From the IMG/VR virus record IMGVR_UViG_3300042549_001261, positions 1 to 41,006 of that record: a DNA stretch of 41,006 bases; one strand, given 5' to 3'. The position numbers and the translations under genes are program-made. This document shows positions 1 through 41,006 of this stretch, piece by piece. The stretch comes from a virus. The notes under the pieces were generated by a model. The model was not told the DNA's origin, searched no databases, and worked only from the letters and a program-made list of their open reading frames with translations. Position 1 is the first letter of the stretch; the number at the start of each line of letters is the position of its first letter.

Positions 1-546
1 TAGGTTCGGTAGAAATATACCAGCCTTGCGTGCTTTATCAAAGCCATCAACAAAGTACTCAAGCGTGTCTAGCGTATATCTACTTAGGTCAATCATCTCT
101 CCTGTCCCCGACTCACGAGACATCCAGTAGTTTCCAAGATTGACTTCTGCTCCTATCATCTGTTCGACTCCTACTTTGTAGAAGCCTAACTGAAGGTCAG
201 AGGTTGGGCGTGTACGTGATGTCTTCAAGTCAACGATAACTAACTTACCGTCTACCTCAAAGATTCTATCTATGAACATCTTGACTGGTATACCTGCGAT
301 AACTGGGTTCAACTCCAGTTCGATGGCACGTGCACCTTGTGGAGTTGTCCAGATTTTCCAGTTAGGATTGTTCTTGCGCCACTTGATGTAGTTGTCTACC
401 CAAATGGAACCATTGGTGTCCCACCAGAAACCATCCTCTTTGTTAGGATTGTCCTTGGTGGCACGTCCTGCACGTCGTGCAGTGTTGAGGTCTAAGCCTT
501 CGGTTTCTTTCTTCCAAGCCTTAGCCCATAGTTCATTCGTTGTCAT
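1..546 (-). CDS. Cas4/RecB-like nuclease, catalytic C-terminal half, copy 1 (cut by the window edge)
   Basis: This is the second ORF of a split PD-(D/E)XK exonuclease of the Cas4/RecB type, expected to act in phage DNA recombination or processing. It starts at an ATG whose codon overlaps the end of the upstream N-terminal ORF (533-721) in the +1 frame. The translation contains FIDRIFEV, then IVDLKTS (the D-x-K catalytic pair), then QLGFYKVG (the Q-x3-Y motif of RecB/Cas4 nucleases). It runs off the left edge at GIFLPNL, just before the point where copy 2 has its CxxC-x5-C cluster. It is closely similar to copy 2 at 40200-40805. Family assignment is firm. Whether the two halves work as separate subunits or are joined by frameshifting is not known. 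Confidence 0.85.
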   Translation of the reverse strand, partial: MTTNELWAKAWKKETEGLDLNTARRAGRATKDNPNKEDGFWWDTNGSIWVDNYIKWRKNNPNWKIWTTPQGARAIELELNPVIAGIPVKMFIDRIFEVDGKLVIVDLKTSRTRPTSDLQLGFYKVGVEQMIGAEVNLGNYWMSRESGTGEMIDLSRYTLDTLEYFVDGFDKARKAGIFLPNL

Positions 547-721
547 AGTCGTACAACTCCGTTGCGTAGTGGAATGCACGTCCACCTGCTGACCAGATGC
601 TTGGCTCCTCAGGTACCTGCAGTAGTCTGCCTAGGTAGTACTGATAACCGCAAGTCAGATAGGTTGTGAACGCTGAGTAACTGATGTGCTCAGGTAAGGT
701 GTAATCATCTAACTTAATCAA
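533..721 (-). CDS. Cas4/RecB-like nuclease, N-terminal half, copy 1
   Basis: A 62-residue ORF with the typical start of Cas4/AddB-like nucleases: SYSAFTTYLTCGYQYY (first Fe-S-type cysteine at residue 24) followed by WSAGGRAFHYATE (the G-x-A-x-H element, His51). In relatives I know of, this segment is continuous with the catalytic part. Here a stop ends it at 533, and the catalytic ORF starts at 546 in the +1 frame. The start is TTG at 721, overlapping the last codons of the upstream gene (714-869) by 8 nt, which suggests translational coupling. The same two-ORF arrangement occurs in copy 2 (40795-40980), arguing against a sequencing error. Confidence 0.8.
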   Translation of the reverse strand: MIKLDDYTLPEHISYSAFTTYLTCGYQYYLGRLLQVPEEPSIWSAGGRAFHYATELYDYDNE

Positions 722-869
722 GGTGGTCTTCTACAAAGTCGGTCAGGTCATCAAGGTCTTTGCGAAGTTCTTCAATCAATTCTGTTATTTCATCAATCTC
801 AAGAATCAGAATTCCAATCAAGGAGTCAAGAGTCTCTGTCTTAATTTGTTTCTTAAATGGGTTACGCAT
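714..869 (-). CDS. Small acidic helical protein
   Basis: A 51-residue ORF, MRNPFKKQIK followed by a leucine/isoleucine- and glutamate-rich helix, ending DFVEDHLD. The ATG at 869 has a good ribosome-binding site (GGAGGA, 5 nt upstream). Its end overlaps the TTG start of the nuclease N-terminal ORF. The only partner I can see is the homologous end ...EFVENND at 40973-41006, which also precedes a nuclease N-terminal ORF, so the small gene is duplicated together with the nuclease. The heptad-like spacing suggests a short coiled coil. Function unknown; it may be an accessory subunit of the nuclease. Confidence 0.7.
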   Translation of the reverse strand: MRNPFKKQIKTETLDSLIGILILEIDEITELIEELRKDLDDLTDFVEDHLD

Positions 870-891
870 TTTATCCTCCGTCTAGTAGTTG

Positions 892-947
892 TTAGATAGT
901 ACCCCTGTCAAGGACAGGAGGGTACTTAAAACAAGGGTACTATCTAA
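892..947. repeat. 13-bp perfect inverted repeat with nested hairpin in the divergent control region
   Basis: TTAGATAGTACCC (892-904) is the exact reverse complement of GGGTACTATCTAA (935-947). Between them lie CCTGTC (904-909) and GACAGG (913-918), which form an inner hairpin, and an extra GGGTACT (920-926) that could pair with the left arm instead of 935-947. The region lies between the divergent genes 714-869 (minus) and 1056-1631 (plus). It may be a repressor operator with three half-sites, or a leader that switches between two alternative hairpins. Confidence 0.75.
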
Positions 948-957
948 ATCTATTATG

Positions 958-1015
958 GTATATAATAATAATTATATATATTATATAAGGCGCTTCGCGC
1001 CTATATATTATTTAT
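958..1015. repeat. AT-rich cruciform-like element
   Basis: AGGCGC-TTC-GCGCCT (988-1002) sits inside almost pure A/T sequence made of TATATA runs, so the stem can extend into both flanks with one bulged base. It contains TATAAT-like hexamers on both strands but no convincing -35 partner. It resembles a melted-promoter or origin-type element and lies just upstream of the plus-strand methyltransferase. A similar AT-palindrome block occurs near 29920-29945. Confidence 0.5.
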
Positions 1016-1055
1016 ATGTTATTATATAACTAAGTATACACAGACAGGACACTTA

Positions 1056-1631
1056 ATGGAAAACGACACGCCGAACTATCCCAACTGGTTTGATAGCCAG
1101 AGGTATAACTTTGAGAATCACCTGACCAGGTTTAAGGACAAGCCTAACCTCAAGTTCCTACAGATAGGAACATACACTGGCGATGCCAGCGAGTGGCTAC
1201 TGACCAACATCCTCACTGACCAGTCATCTATCTTGCTTGATGTAGATACTTGGGAAGGTAGCGATGAGCGTGAGCATATGGCTATGGACTTCAGCGAGGT
1301 GTATGAGTTCTACAAGAAACGTATGGAACCTTACCCCAATGTACGTTCGGTAAGAAACACCAGCGAGAACTTTCTAGCAAGCAACAAGACAGAGTGGGAC
1401 TTCATCTACATAGACGGTGACCATACAGAGAAAGCCGTTTACGCCGACGCCATTGGTGCTTGGCCACTGCTCAAGTCCGAAGGCATCCTTGCCTTTGATG
1501 ATTACCTTTGGGGTCACGATGTTCACCCATCCCTTCGACCACAGATTGCTATAGATAGATTCCTTGAAGAGAAGCAGGGTGAGTATGTCCTACTGAGCCA
1601 GGGCTACCAAGTTTGGATTCAAAAGAAATAA
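1056..1631 (+). CDS. SAM-dependent class I methyltransferase (Methyltransf_24-like)
   Basis: A 191-residue protein with a Rossmann-type methyltransferase core. The SAM-binding motif I is FLQIGTYTGDASEW (about residues 34-47), the acidic end of strand 2 is ILLDVDTWEGS, and FIYIDGDHTEKAVYADA is followed by LLKSEGILAFDDYLWG. The IDGDH...DD pattern is typical of Methyltransf_24 enzymes acting on sugars or small metabolites rather than DNA. AGGA lies 6 nt upstream of the ATG. It is the only plus-strand gene in the left third, facing the late operon across a terminator. Substrate unknown; it may modify a surface glycan or a nucleotide. Confidence 0.85.
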   Translation: MENDTPNYPNWFDSQRYNFENHLTRFKDKPNLKFLQIGTYTGDASEWLLTNILTDQSSILLDVDTWEGSDEREHMAMDFSEVYEFYKKRMEPYPNVRSVRNTSENFLASNKTEWDFIYIDGDHTEKAVYADAIGAWPLLKSEGILAFDDYLWGHDVHPSLRPQIAIDRFLEEKQGEYVLLSQGYQVWIQKK

Positions 1632-1703
1632 GAAAAAGACCCCCAAGCCATAGGATTACCTATGACCTGAGGGTCTCGTGTCTCTATGGCCCTGCTAGGG
1701 GCC
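1632..1703 (-). terminator. Late-operon terminator (two hairpins)
   Basis: Read on the minus strand, a stem AGACCC...GGGTCT (arms at 1671-1676 and 1637-1642), with an inner CATAGG/CCTATG stem (1649-1654/1659-1664), is followed directly by TTTTT. This is a rho-independent terminator for the minus-strand late operon. A second stem, GGCCC-tgcta-GGGGCC (1688-1703), lies just before it. It separates the late operon from the convergent methyltransferase gene and may serve that gene too. Confidence 0.8.
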
Positions 1704-1719
1704 TATATGAGGGTGTTTA

Positions 1720-1911
1720 CTACTTGCTTCCTACGCCAAATTCCTTGGCCTTAGGGTCTAGTGCCTTCCAGAGTGGAGCAATAAAGGCAGAGGCGAAAGC
1801 ATATGCCAATACCTTTGGGTCTGTTACCCCTGCTGCGTACATAGCCACCACTGCTGGGACTGCTGCACGTGCATAGGTTGTTGCCATTGCTACGAGTTTA
1901 GTTGTATTCAT
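1720..1911 (-). CDS. Small membrane protein, holin-like
   Basis: A 63-residue protein with a hydrophobic centre (RAAVPAVVAMYAAG, then VLAYAFASAFIAPLWKALDP) and the ending LDPKAKEFG. This pattern is common in small membrane proteins annotated as holins in actinobacterial phages. It is the last gene of the late operon, directly after the CHAP endolysin. The assignment as holin rests on size, hydrophobicity and position in the lysis cluster; a role in virion assembly is not excluded. Confidence 0.6.
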   Translation of the reverse strand: MNTTKLVAMATTYARAAVPAVVAMYAAGVTDPKVLAYAFASAFIAPLWKALDPKAKEFGVGSK

Positions 1912-1919
1912 TTTTCTCC

Positions 1920-2429
1920 TTATGACTTAAAGACTGGCTTGCCAAATCCTACGACTGTCACAGCCTGTGACCTGCGTAGTTTGGAGCCATTCTTCTTCTT
2001 GTAGGCACGCACCTTGAGGCAGACTTGGCCTCCGTTGCGCTGGTCACCCTTCTTATCTGGGGCAGTGTTGCCTTCGATACAGGTAACCGTTCCGTCTCCG
2101 TTGTCCTTGACCACAATCCCAATATGGGAGATACGGTCAACGCCATCGTTCGGGAAATCAAAGAACACAACGTCGCCTGGTAGAGGAATTGCTTCTTCTG
2201 CCTTCTCCCATTGGCCCTTCTTCATAAAGGCTGTGGCTCCTGCCACCGTAGATACACAGTTAGGAATCTTCAAGCCCACTTCATTAGCACACCAGTTGAC
2301 AAAAGAACCGCACCAAGGTAGGAAGTTTGCTTTTGTAAATGCGCCGTACTTTGTTTCATTGTCCTTCGGACCTTCAATTACACCTAGTTCGCCTTCGGCT
2401 ACCTTGATGAAGTTTAGTCTTTGTCCCAT
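1920..2429 (-). CDS. CHAP-domain endolysin
   Basis: A 169-residue peptidoglycan hydrolase that would cleave cell-wall peptide bonds at the end of infection. The catalytic Cys40 lies in LPWCGSFVNWC, the catalytic His102 in ISHIGIVV after PGDVVFFDFP, and the third polar residue in CIEGNT (Glu119/Asn121). This is the usual order of a CHAP amidase/endopeptidase. It has no signal peptide, so it should need a holin; holin-like genes sit on both sides (1720-1911 and 2430-2672). The C-terminal 40 residues are basic and may bind the wall. Confidence 0.88.
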   Translation of the reverse strand: MGQRLNFIKVAEGELGVIEGPKDNETKYGAFTKANFLPWCGSFVNWCANEVGLKIPNCVSTVAGATAFMKKGQWEKAEEAIPLPGDVVFFDFPNDGVDRISHIGIVVKDNGDGTVTCIEGNTAPDKKGDQRNGGQVCLKVRAYKKKNGSKLRRSQAVTVVGFGKPVFKS

Positions 2430-2672
2430 TTACTCGCTCGCTTTCTTGTCAACCTTTGCAAAGGCTGCGTTGATTTCTTCTGATGTCAGGCTTCCGTCTG
2501 CTAGGTAGAAGCGAGCAAGTGCTTCAAGTACACGTGCTGCACCAAGGGCGCCAGCCAGTACTGCTGCTTGCCATACTTCAATTCCAACAAGGGAACCTGC
2601 ACCGATAACTCCAAGAGATTCTGCTGCGATGACAGCAAAAATTCTCATCATTACATTCTTCAGTGTGTCCAT
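2430..2672 (-). CDS. Holin-like membrane protein (r1t-type pattern)
   Basis: An 80-residue protein with an N-terminal amphipathic/hydrophobic helix (MMRIFAVIAAESLGVIGAG), a second hydrophobic segment (WQAAVLAGALGAARVLEALA) and a charged tail DGSLTSEEINAAFAKV. Two hydrophobic helices plus a charged tail immediately upstream of the endolysin fit a holin. Its ATG overlaps the stop of the preceding gene (TAATG), so translation is coupled. Confidence 0.65.
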   Translation of the reverse strand: MDTLKNVMMRIFAVIAAESLGVIGAGSLVGIEVWQAAVLAGALGAARVLEALARFYLADGSLTSEEINAAFAKVDKKASE

Positions 2673-2842
2673 TATTCGTCCTTCATATTTCGGATGTTGA
2701 GTGTGATAGACCAGACTGCAAGGGTTGCAATGATTGCGTAGCCCACCACCGTCTTAGCCGAACCTTCTAATACCACCCAGGCTACGAACATTCCTAAGAG
2801 TGTCCATAGTTGGTTGGCAATATCTGAGATGAACTTCTTCAT
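2672..2842 (-). CDS. Small two-helix membrane protein
   Basis: A 56-residue ORF, MKKFISDIANQLWTLLG... to ...LNIRNMKDE, with hydrophobic stretches around residues 13-26 and 33-48. It starts at ATG 2842, overlapping the stop of the exported Pro/Glu-rich protein (ATGA), and ends in a TAATG junction with the holin-like gene. Tight coupling on both sides makes it a real gene. It is probably part of the lysis cassette, for example a second holin, antiholin or spanin-like partner. Confidence 0.7.
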   Translation of the reverse strand: MKKFISDIANQLWTLLGMFVAWVVLEGSAKTVVGYAIIATLAVWSITLNIRNMKDE

Positions 2843-4113
2843 ATGTTTCTCCTGTACGCTGCGAGGGCAGCAGATGCTGCTGCTTGGGTGGCTATGTTTC
2901 CTGCAATTACTGCAGCGATAATTACCTTCTCTGACTGCTCACGTACCTCAGGTGACATATCTGCACCGATGTTTCCGAGGGCTATTAAGACTTGTCCAGG
3001 GTCGGTGAATATCTCTGCTAAAAGTTCTGCTGGGTTTTCAAATAGTTGAAGTGCTATGACAACTTCAGCCGTAAGCACTACACCATTGGCCAGTTCTACT
3101 GGCGTGTCTGGTGCTAGTGATGAAAGGTCTGTCGTATCATTGAGGACTACAATTTCTGGTTGTGTTGGTTCTACGAATGGAGGTTCAGGTTGAATAGGTT
3201 CTTCCGTAGGCTCTTCCTCTGCAGGTATAACCTCAGGCTCAAGTACCTCTGGTTCGTCAATGACCTCAGGCTCCGTGATAACAGGCTCCTCAGTAATAGG
3301 TTCCTCAACCACTGGTTCTTCTACAACTGGTTCATCTACTTCAGGAATCTCAGGGGTAGGTTCTTCCACTTCTTCAGGCGTGGGTTCTTCCTCAGGCTCA
3401 GGTTCTGGTTCTGGAGTAGGTTCAGGTAATGGTTCTGGCACTGGTACTGGTTCTGGTACCACTATTGGGTCTGGCTGTACTACTGGTACTGGCTCGGGAA
3501 GAGGAGTAACAACAGGTGTTGGATTTGATTCTACTGTTTGGGTATCTACCGTTGATGTTTCTTCTGGTAGCACAGGTGTTACAGATTCGGAAGTTGAAGT
3601 CTGGGAGTCGTTCGTGGATGTTGATGTCTCAACACTGGCTGTCTCAGTATCAACAACTACAGTCTGAGAATCTTCTACTGAAGGACTTGGAGAGGGAGTC
3701 GGTTCAGGCGAAGGAGCAGTTGAAGTTTCTGAATCAACAGTTGGAGTCTCAGAAGTTGCGGTCTGAGTCTCAGGATTGGGACTTACAACAGGGGTAGGAA
3801 CTACGCCATTGTAGTAACCAAGAGTACTATCAGAAAGATTATCACTAACGTAAACATTGAATCCTGGTGGTGCATAGCCGCCCTCACAAAATAACCTAGG
3901 GATATAACCTCTGTTAGCAAAAAATTGCTGAGAATTATCCCATCCAATTTGATATGTCTGCTGAGTTCCATCCTGTGTAGCGCAGGTTACATCCGTATAG
4001 GCTGTGGCTGCATTGGCTTGGGGATAGAATATAAATGTAGTTCCAATTAAAATAAATAGTACGCCGAACTTACTTGCTTTCCTTCTCGCAGAGGAGGATA
4101 TAGATTTGGTCAA
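2839..4113 (-). CDS. Exported Pro/Glu/Thr-rich protein with conserved-looking C-terminal domain
   Basis: A 424-residue protein in three parts. Residues 1-36 form a signal peptide (basic start, hydrophobic core FGVLFILIGTTFIFY, cleavage near ANA-AT). Residues 37-100 are a small folded region with two further cysteines. About 110-320 is a disordered spacer, first Ser/Thr-rich and then PEP/EEP/EPV repeats. Residues 330-424 are a helical domain with LLAEIFTDPGQVLIALG and an Ala-rich end. The start is a TTG at 4113, inside the upstream gene (44-nt overlap). It lies next to the lysis genes, so it may reach through or decorate the cell wall during lysis or superinfection control. Function unknown; no enzyme motif is visible. 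Confidence 0.75.
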   Translation of the reverse strand: MTKSISSSARRKASKFGVLFILIGTTFIFYPQANAATAYTDVTCATQDGTQQTYQIGWDNSQQFFANRGYIPRLFCEGGYAPPGFNVYVSDNLSDSTLGYYNGVVPTPVVSPNPETQTATSETPTVDSETSTAPSPEPTPSPSPSVEDSQTVVVDTETASVETSTSTNDSQTSTSESVTPVLPEETSTVDTQTVESNPTPVVTPLPEPVPVVQPDPIVVPEPVPVPEPLPEPTPEPEPEPEEEPTPEEVEEPTPEIPEVDEPVVEEPVVEEPITEEPVITEPEVIDEPEVLEPEVIPAEEEPTEEPIQPEPPFVEPTQPEIVVLNDTTDLSSLAPDTPVELANGVVLTAEVVIALQLFENPAELLAEIFTDPGQVLIALGNIGADMSPEVREQSEKVIIAAVIAGNIATQAAASAALAAYRRNI

Positions 4114-4273
4114 CTCGTGTTTCCAATCGGTTCACTTGGTCTTTCACGGAACCGCCCCCATTTGGTTTTAACTCTGATAGATAGTGCTTAACAAGCCACT
4201 TCACAAAGCCAGCAAACCCAACTGTTATTGTCATTAGTGCGACAGCAAATGCTGCCCATTCTGATGCAGCCAT
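4070..4273 (-). CDS. Small membrane-anchored coiled-coil protein
   Basis: A 67-residue protein with one N-terminal transmembrane helix (WAAFAVALMTITVGFAGFV) followed by KDQVNRLETRVDQIYILLCEKE, a short coiled coil. The layout resembles XhlA-type lysis accessory proteins. Its ATG shares bases with the end of the tail gene 4273-6522, and its 3' end overlaps the exported protein's TTG start. It probably belongs to the lysis cassette. Confidence 0.65.
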   Translation of the reverse strand: MAASEWAAFAVALMTITVGFAGFVKWLVKHYLSELKPNGGGSVKDQVNRLETRVDQIYILLCEKESK

Positions 4274-6522
4274 TACACAGTCCTAATCGTTATCTGAACA
4301 ATACCGCCGAATCCAGAGAATCCTTTATCTGGTGGGGTACCACGAGTGAATGATACTTGTTCAATTACTGCCTGACGTGACTCACCAGTGGTAAGGTCTT
4401 GCCAAGTTACTACGTCTCCAGATTCCTCAATGTCTTCAAGGAGTTGGATTCTGTTCATTGCTCTACCTTCGTAGCCTGTAACTACGTTGTATCTGTCTGT
4501 CTCTAAATCAAAACAATAGACAGGAAATTGAATGACACGCTGGCGTGGTGTAGCGATGGTTGCCTTAGCCTGATAGCCCTTAAACACAGGGCCTCTGCTG
4601 TTGGTTGTGCTATCACGATACATAATAAACTTAAATGCTACATACTCTTGAGCAGTAGCGGGGTTGGATGTACCTACCTCAATAGGGTTGATGCTTGCAT
4701 CGTATGAGATGTGGTCATACTCAACGCCGTTCTTATCTACAGTCTCAAGTGTCATTGAGCCATAGGTAAAGTCACCACGTCCAAGGAGACGCTTGAAGTT
4801 CTTAGGCTCAAGAGTTCCATAGCGGATGTTGCCTGTGGTGATGTATCCATTGGTAATCAACTCTGTTGCTGATTCTAGGTAGATTGCACCAGGTGACTGA
4901 ACACGGGCAGTTGATGAAGATACTGCTGTAGATGCCACGTTACTAGCGGTCTTAGCATAAGTAAATGTTGTGGTTGTAGGCACTGATGCCACCGTGTATG
5001 TTGCAGTCGTTGAGTTAAATGTTGAATCAACTCCTTCAATCCATACCACATCACCTACGGCTAGGCCGTGTGCTGTAGATGTAGTCAAGGTTGCAACATC
5101 AGATGTCAGTGCCTTGTTAGTAATCAAGGTGCCCTTTGTCAACCCTTGGCTAGTAAATGCCAGTTGATCAGTTCCATTTAAGAATGCACAAGATGTTGTG
5201 TAACGCCCAGTGACGCTGCCGTAGTAGACATCGTTAGCCCAGGCAAAGCGTAGCGTTTCTAGTTCGTTGCTAAGGTCAATGCGGATAACTCCAGGTTCAC
5301 CCGCTACGCTGGTTGCACACCAGATATAATGGTCACGAGCAGCAAAGTCATAGCAGGGCTGGGATGTTTCTACGATAAGTGGACCATAATTGATTGAACC
5401 ATCCTGGTCAGATACCGCTGCAGCACGTACACCCTTGTTTGTGCCAATCATCATATAGCCAAGGTAGTAGTAAATCTTATGGACTACTTCACCTACTGGT
5501 AGTTCGGCAGATACAATTGCTGAGGTAAGGGTTGGAAGCGTACCGTTGCTACCAAGAACAAAGCGCATAATGGTTGACTGAATGCCATTGTATCCAGCAA
5601 CATAAATTGCGGTGCCAGAGGCAGCGATGCTTGTGAATACGTGTGATGATGAAGGGTGTGTAAAGATTGGGCTTGGCAATGCACCAGTTGATGATGACGA
5701 TAGTTCATACACCTTGTTGTCAGCACATAGAACGATACGCTCTTTTACATATTCCATTACAGCGTTAGATATTAAGCCTGTCTCATCAACCATTGTTACT
5801 ATATCTGAAACATCCGCAGAAGAACCAGTCAACGGCTTCTTGTATACGGTTTTCTTTGTTGCTGTATTGGTAATCCAAAATGCAGTAGTTCCGTCATCGC
5901 AGATGGCGTGGACTGGCTTATCTGTTCCAGCGTTATAGTTAATAAAGTGCGTCTCTGTACCAGTGTTATCAATCTTATCTACATCATATCCATCGTGCAC
6001 AAGTATGCCTGGAGTATTGTTCCATTTGATAGACCTGGTAAACTGCCAAGCACGACCATTAGGTTGTAGAGATTCTGTGGTGATGTGTCCTGGGGTTACA
6101 GCCTTAAGCAGGGTAGCCTCACCCTTAGTCCAGACATCTATGCCCTTGCTGTCAGCAAAGCGATAGTGTCCATTCTCATCGGTAGTTGCAGGGTCAAAGA
6201 ACTTAATACCTGAACCAGAGTGGAATGACATCTGACTACGAATCCACCAACCAGTAAGTGATTGTTCTCCTGGCTCAGTGCCATTGTCGAACTGGTCCTT
6301 ACGAAATGGTGCTGTCTGACGCACATAAGGGCGTGAGTCATTGATTGCATAGATGAATGGGAGTCCACCAATTGCTACGTCGTAAGACATATCGGTGTTC
6401 TGCCAGATGGCAGTAGATGCAACTACACCTACATCAATCGCAATAGAGCGACCAAACGATGGGTCATCATTTGTGGGTCCGCGTCTATCTCCACGACCTT
6501 CGGTAATATCTCTGCCAGCCAA
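4273..6522 (-). CDS. Large tail protein, probable beta-propeller/receptor-binding or nozzle protein
   Basis: A 749-residue virion protein. Its first 120 residues contain LTGWWIRSQMSFHSGSG, a pattern I associate with minor tail proteins of actinobacterial phages. The following 350 residues are beta-rich with repeated short strands (VHAICDDGTTAFWIT, IYVAGYNGIQ, YIWCATSVAGEPG), suggesting propeller blades. The C-terminal part has an Ig/Fn-like look (TYTVASVPTTTTFTYAKTA) and ends with a strand-rich domain. It starts at TTG 6522 with AAGGGAGG 6 nt upstream. It follows the terminator at 6541-6563, so it may have its own promoter. Likely to be in the tail tip or nozzle. Confidence 0.65.
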   Translation of the reverse strand: MAGRDITEGRGDRRGPTNDDPSFGRSIAIDVGVVASTAIWQNTDMSYDVAIGGLPFIYAINDSRPYVRQTAPFRKDQFDNGTEPGEQSLTGWWIRSQMSFHSGSGIKFFDPATTDENGHYRFADSKGIDVWTKGEATLLKAVTPGHITTESLQPNGRAWQFTRSIKWNNTPGILVHDGYDVDKIDNTGTETHFINYNAGTDKPVHAICDDGTTAFWITNTATKKTVYKKPLTGSSADVSDIVTMVDETGLISNAVMEYVKERIVLCADNKVYELSSSSTGALPSPIFTHPSSSHVFTSIAASGTAIYVAGYNGIQSTIMRFVLGSNGTLPTLTSAIVSAELPVGEVVHKIYYYLGYMMIGTNKGVRAAAVSDQDGSINYGPLIVETSQPCYDFAARDHYIWCATSVAGEPGVIRIDLSNELETLRFAWANDVYYGSVTGRYTTSCAFLNGTDQLAFTSQGLTKGTLITNKALTSDVATLTTSTAHGLAVGDVVWIEGVDSTFNSTTATYTVASVPTTTTFTYAKTASNVASTAVSSSTARVQSPGAIYLESATELITNGYITTGNIRYGTLEPKNFKRLLGRGDFTYGSMTLETVDKNGVEYDHISYDASINPIEVGTSNPATAQEYVAFKFIMYRDSTTNSRGPVFKGYQAKATIATPRQRVIQFPVYCFDLETDRYNVVTGYEGRAMNRIQLLEDIEESGDVVTWQDLTTGESRQAVIEQVSFTRGTPPDKGFSGFGGIVQITIRTV

Positions 6523-6540
6523 GGCGTACCTCCCTTAAAT

Positions 6541-6563
6541 AAAAAGACCCACCGAAGTGGGTC
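6541..6563 (-). terminator. Rho-independent terminator between tail-side cassettes
   Basis: On the minus strand GACCCAC-ttcg-GTGGGTC (6546-6563) is followed by TTTTT (6541-6545). The UUCG-type loop and T-run make this a clear terminator after the gene 6582-7256 and just before the strong RBS of the tail gene 6522. It splits the late region into two transcription units, or attenuates the downstream part. Confidence 0.85.
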
Positions 6564-6581
6564 CCTTTAGTTGTTGTATTT

Positions 6582-7256
6582 TTAATTGTAGGTTTTCTTT
6601 TTCCAAAACATATCACGGTAAGAACCGTAGAATCTACGACGCATTATATTATTTTTTTGCAATGTATCTGACTCATTATATTTTTCTACCTCACCCTGCC
6701 AACTATCTCTTTTGATAGGAATGATTTGGTACATCGGAGTGCCAACTGGAATGATTCCCGTAAAGCCCTTGTGGATATAGAAAGGAATACTACCTACTGG
6801 AGTATGGTGAAATAAGTCACTATCAACAACTCCAGACAGAGTTGTAAACGGAAGGTCAAGGCGGTTGTGTGGGTGAGTTACTAACATACTGTAACCCTCT
6901 GGAAGTTTTACAGACCACTTTCTTTTCCAAATAAACTCAACTGGATAATAACTGTCGTTAACTGGCAAACTAGGATTCTCTCGATGTCCAAGCATTTCTT
7001 GTTCACCAGCACTATCAAAAGAAAGATTGCCGTCTTTGAACCCTATGTAAATATCTGTCCAAGTTCGTTGAATGTAACCACTAATAGTCGCATCAAAAAA
7101 TGGCATACATTGCTTGAGTACATTTTTATTGTAGTCATTTGAATTAAACGCAGGACTTTCTTTATACCAATCTGGCACCGACTTTTTTGCAGGAACTGGT
7201 GGTTCTATAAGAAGTTCAGTTTCATTACTTGATGGAATAAAAATTATCTTTTTCAT
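6582..7256 (-). CDS. Unknown protein, paralogue of 8079-8786 (DUF6065-like)
   Basis: A 224-residue protein sharing a clear pattern with the product of 8079-8786: PPVPAKKSVPDWYKESP near the N terminus, CMPFFDATISGY, a central LPFTTLSGVVDSDLF block, GTPMYQIIPIKRDSWQ, and a basic end ...KKKTYN. I believe this corresponds to the family called DUF6065, seen in phage genomes, but I cannot confirm the name. The many aromatics, His and Asp suggest a small beta-barrel enzyme or binding fold. It is the last gene before the terminator at 6541-6563 and immediately follows the sulfotransferase. Confidence 0.6.
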   Translation of the reverse strand: MKKIIFIPSSNETELLIEPPVPAKKSVPDWYKESPAFNSNDYNKNVLKQCMPFFDATISGYIQRTWTDIYIGFKDGNLSFDSAGEQEMLGHRENPSLPVNDSYYPVEFIWKRKWSVKLPEGYSMLVTHPHNRLDLPFTTLSGVVDSDLFHHTPVGSIPFYIHKGFTGIIPVGTPMYQIIPIKRDSWQGEVEKYNESDTLQKNNIMRRRFYGSYRDMFWKKKTYN

Positions 7257-7260
7257 TTAA

Positions 7261-8082
7261 TTAAAAACCTATTGGTTCTAAAGCGTTTGCATATTTTTGA
7301 AGTATGAAGTCGCTAAAATAATCTTCAGGCTTAGGTGATTCTTTTTTAACAGTTGGTCGGACCTTGTGAAAATCTTCTATGCCAAGAGTAACGGAATCAT
7401 TGTAATGAAATACTTGTTCCATATTATCTATTTCAAGTTCACAGGGTTCTAATCCAAGGAAGTCAAAGATACTAGACATTTCTTTTACTGGGTTTGCAAC
7501 TAAGTCATCGTATGATACAAACTTAAACATTCCAGAATCTTCATTTTTCTTAGCGTTGGCTAAGCCAAGTATTGACCTAGGAATTAAATCGTGGCCATAC
7601 ATTAAGTATTCTGCCATCGCATCATTTTTACTTAAGTAATGTTTTGCATAGAAACCAGAAGATTCCAATTCTTTGTTTAAGTAAAAGTTTGGATTATTAG
7701 CAGACTTTGAAACAAAAGAAGCGAGAACTTCTAGTATTGGTCTATGACAAACAATAAATCTAGGGTGAGTAGAAATCTTTAAGGCTAGTTCAAAGTTGTC
7801 GGGAATGCTCCAGCCGAATTGTTTATCAAAAACAACATCTTCTTTTACTGTGCTGTAAAAATTTTGTGGCATTGTCCATAATGCTTGTTGATAAAAAGCA
7901 GTACGTAGTTGCCACTTTACAGACTCGGAGTTAATAAAGGACTGGTGCATATCATAAAGACCGCCAAGCAATCCTGAATGAGGCGACGCATAAATCTTTG
8001 GATGTTGATTTAGTAGAGTTGCCAACAATGTTGAACCGCTTCTTGGGAGTCCACAAAGAAAGTTTATATTTTTTATATTCAT
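7261..8082 (-). CDS. Sulfotransferase family protein
   Basis: A 273-residue enzyme with the PAPS 5'-phosphosulfate-binding loop at the N terminus: NFLCGLPRSGSTLLATLL. The second (3'-phosphate) element is seen in HPRFIVCHRPILEVLASFV, where the Arg and following Ser fit the family. KFVSYDDLVANP and FDFLGLEP are also typical of Sulfotransfer_1/3 proteins. It would transfer sulfate from PAPS to a hydroxyl or amine. The ATG overlaps the stop of the upstream paralogue gene (ATGA). It lies between two homologous unknown genes; together they form an AT-rich cassette, probably acquired, placed after the adhesin genes. Confidence 0.8.
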   Translation of the reverse strand: MNIKNINFLCGLPRSGSTLLATLLNQHPKIYASPHSGLLGGLYDMHQSFINSESVKWQLRTAFYQQALWTMPQNFYSTVKEDVVFDKQFGWSIPDNFELALKISTHPRFIVCHRPILEVLASFVSKSANNPNFYLNKELESSGFYAKHYLSKNDAMAEYLMYGHDLIPRSILGLANAKKNEDSGMFKFVSYDDLVANPVKEMSSIFDFLGLEPCELEIDNMEQVFHYNDSVTLGIEDFHKVRPTVKKESPKPEDYFSDFILQKYANALEPIGF

Positions 8083-8786
8083 TTGTAACTCTTTGCTGTC
8101 CAGTGATTTCTTTTGTACCTGTCAAAGAATTCCGTAGCCATACCCCTTGTAACCTTAAGCCAATTATTTTGTAAATCTTTTGAATCCTTAAGGTGCCCTA
8201 TTGACATTTCCCAATTTTCTCTTTTGAATGGTATAACTTGGGCAATAGGGGTTCCCTTAGGTATCAATCCTTCAAATTCGGGGTCAGGCAAGAAAGGAAA
8301 ATTGACAGTATTAAAATAAGAATCCGTATCAACAATTGCAGGAAGTATTGTAAATGGAAGGTCGTGATGAAATGGCGTCACAAATAAGCACGAATAGTTT
8401 TTTGGAGTTTGCACTATCCAATGATTTGCAAACTTTGGGACGCTTTCTAATTTCATCTTTGCTTCTAATTTTGGATACCCAGTTACTTGGTTCTGACTAT
8501 GAAATGTTATCAAATCATAGTCAGACCAATTGTAATATCTTCCTTCATCTGTTTTTCGGATAAAAACATCAGCAGAACTTAGGATAAGGTATCCACTTGT
8601 CATTACATCAAGAACTGGCATACAGGTTTTTATAGTTCCAGTGGTACTACTTGAATCCATAGGAGGTTTTTTCTTACCACCAATGTAGCGAGGTATAGAC
8701 TTGTACCATTCTGGCATTTTTTTTGATGCTGGAACTGGTTCAGGTAGCGTTGGGTCAACTATTGAAGAAGTAAAAGTTATTTTCAT
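8079..8786 (-). CDS. Unknown protein, paralogue of 6582-7256 (DUF6065-like)
   Basis: A 235-residue protein with the same block order as the product of 6582-7256: PVPASKKMPEWYKSIP, TCMPVLDVMTSGYLI, CLFVTPFHHDLPFTILPAIVDTD, GTPIAQVIPFKRENWE, and a basic C terminus (RNHWTAKSYK). The shared CMP-D-TSGY and LPFT-IVD-D blocks are the likely active or binding core. It is coupled by ATGA to the sulfotransferase, so the three gene products probably work on the same target. Function unknown. Confidence 0.6.
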   Translation of the reverse strand: MKITFTSSIVDPTLPEPVPASKKMPEWYKSIPRYIGGKKKPPMDSSSTTGTIKTCMPVLDVMTSGYLILSSADVFIRKTDEGRYYNWSDYDLITFHSQNQVTGYPKLEAKMKLESVPKFANHWIVQTPKNYSCLFVTPFHHDLPFTILPAIVDTDSYFNTVNFPFLPDPEFEGLIPKGTPIAQVIPFKRENWEMSIGHLKDSKDLQNNWLKVTRGMATEFFDRYKRNHWTAKSYK

Positions 8787-8817
8787 ACTTTTTCCTAACT
8801 ATAAATTAAATGACTTC

Positions 8818-9042
8818 TCACTCAATTATAACAGGTTCTTCAACAATATCCAGTTCTGGCTCAACATAAGGTGGTTGTTCAAAAACTCCATCAACAAATC
8901 CATATCCAATATGAGCCTGGGTGGTTTCATCGGTAACTTCTATGGCTTCGCAGTTAAATAAAGTTGCCATTTCTTCCGCAGAAAACGCAACAACTATATT
9001 AAAAACAACGCCATCGTTGAGTAATGCAATTCTTTTTTCCAC
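8818..9042 (-). CDS. Small tail-fibre-associated protein
   Basis: A 74-residue acidic protein starting at a GTG (9042) one base after the stop of the Gly-rich adhesin gene. The ending PPYVEPELDIVEEPVIIE is Pro/Glu-rich. It contains NDGVVFNIVVAFSAEEMATLFNC, which resembles small proteins encoded after tail-fibre genes in marine and freshwater phages. It may assist fibre folding or cap the fibre. Function uncertain. Confidence 0.5.
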   Translation of the reverse strand: MEKRIALLNDGVVFNIVVAFSAEEMATLFNCEAIEVTDETTQAHIGYGFVDGVFEQPPYVEPELDIVEEPVIIE

Positions 9043-9043
9043 C

Positions 9044-10054
9044 TTAGAATCCTCTCAGAACGTAAATTACACCATCACTACCATCTCCACCTAGTCTAAG
9101 TGGGTCATTAGCAGCGCCATTGCCTACTGTAGGTCCAGCGCCACCACCAGCGCCTTTACCCGTTGCATCGCCTCCTGCTGCGATAGGTGTGCCAGTATTG
9201 GTACCACTGTTAGCCATTCCGCCTCTTCCGCCTGCTCCTATCCCAGAGCCAGCCCCAGGGCCTCTTGCATTCTCTACTGCCCCAACGCCAATCCCAGCAC
9301 TACCACCACCACCACCTGATGTACCATTGGTATTCCAAGAAACAAAAGTTTGATTTGCGGTTCCACCGCCACCGCTATTATTTACACCACCACCGCCACC
9401 ACCAGCACCTCGTGTTATAAAACTGGAAGTATTTGTTGAATCTACAAGATTTCCAAAAGAACTATTTGTTGGTGCTGTGTCGCTTCCGCCTATGGTATTT
9501 CTAGCGACTCCTTTGGCTCCGACAGTAACGGTAGTTGCTGTGTTGGTTACTACAGTGCCCATTGCGATATTTCCTGGAGCACCTCCAGCGGCGCCGCCTG
9601 TATATCCTACTCCGCCAGGAGCACCACAAAATCCACCACTTATTGCTAAAACAGATAACACACCAGTTTGGTTGTAGGTACCAGTGGCGTTAATTGTATC
9701 GAGAGTTCCACTACCAGCATCAACCGATGTCAATGGGTTTGCGGTTTTTTGTATCGTAACAATTGTTGGAAATACGGTTGCATTATTTTTTGCTGTTATA
9801 GAAACTTTTGTTGCAGGAGTTGCAAGGGTAAAACTAATAGTTCCAGAAACAGTTAATTGCGTTGACAAAACACTAGAGCCATCAACAAAAACAGCAGTTA
9901 CATCTGTGCTTGTTGGGGCACAAGTTAGAGTGTAGACCCCAGCCTCAAAATTACTTGTATGCACATAAGTTGTATTCTTTGCTGCTATACTTGCAGCAAA
10001 TGCTGCAACACTACTACCACCTGTTGCTGGTGCTGGAAAAACTGAAATTGCCAT
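9044..10054 (-). CDS. Glycine-rich tail-fibre tip/adhesin
   Basis: A 336-residue protein. The first 110 residues are beta-rich (TYVHTSNFEAGVYTLTCAP). From about residue 135 to the end it is dominated by glycine runs (GGFCGAPGGVGYTGGAAGG, GAGGGGGGVNNSGGGG, GPGAGSGIGAGGRGGMAN), ending GVIYVLRGF. Poly-glycine lattices of this kind form host-recognition tips in phage adhesins. It is coupled (TAATG) to the preceding 101-residue gene and lies downstream of the long fibre gene. It is the best candidate for the host-range determinant. Confidence 0.65.
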   Translation of the reverse strand: MAISVFPAPATGGSSVAAFAASIAAKNTTYVHTSNFEAGVYTLTCAPTSTDVTAVFVDGSSVLSTQLTVSGTISFTLATPATKVSITAKNNATVFPTIVTIQKTANPLTSVDAGSGTLDTINATGTYNQTGVLSVLAISGGFCGAPGGVGYTGGAAGGAPGNIAMGTVVTNTATTVTVGAKGVARNTIGGSDTAPTNSSFGNLVDSTNTSSFITRGAGGGGGGVNNSGGGGTANQTFVSWNTNGTSGGGGGSAGIGVGAVENARGPGAGSGIGAGGRGGMANSGTNTGTPIAAGGDATGKGAGGGAGPTVGNGAANDPLRLGGDGSDGVIYVLRGF

Positions 10055-10359
10055 TATGCTATCTCCACTCCGCTAATATGAAAATTAACTGTTGTTGCCG
10101 ATGCTCCACCTTGAATTGTTTGAGTAGCATTTATTACCTGCTTAATATCAAAGGTAGCAATTGAATCAGCCGCTATTGAGGTTGTATCAGCAAGTTTGAC
10201 ACCGTTAAGTGATAGGTCAAATGTTGCTGCAGATGCTGCTGTATTTGTAACTACAATGTTGGTTACCACTGTTGTTGTAGCAGATGGAACCGTATATAAA
10301 GTTGTGGTCAGTGTTGTTGTTGCTGCGCCTCTAAAAAGCGCTTTGGATGTTACAGCCAT
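10054..10359 (-). CDS. Small beta-rich tail/fibre protein
   Basis: A 101-residue protein, rich in Ala and Thr with alternating strands (TTTLTTTLYTVPSATTTVVTNIVVTN, split here as TLYTVPSATTTVVTN and FDLSLNGVKLADTTSIAAD). It resembles one jelly-roll or Ig-like domain of phage decoration and fibre-accessory proteins. It sits between the fibre and the Gly-rich adhesin and is coupled to both, so it is probably part of the same appendage. Confidence 0.55.
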   Translation of the reverse strand: MAVTSKALFRGAATTTLTTTLYTVPSATTTVVTNIVVTNTAASAATFDLSLNGVKLADTTSIAADSIATFDIKQVINATQTIQGGASATTVNFHISGVEIA

Positions 10360-10376
10360 TATTAACTGTACCTTTC

Positions 10377-12095
10377 TTAGTAGGCGCCCATAACGCTCAT
10401 TATAGCGTCAGCGTAGGCGGATGTGTCTATTGTTCCCCAAGATGAAGTTGTTCCATCTGTGGTTAAGTATTTTCCAGCGTTACCACTTTGGCTAGGAACT
10501 ACATATTGAGTTGAGTCTGTAGCCACCAAAGTCTTGCTAGTTGGAATAGTCGTACCGTTGATGGATGTAGCAGTCGCTACGCCTAGTACGGGAGTAATAA
10601 GAGTTGGTGTGTTATCCACTACAAACTTGCTACCCGTACCAGTCTGTGAGGCGATAGATGTAACATTTCCTACAGAAGTAATTGGACCAGTCAAGTTGCT
10701 AGGAGCAAGGACTGCTGTGTCAATGTAGTTCTTAGTGGCTGCATCTTGTGCGTTGGTTGGGTCACCAAGACCAGTAATCTTATTGGTTCCCATTGCAAGA
10801 GGACCAGTCATTGTGCTACCAGACTTGAGTACTACTGTGTCAGAGAATGATGCGTTATCAGCCAACGCTGCAGCAATCTCGTTAAGTGTGTCAAGGGTAG
10901 ATGGAGCACCATCAATAAGGTTGGCGATAGAGGTATCTACGTAAGCCTTGGTAGAAGCATCTGTGTTAGATGTAGGTGTTCCTAGGTTTGTAATCTTCTG
11001 GCTATTAGCAGAAACAGAACCTGTAGGTGCTGCCATCTGGTCAAGACGAGATGTACGAACCTGTGTATCAAAGTCTGAAATAGTTGAGGCAGCCTGTGTG
11101 CCTGTGTGGTTGGCACGAGCCAATGGGTCTGTGGCTAACTTGGATAATGCAATAGCAGCAGAAGCATTGATGTCATCATTGACGATGCTGTTAGCAGCAA
11201 TGGCTGCTGTAATGCTCGCATTACCAGTTCCATCAAATGATGCAGAAGTACCAGTTACATCTCCTGTAAGACTGATTGTACGACCTGTAGCAAGTGCTGT
11301 GGCTGTTGCTGCATTACCTGTGGTGGAACCAGATGAGCCAGTTACATTACCTGTTACATTGCCTGTTAGGTTACCAGTTACGTTACCAGTAAGGTTACCT
11401 GTAAACGTACCTGCGATAGCACCAGTACCAGTAATGGTTGGGCTGGCAATGGTTGGGCTAGTAGCAAATACATTTGCTCCGCTACCAGTTTCATCTGTTA
11501 GTGCCGCAGCAAGATTTGCACTTGATGGGGTTCCAAGGAATGTAGCAATACCAGTTCCAAGTGAAGTAATACCAGTTCCACCATTTGCTACTGGAAGAGT
11601 TCCAGTTACGCCAGTTGTTAGCGGAAGCCCAGTTACGTTTGTCATTACGCCAGAGGCTGGAGTGCCAAGTGCTGGTGTAGTTAGTATTGGAGAGGTAAGA
11701 GTCTTGTTAGTCAGGGTCTGGGTGTTAGTTGTACCAACTACTGCACCAGTTGCGCCGTGTCCTGTTACTGCTTCAATGTGGTCATTGGCTTCTTGGTAAT
11801 CTCTACCAATTGCCATATGACGAACCACTGCACCAGCAGAGTGTGCCTGACCAGTTGAACCATCAATGTTGCGAGTAATGGTAATTGTGTTTCCAGATGA
11901 GTAGAGCGTTACATCTACAATTTCTTCAAGGGCTGTATCTGGGTCAATAACAACTGTGTAAGTCTGTGTGCCTGTAAGAGTCTTTCCACCCATAAGAGCA
12001 GAGCCAGATACGACAGACATCGTTGTAGCATTTGATGTAAGAGGCGCAGTCAGAGTTGTCTGCTGCGAGCGAGATGAGTATTTACGTGTTGTCAT
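10377..12095 (-). CDS. Long tail fibre
   Basis: A 572-residue structural protein. Residues 1-95 form an N-terminal attachment domain ([33 protein letters not shown]). Then come fibre motifs: [33 protein letters not shown], tandem [10 protein letters not shown] repeats at about residues 230-250, and two [22 protein letters not shown]-like blocks (near 370 and 450), typical of trimeric phage fibres. It ends [14 protein letters not shown] see no intramolecular chaperone domain. It is encoded just after the connector gene and before the Gly-rich adhesin. Confidence 0.75.
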
Positions 12096-12104
12096 TGACG
12101 GTCC

Positions 12105-13028
12105 TTATCGGCGGGAGAAGTGAACTCGTGGGGGATAGTTCTGCTGTTGCGATTGTGTTTCTTCATTAAGACGTTGTGTATACAATGCGTAGAGTTGCTT
12201 AGTTGCACTCTGTGATGCACCGTATGGACGCTTGCTATCTGTCTCGTCAGCCTGTGGGCTAACCTGTGAGGCACGTGCTGGGTCAAGGAATGTAAGCAAA
12301 CGATAGGCTGCGCCTAGGATTACTACATCTCTTGTTGACTCAGGTAGTCCTGTCTTTGTTGTATATACATCTGTGTTAGCAGTAAATGGTGCTGGGTCAG
12401 CAGCATAGACCACACGAACTGTGCGTCCTGAGATAGGAGCCTCACCTAGTGTAATTGTTTGTGCGCCAGCACCCCAGGCTGTGGCATCTGCTGTTGAGTC
12501 AAAGTCCCAGCGACGGATTGGTCGCCACTCCTTTGATGGTCCAATGTCTTCCCAAGAAACTGTAAGGATATTCTTGATGTCAAGATTGTTAAAACCGTAA
12601 GTTGACTGTGCAGCGTTGAATACAAACGATGTGCTCTTGACTGCAAAGATGCTTGCTCCGAGGGAGCGAATGGTGTCGTTGATTGCTCGCTTAATGCTAA
12701 AGCGTGGGAAGGTAGGAGCAATGGTTACCTTTGCATCTAGCAAGTGAGTGGCGGCAGTTGTGCCTAGGTAGCCACGACCATAAGGAGATACTGTTGCTGT
12801 GTTGGCAACACGGTCAAATGAATCTACCCAAAGAAGTTCTTCGTCAATCTCAACAGCACCCTTACCTACAGAGTCGGTAGACCCAAGGCTTAGGATAAGT
12901 GGAGATGCACCTGTTGATGTTGTTGTGGTAACAGGAGCAGTTAAGTGTGTAGCCCTGTCCTGCTGAAAGGTGTAGCCAGAGAGGTTGATGAGAACTTCGT
13001 CAATCATATTGGCAAGAGTAGTTGTCAT
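12105..13028 (-). CDS. Probable head-tail adaptor/tail tube-like protein
   Basis: A 307-residue protein overlapping the preceding gene by ATGA. It contains FSIKRAINDTIRSLGASIFAV (a connector-like helix), a beta-rich middle (LSLGSTDSVGKGAVEIDEELL), and the C-terminal block DVVILGAAYRLLTFLDPARA followed by KQLYALYTQRLNEE and YPPRVHFSRR. This C-terminal pattern is one I associate with structural proteins of actinobacterial phages. Position between capsid and fibre genes suggests an adaptor ring or short tail tube. Not proven. Confidence 0.5.
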   Translation of the reverse strand: MTTTLANMIDEVLINLSGYTFQQDRATHLTAPVTTTTSTGASPLILSLGSTDSVGKGAVEIDEELLWVDSFDRVANTATVSPYGRGYLGTTAATHLLDAKVTIAPTFPRFSIKRAINDTIRSLGASIFAVKSTSFVFNAAQSTYGFNNLDIKNILTVSWEDIGPSKEWRPIRRWDFDSTADATAWGAGAQTITLGEAPISGRTVRVVYAADPAPFTANTDVYTTKTGLPESTRDVVILGAAYRLLTFLDPARASQVSPQADETDSKRPYGASQSATKQLYALYTQRLNEETQSQQQNYPPRVHFSRR

Positions 13029-13291
13029 ACGTTGATGCTCCTTAGGGCTGTGACTGCTTCTAATCCTGTAGTTCCAGCAATCTCATTACAGACAGCGTTA
13101 AGTCCCTTGAAGGCGTTAGGCTGACGTGATGAACTTGCCTTGTAATTAAGTGCACCAATGATGGCCTTGCCACTTGTACCAGCCCAGACGTTTGCAGCAC
13201 CTTGGGCATCCTGATACTTGGTAATATCTGTAATGCCAGCAAGCCTATTCAACTCTGCTGTTAATGTGCTACCGACTTTGCCAGTTGGCAT
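13025..13291 (-). CDS. Small structural-region protein
   Basis: An 88-residue protein (MPTGKVGSTLTAELNRLAGITDITKYQDAQGAA..., shown in part) containing ALNYKASSSRQPNAFKGLNAVCNEIAGT (broken here: ALNYKASSSRQPN, KGLNAVCNEIAG). It is coupled to the 307-residue connector-like gene through ATGA. Similar small genes precede connector or tail genes in actinophages. Function unknown. Confidence 0.55.
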   Translation of the reverse strand: MPTGKVGSTLTAELNRLAGITDITKYQDAQGAANVWAGTSGKAIIGALNYKASSSRQPNAFKGLNAVCNEIAGTTGLEAVTALRSINV

Positions 13292-13293
13292 AG

Positions 13294-13971
13294 TTATCTC
13301 CTTTTGGTCATAGCGTTGTAATAGTGTTCATCAAAAGAGAACCGCTTCATATGTGGAGCAGTTACGCTTGTGTCACACCAGAGTGGGACTCCTGCTTTCT
13401 CGCATAATGCGAAGAAGTAAATGTCCTCACCAATAAACTTTGTCCCTCTACCCATCTCCATAAAGAACTGGGCATCAGGTAATTCTTTTCTAATCCTGTC
13501 AACTACGCTTCGGTGCATCAAGACATATCCCATACCTGCTGCGCTGACCTGAATCAGTTTGTCTTTAGGAAGTGGGTGGACTCTTGTTAATCCAAAGCCA
13601 CCTTCATCTCCCTCTATAAAGTTAAAGATTGTAGGCATTGGAACCATCAGTGGTTCCTCTGGGTTGTCGGTAGTAAAGTAAACGCCAGTCATTATTGGGC
13701 GTTCATCTTTGTCCTTTTGATTCCAAAGTTTCAAGAATCCTTCTGGACTAATGACTACATCTGAATCAACCCATAGTAGCCAGTCTGCTTTGTTCTGGTC
13801 GTACCAATAGTTAATAACTTTCTCACGTTGACGGGCAATTTGATTACCCTGTGAGCGATAGGTAGATTCAAAGGTGAGTCCAGATTTAAGTATTACATCT
13901 GTAACTCCCTGCATAAACTTTCCATCTACCATACCGTTATCGCACCAAGCGATTGCTACTGTTTCTTGCAT
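13294..13971 (-). CDS. GT-A-fold glycosyltransferase-like protein
   Basis: A 225-residue protein from the ATG at 13971 (AGG 8 nt upstream; a GTG at 13980 is the alternative start). The metal/nucleotide-sugar-binding DxD is in WLLWVDSDVVISPEG, following QIARQREKVINYW. The second half has a GMGYVLMHRSVVDRI and GEDIYFFALCEKAGVPLWCD pattern like GT2 enzymes, where the ED pair provides the catalytic base. It lies inside the structural cluster, so it may glycosylate virion proteins or host surface glycans. Sugar and acceptor unknown. Confidence 0.75.
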   Translation of the reverse strand: MQETVAIAWCDNGMVDGKFMQGVTDVILKSGLTFESTYRSQGNQIARQREKVINYWYDQNKADWLLWVDSDVVISPEGFLKLWNQKDKDERPIMTGVYFTTDNPEEPLMVPMPTIFNFIEGDEGGFGLTRVHPLPKDKLIQVSAAGMGYVLMHRSVVDRIRKELPDAQFFMEMGRGTKFIGEDIYFFALCEKAGVPLWCDTSVTAPHMKRFSFDEHYYNAMTKRR

Positions 13972-13985
13972 TGTCCCCACCTTTG

Positions 13986-14141
13986 TTATGTTCTCTTTGC
14001 TGCTGCGTTGTCTATTAGATTTGGATAAGGTCTTCCAGCCTTCTTAGCCATTGCCTTAGCCCTAGCCTTCTGTGCTGGAGTCAATGGAGTTGATTTCTTT
14101 TTAGGGTTCTTCTTATCCCAGAATGCTACTTTCTTTGGCAT
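13986..14141 (-). CDS. Tiny Lys/Ala-rich basic protein
   Basis: A 51-residue ORF, MPKKVAFWDKKNPKKKSTPLT... to ...NLIDNAAAKRT, with roughly a quarter Lys/Arg and a helical KARAKAMAKKAGRP segment. Its ATG overlaps the stop of the next gene up (TAATG), supporting real translation. It is one of five consecutive tiny basic proteins encoded after the capsid gene. Possibly DNA- or RNA-binding, or virion-internal. Function unknown. Confidence 0.6.
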   Translation of the reverse strand: MPKKVAFWDKKNPKKKSTPLTPAQKARAKAMAKKAGRPYPNLIDNAAAKRT

Positions 14142-14398
14142 TACCACTTCACCTTATCTGCCCAATATGCGGCACTCATTTTACCCTTAGCAATGTTCTT
14201 AGCGTGACGTGCCTTGAATGATGCTTGACGGGCTGTTGGCTTCCTGTCGCCAGTAACGCCCTGTTGACCAAAGCGAATAGTCTTGACCTTATCGCCTTCT
14301 TTAGCCACAACTACGTGGCTCTTCTTGGGGTGATTCGGTGTGCGCTTGGGCTTGTTAAAGCCTGACACTCCTACCCGCTTTAGCCTAGGGTCTGTCAT
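14141..14398 (-). CDS. Conserved-looking basic phage protein (GFNKPKRTP family)
   Basis: An 85-residue protein with GVSGFNKPKRTPNHPKKSHV, then VKTIRFGQQGVTGDRKP, then KARHAKNIAKGKMSAAYWADKVKW. I recognise this pattern from uncharacterised proteins in many marine and freshwater phages, though no function is known. It has a high positive charge. TAATG coupling to the downstream tiny gene, and position among other basic proteins between capsid and glycosyltransferase, suggest a virion-associated nucleic-acid-binding role. Confidence 0.75.
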   Translation of the reverse strand: MTDPRLKRVGVSGFNKPKRTPNHPKKSHVVVAKEGDKVKTIRFGQQGVTGDRKPTARQASFKARHAKNIAKGKMSAAYWADKVKW

Positions 14399-14542
14399 TT
14401 ACTTCTTCTTTGTTTGCTGCTTTGGGTGGGACTTTTTTGGCTGGCCATACTGATTCAACTTAAGTGTATTTCCAGTAAAAGGCCCGCCGCTTGTGCTGCC
14501 CTTGATAGTAATCTTAACCTTTGGTTTTGTTTCTTTTTTCAT
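14399..14542 (-). CDS. Tiny basic protein
   Basis: A 47-residue ORF, MKKETKPKVKITIKGSTSGG followed by ...LNQYGQPKKSHPKQQTKKK. The stop is immediately followed by the start of the next gene (TAAATG). Its middle (GPFTGNTLKLNQYGQP) looks structured, flanked by Lys-rich ends. Part of the basic microprotein run; function unknown. Confidence 0.6.
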   Translation of the reverse strand: MKKETKPKVKITIKGSTSGGPFTGNTLKLNQYGQPKKSHPKQQTKKK

Positions 14543-14742
14543 TAGTTTGTTCTCCCATTTGGTCGCACGCCATACTTCTTCATAAGGCTGTCTTTGGTCT
14601 TGTTGATGTCTTTAACTTTTCCACCCTGCATTAACTTCTTTAGTTCAGCCTCGGCTGCTGCTGACTTCTGAGCAAATGTAGATGGGCTTGGCTTAGGTGT
14701 AGGCTTACGTGTAGGTGTAGCCTTCTTCATCATACCTGGCAT
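14542..14742 (-). CDS. Small basic protein with Pro/Lys-rich start
   Basis: A 66-residue protein: an N-terminal PTRKPTPKPSPS tail, a helix AQKSAAAEAELKKLMQGG, and an end with MKKYGVRPNGRTN. It starts exactly where the upstream tiny gene stops (TAATG). Composition is as in phage scaffold-like or nucleoid-binding microproteins. No family recognised. Confidence 0.6.
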   Translation of the reverse strand: MPGMMKKATPTRKPTPKPSPSTFAQKSAAAEAELKKLMQGGKVKDINKTKDSLMKKYGVRPNGRTN

Positions 14743-14873
14743 TACTTCTTCTTCGCCTTTTTCTTAACAGACTTCTTCTTCTTCATCGCCTTGCCAGTCT
14801 TCTTGGCTTCCATCTTGGCATCCATTTCACCCTTTGCGGTGTAAGGGAACTTCTTCATTCCTACCATTGGCAT
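14742..14873 (-). CDS. Tiny Lys-rich protein
   Basis: A 43-residue ORF, MPMVGMKKFPYTAKGEMDAK with a tail of KKKK/KKKAKKK clusters. The beginning (GMKKFPYTAKG) matches a motif often seen in small phage proteins near capsid genes. It has start/stop overlaps at both ends, and its strong positive charge argues for DNA binding inside the capsid. Confidence 0.6.
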   Translation of the reverse strand: MPMVGMKKFPYTAKGEMDAKMEAKKTGKAMKKKKSVKKKAKKK

Positions 14874-15187
14874 TAGATTGCTCCTATATGTTTGAGTGCT
14901 TCGGTTGTCTTATTGTTTATATTTTTTGTCTTTGGCATTGTGTTTGCATCGTATGGCTTACCCAATGTTACTGACGCTTCATATGCTGCTTCTACGTGGG
15001 CACGTGTAGTACCCGCTGGCTGTATACCTTGACTTCTTGCATCTCGGTATGACTGCAACTCAGAAGTCCATTTCTTGTCGGAAACGTCTCTAGTTGCATC
15101 ACCAGTTCCTAGTTCAAGAGTTCCTACTTTGCAACCAAAGCAACCCTCTACGTACTCAGGATGTTTCTGTTTCTGGTGTAAATTCAT
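14873..15187 (-). CDS. Small protein with N-terminal zinc-type Cys pair
   Basis: A 104-residue protein starting MNLHQKQKHPEYVEGCFGCK. The His residues plus CFGC could bind a metal ion. The rest is helical and polar (RAHVEAAYEASVTLGKPYDANT), ending KHIGAI. Similar short CxxC proteins are encoded near the capsid in related phages, where they are uncharacterised. It is coupled to the next tiny gene. Confidence 0.6.
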   Translation of the reverse strand: MNLHQKQKHPEYVEGCFGCKVGTLELGTGDATRDVSDKKWTSELQSYRDARSQGIQPAGTTRAHVEAAYEASVTLGKPYDANTMPKTKNINNKTTEALKHIGAI

Positions 15188-15195
15188 ATTGTCCC

Positions 15196-15465
15196 CTACT
15201 GTACTGTGAAGTTTTCTTCTGTAACTCCGATATTAGCAGCAATCAATTCAGTCTTGGTTGCCTCGCTTACCGAGTGGTTATAGCCACCACGATAAACAAC
15301 ATCATATTCATTGAGGTCTTCATCTACTGCATAGCGTATCTGTGACCAAGTGGCGCCATCTTTGACAACAGTAATGCCACGCTTTAACTTGTAGAACAAG
15401 AACAGGCGATGTCCACCTGCAGGTCCTTCTTCCACCGTTGGTGGTCTGAATGTGTACGTTGGCAT
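15196..15465 (-). CDS. Small structural-region protein (possible head completion/decoration)
   Basis: An 89-residue protein: MPTYTFRPPTVEEGPAGGHR, a beta-rich FLFYKLKRGITVVKDGATW, then YDVVYRGGYNHSVSEATKTELIAANIG. It is the first gene after the major capsid protein and its hairpin. Size, beta content and position fit a head decoration or stopper protein. No specific family recognised. Confidence 0.55.
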   Translation of the reverse strand: MPTYTFRPPTVEEGPAGGHRLFLFYKLKRGITVVKDGATWSQIRYAVDEDLNEYDVVYRGGYNHSVSEATKTELIAANIGVTEENFTVQ

Positions 15466-15492
15466 AGTTCTCCTTAATGAACTTACTGATGA

Positions 15493-15510
15493 GGCTAGGT
15501 TTCCCTAGCC
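15493..15510 (-). terminator. Stem-loop after the major capsid gene
   Basis: GGCTAGG (15493-15499) and CCTAGCC (15504-15510) form a perfect 7-bp stem with a 4-nt loop, 16 nt past the capsid stop at 15526. No T-run follows on the minus strand, so it is more likely an mRNA-stabilising or processing hairpin, or a weak attenuator keeping capsid mRNA in excess, than a complete terminator. Confidence 0.55.
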
Positions 15511-15525
15511 CCACCCGTCAATCAA

Positions 15526-16479
15526 CTAAGCGATTGATGAACCTGACTCAATGCGGAAGAGTGCCTCTTCGCGGTAGCGAGCAAATCCAAGTACGCCGTA
15601 CCAACCCATTGGGCGGTGACGCATCAACTTGTCAACTACTGGTCCGATGACTACGTGTGGCTCTTCTGCAACGGCTTCTGCCATTGCTTGCTGTCCTGCA
15701 ACGATTGTGCGGTACACCTTTGCAGATGAAAGACCGTCTGTTGCTGAGTAGAGACGTGGAGACTCAACGAAGTATGCACCCTCGTATTGTCCGATTTCTC
15801 CAGCCCAGATGCGGTCCTGTGATGAACCGTACTGGTTAGGAAGAAGCCATCCTGCTGAACCTGTCTCAGCGCGGAGGTCGTGTGAAACTTCTGGGTGGAT
15901 ACCAGCCCAGTAGAGTGAACCCTTGCGACCTGTAGCCTTGTTAGCGCGGAGTTTTGCAACTGCGCGACGAAGGTTTGCAGATGAGATTGTTGCAGCAGCA
16001 GTAACTGTTGCTGTTGATGTTGCTGTTGAACCTGAGTAGATGACGTTTGAGCCACCGCGTAGGGTTGTCATAGCAACAGAATCAATTGAATCTGCGAGGT
16101 TGTATGCAATGATGTTAGCAATTGCTGGGTCTACATCTGCAAGTGAGAACAACTCAAGTGCACGAGTTACTAGAACTGAGTTACCGTACTCTGCAAGAGT
16201 AATAGTAACTGATGTTGGTGTTGACATTGCTACTGAATCTGGGTCAGTATCCTCTGTAAGAGGTGTCGTGTTAATGCTAAGGTCAACGTAGCGCTGTAGA
16301 ACTACTGTTGAACCTGGGATTGCTTGACGTGCTGGGCGCTTGTCGGCTACTGAACGAATAAGTGGCTCGCTACGAAGTGCGAACTCAAGAAGTCGGTCAT
16401 AAGCCTTCTGTACTAAACCAGCACCGCCAGCGGTACCTCCAAGAGAGGAGGACCCTGTTCCTGTGTATGCGTTTGACAT
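15526..16479 (-). CDS. Major capsid protein (N4-gp56-like / HK97 fold)
   Basis: A 317-residue protein preceded by a strong RBS (AAAGGAAAT). After a Gly/Ser/Ala-rich N terminus, YDRLLEFALRSEPLIRSVADK starts the coat domain. STVVLQRYVDLSINTTPLTE and TPTSVTITLAEYGNSVLVT are the strand pair typical of the N4-gp56 family of HK97-fold capsid proteins. The P-domain helix and RKGSLYWAGIHPEVSHDLR and GQYEGAYFVESPR segments follow. Position after the scaffold-like gene supports the call. No long cleaved prodomain is evident. Confidence 0.85.
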   Translation of the reverse strand: MSNAYTGTGSSSLGGTAGGAGLVQKAYDRLLEFALRSEPLIRSVADKRPARQAIPGSTVVLQRYVDLSINTTPLTEDTDPDSVAMSTPTSVTITLAEYGNSVLVTRALELFSLADVDPAIANIIAYNLADSIDSVAMTTLRGGSNVIYSGSTATSTATVTAAATISSANLRRAVAKLRANKATGRKGSLYWAGIHPEVSHDLRAETGSAGWLLPNQYGSSQDRIWAGEIGQYEGAYFVESPRLYSATDGLSSAKVYRTIVAGQQAMAEAVAEEPHVVIGPVVDKLMRHRPMGWYGVLGFARYREEALFRIESGSSIA

Positions 16480-16517
16480 TAGGTATATTTCCTTTTGTAG
16501 TTAGAAACTATGATTAG

Positions 16518-16997
16518 TTATTCTTGTGAGCGAAGCAAACTCAAAATCTCTTCTGCTGATTCAGCATTGTCGAGGCGTAGGTTTAAGTCTTCTGCTCGGT
16601 CAGGTGTGTATGCACCCTGTGTAACGACGTCCTGCTGACGTAATGCAGCGCGGTCCATCTCGTTTACTTTAGGGGCTTCCTCTGCTTTAGTTAATCCGAA
16701 CAAGTCTCCGTTTTCGTCGAGCCAGTTATTCACTGACTCTTCGTTAACATCATCTATGTCCTTGAGGATTAGACGTACAGCCTTAGGATTGACACCCTTC
16801 TTTTCTAGGACTTCCTTGACGGTTCTCTCACGTTGAACCTTGGATAATGAATCCAATTGGTCTGTGAGTTCCTTGATTCGTTTCTCATCATTACGCTTGG
16901 CTTTCCGCAACTTCTTTAAGAGGTCGCTTCCATCCATATTGCCAGTGACTTCTGTGTCCAAGTCATCGTCTTCTTCATCCCAGTAGTTGTTGCTCAT
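16518..16997 (-). CDS. Probable scaffolding protein
   Basis: A 159-residue acidic protein. The ATG at 16997 (RBS AAGGGTGGAAAG) is preferred to the in-frame TTG at 17033. The N terminus is very acidic (NNYWDEEDDDLDTEV), followed by a long charged coiled coil (LLKKLRKAKRNDEKRIKELTDQ) and a C-terminal helical tail (ESAEEILSLLRSQE). This charge pattern and its place directly before the capsid gene fit a scaffold. The 124-nt gap upstream (16998-17121) holds G/C-rich inverted pieces (AACGG...CCGTT) but no gene. Confidence 0.7.
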   Translation of the reverse strand: MSNNYWDEEDDDLDTEVTGNMDGSDLLKKLRKAKRNDEKRIKELTDQLDSLSKVQRERTVKEVLEKKGVNPKAVRLILKDIDDVNEESVNNWLDENGDLFGLTKAEEAPKVNEMDRAALRQQDVVTQGAYTPDRAEDLNLRLDNAESAEEILSLLRSQE

Positions 16998-17121
16998 AGC
17001 AACTTTCCACCCTTCTATTTGTAGTAGTCGCAAGCCTCAGGTTCCAGTCGGGGGAATGGTCTGGCTCTTGCTATCGGTCTAGTACGCTAAACGGGGCCGA
17101 TGGGTCCGTTCAGGATTCTAT

Positions 17122-18357
17122 TTAGAAGGAGCCTTGGCGTGACTTTCCTAGGCTGCCTTTAGTTGTTCCTGCTGAGCCTTGGAATCGTGCTTGCTCAATA
17201 GAGGTAAGTGATTCACGTGCACGCTTTGCTGAGGCTGTTCCCTTAAATACTTCCGCCTCTGCTTGAGCCTGACCGTAATCTGGTCCTTGTGAAATCTGTG
17301 AAAGAAATTCTGCACGAGGTGTAATTTCTGCAATAGTTGCATATCCCTTACGTGCTTCTTCCTGGGTTACTCCAAAGTCTGCAAGGTCTGCAGCAGTTGA
17401 TTGCGCTACCTTCATATTCTGGACAAGCCCTGCTCCACCAATTTCAGCCATTGTTATCTTGCGCTGAAGCGCTGGTAAACCATCCTTAGGGTTAAGGAAT
17501 GAGGCAACAATATCTGTCTGATTAAGCATTGGATAGTATTCCGCCAAGGCTTTCTTTGTATCTGGGTCAGCATTCTGGACACGTTTTACGGCAAGGCCAA
17601 CTCTGTCAGATACCTCTGTTGGAGATATATCATTAGAAATAAAACTGCTGAGTGTATCTCGTGAAGCAAGTCCTGCTACACCATATGAACGCATTGTTTC
17701 GGTGTACTGTCTTTCCAAAGCAAGGTATGCACCTGGGCTAAGTACTGACTTACCTGCTGCAGCACGTGCTTTATTTGCAGAGAATCTTTTTTGAAATGCA
17801 ACCGCTAGTGGGTCATTGCTATTAGGGTCTTGCATAATCAAATCAATTGTGTCTTCTGAGTAACCCTTGATTACAGCATTTGCTACTGCATCACCTAAGT
17901 CACCGATACCATATGAGGAAAGAAGTGCTTTAATTGCAGCAACTGAATCAACTTGGGTTGTTGTTAAACCACCAGTGTTGAGTGGGTTGGGTGGGTTACC
18001 TGCACCACCTGTGCCACCAGTTTTTGTACCAGTTGTACCAGTTGTACTAGCGCCAGTGACACCAGCAACGGCTCCTGCACCAAGGCCACCTAGTGGTCCT
18101 AATCTTAAATAGTCGCTTGCTGCCAGAGGTTCAGGAGCGGGTGCATTTGCTGGAGGATTGACACCTGCAACTACACCAGCACCTAGACCGCCAAGCGGTC
18201 CTAAGCCTAGATAATCATTTGCTGCACGACCTTGAGGAGCAGCAGTGCTTGCTGGGGCTGATTGACCAGTATATAGCAAGTAATCTTCGTATGAGGTTCT
18301 ATCCTCTCGTGGCAGTCTCTCTTGAGAACGTGCCCACTCTGCTTTTGTTAGTGCCAT
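17122..18357 (-). CDS. Internal virion protein candidate with duplicated Gly-rich block
   Basis: A 411-residue protein. The N-terminal 30 residues are basic and helical, then a block DYLGLGPLGGLGAGVVAGV occurs at about 49-67 and again as DYLRLGPLGGLGAGAVAGV at about 82-100. A Gly/Thr-rich linker (TGTTGTKTGGTGGAG) follows. The remaining 275 residues are helical with an Asp/Gln-rich surface and end in a Ser/Gly/Lys tail. Coupled by TAATG to the 405-residue gene. The hydrophobic Gly-rich pair could insert in membranes during ejection. Function inferred only from position. Confidence 0.55.
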   Translation of the reverse strand: MALTKAEWARSQERLPREDRTSYEDYLLYTGQSAPASTAAPQGRAANDYLGLGPLGGLGAGVVAGVNPPANAPAPEPLAASDYLRLGPLGGLGAGAVAGVTGASTTGTTGTKTGGTGGAGNPPNPLNTGGLTTTQVDSVAAIKALLSSYGIGDLGDAVANAVIKGYSEDTIDLIMQDPNSNDPLAVAFQKRFSANKARAAAGKSVLSPGAYLALERQYTETMRSYGVAGLASRDTLSSFISNDISPTEVSDRVGLAVKRVQNADPDTKKALAEYYPMLNQTDIVASFLNPKDGLPALQRKITMAEIGGAGLVQNMKVAQSTAADLADFGVTQEEARKGYATIAEITPRAEFLSQISQGPDYGQAQAEAEVFKGTASAKRARESLTSIEQARFQGSAGTTKGSLGKSRQGSF

Positions 18358-19574
18358 TATCCTGCCAAACCGAATGTCTGGGCTAACTTGCTGGCTACTC
18401 TAGCCATTGAGTCCTGAGCATTCTTAGTAAAGCGCCACTTCGGATTTTGGCGCAGGGATACTTCATAGTCATAAAGATTCATTAGACCCTTTGGGTCTTT
18501 TGCTATATCCTTGAGTTCTTTAATATCAATAGTGTCTGCATCCTCTTCAAGGATGTTTGCACGTGATTGAAGGTATGGGCTAAGTAATTGCTTTACTGTA
18601 TATCCAGCATCAATCTTGTCAGTAAGGGCTGGAAAGATAGTCTTTGCCTGTAGGTTAATTAAGTTCATATTAGCCTTGAGGCGGTCAGTGTTAGATGCTG
18701 ATTCCAATACCTGCTTATTAAGAGTTGCCTGAGAAATAGGGATGCCATTCTCAAAGTAAGCATTCTTAAGTGTTGTATAAGCAATACCAAACTGACCCTT
18801 GCCTAGGTTTACCTGGGCTACAGGGTCACCTGCATCTGCTGCTGCGATACGAACGTTGGCATATTGATTAACATACTTGTTGAGTAGGTCAATACGCTCC
18901 TGCTCAGTAACACCTTTAGTAGTTACATCCACGCCTTTAATGTTTCTTGCCTTGCTGATGCGTGATAATTCAAGAGCATTAAGTTCCTTGTAGTAGGCAT
19001 CTACAGCACTTTTAGGTGCTGGCTCGCCTAGCATAGTTCTGAATGTGTCCTGCATCTCAGCCGCAGCCGATGGTCTTGCTGTCATAGAACCGCTAGTGCG
19101 TCCTGCCGTTCCAGCGGCTCCTGTATCAACATCTACTTTAATAGCCTGACTAACTGCTCCATCAAGATTAAGTGTGGTTTTAGCAACCTGTTGGTAGGTA
19201 AGGGCGTTAGCAACTAAGCCGATAATTCTATCTGATGTTCCAAGTGTTCCGTTTACTGGCCCATCATAAAGCCCAGCAGCAGAATACTTTTGCTTAAGGC
19301 TTTTAATTTTGGCTGCGCCAAGACCATTAAGATAAATACCTAACTCTGTTAAGTTATCTGCGTATGTAATCGCACCCTTATCATCATAGATTGCATAACC
19401 AGAGATTGCTTCAAGTCCAGGGTCGCCACCTGGAGTATCAGGATTTTCAATCGCAGTTGCTGCAGTGCTTCCAACCTTAGGGTCGTTATCGTCTGCATCA
19501 AGAACAATACTAGGAATTACTTCCCCTGCTTTGGTAGGTACCTTAAAGCCGTCGTTGTCTTTGTCCTCTGCCAT
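18357..19574 (-). CDS. Internal virion protein candidate with peptidoglycan-binding-like segment
   Basis: A 405-residue protein from the ATG at 19574 (GGAGAA upstream). After an acidic, disordered N terminus (to residue ~55) comes KSLKQKYSAAGLYDGPVNG, a pattern resembling PG_binding_1 repeats (xLxxxGYYxGxVNG). The remainder is alpha-helical (MQDTFRTMLGEPAPKSAVDAY, QARILEE-type helices). It lies between the giant 1776-residue gene and the Gly-rich 411-residue protein, suggesting all three are packaged and ejected together. The peptidoglycan-binding suggestion is tentative. Confidence 0.55.
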   Translation of the reverse strand: MAEDKDNDGFKVPTKAGEVIPSIVLDADDNDPKVGSTAATAIENPDTPGGDPGLEAISGYAIYDDKGAITYADNLTELGIYLNGLGAAKIKSLKQKYSAAGLYDGPVNGTLGTSDRIIGLVANALTYQQVAKTTLNLDGAVSQAIKVDVDTGAAGTAGRTSGSMTARPSAAAEMQDTFRTMLGEPAPKSAVDAYYKELNALELSRISKARNIKGVDVTTKGVTEQERIDLLNKYVNQYANVRIAAADAGDPVAQVNLGKGQFGIAYTTLKNAYFENGIPISQATLNKQVLESASNTDRLKANMNLINLQAKTIFPALTDKIDAGYTVKQLLSPYLQSRANILEEDADTIDIKELKDIAKDPKGLMNLYDYEVSLRQNPKWRFTKNAQDSMARVASKLAQTFGLAG

Positions 19575-19575
19575 T

Positions 19576-22500
19576 TTATTCTCCAATCAAACCATCAAAT
19601 AGGCTCCAGTAAAGGGATACAGCGTTAGGGTTTTCCCCTGCTGTAACTTTTAGGAACTCGCGTATATCGTCCTTCATCATTCTCTTGCGGTCCGCATCAG
19701 ACTGAGAAGTACCCTGGATTGCGTCAATGCCAGCCTGGTATTCGTCGTACTTATAAATCATTGTTGCAAAGGTCTCACCTAGAGCCTTGTCTGGTGACCT
19801 ACCATCGTAAACAACGTTACGCAAGTCATTAAGTGCTTCTTCTTTCAAAGCCTTGTAAGCCTTGACGTTGCCAAGTTCTGCAGCCAGTAATGGGTACTGC
19901 TTCATAAAAGCATTCTTTTCAATATCCCACTGATTACGCAAGTCTTTTCTACCTTGAACGCTGTCAGAATTACTGATTGCGTCATCATAGAACTCTTTGC
20001 GAATTGTGTACTTCTGTCTTCCAGATGCTACAGAAGCCTGGCGTAGGAAGTCTTCTAAGTCCTTATTCTTAATAAAGCCCTCAGACTTAAGATAGGAGTA
20101 GGCAGCCAGGTCATTTGTACCATTAACAGGAACAAAGAATGCTGCTGCTTGCTTGTTGTTAAGTACCAATTCTTTGTTATTGCGAACAAAGTCTGCTGCT
20201 TCTAAGGTCTTCTGAAAAGATGCTTCCGTACCAGTGTCTGTCTTGGATACAGCGTATACAGCCTTGTCTGGATAGAACTGCACGAAGCGCATATAAGCCT
20301 TGCTGTATGCCTCTGGGTCACCAGCAAAAGTCTCAAGTAGTTTGATGAACTCTGAGTCCCAACTAAAGGCTCCAGCGTTAATCATTTCCTTAGGAACATC
20401 TTTGTTGGCGAACACTTGCACAGAGGCAGGTGCCATAAGGCCAAGACCAAAACGAAGAACCATAATGTTCATCGCTTGCTTCATTGCAAAATCCAAGAAT
20501 GGGTTTATATCTGCACCCTCTTTAGGACCTTTACCTAGTGAAATACCTAGACGCATAGCCTGAACTGCAGCAGATGCTTTTTGTTCTGTAAGAAGTTCGT
20601 TGCTACCAACAATATCAATCATACGCTGTACGTTAATTGGTGCAACCTTGCGCCAGAATGCTTGGTCTTTTCTACCGCCAGTAAGAATAGGTTCTACATC
20701 TTTAATCCAATCTCCAATAATAGGGAGATTTTGTAACATAATTAAAGGAACGCTAACCAGTGGTCCACCAATACGTGGTGCTGCAGATTCTGGGTCAAGA
20801 GATGGTGTAAGCATCTTTACATATCCACCGAAGTTGACTGGCAACGGGTTATATGTTGGGAATCCAAGTCGCTCAAATAATGAATTGTTCATAATCGTGT
20901 TAAGAACATCATCACCTGGGTAGGTAAAGTAGAGTTGTCCTCGTGAATCCTTGTGAACAAATCCAGAATGCTGGAAAGTTTGGTTCAAGATAGCAAGGCG
21001 CTGGATGGCCATAGGCTCGTACTTTGCAATACGACTAGCACGACGCCAGAAGTCTTCTGTAGCGCGATAGTAGCGACCAAAGTTGCGTACATTAAACGCA
21101 AGGTTTGTGCGAACATCTGAGTTATCTACAAAAGATAGTGTACGCATACGGGCTAGAGTAAGAGCCTCTTCGTGTACCTGGTTCTTTACAAGAAGTTCTG
21201 CTGCCTCACGGCTTATGCCATCACCAGTAAATGATTCGATAAGATTTTGTTGACGCTTGAGCAACTGCTCACGATACATTACATAGTTTCCGTAAAGAAT
21301 AGGCTCACGGTCTAGTAGTGCAATCTGGCGACCAATCCAAGCATAACCATTTTTCATTACTCGGTCAATAAACTGTGGTTCCTCACCTGCTTGGTAAGGA
21401 ATAAGTTCACGACCAAGAATCATTTTTGGCTTATCGAAGCCTTCTTCGTATTTAGCCAACTGGGAAAAGTCAAAACTGGAGATACCTCCACTGACTTTAA
21501 TCTCTTCAATCAATTTAGTATTTAAGCGACCAGAGTAATCACGCAGAGCATTAGTTGAATCCACATAAATACGCTTGGCAAATCCATCGGCACCTAGTGC
21601 ATTGTATAAAGCAAATCGTTTAGCAAGTTTATTTCCCTTGCCTTCGATAAACTTTACCAAAGTTTCAATAACATCTTCCTCTTTGCGAGCGATGTTTGTA
21701 AATACAATTTGACCAAAGATGTTCTTTTTGCCAATAGTATTCTGTAGGTCAAGATACCAGTTAAGAAGATACTCTGGACGGTCATAACGAATCTGTGAAA
21801 ACACAGATTGTAGTTTTTGGTCTTTGAGCATTTCAACAATTTGTGGGTTCTCTGTTAGAGATGGTCCATACTGGCGTAGACTGCTGGCTGTTTGCTCGGC
21901 GACATCTAACTTAAACTCAGCACGTGTGGCTGCGCCGTTGATTTCGTCAGTAACAACTTGTCCATTGTTACGAACAAAGTCCTCTGCGTATTCAGCAATA
22001 CGTGCACCTTTGGCTGTACGTAGAAATTCTGGCTTAAATCTGTCGTTAAGGACAGCCCTGCCTACAGCAATAGCCATTGCCTCAGGGTCATCTGCGAACT
22101 TAATAAGTTCTTCACGTGTATACATAGTCTTCATAACTTTGTATACTTGACGTGAGATAAGTCCGAGTGGGCTAAACTCTACTTCTCTTTGACCTATGAT
22201 GGTTTTCTTTCCACCAGGAAGAGTCGCCTTGCGAATCTGTTGAGAAATCAAGCGACCAGAAATGTATTCTGAAACTCCATTAAGTCCATTTATAAGTCCA
22301 TATGTACCGACCTCTTCAATAGAGGTACGAAGTCCTAGACGTGGGTAAAGGTTAAGGAATGACCAAACATCCACAGTCTTTTGCGAAATAACTGACTCAC
22401 CGACTCTTCCAGTAATAGAAGAAAAAATGTTTCCTTTAAGTTCAAAACGGCGAAGGTCAACAAGGTTTGGCATATATCGCTTGTTTGACAACTGGTAGGC

Positions 22501-24906
22501 ACGCACAGCGTACTGTGCTCCATCAAGTTCTGCTGCGTTAAAAACTTCTAGTTCTACTGGGCGCACATCTTCAAGGACGGCTTTAATTTCTTTCTTAGCC
22601 ATCTTAGTCTTATATAGCATACCACCCATAATTGCAAGTGACTTGTCAAGTTCTTTAACAACAGAATCAATTGTTGCTGCTTCTTCAGGAGTGACCCCTG
22701 CTTTTTTGCGACCAAGAAGACCCTTCTTGACATCTTTAATTTCTTTGATGTCTGCAATCATCTCGCGCATTTCTGCACCAGTAGAGGCTGCAAGACGTGA
22801 TGCGATTCCTTCAGCACCTGCTGTTTCTGTAACCTGGTCTACAATCTTACGAATACCTTCAGGTGCTGCGATGTCACCTGCTGTAGTAGTACGCAAGATA
22901 CGAGTAAACTCGTCAAGGTTAAGCGCTGACTGATTGACTGAGTAAAGTTCCTTGCTCATTACATCAATGTTATCTAGGAACTTACGACCATTTTCGGTAA
23001 GGTCAAAGCCCATACCAACGCCCATAGTCTTGAGTAAGCCCTTATACATAAGAAGGCGTTCGCCCTCTGTAGCACCAATCCAAGCAATGCGGAATACCGA
23101 AGCGTTGTGCTTGTCAATTACTGTACGAGCGAGACGATAAACCTGGTCGGCGCTTGAGGCATCATCAAGAGAAATCATTCTGTCAAGTTTTGGAGAGATA
23201 GAAAGTTGGCGAGATATAGCCCTATCCAGGATTGCATCTACACTTCTGTCTTTAGCAACAAAACCTTTGAACTTTTCTGATATACCAGCGCGACCTGCAA
23301 GGACACGAGTATCTTCTATAAAGCCAAGTTTTTCTGCCCAAACATTTGGACCTTCTTCAATGACTCTTGCAATGTCTGCAATAGTTTCTGGCAGTTCTCC
23401 AACGCGGTAGCGTTCAATTCCGATACCCTTACCAACTGCATCCTTTGTCCAATCTTTAATTGAACGAGACACAGAATAACGTGGGATTAAAGGTGTGCGA
23501 CGGATGCCAGCATTGCCGCGCATCATATCGTTAACAATGTCACCGCTTACAAAGAACTTAAGTGCAGTATCTGCATCCTTGATATTCGGTGCCATATAGA
23601 GTGCAACATCTGTACTAATTTCAGGAAATCTTTCAGTGATTCGAGTAAGGACATCTGCCTTTTGTGCGATTGTGCCAGACTGATACTTCTGAAATAGGTT
23701 ACCAAGGTTGTCCCAATACTTGCGAACATTGCGATTCTTCCAAGCCTTTTCAAGGTTGCGTGGGTCTTCGCCCATTTTGATGAGGCCAAAGCGTGCTGCG
23801 TCTGTAGAACGCTTTACTTTGCCACCAACAATAACTGGGTCAAAAACAAATGTGACTGTAGCGTCAACTGTTCCAGAGATTGCACTAAAGAATCCCTGCG
23901 CGACTCCATCGCCAGCAATTGCTTTTTCTGCATCAAATGGAAACATACCAAAAAGCATACGTGTTAAGTCACGTCCTGGAGAGATTTTTGCATTAGAGTA
24001 CTGCGTAACAATCTTTCCGAGTTCCTCGGCTAGTTGCTTGTCTTCTGGTTTTCCAGATGAGTAGCGATTAACAATATCTAATTTTTTTGGGTCAGCAAGG
24101 ATTTCTTCCCAGTAGTCGAAGAAGTTGCCCTTCTTAGCAAGAATTTTACCAAGGAATGCCATTTCTGGGGTAGTTGACTTATCAACTTTTTCCACTTCAA
24201 ATCTATCGAATACATTTTCTTGGTCAGCAGCCTGTTCCCAATATTTCTTCCAGGTTTTAGAGTTGTCTGTTGGAAGAGCATCTCTGCCACCAGGAAGAAG
24301 TTCTTTGAAACCTTCGTAAATAAATTTACCGTATGTTCCATAAGTTCCTTCGCCTTCAATTTCAGCGAGTTTTTGTGCAGTATATGGCTGCTTAATTGTT
24401 TTAATCTGTGGACGCAATGCTGTTTCTAAGGCGCTACCGACTGCGGTAGTTATACCGCTTTTCTGTGCGCCAGCATAGGTTCCCTTAATTGCGCCAATGA
24501 TAGGAGATACACCACTAAGAGAAGAACCTACATCGCCTAGAGAAACTTTTTTATCTCGTCCAGTTTCCATACCGATGATTTGTTTTCCAAAATCAATTAC
24601 GGTAGATGTAGAATACCAAAGGGAAGACTTTGCCCCACCAATAAAGTTCTTGAAAAAACCCTTATCTTCTTCTTGATACTTAGGGTCAAAGACATAATTC
24701 AAGGCATCACGATACTCTGTTGGAAGAGCATTAAAAGAACGATAAGCCTCATTCTGTGGCAAGGTTGTTAAGTATTCGTGGGTCTTTCTTAATTCAGTAA
24801 AAGCAGCCATATTTGCTTTTTCCTGTGGTGATAGGTTTGCTTGCGCCGCCGCAGTTGCTAAACCAGGAGATACCTCTGCGATTTTATTTAATGGTTTTTT
24901 AATCAT
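19576..24906 (-). CDS. Giant putative internal/ejected virion protein
   Basis: A 1776-residue protein, the largest in the window (5.3 kb). It is mostly predicted helical, without Cys pairs or an obvious signal peptide. The first 250 residues are polar helices with a possible amphipathic membrane segment (SSLWYSTSTVIDFGKQIIG). There is a long basic centre, and a C-terminal region contains LMAPASVQVFANKDVPKEMI. It lies between the HslV-like peptidase and the scaffold. In podoviruses proteins of this size are ejected with the DNA (T7 gp16-like) or are virion RNA polymerases (N4). I see no polymerase motif I can name. The overlap with its neighbours is 1-3 nt. Confidence 0.6.
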   Translation of the reverse strand: MIKKPLNKIAEVSPGLATAAAQANLSPQEKANMAAFTELRKTHEYLTTLPQNEAYRSFNALPTEYRDALNYVFDPKYQEEDKGFFKNFIGGAKSSLWYSTSTVIDFGKQIIGMETGRDKKVSLGDVGSSLSGVSPIIGAIKGTYAGAQKSGITTAVGSALETALRPQIKTIKQPYTAQKLAEIEGEGTYGTYGKFIYEGFKELLPGGRDALPTDNSKTWKKYWEQAADQENVFDRFEVEKVDKSTTPEMAFLGKILAKKGNFFDYWEEILADPKKLDIVNRYSSGKPEDKQLAEELGKIVTQYSNAKISPGRDLTRMLFGMFPFDAEKAIAGDGVAQGFFSAISGTVDATVTFVFDPVIVGGKVKRSTDAARFGLIKMGEDPRNLEKAWKNRNVRKYWDNLGNLFQKYQSGTIAQKADVLTRITERFPEISTDVALYMAPNIKDADTALKFFVSGDIVNDMMRGNAGIRRTPLIPRYSVSRSIKDWTKDAVGKGIGIERYRVGELPETIADIARVIEEGPNVWAEKLGFIEDTRVLAGRAGISEKFKGFVAKDRSVDAILDRAISRQLSISPKLDRMISLDDASSADQVYRLARTVIDKHNASVFRIAWIGATEGERLLMYKGLLKTMGVGMGFDLTENGRKFLDNIDVMSKELYSVNQSALNLDEFTRILRTTTAGDIAAPEGIRKIVDQVTETAGAEGIASRLAASTGAEMREMIADIKEIKDVKKGLLGRKKAGVTPEEAATIDSVVKELDKSLAIMGGMLYKTKMAKKEIKAVLEDVRPVELEVFNAAELDGAQYAVRAYQLSNKRYMPNLVDLRRFELKGNIFSSITGRVGESVISQKTVDVWSFLNLYPRLGLRTSIEEVGTYGLINGLNGVSEYISGRLISQQIRKATLPGGKKTIIGQREVEFSPLGLISRQVYKVMKTMYTREELIKFADDPEAMAIAVGRAVLNDRFKPEFLRTAKGARIAEYAEDFVRNNGQVVTDEINGAATRAEFKLDVAEQTASSLRQYGPSLTENPQIVEMLKDQKLQSVFSQIRYDRPEYLLNWYLDLQNTIGKKNIFGQIVFTNIARKEEDVIETLVKFIEGKGNKLAKRFALYNALGADGFAKRIYVDSTNALRDYSGRLNTKLIEEIKVSGGISSFDFSQLAKYEEGFDKPKMILGRELIPYQAGEEPQFIDRVMKNGYAWIGRQIALLDREPILYGNYVMYREQLLKRQQNLIESFTGDGISREAAELLVKNQVHEEALTLARMRTLSFVDNSDVRTNLAFNVRNFGRYYRATEDFWRRASRIAKYEPMAIQRLAILNQTFQHSGFVHKDSRGQLYFTYPGDDVLNTIMNNSLFERLGFPTYNPLPVNFGGYVKMLTPSLDPESAAPRIGGPLVSVPLIMLQNLPIIGDWIKDVEPILTGGRKDQAFWRKVAPINVQRMIDIVGSNELLTEQKASAAVQAMRLGISLGKGPKEGADINPFLDFAMKQAMNIMVLRFGLGLMAPASVQVFANKDVPKEMINAGAFSWDSEFIKLLETFAGDPEAYSKAYMRFVQFYPDKAVYAVSKTDTGTEASFQKTLEAADFVRNNKELVLNNKQAAAFFVPVNGTNDLAAYSYLKSEGFIKNKDLEDFLRQASVASGRQKYTIRKEFYDDAISNSDSVQGRKDLRNQWDIEKNAFMKQYPLLAAELGNVKAYKALKEEALNDLRNVVYDGRSPDKALGETFATMIYKYDEYQAGIDAIQGTSQSDADRKRMMKDDIREFLKVTAGENPNAVSLYWSLFDGLIGE

Positions 24907-25340
24907 TAAAGACCTCGTGATGCAACAAAGTTGTATAGTTCCTGAACTTCTCCAGTTGGGTCCATATCAATCATTGATGCAAGAATCTCTGAAAGAGAAC
25001 GCTCACGAGGTAGGTTAAGGGCCTCAGAACCAGCACCAGGGCCGAAGTCAACGCCACTTGTGATTGGTTCATCTGGGCGCTCCGTAGGGGCTGTGAGAGG
25101 TGTAATTGCTGGCATACCAGGAATGTCCATAGGCATTTCTTTGGCTGCCCCACGACGTGGTGTACCTGCCATAGGTGCACTCTGCTGTTGCTGCATTGTT
25201 TCCTGTCCTTGGCCATAAGCCATTCCAGGGATATAGCGAGCAGCCTGAGTACCAGCCTGACCATCGCCACCAGTTGCTGAAACGTTGGCAGGGTTATTCT
25301 GCGGTGCTGTTGGACGCATTCCGCCTCTATTTTCTGCCAT
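24906..25340 (-). CDS. Disordered Pro/Gln/Gly-rich protein
   Basis: A 144-residue protein with a low-complexity N terminus (APQNNPANVSATGGDGQAG), Met/Pro-rich middle (AKEMPMDIPGMPAITP) and a short C-terminal helix LSEILASMIDMDPTGEVQELY. The disordered body plus one structured helix is what one expects of an assembly adaptor or cargo-linker. It follows the peptidase gene and precedes the giant internal protein. It might be a peptidase substrate or scaffold partner; that is speculation. Confidence 0.5.
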   Translation of the reverse strand: MAENRGGMRPTAPQNNPANVSATGGDGQAGTQAARYIPGMAYGQGQETMQQQQSAPMAGTPRRGAAKEMPMDIPGMPAITPLTAPTERPDEPITSGVDFGPGAGSEALNLPRERSLSEILASMIDMDPTGEVQELYNFVASRGL

Positions 25341-25350
25341 TTATTTCTCC

Positions 25351-25893
25351 CTACTTAGTGTGCTTAAATTGTATTTTTGATTGATACGGTGGGGCGGTAA
25401 AGGCTGAAACCTTTGCTGCTATCTCCATTGCTTCGTAAGCATCTGCACCAGCGTGTAGTGCTCCTATTGCATATGCTGCACCAGAACCTGTTGCGTAAAC
25501 TCCATCAGCGTTTCGACTGACCGATAGGTCATCATCAATGTCAAAGATTTCTCCACACACTGCAATCAGAAACTGAAAGCGTTGCTCTGTCTTAGGTTCA
25601 TCAAAGTTAAAACCATTTGATGATAGACACTTACGTAGTGAAGGCATTACCTTGGCAATCATAAAGTGATAAAGGTCTTGCTTATCTTGCTTGGTAGGAA
25701 CTGGAGGTTCCCATATATGTTGTGCTACATCGCAAGGTAAAACCTCGCCTGAGCCAGCAATTAAAAATTGCCCTCGTTCTGAAATCTTCTTGACATCTGG
25801 ATGAGTAAAAATCTTTCCACTGTCATCTGTAGTTTGGCTATCTGCAACCAGAACACAATCTTTTTCGTACTGTAGTCCTATAATTGTTGTCAT
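25351..25893 (-). CDS. HslV/proteasome-beta-like Ntn-hydrolase (candidate prohead protease)
   Basis: A 180-residue protein, the usual length of HslV. Its start, M-TTIIGLQYEKDCVLVADSQTT, matches the HslV/proteasome N terminus: Thr1 as nucleophile after Met removal, Asp17 in ADSQTT. The Lys33-equivalent follows in HPDVKKI, then FLIAGSGE (the AGFAGG-type strand) and DGVYATGSGAAYAIGAL (GSG loop of Ser129). The end AYEAMEIAAKVSAFTAPPYQ mirrors the HslV helix. Family assignment is strong. It lies between portal and capsid genes, where most phages carry a serine-type prohead protease, and I see no other protease. No HslU or Mpa-like ATPase is encoded, so it probably acts inside the prohead or on host proteins. 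Confidence 0.82.
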   Translation of the reverse strand: MTTIIGLQYEKDCVLVADSQTTDDSGKIFTHPDVKKISERGQFLIAGSGEVLPCDVAQHIWEPPVPTKQDKQDLYHFMIAKVMPSLRKCLSSNGFNFDEPKTEQRFQFLIAVCGEIFDIDDDLSVSRNADGVYATGSGAAYAIGALHAGADAYEAMEIAAKVSAFTAPPYQSKIQFKHTK

Positions 25894-25908
25894 TGTCCCC
25901 AGCCTTTA

Positions 25909-27687
25909 CTACCCTCTTGTTACTGCTCTTGCGTTTGCAGCACCTGATGCTGAAAGGCTTGAGAGGATTGTTTGAATATCTGGTGCTGCCTGTGGTGCTT
26001 CTATTGGTGCCCCACCTTGTTCGGTAGGAGCGCCTCCTGCTGGAACGCCTTCGGGAGCAGGGGACGGTTGCTCAACCATTTGTGGTGCCCCAGCAGGAGG
26101 AACTTGTTGCTGCGGAGCGAATGTGGCTTCAATGGCATCTTCTAATGCGACACCTTTTTGACGAGCCTTGATAACCGCAGCAATTTTACGGACCACCTCT
26201 GAAGCATCTTGTCCCTGAGTTGCCATTTGTGGAATAGCCTGTGAGAAGGCTGTAAGTGAACCAAGAAGCGAAGAACGCATCTGTTCAATTTCAATCTTTT
26301 CTAGTTCTTGTGTGACGTTAACTGTGAATGGTAGTTCACGCATAGCCATATCCTTGGAGATAAGACCGCCACCTAAAGCCTGTAGCATAAAGATAAGACC
26401 CTGTGCAGGGTTAAGACCAGCGAGCATTCCATAACGAACATCTGCTGAGTAATCGTTCTTGATGTCTCTGCCTGGTCGGTATGTAATTTCGTAAGGTGAA
26501 CCAGAGTCAACACCACGAATGGTCTTTTCTTCTGGATAGATTACTTCATCTACCTCAAAGCAGAGGCTAATAACATCGCGTAGGGCTGCAGCAAAGATTG
26601 CTTGAGCAGACTTAACTTGGGTATCGAATGCACCCATAAGTGCCTGTACGCCTTGTCCCGTGACGATAGAGGCATCAATGTTTCCAGTACGCGATTCTGG
26701 ATAGCGTGTACCGACACGCAATTCTTGATTGAGTATTTCTTGCTCAGTGAATGCTCCTGCTGGAATGTTAAGTTCCACGCGGCGTACACCTGCTGGGTTT
26801 GCTGTACGGATAACAGCGTCTCCACCAAGTTGTAGTTCCTGAACATCGTTAGGAAGTACGATTGGAGACTGAACAGATTTCTCTGCTGCTTCCATAGCAA
26901 GAAGTGCAAAGCGGTTACGTAGTAACTGGATGCCAAGGACGTCATCAAATTGTCCACGAAGTTCACCGTCAATAGATGGCTTACGTGCGACAACAATCAT
27001 CATCTTACCAAGTGGGTTGTTAGCCTTAGAAAGAACTAAGTTGCCCTTTGATGGGATGAAGATGATTGACTGGTCTTTGTCGTAATAGCGAATCATTTCA
27101 ACCTGAGCATTGAGGTCCTGCTCGTAGCCGTAGCCACCAAGAAGTTCTCTTTCGAACTCAGGGAATTGTGAAACAAGTTCGCCAAGTGTCATTACATATC
27201 GCTTAGCAAATGCAACGCAACGTCCATAGCGGTCAAACTCTGGGTAAGCCCCAATCGGATTTTCTATGCGGATACGTGGCATCTTTGATTCTTCGTCTAA
27301 TTCAATGATGAATGGGACGAAACCGTAGGTGAGGTACCAGTCAGCGCCTGAGTACATTTGTACTGCTAGGTCTGAGTGATTGAAGTAGTTAGAGGCAATA
27401 CGAGTACGCTTGTCTGCGAACTGACGTGCCTTATCTGATACCTGGTTTGCAGCAGAACAATTGACTGCTGGTAGTGGTGCCATAACCTCAGAGAGGTCAC
27501 GTGCCACAATGTCAATAAAGTTTGCTACTACGTTTGCATCTACGCCGTCGGGGAAGAAGTCAGGGTAGACTTCAGAAATCTTTCCTTTACGGACAGCAAG
27601 CACGTCAAGGTTGCGAGCATCGCGCTCATTGTTGCGGTAGCGCATAGACAGGACTCGCGCTGCAACCTGTTCCATTGATAGTGCCAT
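25909..27687 (-). CDS. Portal protein
   Basis: A 592-residue protein directly downstream of the terminase. The N terminus has a helical RVLSMRYRNNERDARNLDVL, followed by the portal pattern ADWYLTYGFVPFIIELDEESKM and IENPIGAYPEFDRYGRCVAFAKR. FDDVLGIQLLRNRFALLAMEAAEKSVQSP gives the long wing/stem helices (here quoted in parts), and a Pro/Ala/Gln-rich disordered tail closes it. It forms the dodecameric ring for DNA entry. Assigned by position, size and strand-helix pattern. Confidence 0.85.
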   Translation of the reverse strand: MALSMEQVAARVLSMRYRNNERDARNLDVLAVRKGKISEVYPDFFPDGVDANVVANFIDIVARDLSEVMAPLPAVNCSAANQVSDKARQFADKRTRIASNYFNHSDLAVQMYSGADWYLTYGFVPFIIELDEESKMPRIRIENPIGAYPEFDRYGRCVAFAKRYVMTLGELVSQFPEFERELLGGYGYEQDLNAQVEMIRYYDKDQSIIFIPSKGNLVLSKANNPLGKMMIVVARKPSIDGELRGQFDDVLGIQLLRNRFALLAMEAAEKSVQSPIVLPNDVQELQLGGDAVIRTANPAGVRRVELNIPAGAFTEQEILNQELRVGTRYPESRTGNIDASIVTGQGVQALMGAFDTQVKSAQAIFAAALRDVISLCFEVDEVIYPEEKTIRGVDSGSPYEITYRPGRDIKNDYSADVRYGMLAGLNPAQGLIFMLQALGGGLISKDMAMRELPFTVNVTQELEKIEIEQMRSSLLGSLTAFSQAIPQMATQGQDASEVVRKIAAVIKARQKGVALEDAIEATFAPQQQVPPAGAPQMVEQPSPAPEGVPAGGAPTEQGGAPIEAPQAAPDIQTILSSLSASGAANARAVTRG

Positions 27688-27714
27688 TGTTATCCTAACG
27701 ATTAAAGGGAAAAA

Positions 27715-27945
27715 TTATTTAGATTTAGGAGAAAGTTTCTTTATGGTTTTCATTTTATTTGCAAGACCAGTGTTATCGCGTGTTCCAAGAATATTGTCAA
27801 CAATGTCTTTACTAGAAATATCAGGGTAAAACTCTTGTAATTTTGCTTTTATAGCAGGGTCAATAGACGCAACCTTCTTTTTGGCTTGTGTCATACGTGC
27901 CGCATAAGCCTTTGGGTCTATAGACTTTCCATTGATTTTTGGCAT
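27715..27945 (-). CDS. Small basic protein between terminase and portal
   Basis: A 76-residue protein, MPKINGKSIDPKAYAARMTQAKK followed by DPAIKAKLQEFYPDIS and a Lys-rich tail. It is helical and basic with no recognised family. It is 9 nt downstream of the terminase stop and 27 nt before the portal. Could assist packaging; unknown. Confidence 0.6.
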   Translation of the reverse strand: MPKINGKSIDPKAYAARMTQAKKKVASIDPAIKAKLQEFYPDISSKDIVDNILGTRDNTGLANKMKTIKKLSPKSK

Positions 27946-27954
27946 TTTGCTATC

Positions 27955-29823
27955 CTAACCGTATTGGTCTGCCCATTGTGAGGCAAACGCTTCATCTAAA
28001 TTCAGTGAGCCACGACCAGCCATCTGCGCTCGTGTAGCCCATCGGTTTGTTTGGTACTGACCGACTCTAGTGCTTTGTTGCATCAACTCTCTGACGCGGA
28101 TTACCGCAAACCATAGAGCCATCACAGTATCTGTGGGGTTTCGTGTTTCTGGTTTCCAGGTAATCAACTGCTGTACCAAGGTCTTCAAGCCTTCAGAGCC
28201 TTCGTTGCTTGGTAGTTCAATCAAGTTGTTATCCTGGAAGCGTCCATCTCTGGTGTTACCAAATAGGCTTGCCATAGATGCCACACCAAAAGATGTGTCC
28301 CACTTGTTCTTACCAGTAAAGTGTGAGTTTAACTGGCAGCCATACTGGGCTAGAAAGTTTCTTAAGTTCTCATCCAGGGCGTAAGCCTTCTGGTGGGCGT
28401 TGATTTCGATACGCAGTTCTTGAGGACGGTACTTATCCACCCATTCTTCAATTAAATCTTGAATCTTCTGGGGTGTAGGTTCTGTCATATTGACTGCATC
28501 TAAAACATAAATTTTGCCATCGGTTCGGTTGTATGTAATAACTACCGCGCCTGTAGCACCTGCCATAGCAGGGTCAAGTCCGATTACCGTATACGTAGAG
28601 TCAGTGTGCTTAGGGTGTCCAGGAACCCCTGCCTTGAGTGGCCCACGCTTTCGCATTCCATTGACACTTCCTGCGACGCAGGTTGGTGAGAAGATGGAAT
28701 CTTCTTGGACGTCCTCTTGCTGGTAGACCATAGCCCAAACTGACGGTGCGACCTCAGAGCGTCTCGTAAAGAGAGAAGGTCCGTCCCACTTGGGAAAAAG
28801 TCCATTTTCATCCGCCCCATCAATTTCGTTTTCTTGCATATTAGACTTAGGCCAAAGTGTTTTCCAGTTCTCAGGCTTTTCGTCAAACTCTAGTACTGCT
28901 GGTTGTGAGAAGTAAGTGAAGGGGGATTTGCCGCCCGACCACTGCCCTGGGTCACGAATCATCTTGTAGAGGTCTACGGCAGAGATTCGGGTACCTACGA
29001 TAACCAACTTGCCGTGACGACCCAGACGGGTGATAACTTCCTTCTGAATCCACTCAAGTTGCTTTTCCCACTCGTGAGCGTTGGAACCCATCACAACGTC
29101 ATCAAGGATAATCAGGTCGGCACGAGCACCGTAAATCTGGGAACCAAATCCTAGGGCTTGGACCGTTGGGTCCTTTTCGCCTGAGTCTCTACCAGTACCT
29201 AGGTAAATCATATCGGCAGACCATTGGGTTGCATCTGCCTTGTAGCCACCGTTAGGGCCAAAGGCCACCTGTAACTTTGTGTAGGCTGGGTGTGAGAGTC
29301 TAGTCTTGATGGCTCCCAGAAACTTACGAGCCATACCCTGAGTCTTAGAGACGATGATGACTCTAGCATTCGGGTTGGTAACAATCTTGTGGACGACATA
29401 GTTGGTCGTGATGACCGTAGACTTGGCGTGCTCAGGAGGTACGTTAATCAGGATACGATTAAGGGCGCCAGGCTCGTAGGTCATAGACGGGTGCATCCAT
29501 CTTGGCTCGCGGCCTTCGATAATGTCATACCAGTCAAGGTGATGGTCAAAGAGGGGTGAGTCTAGGAACTGCTCACAGAAGTCGGGGAAGGCAATTTCCT
29601 TAATGTCCTTAAGGTCTGCCTTAACCCCTTTGCCCACAAGTCGGGCTTTCTCGGAGCGTTCCTTGAACTCAGGTGATTGCATCACCCATTGTCTAAAAGT
29701 TGTGTCATTACGGTTGACGGTAGCCATAGCACCAGTGATGGTGTTTCCCTGCTCCAGTTGGAGGAGTACCCGTTCCTGGGCTTCTATCTTGGAGAGGTCT
29801 TGCTTACCTGCTTTGCGTCCCAT
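27955..29823 (-). CDS. terL: Large terminase subunit with N-terminal HTH-like domain
   Basis: A 622-residue packaging motor. Residues 1-65 resemble the helix-turn-helix of small terminases (NTITGAMATVNRNDTTFRQWVM). The ATPase domain follows: Walker A NVPPEHAKST (about 128-136), Walker B ADLIILDDVVMG (235-246) and motif III-like KLVIVGTRIS. The RNase-H-like nuclease domain begins with TVIGLDPAMAGATGAV (Asp417) and has EINAHQKAY later. It starts at ATG 29823. No separate small terminase gene is visible; the N-terminal HTH may replace it. First gene of the late operon, downstream of the control region. Confidence 0.92.
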   Translation of the reverse strand: MGRKAGKQDLSKIEAQERVLLQLEQGNTITGAMATVNRNDTTFRQWVMQSPEFKERSEKARLVGKGVKADLKDIKEIAFPDFCEQFLDSPLFDHHLDWYDIIEGREPRWMHPSMTYEPGALNRILINVPPEHAKSTVITTNYVVHKIVTNPNARVIIVSKTQGMARKFLGAIKTRLSHPAYTKLQVAFGPNGGYKADATQWSADMIYLGTGRDSGEKDPTVQALGFGSQIYGARADLIILDDVVMGSNAHEWEKQLEWIQKEVITRLGRHGKLVIVGTRISAVDLYKMIRDPGQWSGGKSPFTYFSQPAVLEFDEKPENWKTLWPKSNMQENEIDGADENGLFPKWDGPSLFTRRSEVAPSVWAMVYQQEDVQEDSIFSPTCVAGSVNGMRKRGPLKAGVPGHPKHTDSTYTVIGLDPAMAGATGAVVITYNRTDGKIYVLDAVNMTEPTPQKIQDLIEEWVDKYRPQELRIEINAHQKAYALDENLRNFLAQYGCQLNSHFTGKNKWDTSFGVASMASLFGNTRDGRFQDNNLIELPSNEGSEGLKTLVQQLITWKPETRNPTDTVMALWFAVIRVRELMQQSTRVGQYQTNRWATRAQMAGRGSLNLDEAFASQWADQYG

Positions 29824-29934
29824 AATATCCCATCCAGTCGCCCTCTGGAGAGGGTAAATATAACACCTATCACGCCTCTAAAATAACGGCATAACTCTGG
29901 CGCACTTCCTACGAAGTAGGTTATATATTTATAT

Positions 29935-29964
29935 ATTATATATAACGAACGAGCGTAGTCCCAA
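29935..29964 (-). promoter_or_regulatory. Candidate late promoter for the terminase operon
   Basis: On the minus strand TTGGGA (29959-29964) is followed after 18 nt by TATAAT (29935-29940) inside an AT-rich track. The -10 is a perfect sigma70-type hexamer; the -35 matches 4 of 6. Expected start near 29928 gives a leader of about 100 nt before the terminase ATG. Because the surrounding sequence is A/T-rich the match may be chance. Confidence 0.4.
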
Positions 29965-30072
29965 ACGAAGCGAGTTCGTTTAGAACTACTGAAGAAGTAA
30001 ATTCTTCTATATAAGATAACCCGTTCAATACCCCAAAACCGAACATCGGTTTGGGATATATTTTATAAATAG

Positions 30073-30088
30073 TTGCCCTCTGGGGCAA
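30073..30088. repeat. Perfect short palindrome TTGCCC-N4-GGGCAA
   Basis: TTGCCC (30073-30078), TCTG, GGGCAA (30083-30088). A 6-bp perfect inverted repeat with a 4-nt centre in the control region; could be a repressor-binding site or small hairpin. No T-run on either strand suggests it is not a terminator. Confidence 0.5.
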
Positions 30089-30142
30089 AAGTGCTGTTCA
30101 GAGTATATATGACCCCTAATATAACAGAAAATTATGATGGGA

Positions 30143-30160
30143 CAGTACAGTATTGTACTG
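30143..30160. repeat. Perfect palindrome CAGTACA-N4-TGTACTG
   Basis: Two 7-bp arms, CAGTACA (30143-30149) and TGTACTG (30154-30160), around GTAT. The arms are typical in size and spacing of a dimeric repressor operator. It lies in the control region, about 400 nt upstream of the first plus-strand gene. Confidence 0.55.
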
Positions 30161-30312
30161 GCCAGATAGTTAAACACCCTGGGTCAAAATGTCTAACCCT
30201 AAGGTAGACGTTGAGACTTAGACACTTAGCCTAGTGCGTGTCCAACCATATACCTCACCCTGAGGGGTAGAGTATTAAATTCCTACTCATTGGTAACATA
30301 TAAATGAATTAC

Positions 30313-30328
30313 GATACATATGTGTATC
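30313..30328. repeat. Perfect palindrome GATACA-N4-TGTATC
   Basis: GATACA (30313-30318), TATG, TGTATC (30323-30328). A third small inverted repeat in the control region with similar size to the others but a different sequence; possible operator. Its half-site differs from CAGTACA, so they would bind different proteins. Confidence 0.45.
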
Positions 30329-30448
30329 TTAAATGGATGTTGCGTGACTATCCCATCCCGCCATTACATCGCCCATATGTCGGGGTATATCTGCCCATAT
30401 ATAAATGCAATTTCTAGGCCAATGTGAGGAAGTTCCCTGGTTCCGCAA

Positions 30449-30466
30449 GTGTGACCGACATCACAC
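30449..30466. promoter_or_regulatory. CRP/GlxR-like binding site
   Basis: GTGTGA (30449-30454), CCGACA, TCACAC (30461-30466): a perfect 18-bp palindrome containing TGTGA-N6-TCACA, the consensus bound by cAMP-receptor-protein family regulators including actinobacterial GlxR/Cmr-type proteins. Its right edge lies 9 nt upstream of the -35 hexamer at 30476. This position is compatible with activation or repression of the adjacent promoter by a host CRP-family protein. Confidence 0.65.
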
Positions 30467-30475
30467 GATTATCTA

Positions 30476-30504
30476 TTGACACGCATATCTGCCCCCTGTA
30501 ATGT
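30476..30504 (+). promoter_or_regulatory. Probable early promoter for the small-gene block
   Basis: TTGACA (30476-30481), 17-nt spacer, TAATGT (30499-30504). The -35 is perfect and the -10 fits 4 of 6 positions, with the conserved first A and last T retained. It lies about 50 nt upstream of the first coupled plus-strand gene (ATG 30557) and immediately downstream of the CRP-like palindrome. Confidence 0.65.
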
Positions 30505-30556
30505 TCTATCTGTAGCCAAGGGAATCACCCCAAGGCACATAAGAACGGGAGAAGAT

Positions 30557-30739
30557 ATGACACGCAAGGACTTTCAACTCATAGCCGATGTGATTGCAAG
30601 GCTATCGGCAGACTTTACCAATGGCGGGGAAGATGTGGTGAGCCTAAGCCTAGTGGCGGAAGAACTAGCCGATGCCCTAGCAACTACCAATGACCGCTTC
30701 AATCGTGAGACATTCCTCACCGCTTGCGGGGTGAAGTAA
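30557..30739 (+). CDS. Small early protein
   Basis: A 60-residue protein from ATG 30557 (GGGAGAAG upstream; the longer reading from a TTG at 30476 would overlap the promoter, so I reject it). Sequence MTRKDFQLIADVIARLSADF, then SLVAEELADALATTNDRFNR and TFLTACGVK. This helical pattern is common among actinophage early proteins of unknown function. It ends in a TAATG junction to the next gene. Confidence 0.75.
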   Translation: MTRKDFQLIADVIARLSADFTNGGEDVVSLSLVAEELADALATTNDRFNRETFLTACGVK

Positions 30740-30891
30740 TGAGAACATCTACCAACACGGCGCGAGATGGTTTCGATTACGATGTTCAAGCGTGGTACCG
30801 CGACGGGGTATATGTCCGATGCGGTCACCCCGACGCGATGGCTTGCCAATGTTATGGCAGACTTCACGAAGGTGAGAAGGTGAGCCGATAA
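30739..30891 (+). CDS. Tiny Cys/His-rich protein
   Basis: A 50-residue protein with RCGHPDAMACQCYGRLHEG, i.e. C-x-H-x5-C-x-C...H, a possible zinc site. It starts at the ATG within the upstream stop (TAATG) and its own TAA overlaps the next ATG. The tight chain supports translation. Unknown function. Confidence 0.65.
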   Translation: MRTSTNTARDGFDYDVQAWYRDGVYVRCGHPDAMACQCYGRLHEGEKVSR

Positions 30892-31016
30892 TGACGACCC
30901 TACTCTATGCAATCCTAGGCGGTATCACCGCCCTAATTATAGCGGGAACTCTCTGCAATATCTACGAACTAGCGCAAAACATCAAGGACGGGGGGAATAA
31001 TGAGTCAATACTTTAA
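30891..31016 (+). CDS. Tiny membrane protein
   Basis: A 41-residue protein with an N-terminal transmembrane segment (LLYAILGGITALIIAGTL) and a short polar tail (NIKDGGNNESIL). TAATG-coupled to the preceding gene; its tail overlaps the next gene by 17 nt. May be inserted in the host membrane early in infection. Unknown. Confidence 0.6.
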   Translation: MTTLLYAILGGITALIIAGTLCNIYELAQNIKDGGNNESIL

Positions 31017-31212
31017 ACACGCGAACGGCATAGATTGGGCGACATATTGCGAAGGCGAGATTTGGTGGATTGGCCAAATGTGCGGGTTTTGGTCATTCGC
31101 TAGACACGACGACGAAGGAAAGATTCTTTACGACGTAAACCGCCCCGTATTTAAGACAAGGGCGCAAGCGATGGCGGGAATAGCGGAGTACGCAAGACAA
31201 GCGAAAGTGTGA
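31000..31212 (+). CDS. Small aromatic-rich protein
   Basis: A 70-residue protein, MSQYFKHANGIDWATYCEGE, then WWIGQMCGFWSFARHDD and a helical end FKTRAQAMAGIAEYARQA. A GGGGGG run before the ATG serves as RBS. Rich in Trp/Tyr/Phe with two Cys. No known family. Confidence 0.65.
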   Translation: MSQYFKHANGIDWATYCEGEIWWIGQMCGFWSFARHDDEGKILYDVNRPVFKTRAQAMAGIAEYARQAKV

Positions 31213-31326
31213 GGTAACTCACCGCCCTAAACCCTTGACGGGGGCGACGTCTGCGAGAGACGATTAGGGCACTAGATACGGAGCAAGGCGCGACGTATCG
31301 GCAAGACCTAGACGGGAGACTAGAAA

Positions 31327-31437
31327 ATGAAAATATCAACGAAGGCTAAGTGTGTCGAATGCTCACGGGTATTTGACCTACTAGACACCAATGATGCCAA
31401 TGAATGGGCATATGGCCACGATTGTGAGGACATCTGA
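31327..31437 (+). CDS. Tiny CxxC protein
   Basis: A 36-residue protein, KAKCVECSRVFDLLD followed by WAYGHDCEDI. CxxC plus HxC form a minimal zinc-knuckle (C-x2-C...H-x-C). The stop shares bases with the next ATG (TGATG). The 114-nt gap before it (31213-31326) contains GC-rich inverted pieces and no gene. Confidence 0.6.
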   Translation: MKISTKAKCVECSRVFDLLDTNDANEWAYGHDCEDI

Positions 31438-31712
31438 TGAAGTCACACGCAGAATTCAAGCGAGTTTTACAAGAAGAAGGCACGCGCCTAGAAACTTTAG
31501 CAATTGCAGGGGGTGGCACGGGGAGTGCGGCATTCTATGTCGGCCAAGTGCGCCGTATTGCAAAATACAACACGACAGGGGTCTATCTAATGGACGCAGA
31601 AGGCAACGGGTCTTGGCTAGATTACGACAAGGCCAGCGATTGGCAGATTGACGGAGACATCGCTACACACAATTTTGGAATGTCTTACAGGGTAGTTCAG
31701 GGGGTGATGTAA
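31437..31712 (+). CDS. Small early protein
   Basis: A 91-residue protein starting MKSHAEFKRVLQEEGTRLETL, then a beta-rich stretch (AFYVGQVRRIAKYNTTGVYLMD). The later Gly/Asp/Trp-rich part reads AEGNGSWLDYDKASDWQ. ATG overlaps the previous stop, and its stop overlaps the next ATG (TAATG). Unknown; the layout resembles small anti-host proteins. Confidence 0.65.
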   Translation: MKSHAEFKRVLQEEGTRLETLAIAGGGTGSAAFYVGQVRRIAKYNTTGVYLMDAEGNGSWLDYDKASDWQIDGDIATHNFGMSYRVVQGVM

Positions 31713-31849
31713 TGAACGGATATTGGCTAACGCCCCAGAGTTTATTCTGCACCGATTGCGGAAAGAATTTCGTTCACTACGTTAAGGGTATCCCGCAGAA
31801 GGTCTGCGGATATTGTGCGGGGGAAGATATGGGAGGGGAAGAAGAATGA
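31712..31849 (+). CDS. Tiny zinc-ribbon protein
   Basis: A 45-residue protein with two Cys pairs, FCTDCGKNF and VCGYCAGE (C-x2-C...C-x2-C), a rubredoxin-like zinc ribbon. TAATG at the start and an ATGA overlap at the end. The ribbon may bind nucleic acid or host polymerase. Confidence 0.7.
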   Translation: MNGYWLTPQSLFCTDCGKNFVHYVKGIPQKVCGYCAGEDMGGEEE

Positions 31850-31980
31850 GAGAGTTTATAGAGAAGGAAGCCGAGTTTATATTCGAGAAGATGCGCGAGA
31901 ATATCGGGGACGCATATTGGCAGGGGAGACTTGACTCTCTCGCCGTAATACTAAAGAATCTACCAAAGGAGGGGATGTAA
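31846..31980 (+). CDS. Tiny acidic helical protein
   Basis: A 44-residue protein (MREFIEKEAEFIFEKMRENI, then AYWQGRLDSLAVILKNLPKEGM). Amphipathic helix pattern; ATGA overlap with the previous gene, TAATG with the next. Function unknown. Confidence 0.6.
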   Translation: MREFIEKEAEFIFEKMRENIGDAYWQGRLDSLAVILKNLPKEGM

Positions 31981-32288
31981 TGAGTTACCAAATCAGAGAA
32001 CAAATGAAAGACGAAGCGCGAGGATACGTAAGGGACGGGGATACTCTCGACGATATCCGCGACAACTCGGGAGAATTTATCGATAGTTACCTCCCTATTT
32101 ATTACAACAAGATAGTACAGGAATGGCAGGAAATGCCTAGCGAGTACAACGACAGAGGGGCACAGGAACTAGGGATGGGGCAGGAAGTGACCATCTATAA
32201 CCTTATGAGCCTTGACTTGTACCTTTACTATACCGACATCTTCAACGAGGCGATAGCCGAACTAGAGGAAGAATTGGAGAACGCGTAA
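31980..32288 (+). CDS. Acidic early protein
   Basis: A 102-residue protein starting MSYQIREQMKDEARGYVRDG. It is strongly acidic and helical in the C-terminal third (FNEAIAELEEELENA), with a Tyr-rich middle (FIDSYLPIYYNKIVQEW). TAATG at both ends. It could be a DNA-mimic or inhibitor by charge, but this is not shown. Confidence 0.65.
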   Translation: MSYQIREQMKDEARGYVRDGDTLDDIRDNSGEFIDSYLPIYYNKIVQEWQEMPSEYNDRGAQELGMGQEVTIYNLMSLDLYLYYTDIFNEAIAELEEELENA

Positions 32289-32449
32289 TGCAACTACAGG
32301 AGGTGGACACTATCCAAGACTTGAAAGTGTGGGTCGAGGAGAATATGCCGAAGGCGGAAGTCTATGAGGATATGTACGGCACGCTAGTTATACGGACAAA
32401 TCTAGGGTCTGCGATGGGCGGATACCTATATGAGAGGGAGGCAGAGTGA
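32288..32449 (+). CDS. Tiny protein of the early block
   Basis: A 53-residue protein (MQLQEVDTIQDLKVWVEENM, then KAEVYEDMYGTLVIRTNLG). The LGSAMGGYLYE end is typical of short beta-alpha microproteins in actinophage early regions. It starts inside the previous stop (TAATG) and ends in TGATG. Unknown. Confidence 0.6.
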   Translation: MQLQEVDTIQDLKVWVEENMPKAEVYEDMYGTLVIRTNLGSAMGGYLYEREAE

Positions 32450-32661
32450 TGAGCACAATAGAAGTAAAGACAAGGCCGTGTTGCGTGTGCGGTAAGTCGG
32501 AAGTGAAGACACTAGACCGCGCATCGGTTATCCGATGGCAAGATGGGGAGAATATCCAAAAGGCATTCCCAGATATGGATGCAGGAGAGCGGGAGTTGCT
32601 CATCACTGGCACTCACCCTAATTGTTGGGACACGTTATTCCCAGGGGAGGAAGAAGAATGA
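32449..32661 (+). CDS. Small zinc-knuckle protein
   Basis: A 70-residue protein from ATG 32449: TRPCCVCGKSEVKTLDRASV and later ITGTHPNCWDTLF (C-C-x-C, H-x-x-C). An upstream in-frame GTG at 32446 would add one residue only. Ends in an acidic tail GEEEE that overlaps the next ATG. Confidence 0.65.
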   Translation: MSTIEVKTRPCCVCGKSEVKTLDRASVIRWQDGENIQKAFPDMDAGERELLITGTHPNCWDTLFPGEEEE

Positions 32662-32879
32662 ATACTACACAAGACTACGACGTGATAGCACTTAGCGAGA
32701 AGTCTACGGGGTTTGCCCGTCGGTTACTCATCACGCACGAGGGGATGTCCTATCACGCCACACTATTTTGGCACGCTGTCGACGGGTATGAACTTATCTT
32801 TAGAGACATATCTAACCCAGAATGGGCAGATGATTTTGACTTAGGAGAATTGGAGAGTCAAACGTGGGGACAGTGCTAA
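32658..32879 (+). CDS. Small early protein
   Basis: A 73-residue protein from ATG 32658 (GAGGAAG upstream), MNTTQDYDVIALSEKSTGFA, then RLLITHEGMSYHATLFWHAV and acidic DFDLGELESQTW. The longer in-frame start at TTG 32622 lacks an RBS. Mixed alpha/beta, no family. Confidence 0.6.
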   Translation: MNTTQDYDVIALSEKSTGFARRLLITHEGMSYHATLFWHAVDGYELIFRDISNPEWADDFDLGELESQTWGQC

Positions 32880-32941
32880 CAGATGAGATTCTATGCGGTG
32901 ATTGCTTGATACCCGTCAAAGATTGCGGGTGCCTAGAATGA
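32873..32941 (+). CDS. Possible 22-residue Cys-rich microprotein
   Basis: GTG-started ORF overlapping the previous stop, with LCGDCLIP and DCGCLE (two Cys pairs), ending exactly where the next ATG begins (GAATGA). The four cysteines in 22 residues and the coupled spacing make it plausible. Its length and GTG start leave it uncertain. Confidence 0.35.
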   Translation: MLTDEILCGDCLIPVKDCGCLE

Positions 32942-33039
32942 TTTACTTATACCTAGCATTGATGCCGATAATACTTGTGTCCTTGTATGGAATTACAGTC
33001 AAGGATGAAGGGTACGGGCAGACAGATGCACTTGACTAG
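32938..33039 (+). CDS. Tiny membrane protein
   Basis: A 33-residue ORF, MIYLYLALMPIILVSLYGI followed by a polar tail TVKDEGYGQTDALD. One transmembrane helix. It overlaps the next ATG by 14 nt. Confidence 0.5.
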   Translation: MIYLYLALMPIILVSLYGITVKDEGYGQTDALD

Positions 33040-33202
33040 ACTCAAAGCAGGGCACTACATTATGGGTAAGTACACAGTATCTCGCCACTATGACGAAGAC
33101 ACTATAACGTGGACAGTACGGGAGAAAGACGGCGAAGTGTGGACAGTAGAGAACCTAGACAAGGCAAGAGAACTACTAACTAAACTAATGACGGGAGCAT
33201 AA
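33026..33202 (+). CDS. Small early protein
   Basis: A 58-residue protein from ATG 33026: MHLTRLKAGHYIMGKYTVSR, then beta-strands ITWTVREKDGEVWTVENL and a helical end ARELLTKLMTGA. Beta-beta-alpha pattern resembling an Arc/MetJ-type or AbrB-like small DNA-binder, not established. Confidence 0.55.
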   Translation: MHLTRLKAGHYIMGKYTVSRHYDEDTITWTVREKDGEVWTVENLDKARELLTKLMTGA

Positions 33203-33203
33203 G

Positions 33204-33368
33204 ATGAAACTAACAAAGCGTGGTGAGGTGGTGCTATTCATAGCAGTACTTATGGCTATGGCCACAGTATTGTGGGTTGGATACCAATTCATCAATCATA
33301 TATGGTGGGTAGAGGGTGAAGGATATTGTTGGGGCACACTCACTCATTGTATGAAAGGTAATCTGTAA
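33204..33368 (+). CDS. Small membrane protein with external Cys pair
   Basis: A 54-residue protein: basic start KLTKRGE, transmembrane segment VVLFIAVLMAMATVLWVGY, then an aromatic segment and GYCWGTLTHCMKG with two cysteines that could form a disulfide. Likely in the host membrane, the tail outside. Unknown. Confidence 0.6.
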   Translation: MKLTKRGEVVLFIAVLMAMATVLWVGYQFINHIWWVEGEGYCWGTLTHCMKGNL

Positions 33369-33369
33369 T

Positions 33370-33516
33370 ATGTCCGTCCTATTGTGTGAGGCATACGGAG
33401 CCAATGACTACATCTGCGGAGCAGAGAACGAAGAGTGGGAAGACCGCGACAACTGGATGATTTTTACCTGCGTGGAGTGCGGAGCGTACAACAAATTGAT
33501 TTACAAATACGACTAG
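33370..33516 (+). CDS. Tiny CxxC protein
   Basis: A 48-residue protein: LLCEAYGANDYICGAENEEW followed by FTCVECGAYNKLI. Four Cys in the order C...C...C-x2-C give a plausible zinc ribbon, the second half typical. RBS-like purines precede ATG 33370. Confidence 0.6.
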   Translation: MSVLLCEAYGANDYICGAENEEWEDRDNWMIFTCVECGAYNKLIYKYD

Positions 33517-33524
33517 GGGGAATG

Positions 33525-33731
33525 ATGGCTAAGTTTCAGATTACATATCTCATCAGTGGCACAAGGCGTGTTGAGGTGACGATACCAGAGGGCACAGAAC
33601 TACCAGATAATCTTGCAGAGATGAGCAACAAAGAGTACGACGAATGGATTTACTCAGTGCAAAGTGGCAAGGTTACAGAGTGGGAAGACATAGATTATGC
33701 AGAGGCGCACAAGATTGTGAGAGTGGAGTAA
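33525..33731 (+). CDS. Small early protein
   Basis: A 68-residue protein from ATG 33525 (AGGGGGA spacing supports this rather than the ATG three bases earlier), MAKFQITYLISGTRRVEVTI followed by an acidic helical end. A strand-turn-strand start resembles dsDNA-mimic or small sheet proteins. It ends TAATG. Confidence 0.6.
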   Translation: MAKFQITYLISGTRRVEVTIPEGTELPDNLAEMSNKEYDEWIYSVQSGKVTEWEDIDYAEAHKIVRVE

Positions 33732-33820
33732 TGAGTGTCACTTTATTTTTTGTTATCTTGATATTGGTAGCCATACGCAAGAAAACAACTAGGATTTTGG
33801 TGGATTGGTGGAACAGATGA
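33731..33820 (+). CDS. Tiny membrane protein
   Basis: A 29-residue ORF, MSVTLFFVILILVAIRKKTT then RILVDWWNR: one hydrophobic helix and a basic tail. TAATG-coupled to the previous gene, and its 3' end overlaps the WhiB ATG by 4 nt. Confidence 0.5.
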   Translation: MSVTLFFVILILVAIRKKTTRILVDWWNR

Positions 33821-34161
33821 ACCGCAACTGGCATCAAGACGGAGCCTGTAATGGACATCCAGACCCAGACCTATGGCACTATGAGAACTCAGTCTATGCG
33901 GATGAGCAACAACTAACAGTGCTACGCACAGTAGAAGCCATTGAGATATGCCATCAATGTCCCGTAAGGGCGCAGTGTTTAGAACAAGGGCTAGAAAGTG
34001 AGAACGTCATCAGCGTAGGTGGTGTTGGCTCAGTGTGGGGTGGCCTACTCACAGGTGAGCGTGCCCTATTAGCAGGGCTATCTACCAATCACAACTCAGT
34101 GCGACACGAGGTACGCCACAGACGTGATGTTCGAAGAAAGATTGGTAAACTTAAGGTATGA
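33817..34161 (+). CDS. WhiB-family transcriptional regulator
   Basis: A 114-residue protein with the full WhiB signature: Cys11 (ACNGHPDPDLWHY), Cys45-x2-Cys48-x5-Cys54 (EICHQCPVRAQCLEQG), and the G-x-V-W-G-G turn in GSVWGGLLTGER. The four cysteines bind a [4Fe-4S] cluster. WhiB proteins act with the host sigma factor at region 4 and are found only in Actinobacteria and their phages. The C-terminal tail is basic (RHEVRHRRDVRRKIG), suited to DNA binding. ATG chosen at 33817; longer in-frame starts add nothing conserved. It may redirect host transcription. Confidence 0.95.
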   Translation: MNRNWHQDGACNGHPDPDLWHYENSVYADEQQLTVLRTVEAIEICHQCPVRAQCLEQGLESENVISVGGVGSVWGGLLTGERALLAGLSTNHNSVRHEVRHRRDVRRKIGKLKV

Positions 34162-34571
34162 AAAAGAGAGTCTTCGTAGTCATAGGTATTGTGCTACTTG
34201 CCAGTCTTGCACCATTGACTCACACTGTAACAGTAGATGTAGATGTAGATGTCAAGCCGAGGATAAGAACCAAGGCTACGATGGAAGAGAAGGAACGCAA
34301 CAAGGCTCTGGCTATGAAGTTCGCCAAGGCAGGATGGGGTTGGGATGTACGTGAACGCAAGTGTATCCGCCTATTGTTCACCAAGGAAAGTAGATTCGAC
34401 CATCTAGCCAAGAACCAGCAAGGCAGCAGTGCCTTTGGCATAGCCCAGATGTTGAAGGAGAAGAGTAAAGACCCAGCAGTACAGATACTCAGGGCATACC
34501 GATACATTGAGTACAGATATGACACACCTTGCAGGGCGTGGAAACATTCTCAGCGTAGAAATTGGTATTAA
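34158..34571 (+). CDS. Exported SLT/Rpf-like lytic transglycosylase domain
   Basis: A 137-residue protein with a signal peptide (MKKRVFVVIGIVLLASLAPL), a short spacer, then FTKESRFDHLAKNQQGSSAFGIAQM: the catalytic Glu of the SLT/goose-lysozyme-like fold is in KESRFDH, and the GIAQM motif follows. The end IEYRYDTPCRAWKHSQRRNWY is highly characteristic of this phage/actinobacterial group. It starts 4 nt inside the WhiB stop. It may cleave peptidoglycan from outside, or remodel the wall early in infection. Confidence 0.85.
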   Translation: MKKRVFVVIGIVLLASLAPLTHTVTVDVDVDVKPRIRTKATMEEKERNKALAMKFAKAGWGWDVRERKCIRLLFTKESRFDHLAKNQQGSSAFGIAQMLKEKSKDPAVQILRAYRYIEYRYDTPCRAWKHSQRRNWY

Positions 34572-34745
34572 ATGTTTGACCTAACTGGCGAGCCTACCCT
34601 AGCCTGTATCTGTGGTTGTCTGATGTTCGAGATAACTGTGATGTGGGATGATGATAGGACTGTTGGTTGGTATGATTTAAGACAGAAGTGCAAGGACTGT
34701 GGCTCTATCAGCACAGCACCTACACCTATAGATGGAGAGATGTAA
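34572..34745 (+). CDS. Small zinc-ribbon protein
   Basis: A 57-residue protein with ACICGCLMFEI and QKCKDCGSIST (two Cys pairs, the first C-x-C-x-C), a probable zinc ribbon. A TAAATG link to the preceding exported protein. Unknown partner. Confidence 0.6.
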   Translation: MFDLTGEPTLACICGCLMFEITVMWDDDRTVGWYDLRQKCKDCGSISTAPTPIDGEM

Positions 34746-34912
34746 TGCCTACATATGAATACAAGTGCAACCTATGTGGTGGTACGCAAGAAGTACAGAG
34801 GGCGTATGGTGACAGCACAGAACCAATCTGTTGCCAAAATATAATGAGTCGTGTATGGTCAGCACCAGCAGTAAAGTTTACTGGCACTGGTTTCTATAGC
34901 ACAGGGGGATAA
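34745..34912 (+). CDS. FmdB-family zinc-ribbon protein
   Basis: A 55-residue protein beginning MPTYEYKCNLCGGTQEVQRA, the hallmark of FmdB-type zinc ribbons, with a second ICC Cys pair and the ending VWSAPAVKFTGTGFYSTGG, also typical. The family is common in Actinobacteria and is proposed to regulate transcription. Starts at the TAATG of the previous stop. Confidence 0.85.
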   Translation: MPTYEYKCNLCGGTQEVQRAYGDSTEPICCQNIMSRVWSAPAVKFTGTGFYSTGG

Positions 34913-34913
34913 G

Positions 34914-35048
34914 ATGAATACAATACAAAGTTGGAAAGAGATAGTAGAACTACACAACGCAGAGTTGGATAAGGATTATCCAGAACATTTATGGGTTGAT
35001 AGTGGTGAAGTGGAATTAGACGGCGACACACCGATACTTGACAAATGA
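34914..35048 (+). CDS. Small acidic protein
   Basis: A 44-residue ORF, MNTIQSWKEIVELHNAELDK followed by an acidic DSGEVELDGDTPILDK. It ends inside the following promoter's -35 region (TTGACA at 35038-35043 overlaps its last codons). Unknown. Confidence 0.55.
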   Translation: MNTIQSWKEIVELHNAELDKDYPEHLWVDSGEVELDGDTPILDK

Positions 35049-35066
35049 AAACCATTGTGCTATAAT
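35038..35066 (+). promoter_or_regulatory. Perfect sigma70-type promoter
   Basis: TTGACA (35038-35043), exactly 17 nt, TATAAT (35061-35066). A full consensus match on both hexamers with optimal spacing, the strongest promoter seen in the window. It drives the 48-residue Cys-rich gene at 35100, whose ATG is about 30 nt downstream, before a terminator. It uses the host sigma70/SigA specificity. Confidence 0.9.
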
Positions 35067-35099
35067 AGTTTTACTCATTCACTAGACAGGAGAAAAAGA

Positions 35100-35246
35100 A
35101 TGAAGACTATGACTATAACAATCTGCAGTACGTGTTGCGAAGAGTTGGTTCTAATTGGTTCCAAGTTTTATGGACAAGGAATCTGTGACCAGTGTGAATA
35201 CATAAAGGACAGTTGCAAGTTCTGTTGCCAGTGTGGTGGACACTAA
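35100..35246 (+). CDS. Cys-rich microprotein under a consensus promoter
   Basis: A 48-residue protein (ATG 35100, AGGAGA upstream) with nine cysteines: ICSTCCEELV, GICDQCEY and SCKFCCQCGGH, the last four Cys close together plus a His. It could bind two zinc ions or an Fe-S cluster. It sits alone between the perfect promoter (35038-35066) and the strong terminator (35267-35291), so it should be expressed at high level, early and independently. Function unknown. Confidence 0.75.
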   Translation: MKTMTITICSTCCEELVLIGSKFYGQGICDQCEYIKDSCKFCCQCGGH

Positions 35247-35266
35247 CACTTCACAATAATAAGAAG

Positions 35267-35291
35267 CCCTCGCCTATGGCGGGGGTTTTTT
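35267..35291 (+). terminator. Rho-independent terminator of the plus-strand block
   Basis: CCCTCGCC (35267-35274), loop TAT, GGCGGGGG (35278-35285), then TTTTTT (35286-35291): an 8-bp GC-rich stem with one T-G wobble followed by a U-run. It ends the plus-strand block and lies at the convergent end of the minus-strand replication operon (the stop of 35290 overlaps it). Confidence 0.9.
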
Positions 35292-35931
35292 ATTTGTCTT
35301 CTTCAGCCTGTGGTTCTAAGTCGTCATCTCTGTATGGTCTGAAGCCACCCACCTTGTGGATAAGTTTCTTGATGGCACGCTTGTGTCTCATACGCACAGC
35401 ATCTTCAGTACCCATATCTAATTCTTCACCTATCTTGGCAAAGTCTAGCGACTCAGCGTGACGTAGGAATAATATCTTCCTGTCATCCTTAGGTAATTTC
35501 CAGAAGGCATAGTCAATCTCAATCATCATAGCCATAAGATTGCCACCCTCATTGGGTGCAGAGGGACGGCCTGGTCTGCCAAGATTTAACTTAGCAGTCA
35601 CACCAAATTCTCCACGTAATACAGAGGGCAACAAAGCCTCGACCATATCTGCTTCATAGTAAAACAAGTCAGAGGTTTCATAGCCACCAGACTTAGCCTT
35701 CCAATGTTGGCAGTAATCTAGTGCTTGATTGCGTAGGCTACGATAGATAAGGTTCTTTGCATCCTTCTCACCGATTGCTTCCCACGTATCCAACTTGACA
35801 GGGTGTTCAACAAACCATTGGTACAGGGCTTGACGTATATCTTCTGGTTCAATCTCAAACTTCTTATGGTACTCAGCAGTTACCGAGTCAACAATATATT
35901 GCCAGCGTTGGATACGCTCCCACTCAATCAT
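35290..35931 (-). CDS. Sigma-70-like phage transcription factor
   Basis: A 213-residue protein with sigma-like layout: a helical N-terminal domain with RSLRNQALDYCQHW (like region 2) and a C-terminal region-4-type HTH, AFWKLPKDDRKILFLRHAES then LDFAKIGEELDMGTEDAVRM and RHKRAIKKLIHKV. The HTH reads as in ECF/phage sigma factors. It ends the minus-strand replication operon; its ATG overlaps the preceding stop (ATGA). It may direct late transcription from non-consensus promoters. Promoter specificity unknown. Confidence 0.75.
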   Translation of the reverse strand: MIEWERIQRWQYIVDSVTAEYHKKFEIEPEDIRQALYQWFVEHPVKLDTWEAIGEKDAKNLIYRSLRNQALDYCQHWKAKSGGYETSDLFYYEADMVEALLPSVLRGEFGVTAKLNLGRPGRPSAPNEGGNLMAMMIEIDYAFWKLPKDDRKILFLRHAESLDFAKIGEELDMGTEDAVRMRHKRAIKKLIHKVGGFRPYRDDDLEPQAEEDK

Positions 35932-36314
35932 ATAATCTTAAACCCTTTGTCAGTGTGGATGAAGCCAACCAACTTCATCTTGTTATTCTTGTTGGCAAAC
36001 TCTGTGGTAGATGGCAACCACTTATCCGCCCACTCTATATCTGTAAGTTCAAGTAATGAGAACGCCCAGATACCCTCAGGTGTGTGGTTAATATACCAAG
36101 GCGACAGCCCTAACTTAGCAGACTCAGCAAGAAGGAAGTCATACTTCATCTTCTCAATCAGCAGTTCAGGGTAGTGTGTTCGCCTAGATTTAAGTTCTAT
36201 AAATAGTTTCGCATCTTCAGAGATGCAATCAAAGCCATCATACATTTCAGGGGAGTGAACTAAGTCGGGGAACTTCTCTGCCTTTAACCAATCAAAGAGT
36301 TCCTGCTCTTTCAT
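35928..36314 (-). CDS. PD-(D/E)XK-like nuclease domain protein
   Basis: A 128-residue protein with YDGFDCISEDAKLFIELKSRRT: Asp about 10 residues before E-L-K, the order of the PD-(D/E)XK fold. Then a helical YPELLIEKMKYDFLLAESAK and a C-terminal basic/aromatic region. ATGA overlap at both ends with sigma and the DUF1599-like gene. A small nuclease or a recombination/repair accessory; target unknown. Confidence 0.6.
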   Translation of the reverse strand: MKEQELFDWLKAEKFPDLVHSPEMYDGFDCISEDAKLFIELKSRRTHYPELLIEKMKYDFLLAESAKLGLSPWYINHTPEGIWAFSLLELTDIEWADKWLPSTTEFANKNNKMKLVGFIHTDKGFKII

Positions 36315-36676
36315 CTATCCCACTTTCCTCGCAATACTAACAGGGCAATTATACCATAGTTTGCCAGGTCTTTGAAGGAATCCTCCAATGGTTCGTGTTG
36401 TGCCTGTATGCCATTGTCAATCAGGTTGTTGATGCGTGCCGTCTTGTCGTGCATACGTACACGTAGCCCGTTGAGGGCACCGCCTGGTGAGTCAGAGATA
36501 TTCTTTGGGCCATAGTCACGGTGCTTACTTAGCAGCAAGTCACCGAGTTCTTTCATTGTGTCCCAGACCGCTTGCTCAAAATCGGAATTGCCAACAGCAC
36601 GTTGAGGGTTGAATCCTCCAACGTGTAACTCTTTACGTTCAGCCCTTGGTCTACCAGATGGGTTATAATCTGCCAT
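36311..36676 (-). CDS. DUF1599/nucleotide-modification-associated-domain-like protein
   Basis: A 121-residue protein with MKELGDLLLSKHRDYGPKNI, then GLRVRMHDKTARINNLI and SFKDLANYGIIALLVLRGKW. This matches the DUF1599 (nucleotide modification associated domain 1) pattern, with the conserved H-x-D-Y-G and D-K...R...D..NY positions, a MazG/dUTPase-like helical fold. It likely helps nucleotide metabolism or modified-base synthesis. Its stop overlaps the nuclease start. Confidence 0.75.
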   Translation of the reverse strand: MADYNPSGRPRAERKELHVGGFNPQRAVGNSDFEQAVWDTMKELGDLLLSKHRDYGPKNISDSPGGALNGLRVRMHDKTARINNLIDNGIQAQHEPLEDSFKDLANYGIIALLVLRGKWDR

Positions 36677-36682
36677 ATCTCT

Positions 36683-37054
36683 TCACGCTCCGCCTTCTCC
36701 ATCATCATCCTTTGTCAATAGTTTCCTCAGTTCCTCTTCAAAGTTTTGGAACTCTGTCTTGACTACCATATCTTCAACCAACTCATCTACCATATCGTAA
36801 CCCATCTCAGATGCAAATAGCGTGACGTATGTTGATTGAGTAATCAATGCAATCTTATCTGGCTCATCCTTATGGTGGTACATAAACCTTAGCAGTGAAC
36901 CTAGTAAGAGTTTGAATCCATTGGGTAGTACGTAGTACGGGTTGAACTCTTCATCATCTTCTAGCGTATGGTCTATCAGTTCGAACGAGTTATCAAATTG
37001 TTTCTTACACTCGTGGCAGTAAGACTCAGGTGGTTCAAACGCATCAAAGTCCAT
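36683..37054 (-). CDS. Zinc-finger-containing protein
   Basis: A 123-residue protein with ESYCHECKKQFDNSFELIDH (C-x2-C-x12-H, first half of a C2H2-type finger), an acidic middle (TLEDDEEFNPYY) and a helical segment FKLLLGSLLRFMYHH. The acidic end is KDDDGEGGA. It overlaps the primase TOPRIM gene by 11 nt. Perhaps a replication accessory. Confidence 0.6.
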   Translation of the reverse strand: MDFDAFEPPESYCHECKKQFDNSFELIDHTLEDDEEFNPYYVLPNGFKLLLGSLLRFMYHHKDEPDKIALITQSTYVTLFASEMGYDMVDELVEDMVVKTEFQNFEEELRKLLTKDDDGEGGA

Positions 37055-37673
37055 TCTTCATATCCATCTTCTGATGGAAGTAGTCAGCACCTTCTTGCAC
37101 AAAGATAGAGTTTACATCCTGCCCATCAGGCAATTGGATGATGGTAACTGGTAGTTCACGGGCTAAAGAACGGGCGAACTCTGTGCCTGGTTGGTCACCA
37201 TCTGCAAAGACAAAGACTCTTTCAAAGTCTGCCAGCAATCGTGTGTAATGTTTCTTCCAACTATTAGCACCAGGTACACCAACGCAATGGATACCAATGA
37301 CAGAAGATAATGTGAGTGTATCTATCTCACCTTCACATACACCGATGTAATCACCTGCACGTTCCACATCCAGCACGTTATACATCTTTGTCTCTGCTCC
37401 AGTTAACCCCATATACTTAGGCTCAACGGCAGGGTTAAGTGCACGAAATCGCAAGTCAACAACACCAGTCTTAGTGATGTAAGGGATTGATAACCTACCG
37501 AGCATTGCTTCGTGTCCAACTTCAGGCTCCGCGACTACGCCTAATTGAGCCAGACGTGCTACCTCCAGAGGAATTCCCCTGCTTGCTAGGTAGTCTTGAG
37601 CCAGAGAGATGCTTTCCGCGTACTTGTGTGTTGCTCTCCCCAGTAATTCCTTCTGCAATGCGCTTTGCTTCAC
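37044..37673 (-). CDS. DNA primase, TOPRIM half
   Basis: A 209-residue protein starting GTG 37673 inside the CHC2 ORF (+1 frame). Motifs: YLASRGIPLEVARLAQLGVV (the primase linker), IGVCEGEIDTLTL (TOPRIM Glu114/Glu116) and RVFVFADGDQPGTEFARSLA (the DxD, Asp158/Asp160). With the zinc half it forms a complete DnaG-type core, but the C-terminal helicase-binding domain is missing. It may be a separate subunit or joined by +1 slippage at GGGG (37638-37641). Confidence 0.85.
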   Translation of the reverse strand: MKQSALQKELLGRATHKYAESISLAQDYLASRGIPLEVARLAQLGVVAEPEVGHEAMLGRLSIPYITKTGVVDLRFRALNPAVEPKYMGLTGAETKMYNVLDVERAGDYIGVCEGEIDTLTLSSVIGIHCVGVPGANSWKKHYTRLLADFERVFVFADGDQPGTEFARSLARELPVTIIQLPDGQDVNSIFVQEGADYFHQKMDMKNGL

Positions 37674-37911
37674 GGATGTTCACTCCTTCTCTTGATGAAA
37701 TAATTTGTAACGAGTTACCTTGAACCCCACAGGCAAAGCATATAAAGATATTCTTGTCGAGGTTTGCTGAACCCGACTGGTGCGTATCTGAATGGAACGG
37801 ACACTTAAGGTTGACCTGCCCGTGTCTTTGTCGTATGTTTGCACCATAGTGTATGAGGACATCTGCGATGTTAGGCAAGTCGTTGTCAATTTTTATCACC
37901 ATATCCTGCAT
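37522..37911 (-). CDS. DNA primase, CHC2 zinc-binding half
   Basis: A 129-residue ORF with LKCPFHSDTHQSGSANLDKN then FICFACGVQGNSLQIIS: Cys37/His40/Cys58/Cys61, the CHC2 finger that recognises the template in DnaG primases. The finger ends near residue 90; after EGITGE the residues become low-complexity (SGGSTSGSIRRSRGA), as expected when the coding sense lies in the other frame (the TOPRIM ORF). The overlap with 37044-37673 is 152 nt. Confidence 0.8.
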   Translation of the reverse strand: MQDMVIKIDNDLPNIADVLIHYGANIRQRHGQVNLKCPFHSDTHQSGSANLDKNIFICFACGVQGNSLQIISSREGVNIREAKRIAEGITGESNTQVRGKHLSGSRLPSKQGNSSGGSTSGSIRRSRGA

Positions 37912-38251
37912 CCCTTAATAGTTTCACCGCATCCTCCAGTCTAAGTAAGCAAACCCAATCGTCTACTGACTTCTCTCCTTGACCGTTAAGTCTTAGTACT
38001 ACAAGACCCAACAATCCTTTATCTCTTTCCTTCAATTGTGCGATAGCACTAGCAGGATTAAATCCTGTGCGTGCCTTTACTTCCCAGTCAATACCTATTG
38101 TGCCAGTTATATCTGTACCACTGCGCCCTGCTCCAGTGCTCTCAGCATAAGGGAATCCATTGACTGCTAAATACTCAGCCAATACTTTCTGACTGCGGTA
38201 ACCCCTATGTTTACGCGACTGTGATGGCACTTGGTAGTGTCTCCATTTCAT
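37886..38251 (-). CDS. Holliday-junction-resolvase-like PD-(D/E)XK nuclease
   Basis: A 121-residue protein: KHRGYRSQKVLAEYLAVNGF, then GRSGTDITGTIGIDWEVKAR (Asp...Glu-x-Lys catalytic triad, D-x10-EVK), and ASAIAQLKERDKGLLGLVVL. The order is that of Hjc/phage resolvases that cut branched replication intermediates. It overlaps the primase start by 26 nt and the 38211 gene by 41 nt. Good fit to the PD-(D/E)XK fold; the substrate is inferred. Confidence 0.75.
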   Translation of the reverse strand: MKWRHYQVPSQSRKHRGYRSQKVLAEYLAVNGFPYAESTGAGRSGTDITGTIGIDWEVKARTGFNPASAIAQLKERDKGLLGLVVLRLNGQGEKSVDDWVCLLRLEDAVKLLRDAGYGDKN

Positions 38252-38729
38252 TAAGACTTTCTATTGGAGCATACCAAGTCTTTTCATTATACTTCCATTC
38301 ATCCTTCTTGCAATCCCTGCCATACATCCAACCCACTGCAACATACTCTGGACCTTTCCAGTCTGGCCCGACACGTCTCTCCTTGTTGCATAGTCCACCA
38401 GTAGTTAAAATATAAATCAAATCATCATCATCTCTGGTGGTATAGCGAAGACCTTTAATCGGGGGGAAGGAATACCTCACCTCACCCAAATCTGGTATGT
38501 CTAGTTCAGACTTCCATTTATTGTAGTGTGGGACAAAATCTTTCTTGCCAATCATTCGGGCAAATGCTAACTCTGACCCCGCACATACTACGTGTTGCCA
38601 CATTTCCCATAAGTCTCCCTCAGAGTAATTGATATTACGAGTAGGGTCACCGAAGTATGGCTTCTGTCGTTGGTATCCAACCTCAACTACAGTTGCTTCT
38701 TCAGTGGAACTCAAGGAGTATGTCCACAT
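38211..38729 (-). CDS. Unknown replication-region protein
   Basis: A 172-residue protein, MWTYSLSSTEEATVVEVGYQ then a helical LWEMWQHVVCAGSELAFARM, GEVRYSFPPIKGLRYTTRDD, YVAVGWMYGRDCKKDEW and WYAPIESLNE. The D-x...E-V-R and later acidic DDDD region suggest a possible restriction-like fold, but I cannot identify a motif with confidence. Neighbours are the resolvase and the ATPase, so a DNA-processing role is likely. Confidence 0.55.
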   Translation of the reverse strand: MWTYSLSSTEEATVVEVGYQRQKPYFGDPTRNINYSEGDLWEMWQHVVCAGSELAFARMIGKKDFVPHYNKWKSELDIPDLGEVRYSFPPIKGLRYTTRDDDDLIYILTTGGLCNKERRVGPDWKGPEYVAVGWMYGRDCKKDEWKYNEKTWYAPIESLNEMETLPSAITVA

Positions 38730-38927
38730 TTAGTATGCGCTCTTGTCCTTCTTCAGAATACGGATAGCCCAGTTCATACCAACATTGACACCTTCTGTCC
38801 ACTCATCTGTGATAGGTGGCTTGGCTTCTTCAATCTTCTTAATGAATACTACTAACTCTTCGGCTACCTTAACCATAACTAATTGACGCATCTCTTGTGT
38901 GATGTCGTCTTCTTCTTCTCTTATCAT
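38730..38927 (-). CDS. Small acidic helical protein
   Basis: A 65-residue protein (MIREEEDDITQEMRQLVMVK then KPPITDEWTEGVNVGMNWAI). Coupled to both neighbours in the replication operon, just downstream of the ATPase. Could be a helicase accessory; unknown. Confidence 0.55.
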   Translation of the reverse strand: MIREEEDDITQEMRQLVMVKVAEELVVFIKKIEEAKPPITDEWTEGVNVGMNWAIRILKKDKSAY

Positions 38928-38930
38928 CCC

Positions 38931-39713
38931 TTATCCATTCTCTGGTATGTCTTCGATATACATATACTCAGGGTTAAATGATAGCCAACAAGTGAGGTTA
39001 GCGTTGGCATCGGCACGCCCATATCTATTCTTTACAGGAGCGACAGCCATAGAAGTACCGACAACACCCAGAGTGCAGATAAGTGCAGGAAGTTGTGCCA
39101 CCTTACCTTGGAGGGCAGAACGAGGTTGGCAAGGGTTACCCATAACAGCCTCAGAAGTGTGATGTAAAATAATAATAGCAGTGTTAGTTGCACGAGCAAG
39201 GTACTTCAACTCCTTCATAATCGCACGCATAGATGCGAACTCTTCGCCACCATCGGTGGCAATATCCATTAGGTTATCCACGAAGATAGCAACTGGTGGA
39301 CAACCCCAGAGTTCTTCAAATGCTTGGACTTCTTCATCTATATCCTGCAAGGTAGGCGATGATTCAAATGACCAGACAATGTGGCTACTCTTTTGTAGCA
39401 CAGCCTTCGTCCAGCCTGGGTCAGCATTCATTAGGTTCTCAACATCAGTTTGGTTCTTACCAGAAATCATTGATGCTAGGCGCATAGCCATAGTGTGTGC
39501 ATTGGTATCTGCTGAGATGTATAGGCAAGGCACCTTCATCTTCAACGCTAGTGCGATAGCAAGGGTTGATTTACCTACACCAGGTGTACCTGCGAGCATA
39601 GATACTTCTGACCTACGAAATATAATCTTGTTGTTATCAAATGTTTTGAAGCAACTTGGTAGCGGTTCACCGCCTATGTCCTGTCGTCCTACGCTTCTTA
39701 CTAAAGTTCTCAC
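38931..39713 (-). CDS. RecA/DnaB-like ATPase (replicative helicase or recombinase)
   Basis: A 260-residue protein from GTG 39713 (AGGAG 5 nt upstream), preferred to the TTG at 39746. Walker A AGTPGVGKST (41-50), the Walker B-type WGCPPVAIFVDNLMDIATDG and the HH motif IIILHHTSEAV are seen, then SALQGKVAQLPAL. The fold is the RecA-like AAA_25/DnaB core without the DnaB N-terminal domain. Likely the phage's replicative helicase or a recombination ATPase; the primase halves are encoded downstream. Confidence 0.82.
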   Translation of the reverse strand: MRTLVRSVGRQDIGGEPLPSCFKTFDNNKIIFRRSEVSMLAGTPGVGKSTLAIALALKMKVPCLYISADTNAHTMAMRLASMISGKNQTDVENLMNADPGWTKAVLQKSSHIVWSFESSPTLQDIDEEVQAFEELWGCPPVAIFVDNLMDIATDGGEEFASMRAIMKELKYLARATNTAIIILHHTSEAVMGNPCQPRSALQGKVAQLPALICTLGVVGTSMAVAPVKNRYGRADANANLTCWLSFNPEYMYIEDIPENG

Positions 39714-39801
39714 TACATCTCCTGTCTTAAGTTGGAAGAGGGGCAATCACCTTCCCCGTCTGACTACCCCTCCACCAATTCTTATATCATTTCTTCTTGT
39801 A

Positions 39802-40203
39802 TTAGTTCACGGGTTTGCACTGGTCTGGTGTTCCCTGTGGTGTCGGACAAGCCCAGAATGCGTAAGGCTTCCCGTTGGTCTTGCTCACTCCCTGTCGGAA
39901 GATGCGTGCTCCGTGTACGCAAGTCGGTGTAGACATCCCTGCTGGCCCTACGGAAGGACTCTGCGCCTGGGTTGCTACGAAGGATGGCGCTGGCGCGGTG
40001 TCTTGAGTTGAACCGCCAGTCGCTAAAGGGAGTACTGTGTAAGCAGCAGCAACCGCCTTAGATGTAGCAGCAATCTGATGTGAATAGTCTGCAATGCCTT
40101 CAAGCATTACGCTAAGTTCATCTGCTGTGTTGGCACGAATGTTAATCAAGTCACCATTAGGAGACTTAACTGATACTTGCAACTTCCAGTTTTCTGTTGT
40201 CAT
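39802..40203 (-). CDS. Zinc-ribbon-containing protein, possible ssDNA-binding accessory
   Basis: A 133-residue protein from ATG 40203 (AAAGGAAAAGAA upstream). N-terminal helix/strand region (WKLQVSVKSPNGDLINIRAN), Ala/Pro-rich middle, then TPTCVHGARIFRQGVSKTNG and FWACPTPQGTPDQCKPVN. The C-x-H...C...C set suggests a zinc ribbon of the kind seen beside actinophage recombination nucleases. It overlaps the nuclease stop by 4 nt. Confidence 0.65.
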   Translation of the reverse strand: MTTENWKLQVSVKSPNGDLINIRANTADELSVMLEGIADYSHQIAATSKAVAAAYTVLPLATGGSTQDTAPAPSFVATQAQSPSVGPAGMSTPTCVHGARIFRQGVSKTNGKPYAFWACPTPQGTPDQCKPVN

Positions 40204-40805
40204 TTCTTTTCCTTTGTGAATTGGCAATGTGCTGTGAGTCCACAGAAATTGCACGATTGTAGGTTCGGTAGAAATATACCAGCCTTGCGTGCTTTATCAA
40301 AGCCATCAACAAAGTACTCAAGCGTGTCGGTTGTATATCTACTCAGGTCAATCATCTCTCCTGTCCCCGATTCACGAGACATCCAGTAGTTGCCTAGATT
40401 GACTTTCACTCCTAGCATCATCTCAACTCCTACTTTGTAGAAGCCAAGTTGAAGGTCGGACGTTGGTCGTGCACGTGATGTCTTGAGGTCAACAATCACA
40501 AGTTGTCCATTAACCTCAAAAATTCTGTCAATAAACATCTTCACGGGTACGCCAGCAATTACAGGGTTAAGTTCTAATTCAATAGCCTTAGCCCCTTGAG
40601 GTGTTGTCCAGATTTTCCAATCAGGATTATTCTTGCGCCAAGAGATGTAGTTATCTACCCACTTGGAACCATTGGTATCCCACCATACTGCATCTTCTTT
40701 GTTGGGATTTTCTTTTGTTGCTCGTCCAGCACGGCGTGCTGTATCTAGGTTAAGTCCTTCGGTTTCTTTAGCCCAAGCCTTAGCCCATAAAGGATTAGTT
40801 GTCAT
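40200..40805 (-). CDS. Cas4/RecB-like nuclease, catalytic C-terminal half, copy 2
   Basis: A 201-residue protein from the ATG at 40805, chosen because it overlaps the stop of the N-terminal ORF (40795-40980) in the +1 frame, as in copy 1. Motifs: FIDRIFEV (Asp93), IVDLKTS (Asp106/Lys108), QLGFYKVG (Gln119/Tyr123) and the final QSCNFCGLTAHCQF (Cys185, Cys188, Cys194). Together with Cys24 of the N-terminal half these give the four cysteines of a Cas4/AddB [4Fe-4S] cluster. It likely resects DNA ends for recombination. Confidence 0.85.
   Translation of the reverse strand: MTTNPLWAKAWAKETEGLNLDTARRAGRATKENPNKEDAVWWDTNGSKWVDNYISWRKNNPDWKIWTTPQGAKAIELELNPVIAGVPVKMFIDRIFEVNGQLVIVDLKTSRARPTSDLQLGFYKVGVEMMLGVKVNLGNYWMSRESGTGEMIDLSRYTTDTLEYFVDGFDKARKAGIFLPNLQSCNFCGLTAHCQFTKEKK
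40260..40328. repeat. 69-nt exact copy of the window start (1-69)
   Basis: Bases 40260-40328 are identical to 1-69; beyond this the two nuclease genes differ at many positions. It marks the two paralogous copies of the nuclease. The contig may have been broken at this repeat, or the segment may have been homogenised recently by recombination. Confidence 0.85.
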
Positions 40806-40980
40806 AGTCATACAACTCTGCTGCGTAATGGAATGCTCGCCCACCTGCTGACCAAATGCTTGGCTCTTCAGGTACCTTGAGTAATCTACCTAGGTAGTAC
40901 TGATAACCACAGGTAAGGTAAGTTGTAAATGCTGAGTAGGATATGTGCTCTTGAAGTTCGTAAGAATCCAGTTTAATCAT
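40795..40980 (-). CDS. Cas4/RecB-like nuclease, N-terminal half, copy 2
   Basis: A 61-residue ORF from ATG 40980, almost identical to the copy 1 half: EHISYSAFTTYLTCGYQYYL, then SIWSAGGRAFHYAAELYD, with Cys24 and His51. It ends ...YDYDN-stop, one codon earlier than copy 1, and the catalytic half starts within the overlap. Retention of the split in both copies shows that it is functional or older than the duplication. Confidence 0.8.
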   Translation of the reverse strand: MIKLDSYELQEHISYSAFTTYLTCGYQYYLGRLLKVPEEPSIWSAGGRAFHYAAELYDYDN

Positions 40981-41006
40981 TGTTTTCTACAAACTCCATT
41001 AGATAA
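40973..41006 (-). CDS. Small acidic protein, copy 2 (cut by the window edge)
   Basis: Only the last ten codons, ...YLMEFVENND followed by TAA, lie in the window. They match the end (DFVEDHLD) of the 714-869 product in sequence and in their overlap with the nuclease N-terminal ORF, so the small gene is part of the duplicated unit. Confidence 0.6.
   Translation of the reverse strand, partial: YLMEFVENND

Follow-up and report, generated by a model that had tools for sequence, protein, structure and literature searches.

A proteasome-like peptidase gene behind the portal gene of freshwater phages is missing from many relatives that share their head genes

We examined IMGVR_UViG_3300042549_001261, a single virus record of 41,006 bases that was taken whole (here referred to as the window), and identified directly behind its portal gene a gene encoding a proteasome/HslV-like Ntn (Thr) peptidase. 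In our reasonably confident reading, the encoded protein is a group I proteasome-like peptidase that serves the phage as an accessory enzyme. It would act on proteins in the infected cell and would be either self-sufficient or assisted by a host unfoldase. The computed basis of this reading is the fold, the invariant catalytic set, purifying selection, the position of the gene, its absence from relatives and the operon in which a sister clade encodes its homologue. The original prediction had suggested that the peptidase might be recruited for capsid maturation; that it is required for this process is not supported.

Gene and genomic context

The HslV-like gene lies on the minus strand, where the gene order is TerL (the terminase large subunit), a 76-aa ORF, portal, the HslV-like gene, the genes for 144-, 1776-, 409-, 411- and 171-aa proteins and the major capsid protein (MCP) gene (Table 1). 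It starts 15 nt past the portal stop codon and ends 10 nt ahead of the next ATG and, with such short gaps on both sides, it is therefore part of the same co-directional gene block. The earlier description of the gene as lying between portal and capsid genes holds, though loosely: the portal gene adjoins it, and the MCP gene is found ~9 kb downstream, past the gene for the 1776-aa protein.

Elsewhere, the window encodes a sulfotransferase (7261-8082), a glycosyltransferase-like protein (13294-13980) and a methyltransferase (1056-1631), the first two of which sit inside its tail/structural region.

Table 1. Positions of the peptidase gene, its active-site codons and the head genes in the window
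Feature	Position	Strand	Remarks
Terminase large subunit (TerL)	27955..29823	-	phrog_38, E 2.3e-67
Portal protein, directly upstream of the peptidase gene and co-directional	25909..27687	-	phrog_104, E 4.7e-27; Pfam SPP1_portal
Proteasome/HslV-like Ntn (Thr) peptidase gene	25351..25893	-	180 aa, from the ATG at 25893 to the stop codon at 25351; without propeptide
Thr2 codon (catalytic Thr1), exposure predicted once Met1 is removed	25888..25890	-	invariant, 167/167
Asp18 codon (Asp17 equivalent)	25840..25842	-	invariant, 167/167
Lys36 codon (Lys33 equivalent)	25786..25788	-	invariant, 167/167; the neighbouring Lys35 varies among homologues
G136-S137-G138 loop codons	25480..25488	-	the two Gly are kept in 166/167 (one gap), and 164 have Ser or Thr between them
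144-aa protein (phrog_8200), directly downstream of the peptidase gene	24906..25340	-	kept in relatives with and without the HslV-like gene
Highly variable protein of 1776 aa, likely an internal or ejection protein	19576..24906	-	no family; synteny with giant gene 9 of Streptomyces phage Immanuel3
Probable scaffold, phrog_7813	16518..17033	-	syntenic gene in phage Dennebes annotated as scaffolding protein
Major capsid protein (MCP), 317 aa	15526..16479	-	phrog_1357, E 3.7e-79; without large N-terminal prodomain in alignment

Fold, active site and selection

The protein matched phrog_1040 ('peptidase HslV family') over residues 1-172 with an E value of 1.4e-28. Its score with the Pfam Proteasome model was 17.7 bits, which is below the gathering cut-off of 22.4, while two of its relatives scored above this cut-off. 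When a profile built from 45 relatives was searched against the PDB, the bacterial proteasome homologue BPH came first (E 5.6e-8), followed by HslV. The AlphaFold2 model of the 180-aa protein (pLDDT 91.5, pTM 0.88) showed the alpha-beta-beta-alpha fold of proteasome-like Ntn hydrolases, with two helices (residues 51-60 and 74-92), both after the sheet. Foldseek comparison of this model again placed BPH first among PDB structures (TM up to 0.76), ahead of HslV and 20S beta subunits, each with a probability of 1.00; it also returned viral proteins, the best of which is annotated as an HslV peptidase subunit from an uncultured phage. The identification as an HslV/proteasome-type Ntn peptidase of nearly HslV length, which had been made from the sequence alone, was borne out by these searches.

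The predicted motifs were all present, with M1-T2, D18, K36 and G136-S137-G138 following one another in the proteasome order. T2, D18 and K36, which correspond to Thr1, Asp17 and Lys33, were kept together in all 167 homologues compared, at identities down to ~23%, and no close relative had lost any of them. Candidates for the oxyanion glycine (Gly47) are G49 (164/167) and G47 (132/167). The dN/dS of the gene was 0.03-0.12, indicating strong purifying selection. Since the fold, the invariant catalytic residues and the purifying selection support it well, the HslV-like protein is very probably an active enzyme.

As had been anticipated, no HslU/ClpX-type ATPase partner was detected with Pfam or PHROGs among the window proteins scanned (some small ORFs lay outside this set). 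Equally, none of the scanned proteins matched a conventional prohead protease with either collection, in agreement with the original prediction.

Position behind the portal gene

A search of related phages for the same gene in the same position gave the expected picture. Among the 162 relatives drawn by homology, the HslV-like gene was directly behind the portal gene in 161, and the homologue of the 144-aa protein came next after it in 159. The sole locus of this portal lineage with no portal gene upstream of the HslV-like gene (L162, 1-1063) has a lysin-like ORF there instead.

Across the relatives carrying the gene, the portal protein was mostly 79-88% identical and the HslV-like protein was down to ~40% identical, and the latter value can be reached where the portal is ~88% identical. 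Between the window and its closest relatives, the synonymous divergence of the HslV-like gene was about double that of the portal gene (e.g. 0.52 vs 0.24), which suggests exchange of the gene among phages. The same slot was also found to hold a second, more distant lineage (L196, L218, L230, L237 and L241), which in the tree grouped with the homologue from phage DSL-LC01, apart from the main lineage (95/85 support, with long branches). With two HslV-like lineages in one slot, the slot has therefore probably received at least two HslV versions, either by separate gain or by swapping in place.

The genes for the 1776-, 409- and 411-aa proteins (the last two at 17122-19586) are extremely variable where portal and capsid are nearly the same, pointing to module exchange of probable ejection proteins. 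Co-evolution of the HslV-like gene with the 1776-aa gene was considered and rejected, as HslV-like proteins were found to be 97% identical where similarity of the 1776-aa protein was undetectable.

Relatives lacking the gene

Two phages of the same clade without the HslV-like gene (L224 and L242) were first revealed by the portal scan. In both, the slot is occupied by a conserved small ORF of 83-86 aa with no family match (L224, 7760-8020; L242, 7080-7331). Scans with this slot ORF identified 106 same-clade loci, with a portal mostly 72-82% identical to that of the window, in which the small ORF is behind the portal gene and no HslV-like gene is present there; another 54 of the 160 loci obtained had no detectable portal match, and some of these may be other phages or truncated contigs. 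In 16 contigs of 30-41 kb lacking the gene at the portal, a profile search found no homologue anywhere. The same profile is able to detect HslV homologues, having recovered them from 4 of the 18 records to which it was applied before. This evidence for absence is strong, although not absolute because IMG/VR contigs may be incomplete.

Three genomes without the HslV-like gene were read through, and clear homologues of the scaffold-like protein and the MCP were found, the MCP being up to 89% identical (in one case) with the same N-terminus as in the window. On alignment, the MCP N-termini were the same in phages with and without the gene and the scaffold-like protein was much the same, and neither protein had an extra N-terminal prodomain in the phages with the gene. 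From TerL to MCP, one contig lacking the gene (G036) contained only homologues of the window head genes and the small slot ORF. A substitute protease in these relatives was also looked for and none was recognised, with no Pfam match for any of the six proteins scanned, which were the slot ORF, extra head-region ORFs and two variable ones.

The MCP itself occurs in two forms among the relatives, one of ~317 aa, as in the window, and one of ~400 aa with an extra domain of ~80 aa near residue 255 (L082, 17567-18757; L520, 13774-14976). This insert is independent of the presence or absence of the HslV-like gene.

The gene was also searched for in Streptomyces phages of the Beephvirinae (Immanuel3, FlowerPower, WRightOn and Dennebes), which share the gene order of the window, with ~45% identity in TerL, ~43% in portal and 52-56% in MCP, and have phrog_8200, 6654, 8424 and 7813 in common with it in the head module. 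No HslV-like gene was found anywhere in these four whole genomes. A Beephvirinae gene annotated as 'peptidase' was rejected as a counterpart, as it encodes an NlpC/P60 protein, which belongs to a cell-wall enzyme family. Cultured Beephvirinae have ~20 tRNA genes, located between their ejection block and scaffold, whereas the window has none. The window phage comes from fresh water and is distantly related to the Beephvirinae; this kinship to Streptomyces phages suggests an actinobacterial host.

Homologues in other operons

In a sister freshwater clade (portal ~49% identical), no HslV-like gene was present at the portal. Four longer records of this clade carry an HslV homologue elsewhere, in the replication operon, upstream of genes for a RecB-like nuclease and a DnaB helicase, both named from motif reading and from similarity to genes of the window and to reference genes. 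Among 80 additional loci of the sister type, the nuclease gene is within 1.5 kb after the HslV homologue in 78, with a portal gene nearby in none of the 80. In other phages, the homologue is beside thymidylate synthase (ThyX), near NrdAB/DHFR/ThyA or near PhoH, and in some it is inside runs of small genes. The HslV-like gene is thus movable between operons.

Proposed role and alternatives

For an accessory peptidase acting in the infected cell, the following course is proposed. Host methionine aminopeptidase would remove Met1 and expose Thr2 as the nucleophile, and the subunits may then assemble into a ring or double ring, by analogy with HslV and BPH. With no ATPase of the phage to feed it, the peptidase would cut proteins of the host or the phage, either unfolded or specific ones, in the cytoplasm of the infected cell, alone or with a host unfoldase. 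The original prediction had also offered degradation of scaffold and host proteins without an ATPase partner, of which the part on host proteins may hold. Two points weigh against the accessory reading: the phages lacking the gene could carry an unrecognised substitute, and, in the clade of the window, the very tight portal link and the sharing of one slot by two lineages could point to a role that is late or tied to the virion.

Such a role would be that of a peptidase that is packaged into the virion or acts late: it would be produced together with the portal and ejection proteins, would travel in the head or be injected, and would target host proteins either on entry or in the late phase of infection. 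We regard this as unlikely: the gene does lie between the portal gene and the probable ejection-protein block, and two HslV lineages do share the slot, but the sister clade encodes the homologue with replication genes, the HslV type varies independently of the 1776-aa gene and no packaging signal is known. It is also quite doubtful that the portal-linked lineage has gained a late, particle-associated role, unlike its relatives in the replication operon, whether by being packaged and ejected with the internal proteins or by speeding scaffold removal. Should this be the case, it would be, to our knowledge, the first example of an enzyme from the proteasome family that works inside a virion or together with one.

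A specific protein-modifying enzyme, which by limited proteolysis or connectase-like transpeptidation would act on one host factor, for instance in takeover or counter-defence, is a rather improbable alternative. Proteasome-like proteins can act as ligases, as described for connectase (PMC8665760), and the patchy presence of the gene and the distant versions in one slot resemble host-interaction genes. On the other hand, dN/dS is low and gives no residue-level hint of an arms race, and the model, which has no extra helices before residue 51, does not show a helical insertion of the connectase type between strands 3 and 4.

The capsid-maturation role was proposed on the assumption that a maturation protease is normally encoded by phages, which fails as a general rule for tailed phages because T7- and P22-type podophages are not known to have one. 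A prohead protease would be expected to be retained wherever the homologous head genes are, and to be accompanied by a head protein whose cleavable prodomain is gained and lost together with the protease. Neither pattern was seen: the gene is missing from the 106 loci, the 16 long contigs and the Beephvirinae, and no such prodomain was found in the MCP or the scaffold-like protein. This loss in relatives, together with the mobility of the gene, is unlike the behaviour expected of a gene needed to mature heads. That the gene encodes a prohead or scaffold protease of proteasome-family origin is very unlikely, for while it has a near-fixed place in one block with the portal, scaffold and capsid genes and no classical prohead protease was seen among the scanned window proteins, it is lacking in many relatives that have these head genes, the capsid protein is unchanged where it is absent, its sister-clade homologue has relocated to a replication operon, and it diverges far more than the portal.

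The freshwater clades form a natural comparison, as the same head genes occur with and without the gene and the homologues occupy two different operons, which argues against capsid maturation. Using such pairs of related phages, the role of a proteasome-like peptidase in a phage becomes testable.

Comparison with known systems

The prohead proteases of tailed phages (S78/U9/U35 types) resemble the peptidase described here in that its gene adjoins the portal gene, but they have an unrelated fold, and relatives that share the head genes of the window can do without the HslV-like gene. HslV (ClpQ) is similar in fold, catalytic residues and length. However, the window protein scored only 18.3 bits with TIGR03692 (cut-off 157.75) and 18.0 bits with NF003964 (cut-off 137), and no HslU gene was seen among the scanned window proteins. 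The cut-offs for 20S proteasome beta subunits were missed as well (TIGR03690, 12.6 bits vs 191.9; TIGR03634, 23.2 bits vs 224).

Phage-borne proteasome homologues were described by Fuchs, Alva and Lupas in 2021 (PMC8665760). Their group I of proteasome-like homologues includes BPH, AAH, CPH and PPH, of which PPH, AAH and CPH were reported in phages; PPH is ~140 residues long without helix H2, and AAH is present in many phages too (PMC8665760). The window protein, with 180 residues and both helices, differs from PPH, and its membership in HslV, 20S beta and PPH was rejected on the curated score cut-offs, length and helices. BPH is its best PDB match by both profile and fold, and both proteins are without a propeptide. 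Judged by these BPH matches in the PDB, the window protein appears to be near the group I family (HslV/BPH-like). Two scans of GTDB genomes for bacterial relatives gave pattern matches and no confirmed relative.

The phage proteins of PHROG 1040, such as those of Actinomycetia phage DSL-LC01, Psychrobacter phage D'Alembert and Pantoea phage AAS21, have the N-terminal Thr, Asp, Lys and G-x-G loop in common with the window protein, and many predicted viral structures share its fold. The annotated members inspected are 23-32% identical to it and their genes are located away from the portal gene, some of them near nucleotide-metabolism genes. Genomic context gave Fuchs et al. no functional hint for the new proteasome-like homologues (PMC8665760), and our literature search found no phage HslV with a tested function beyond that study. 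Phage proteasome homologues were thus already known from PHROGs, predicted-structure libraries and the same study (PMC8665760), and the peptidases reported here form an abundant lineage from fresh water within a phage protein family that had already been described, and do not constitute a new kind of system. What they add is genomic context, namely that the gene is tightly linked to portal in one clade, where it is also freely lost, and lies in a replication operon in the sister clade.
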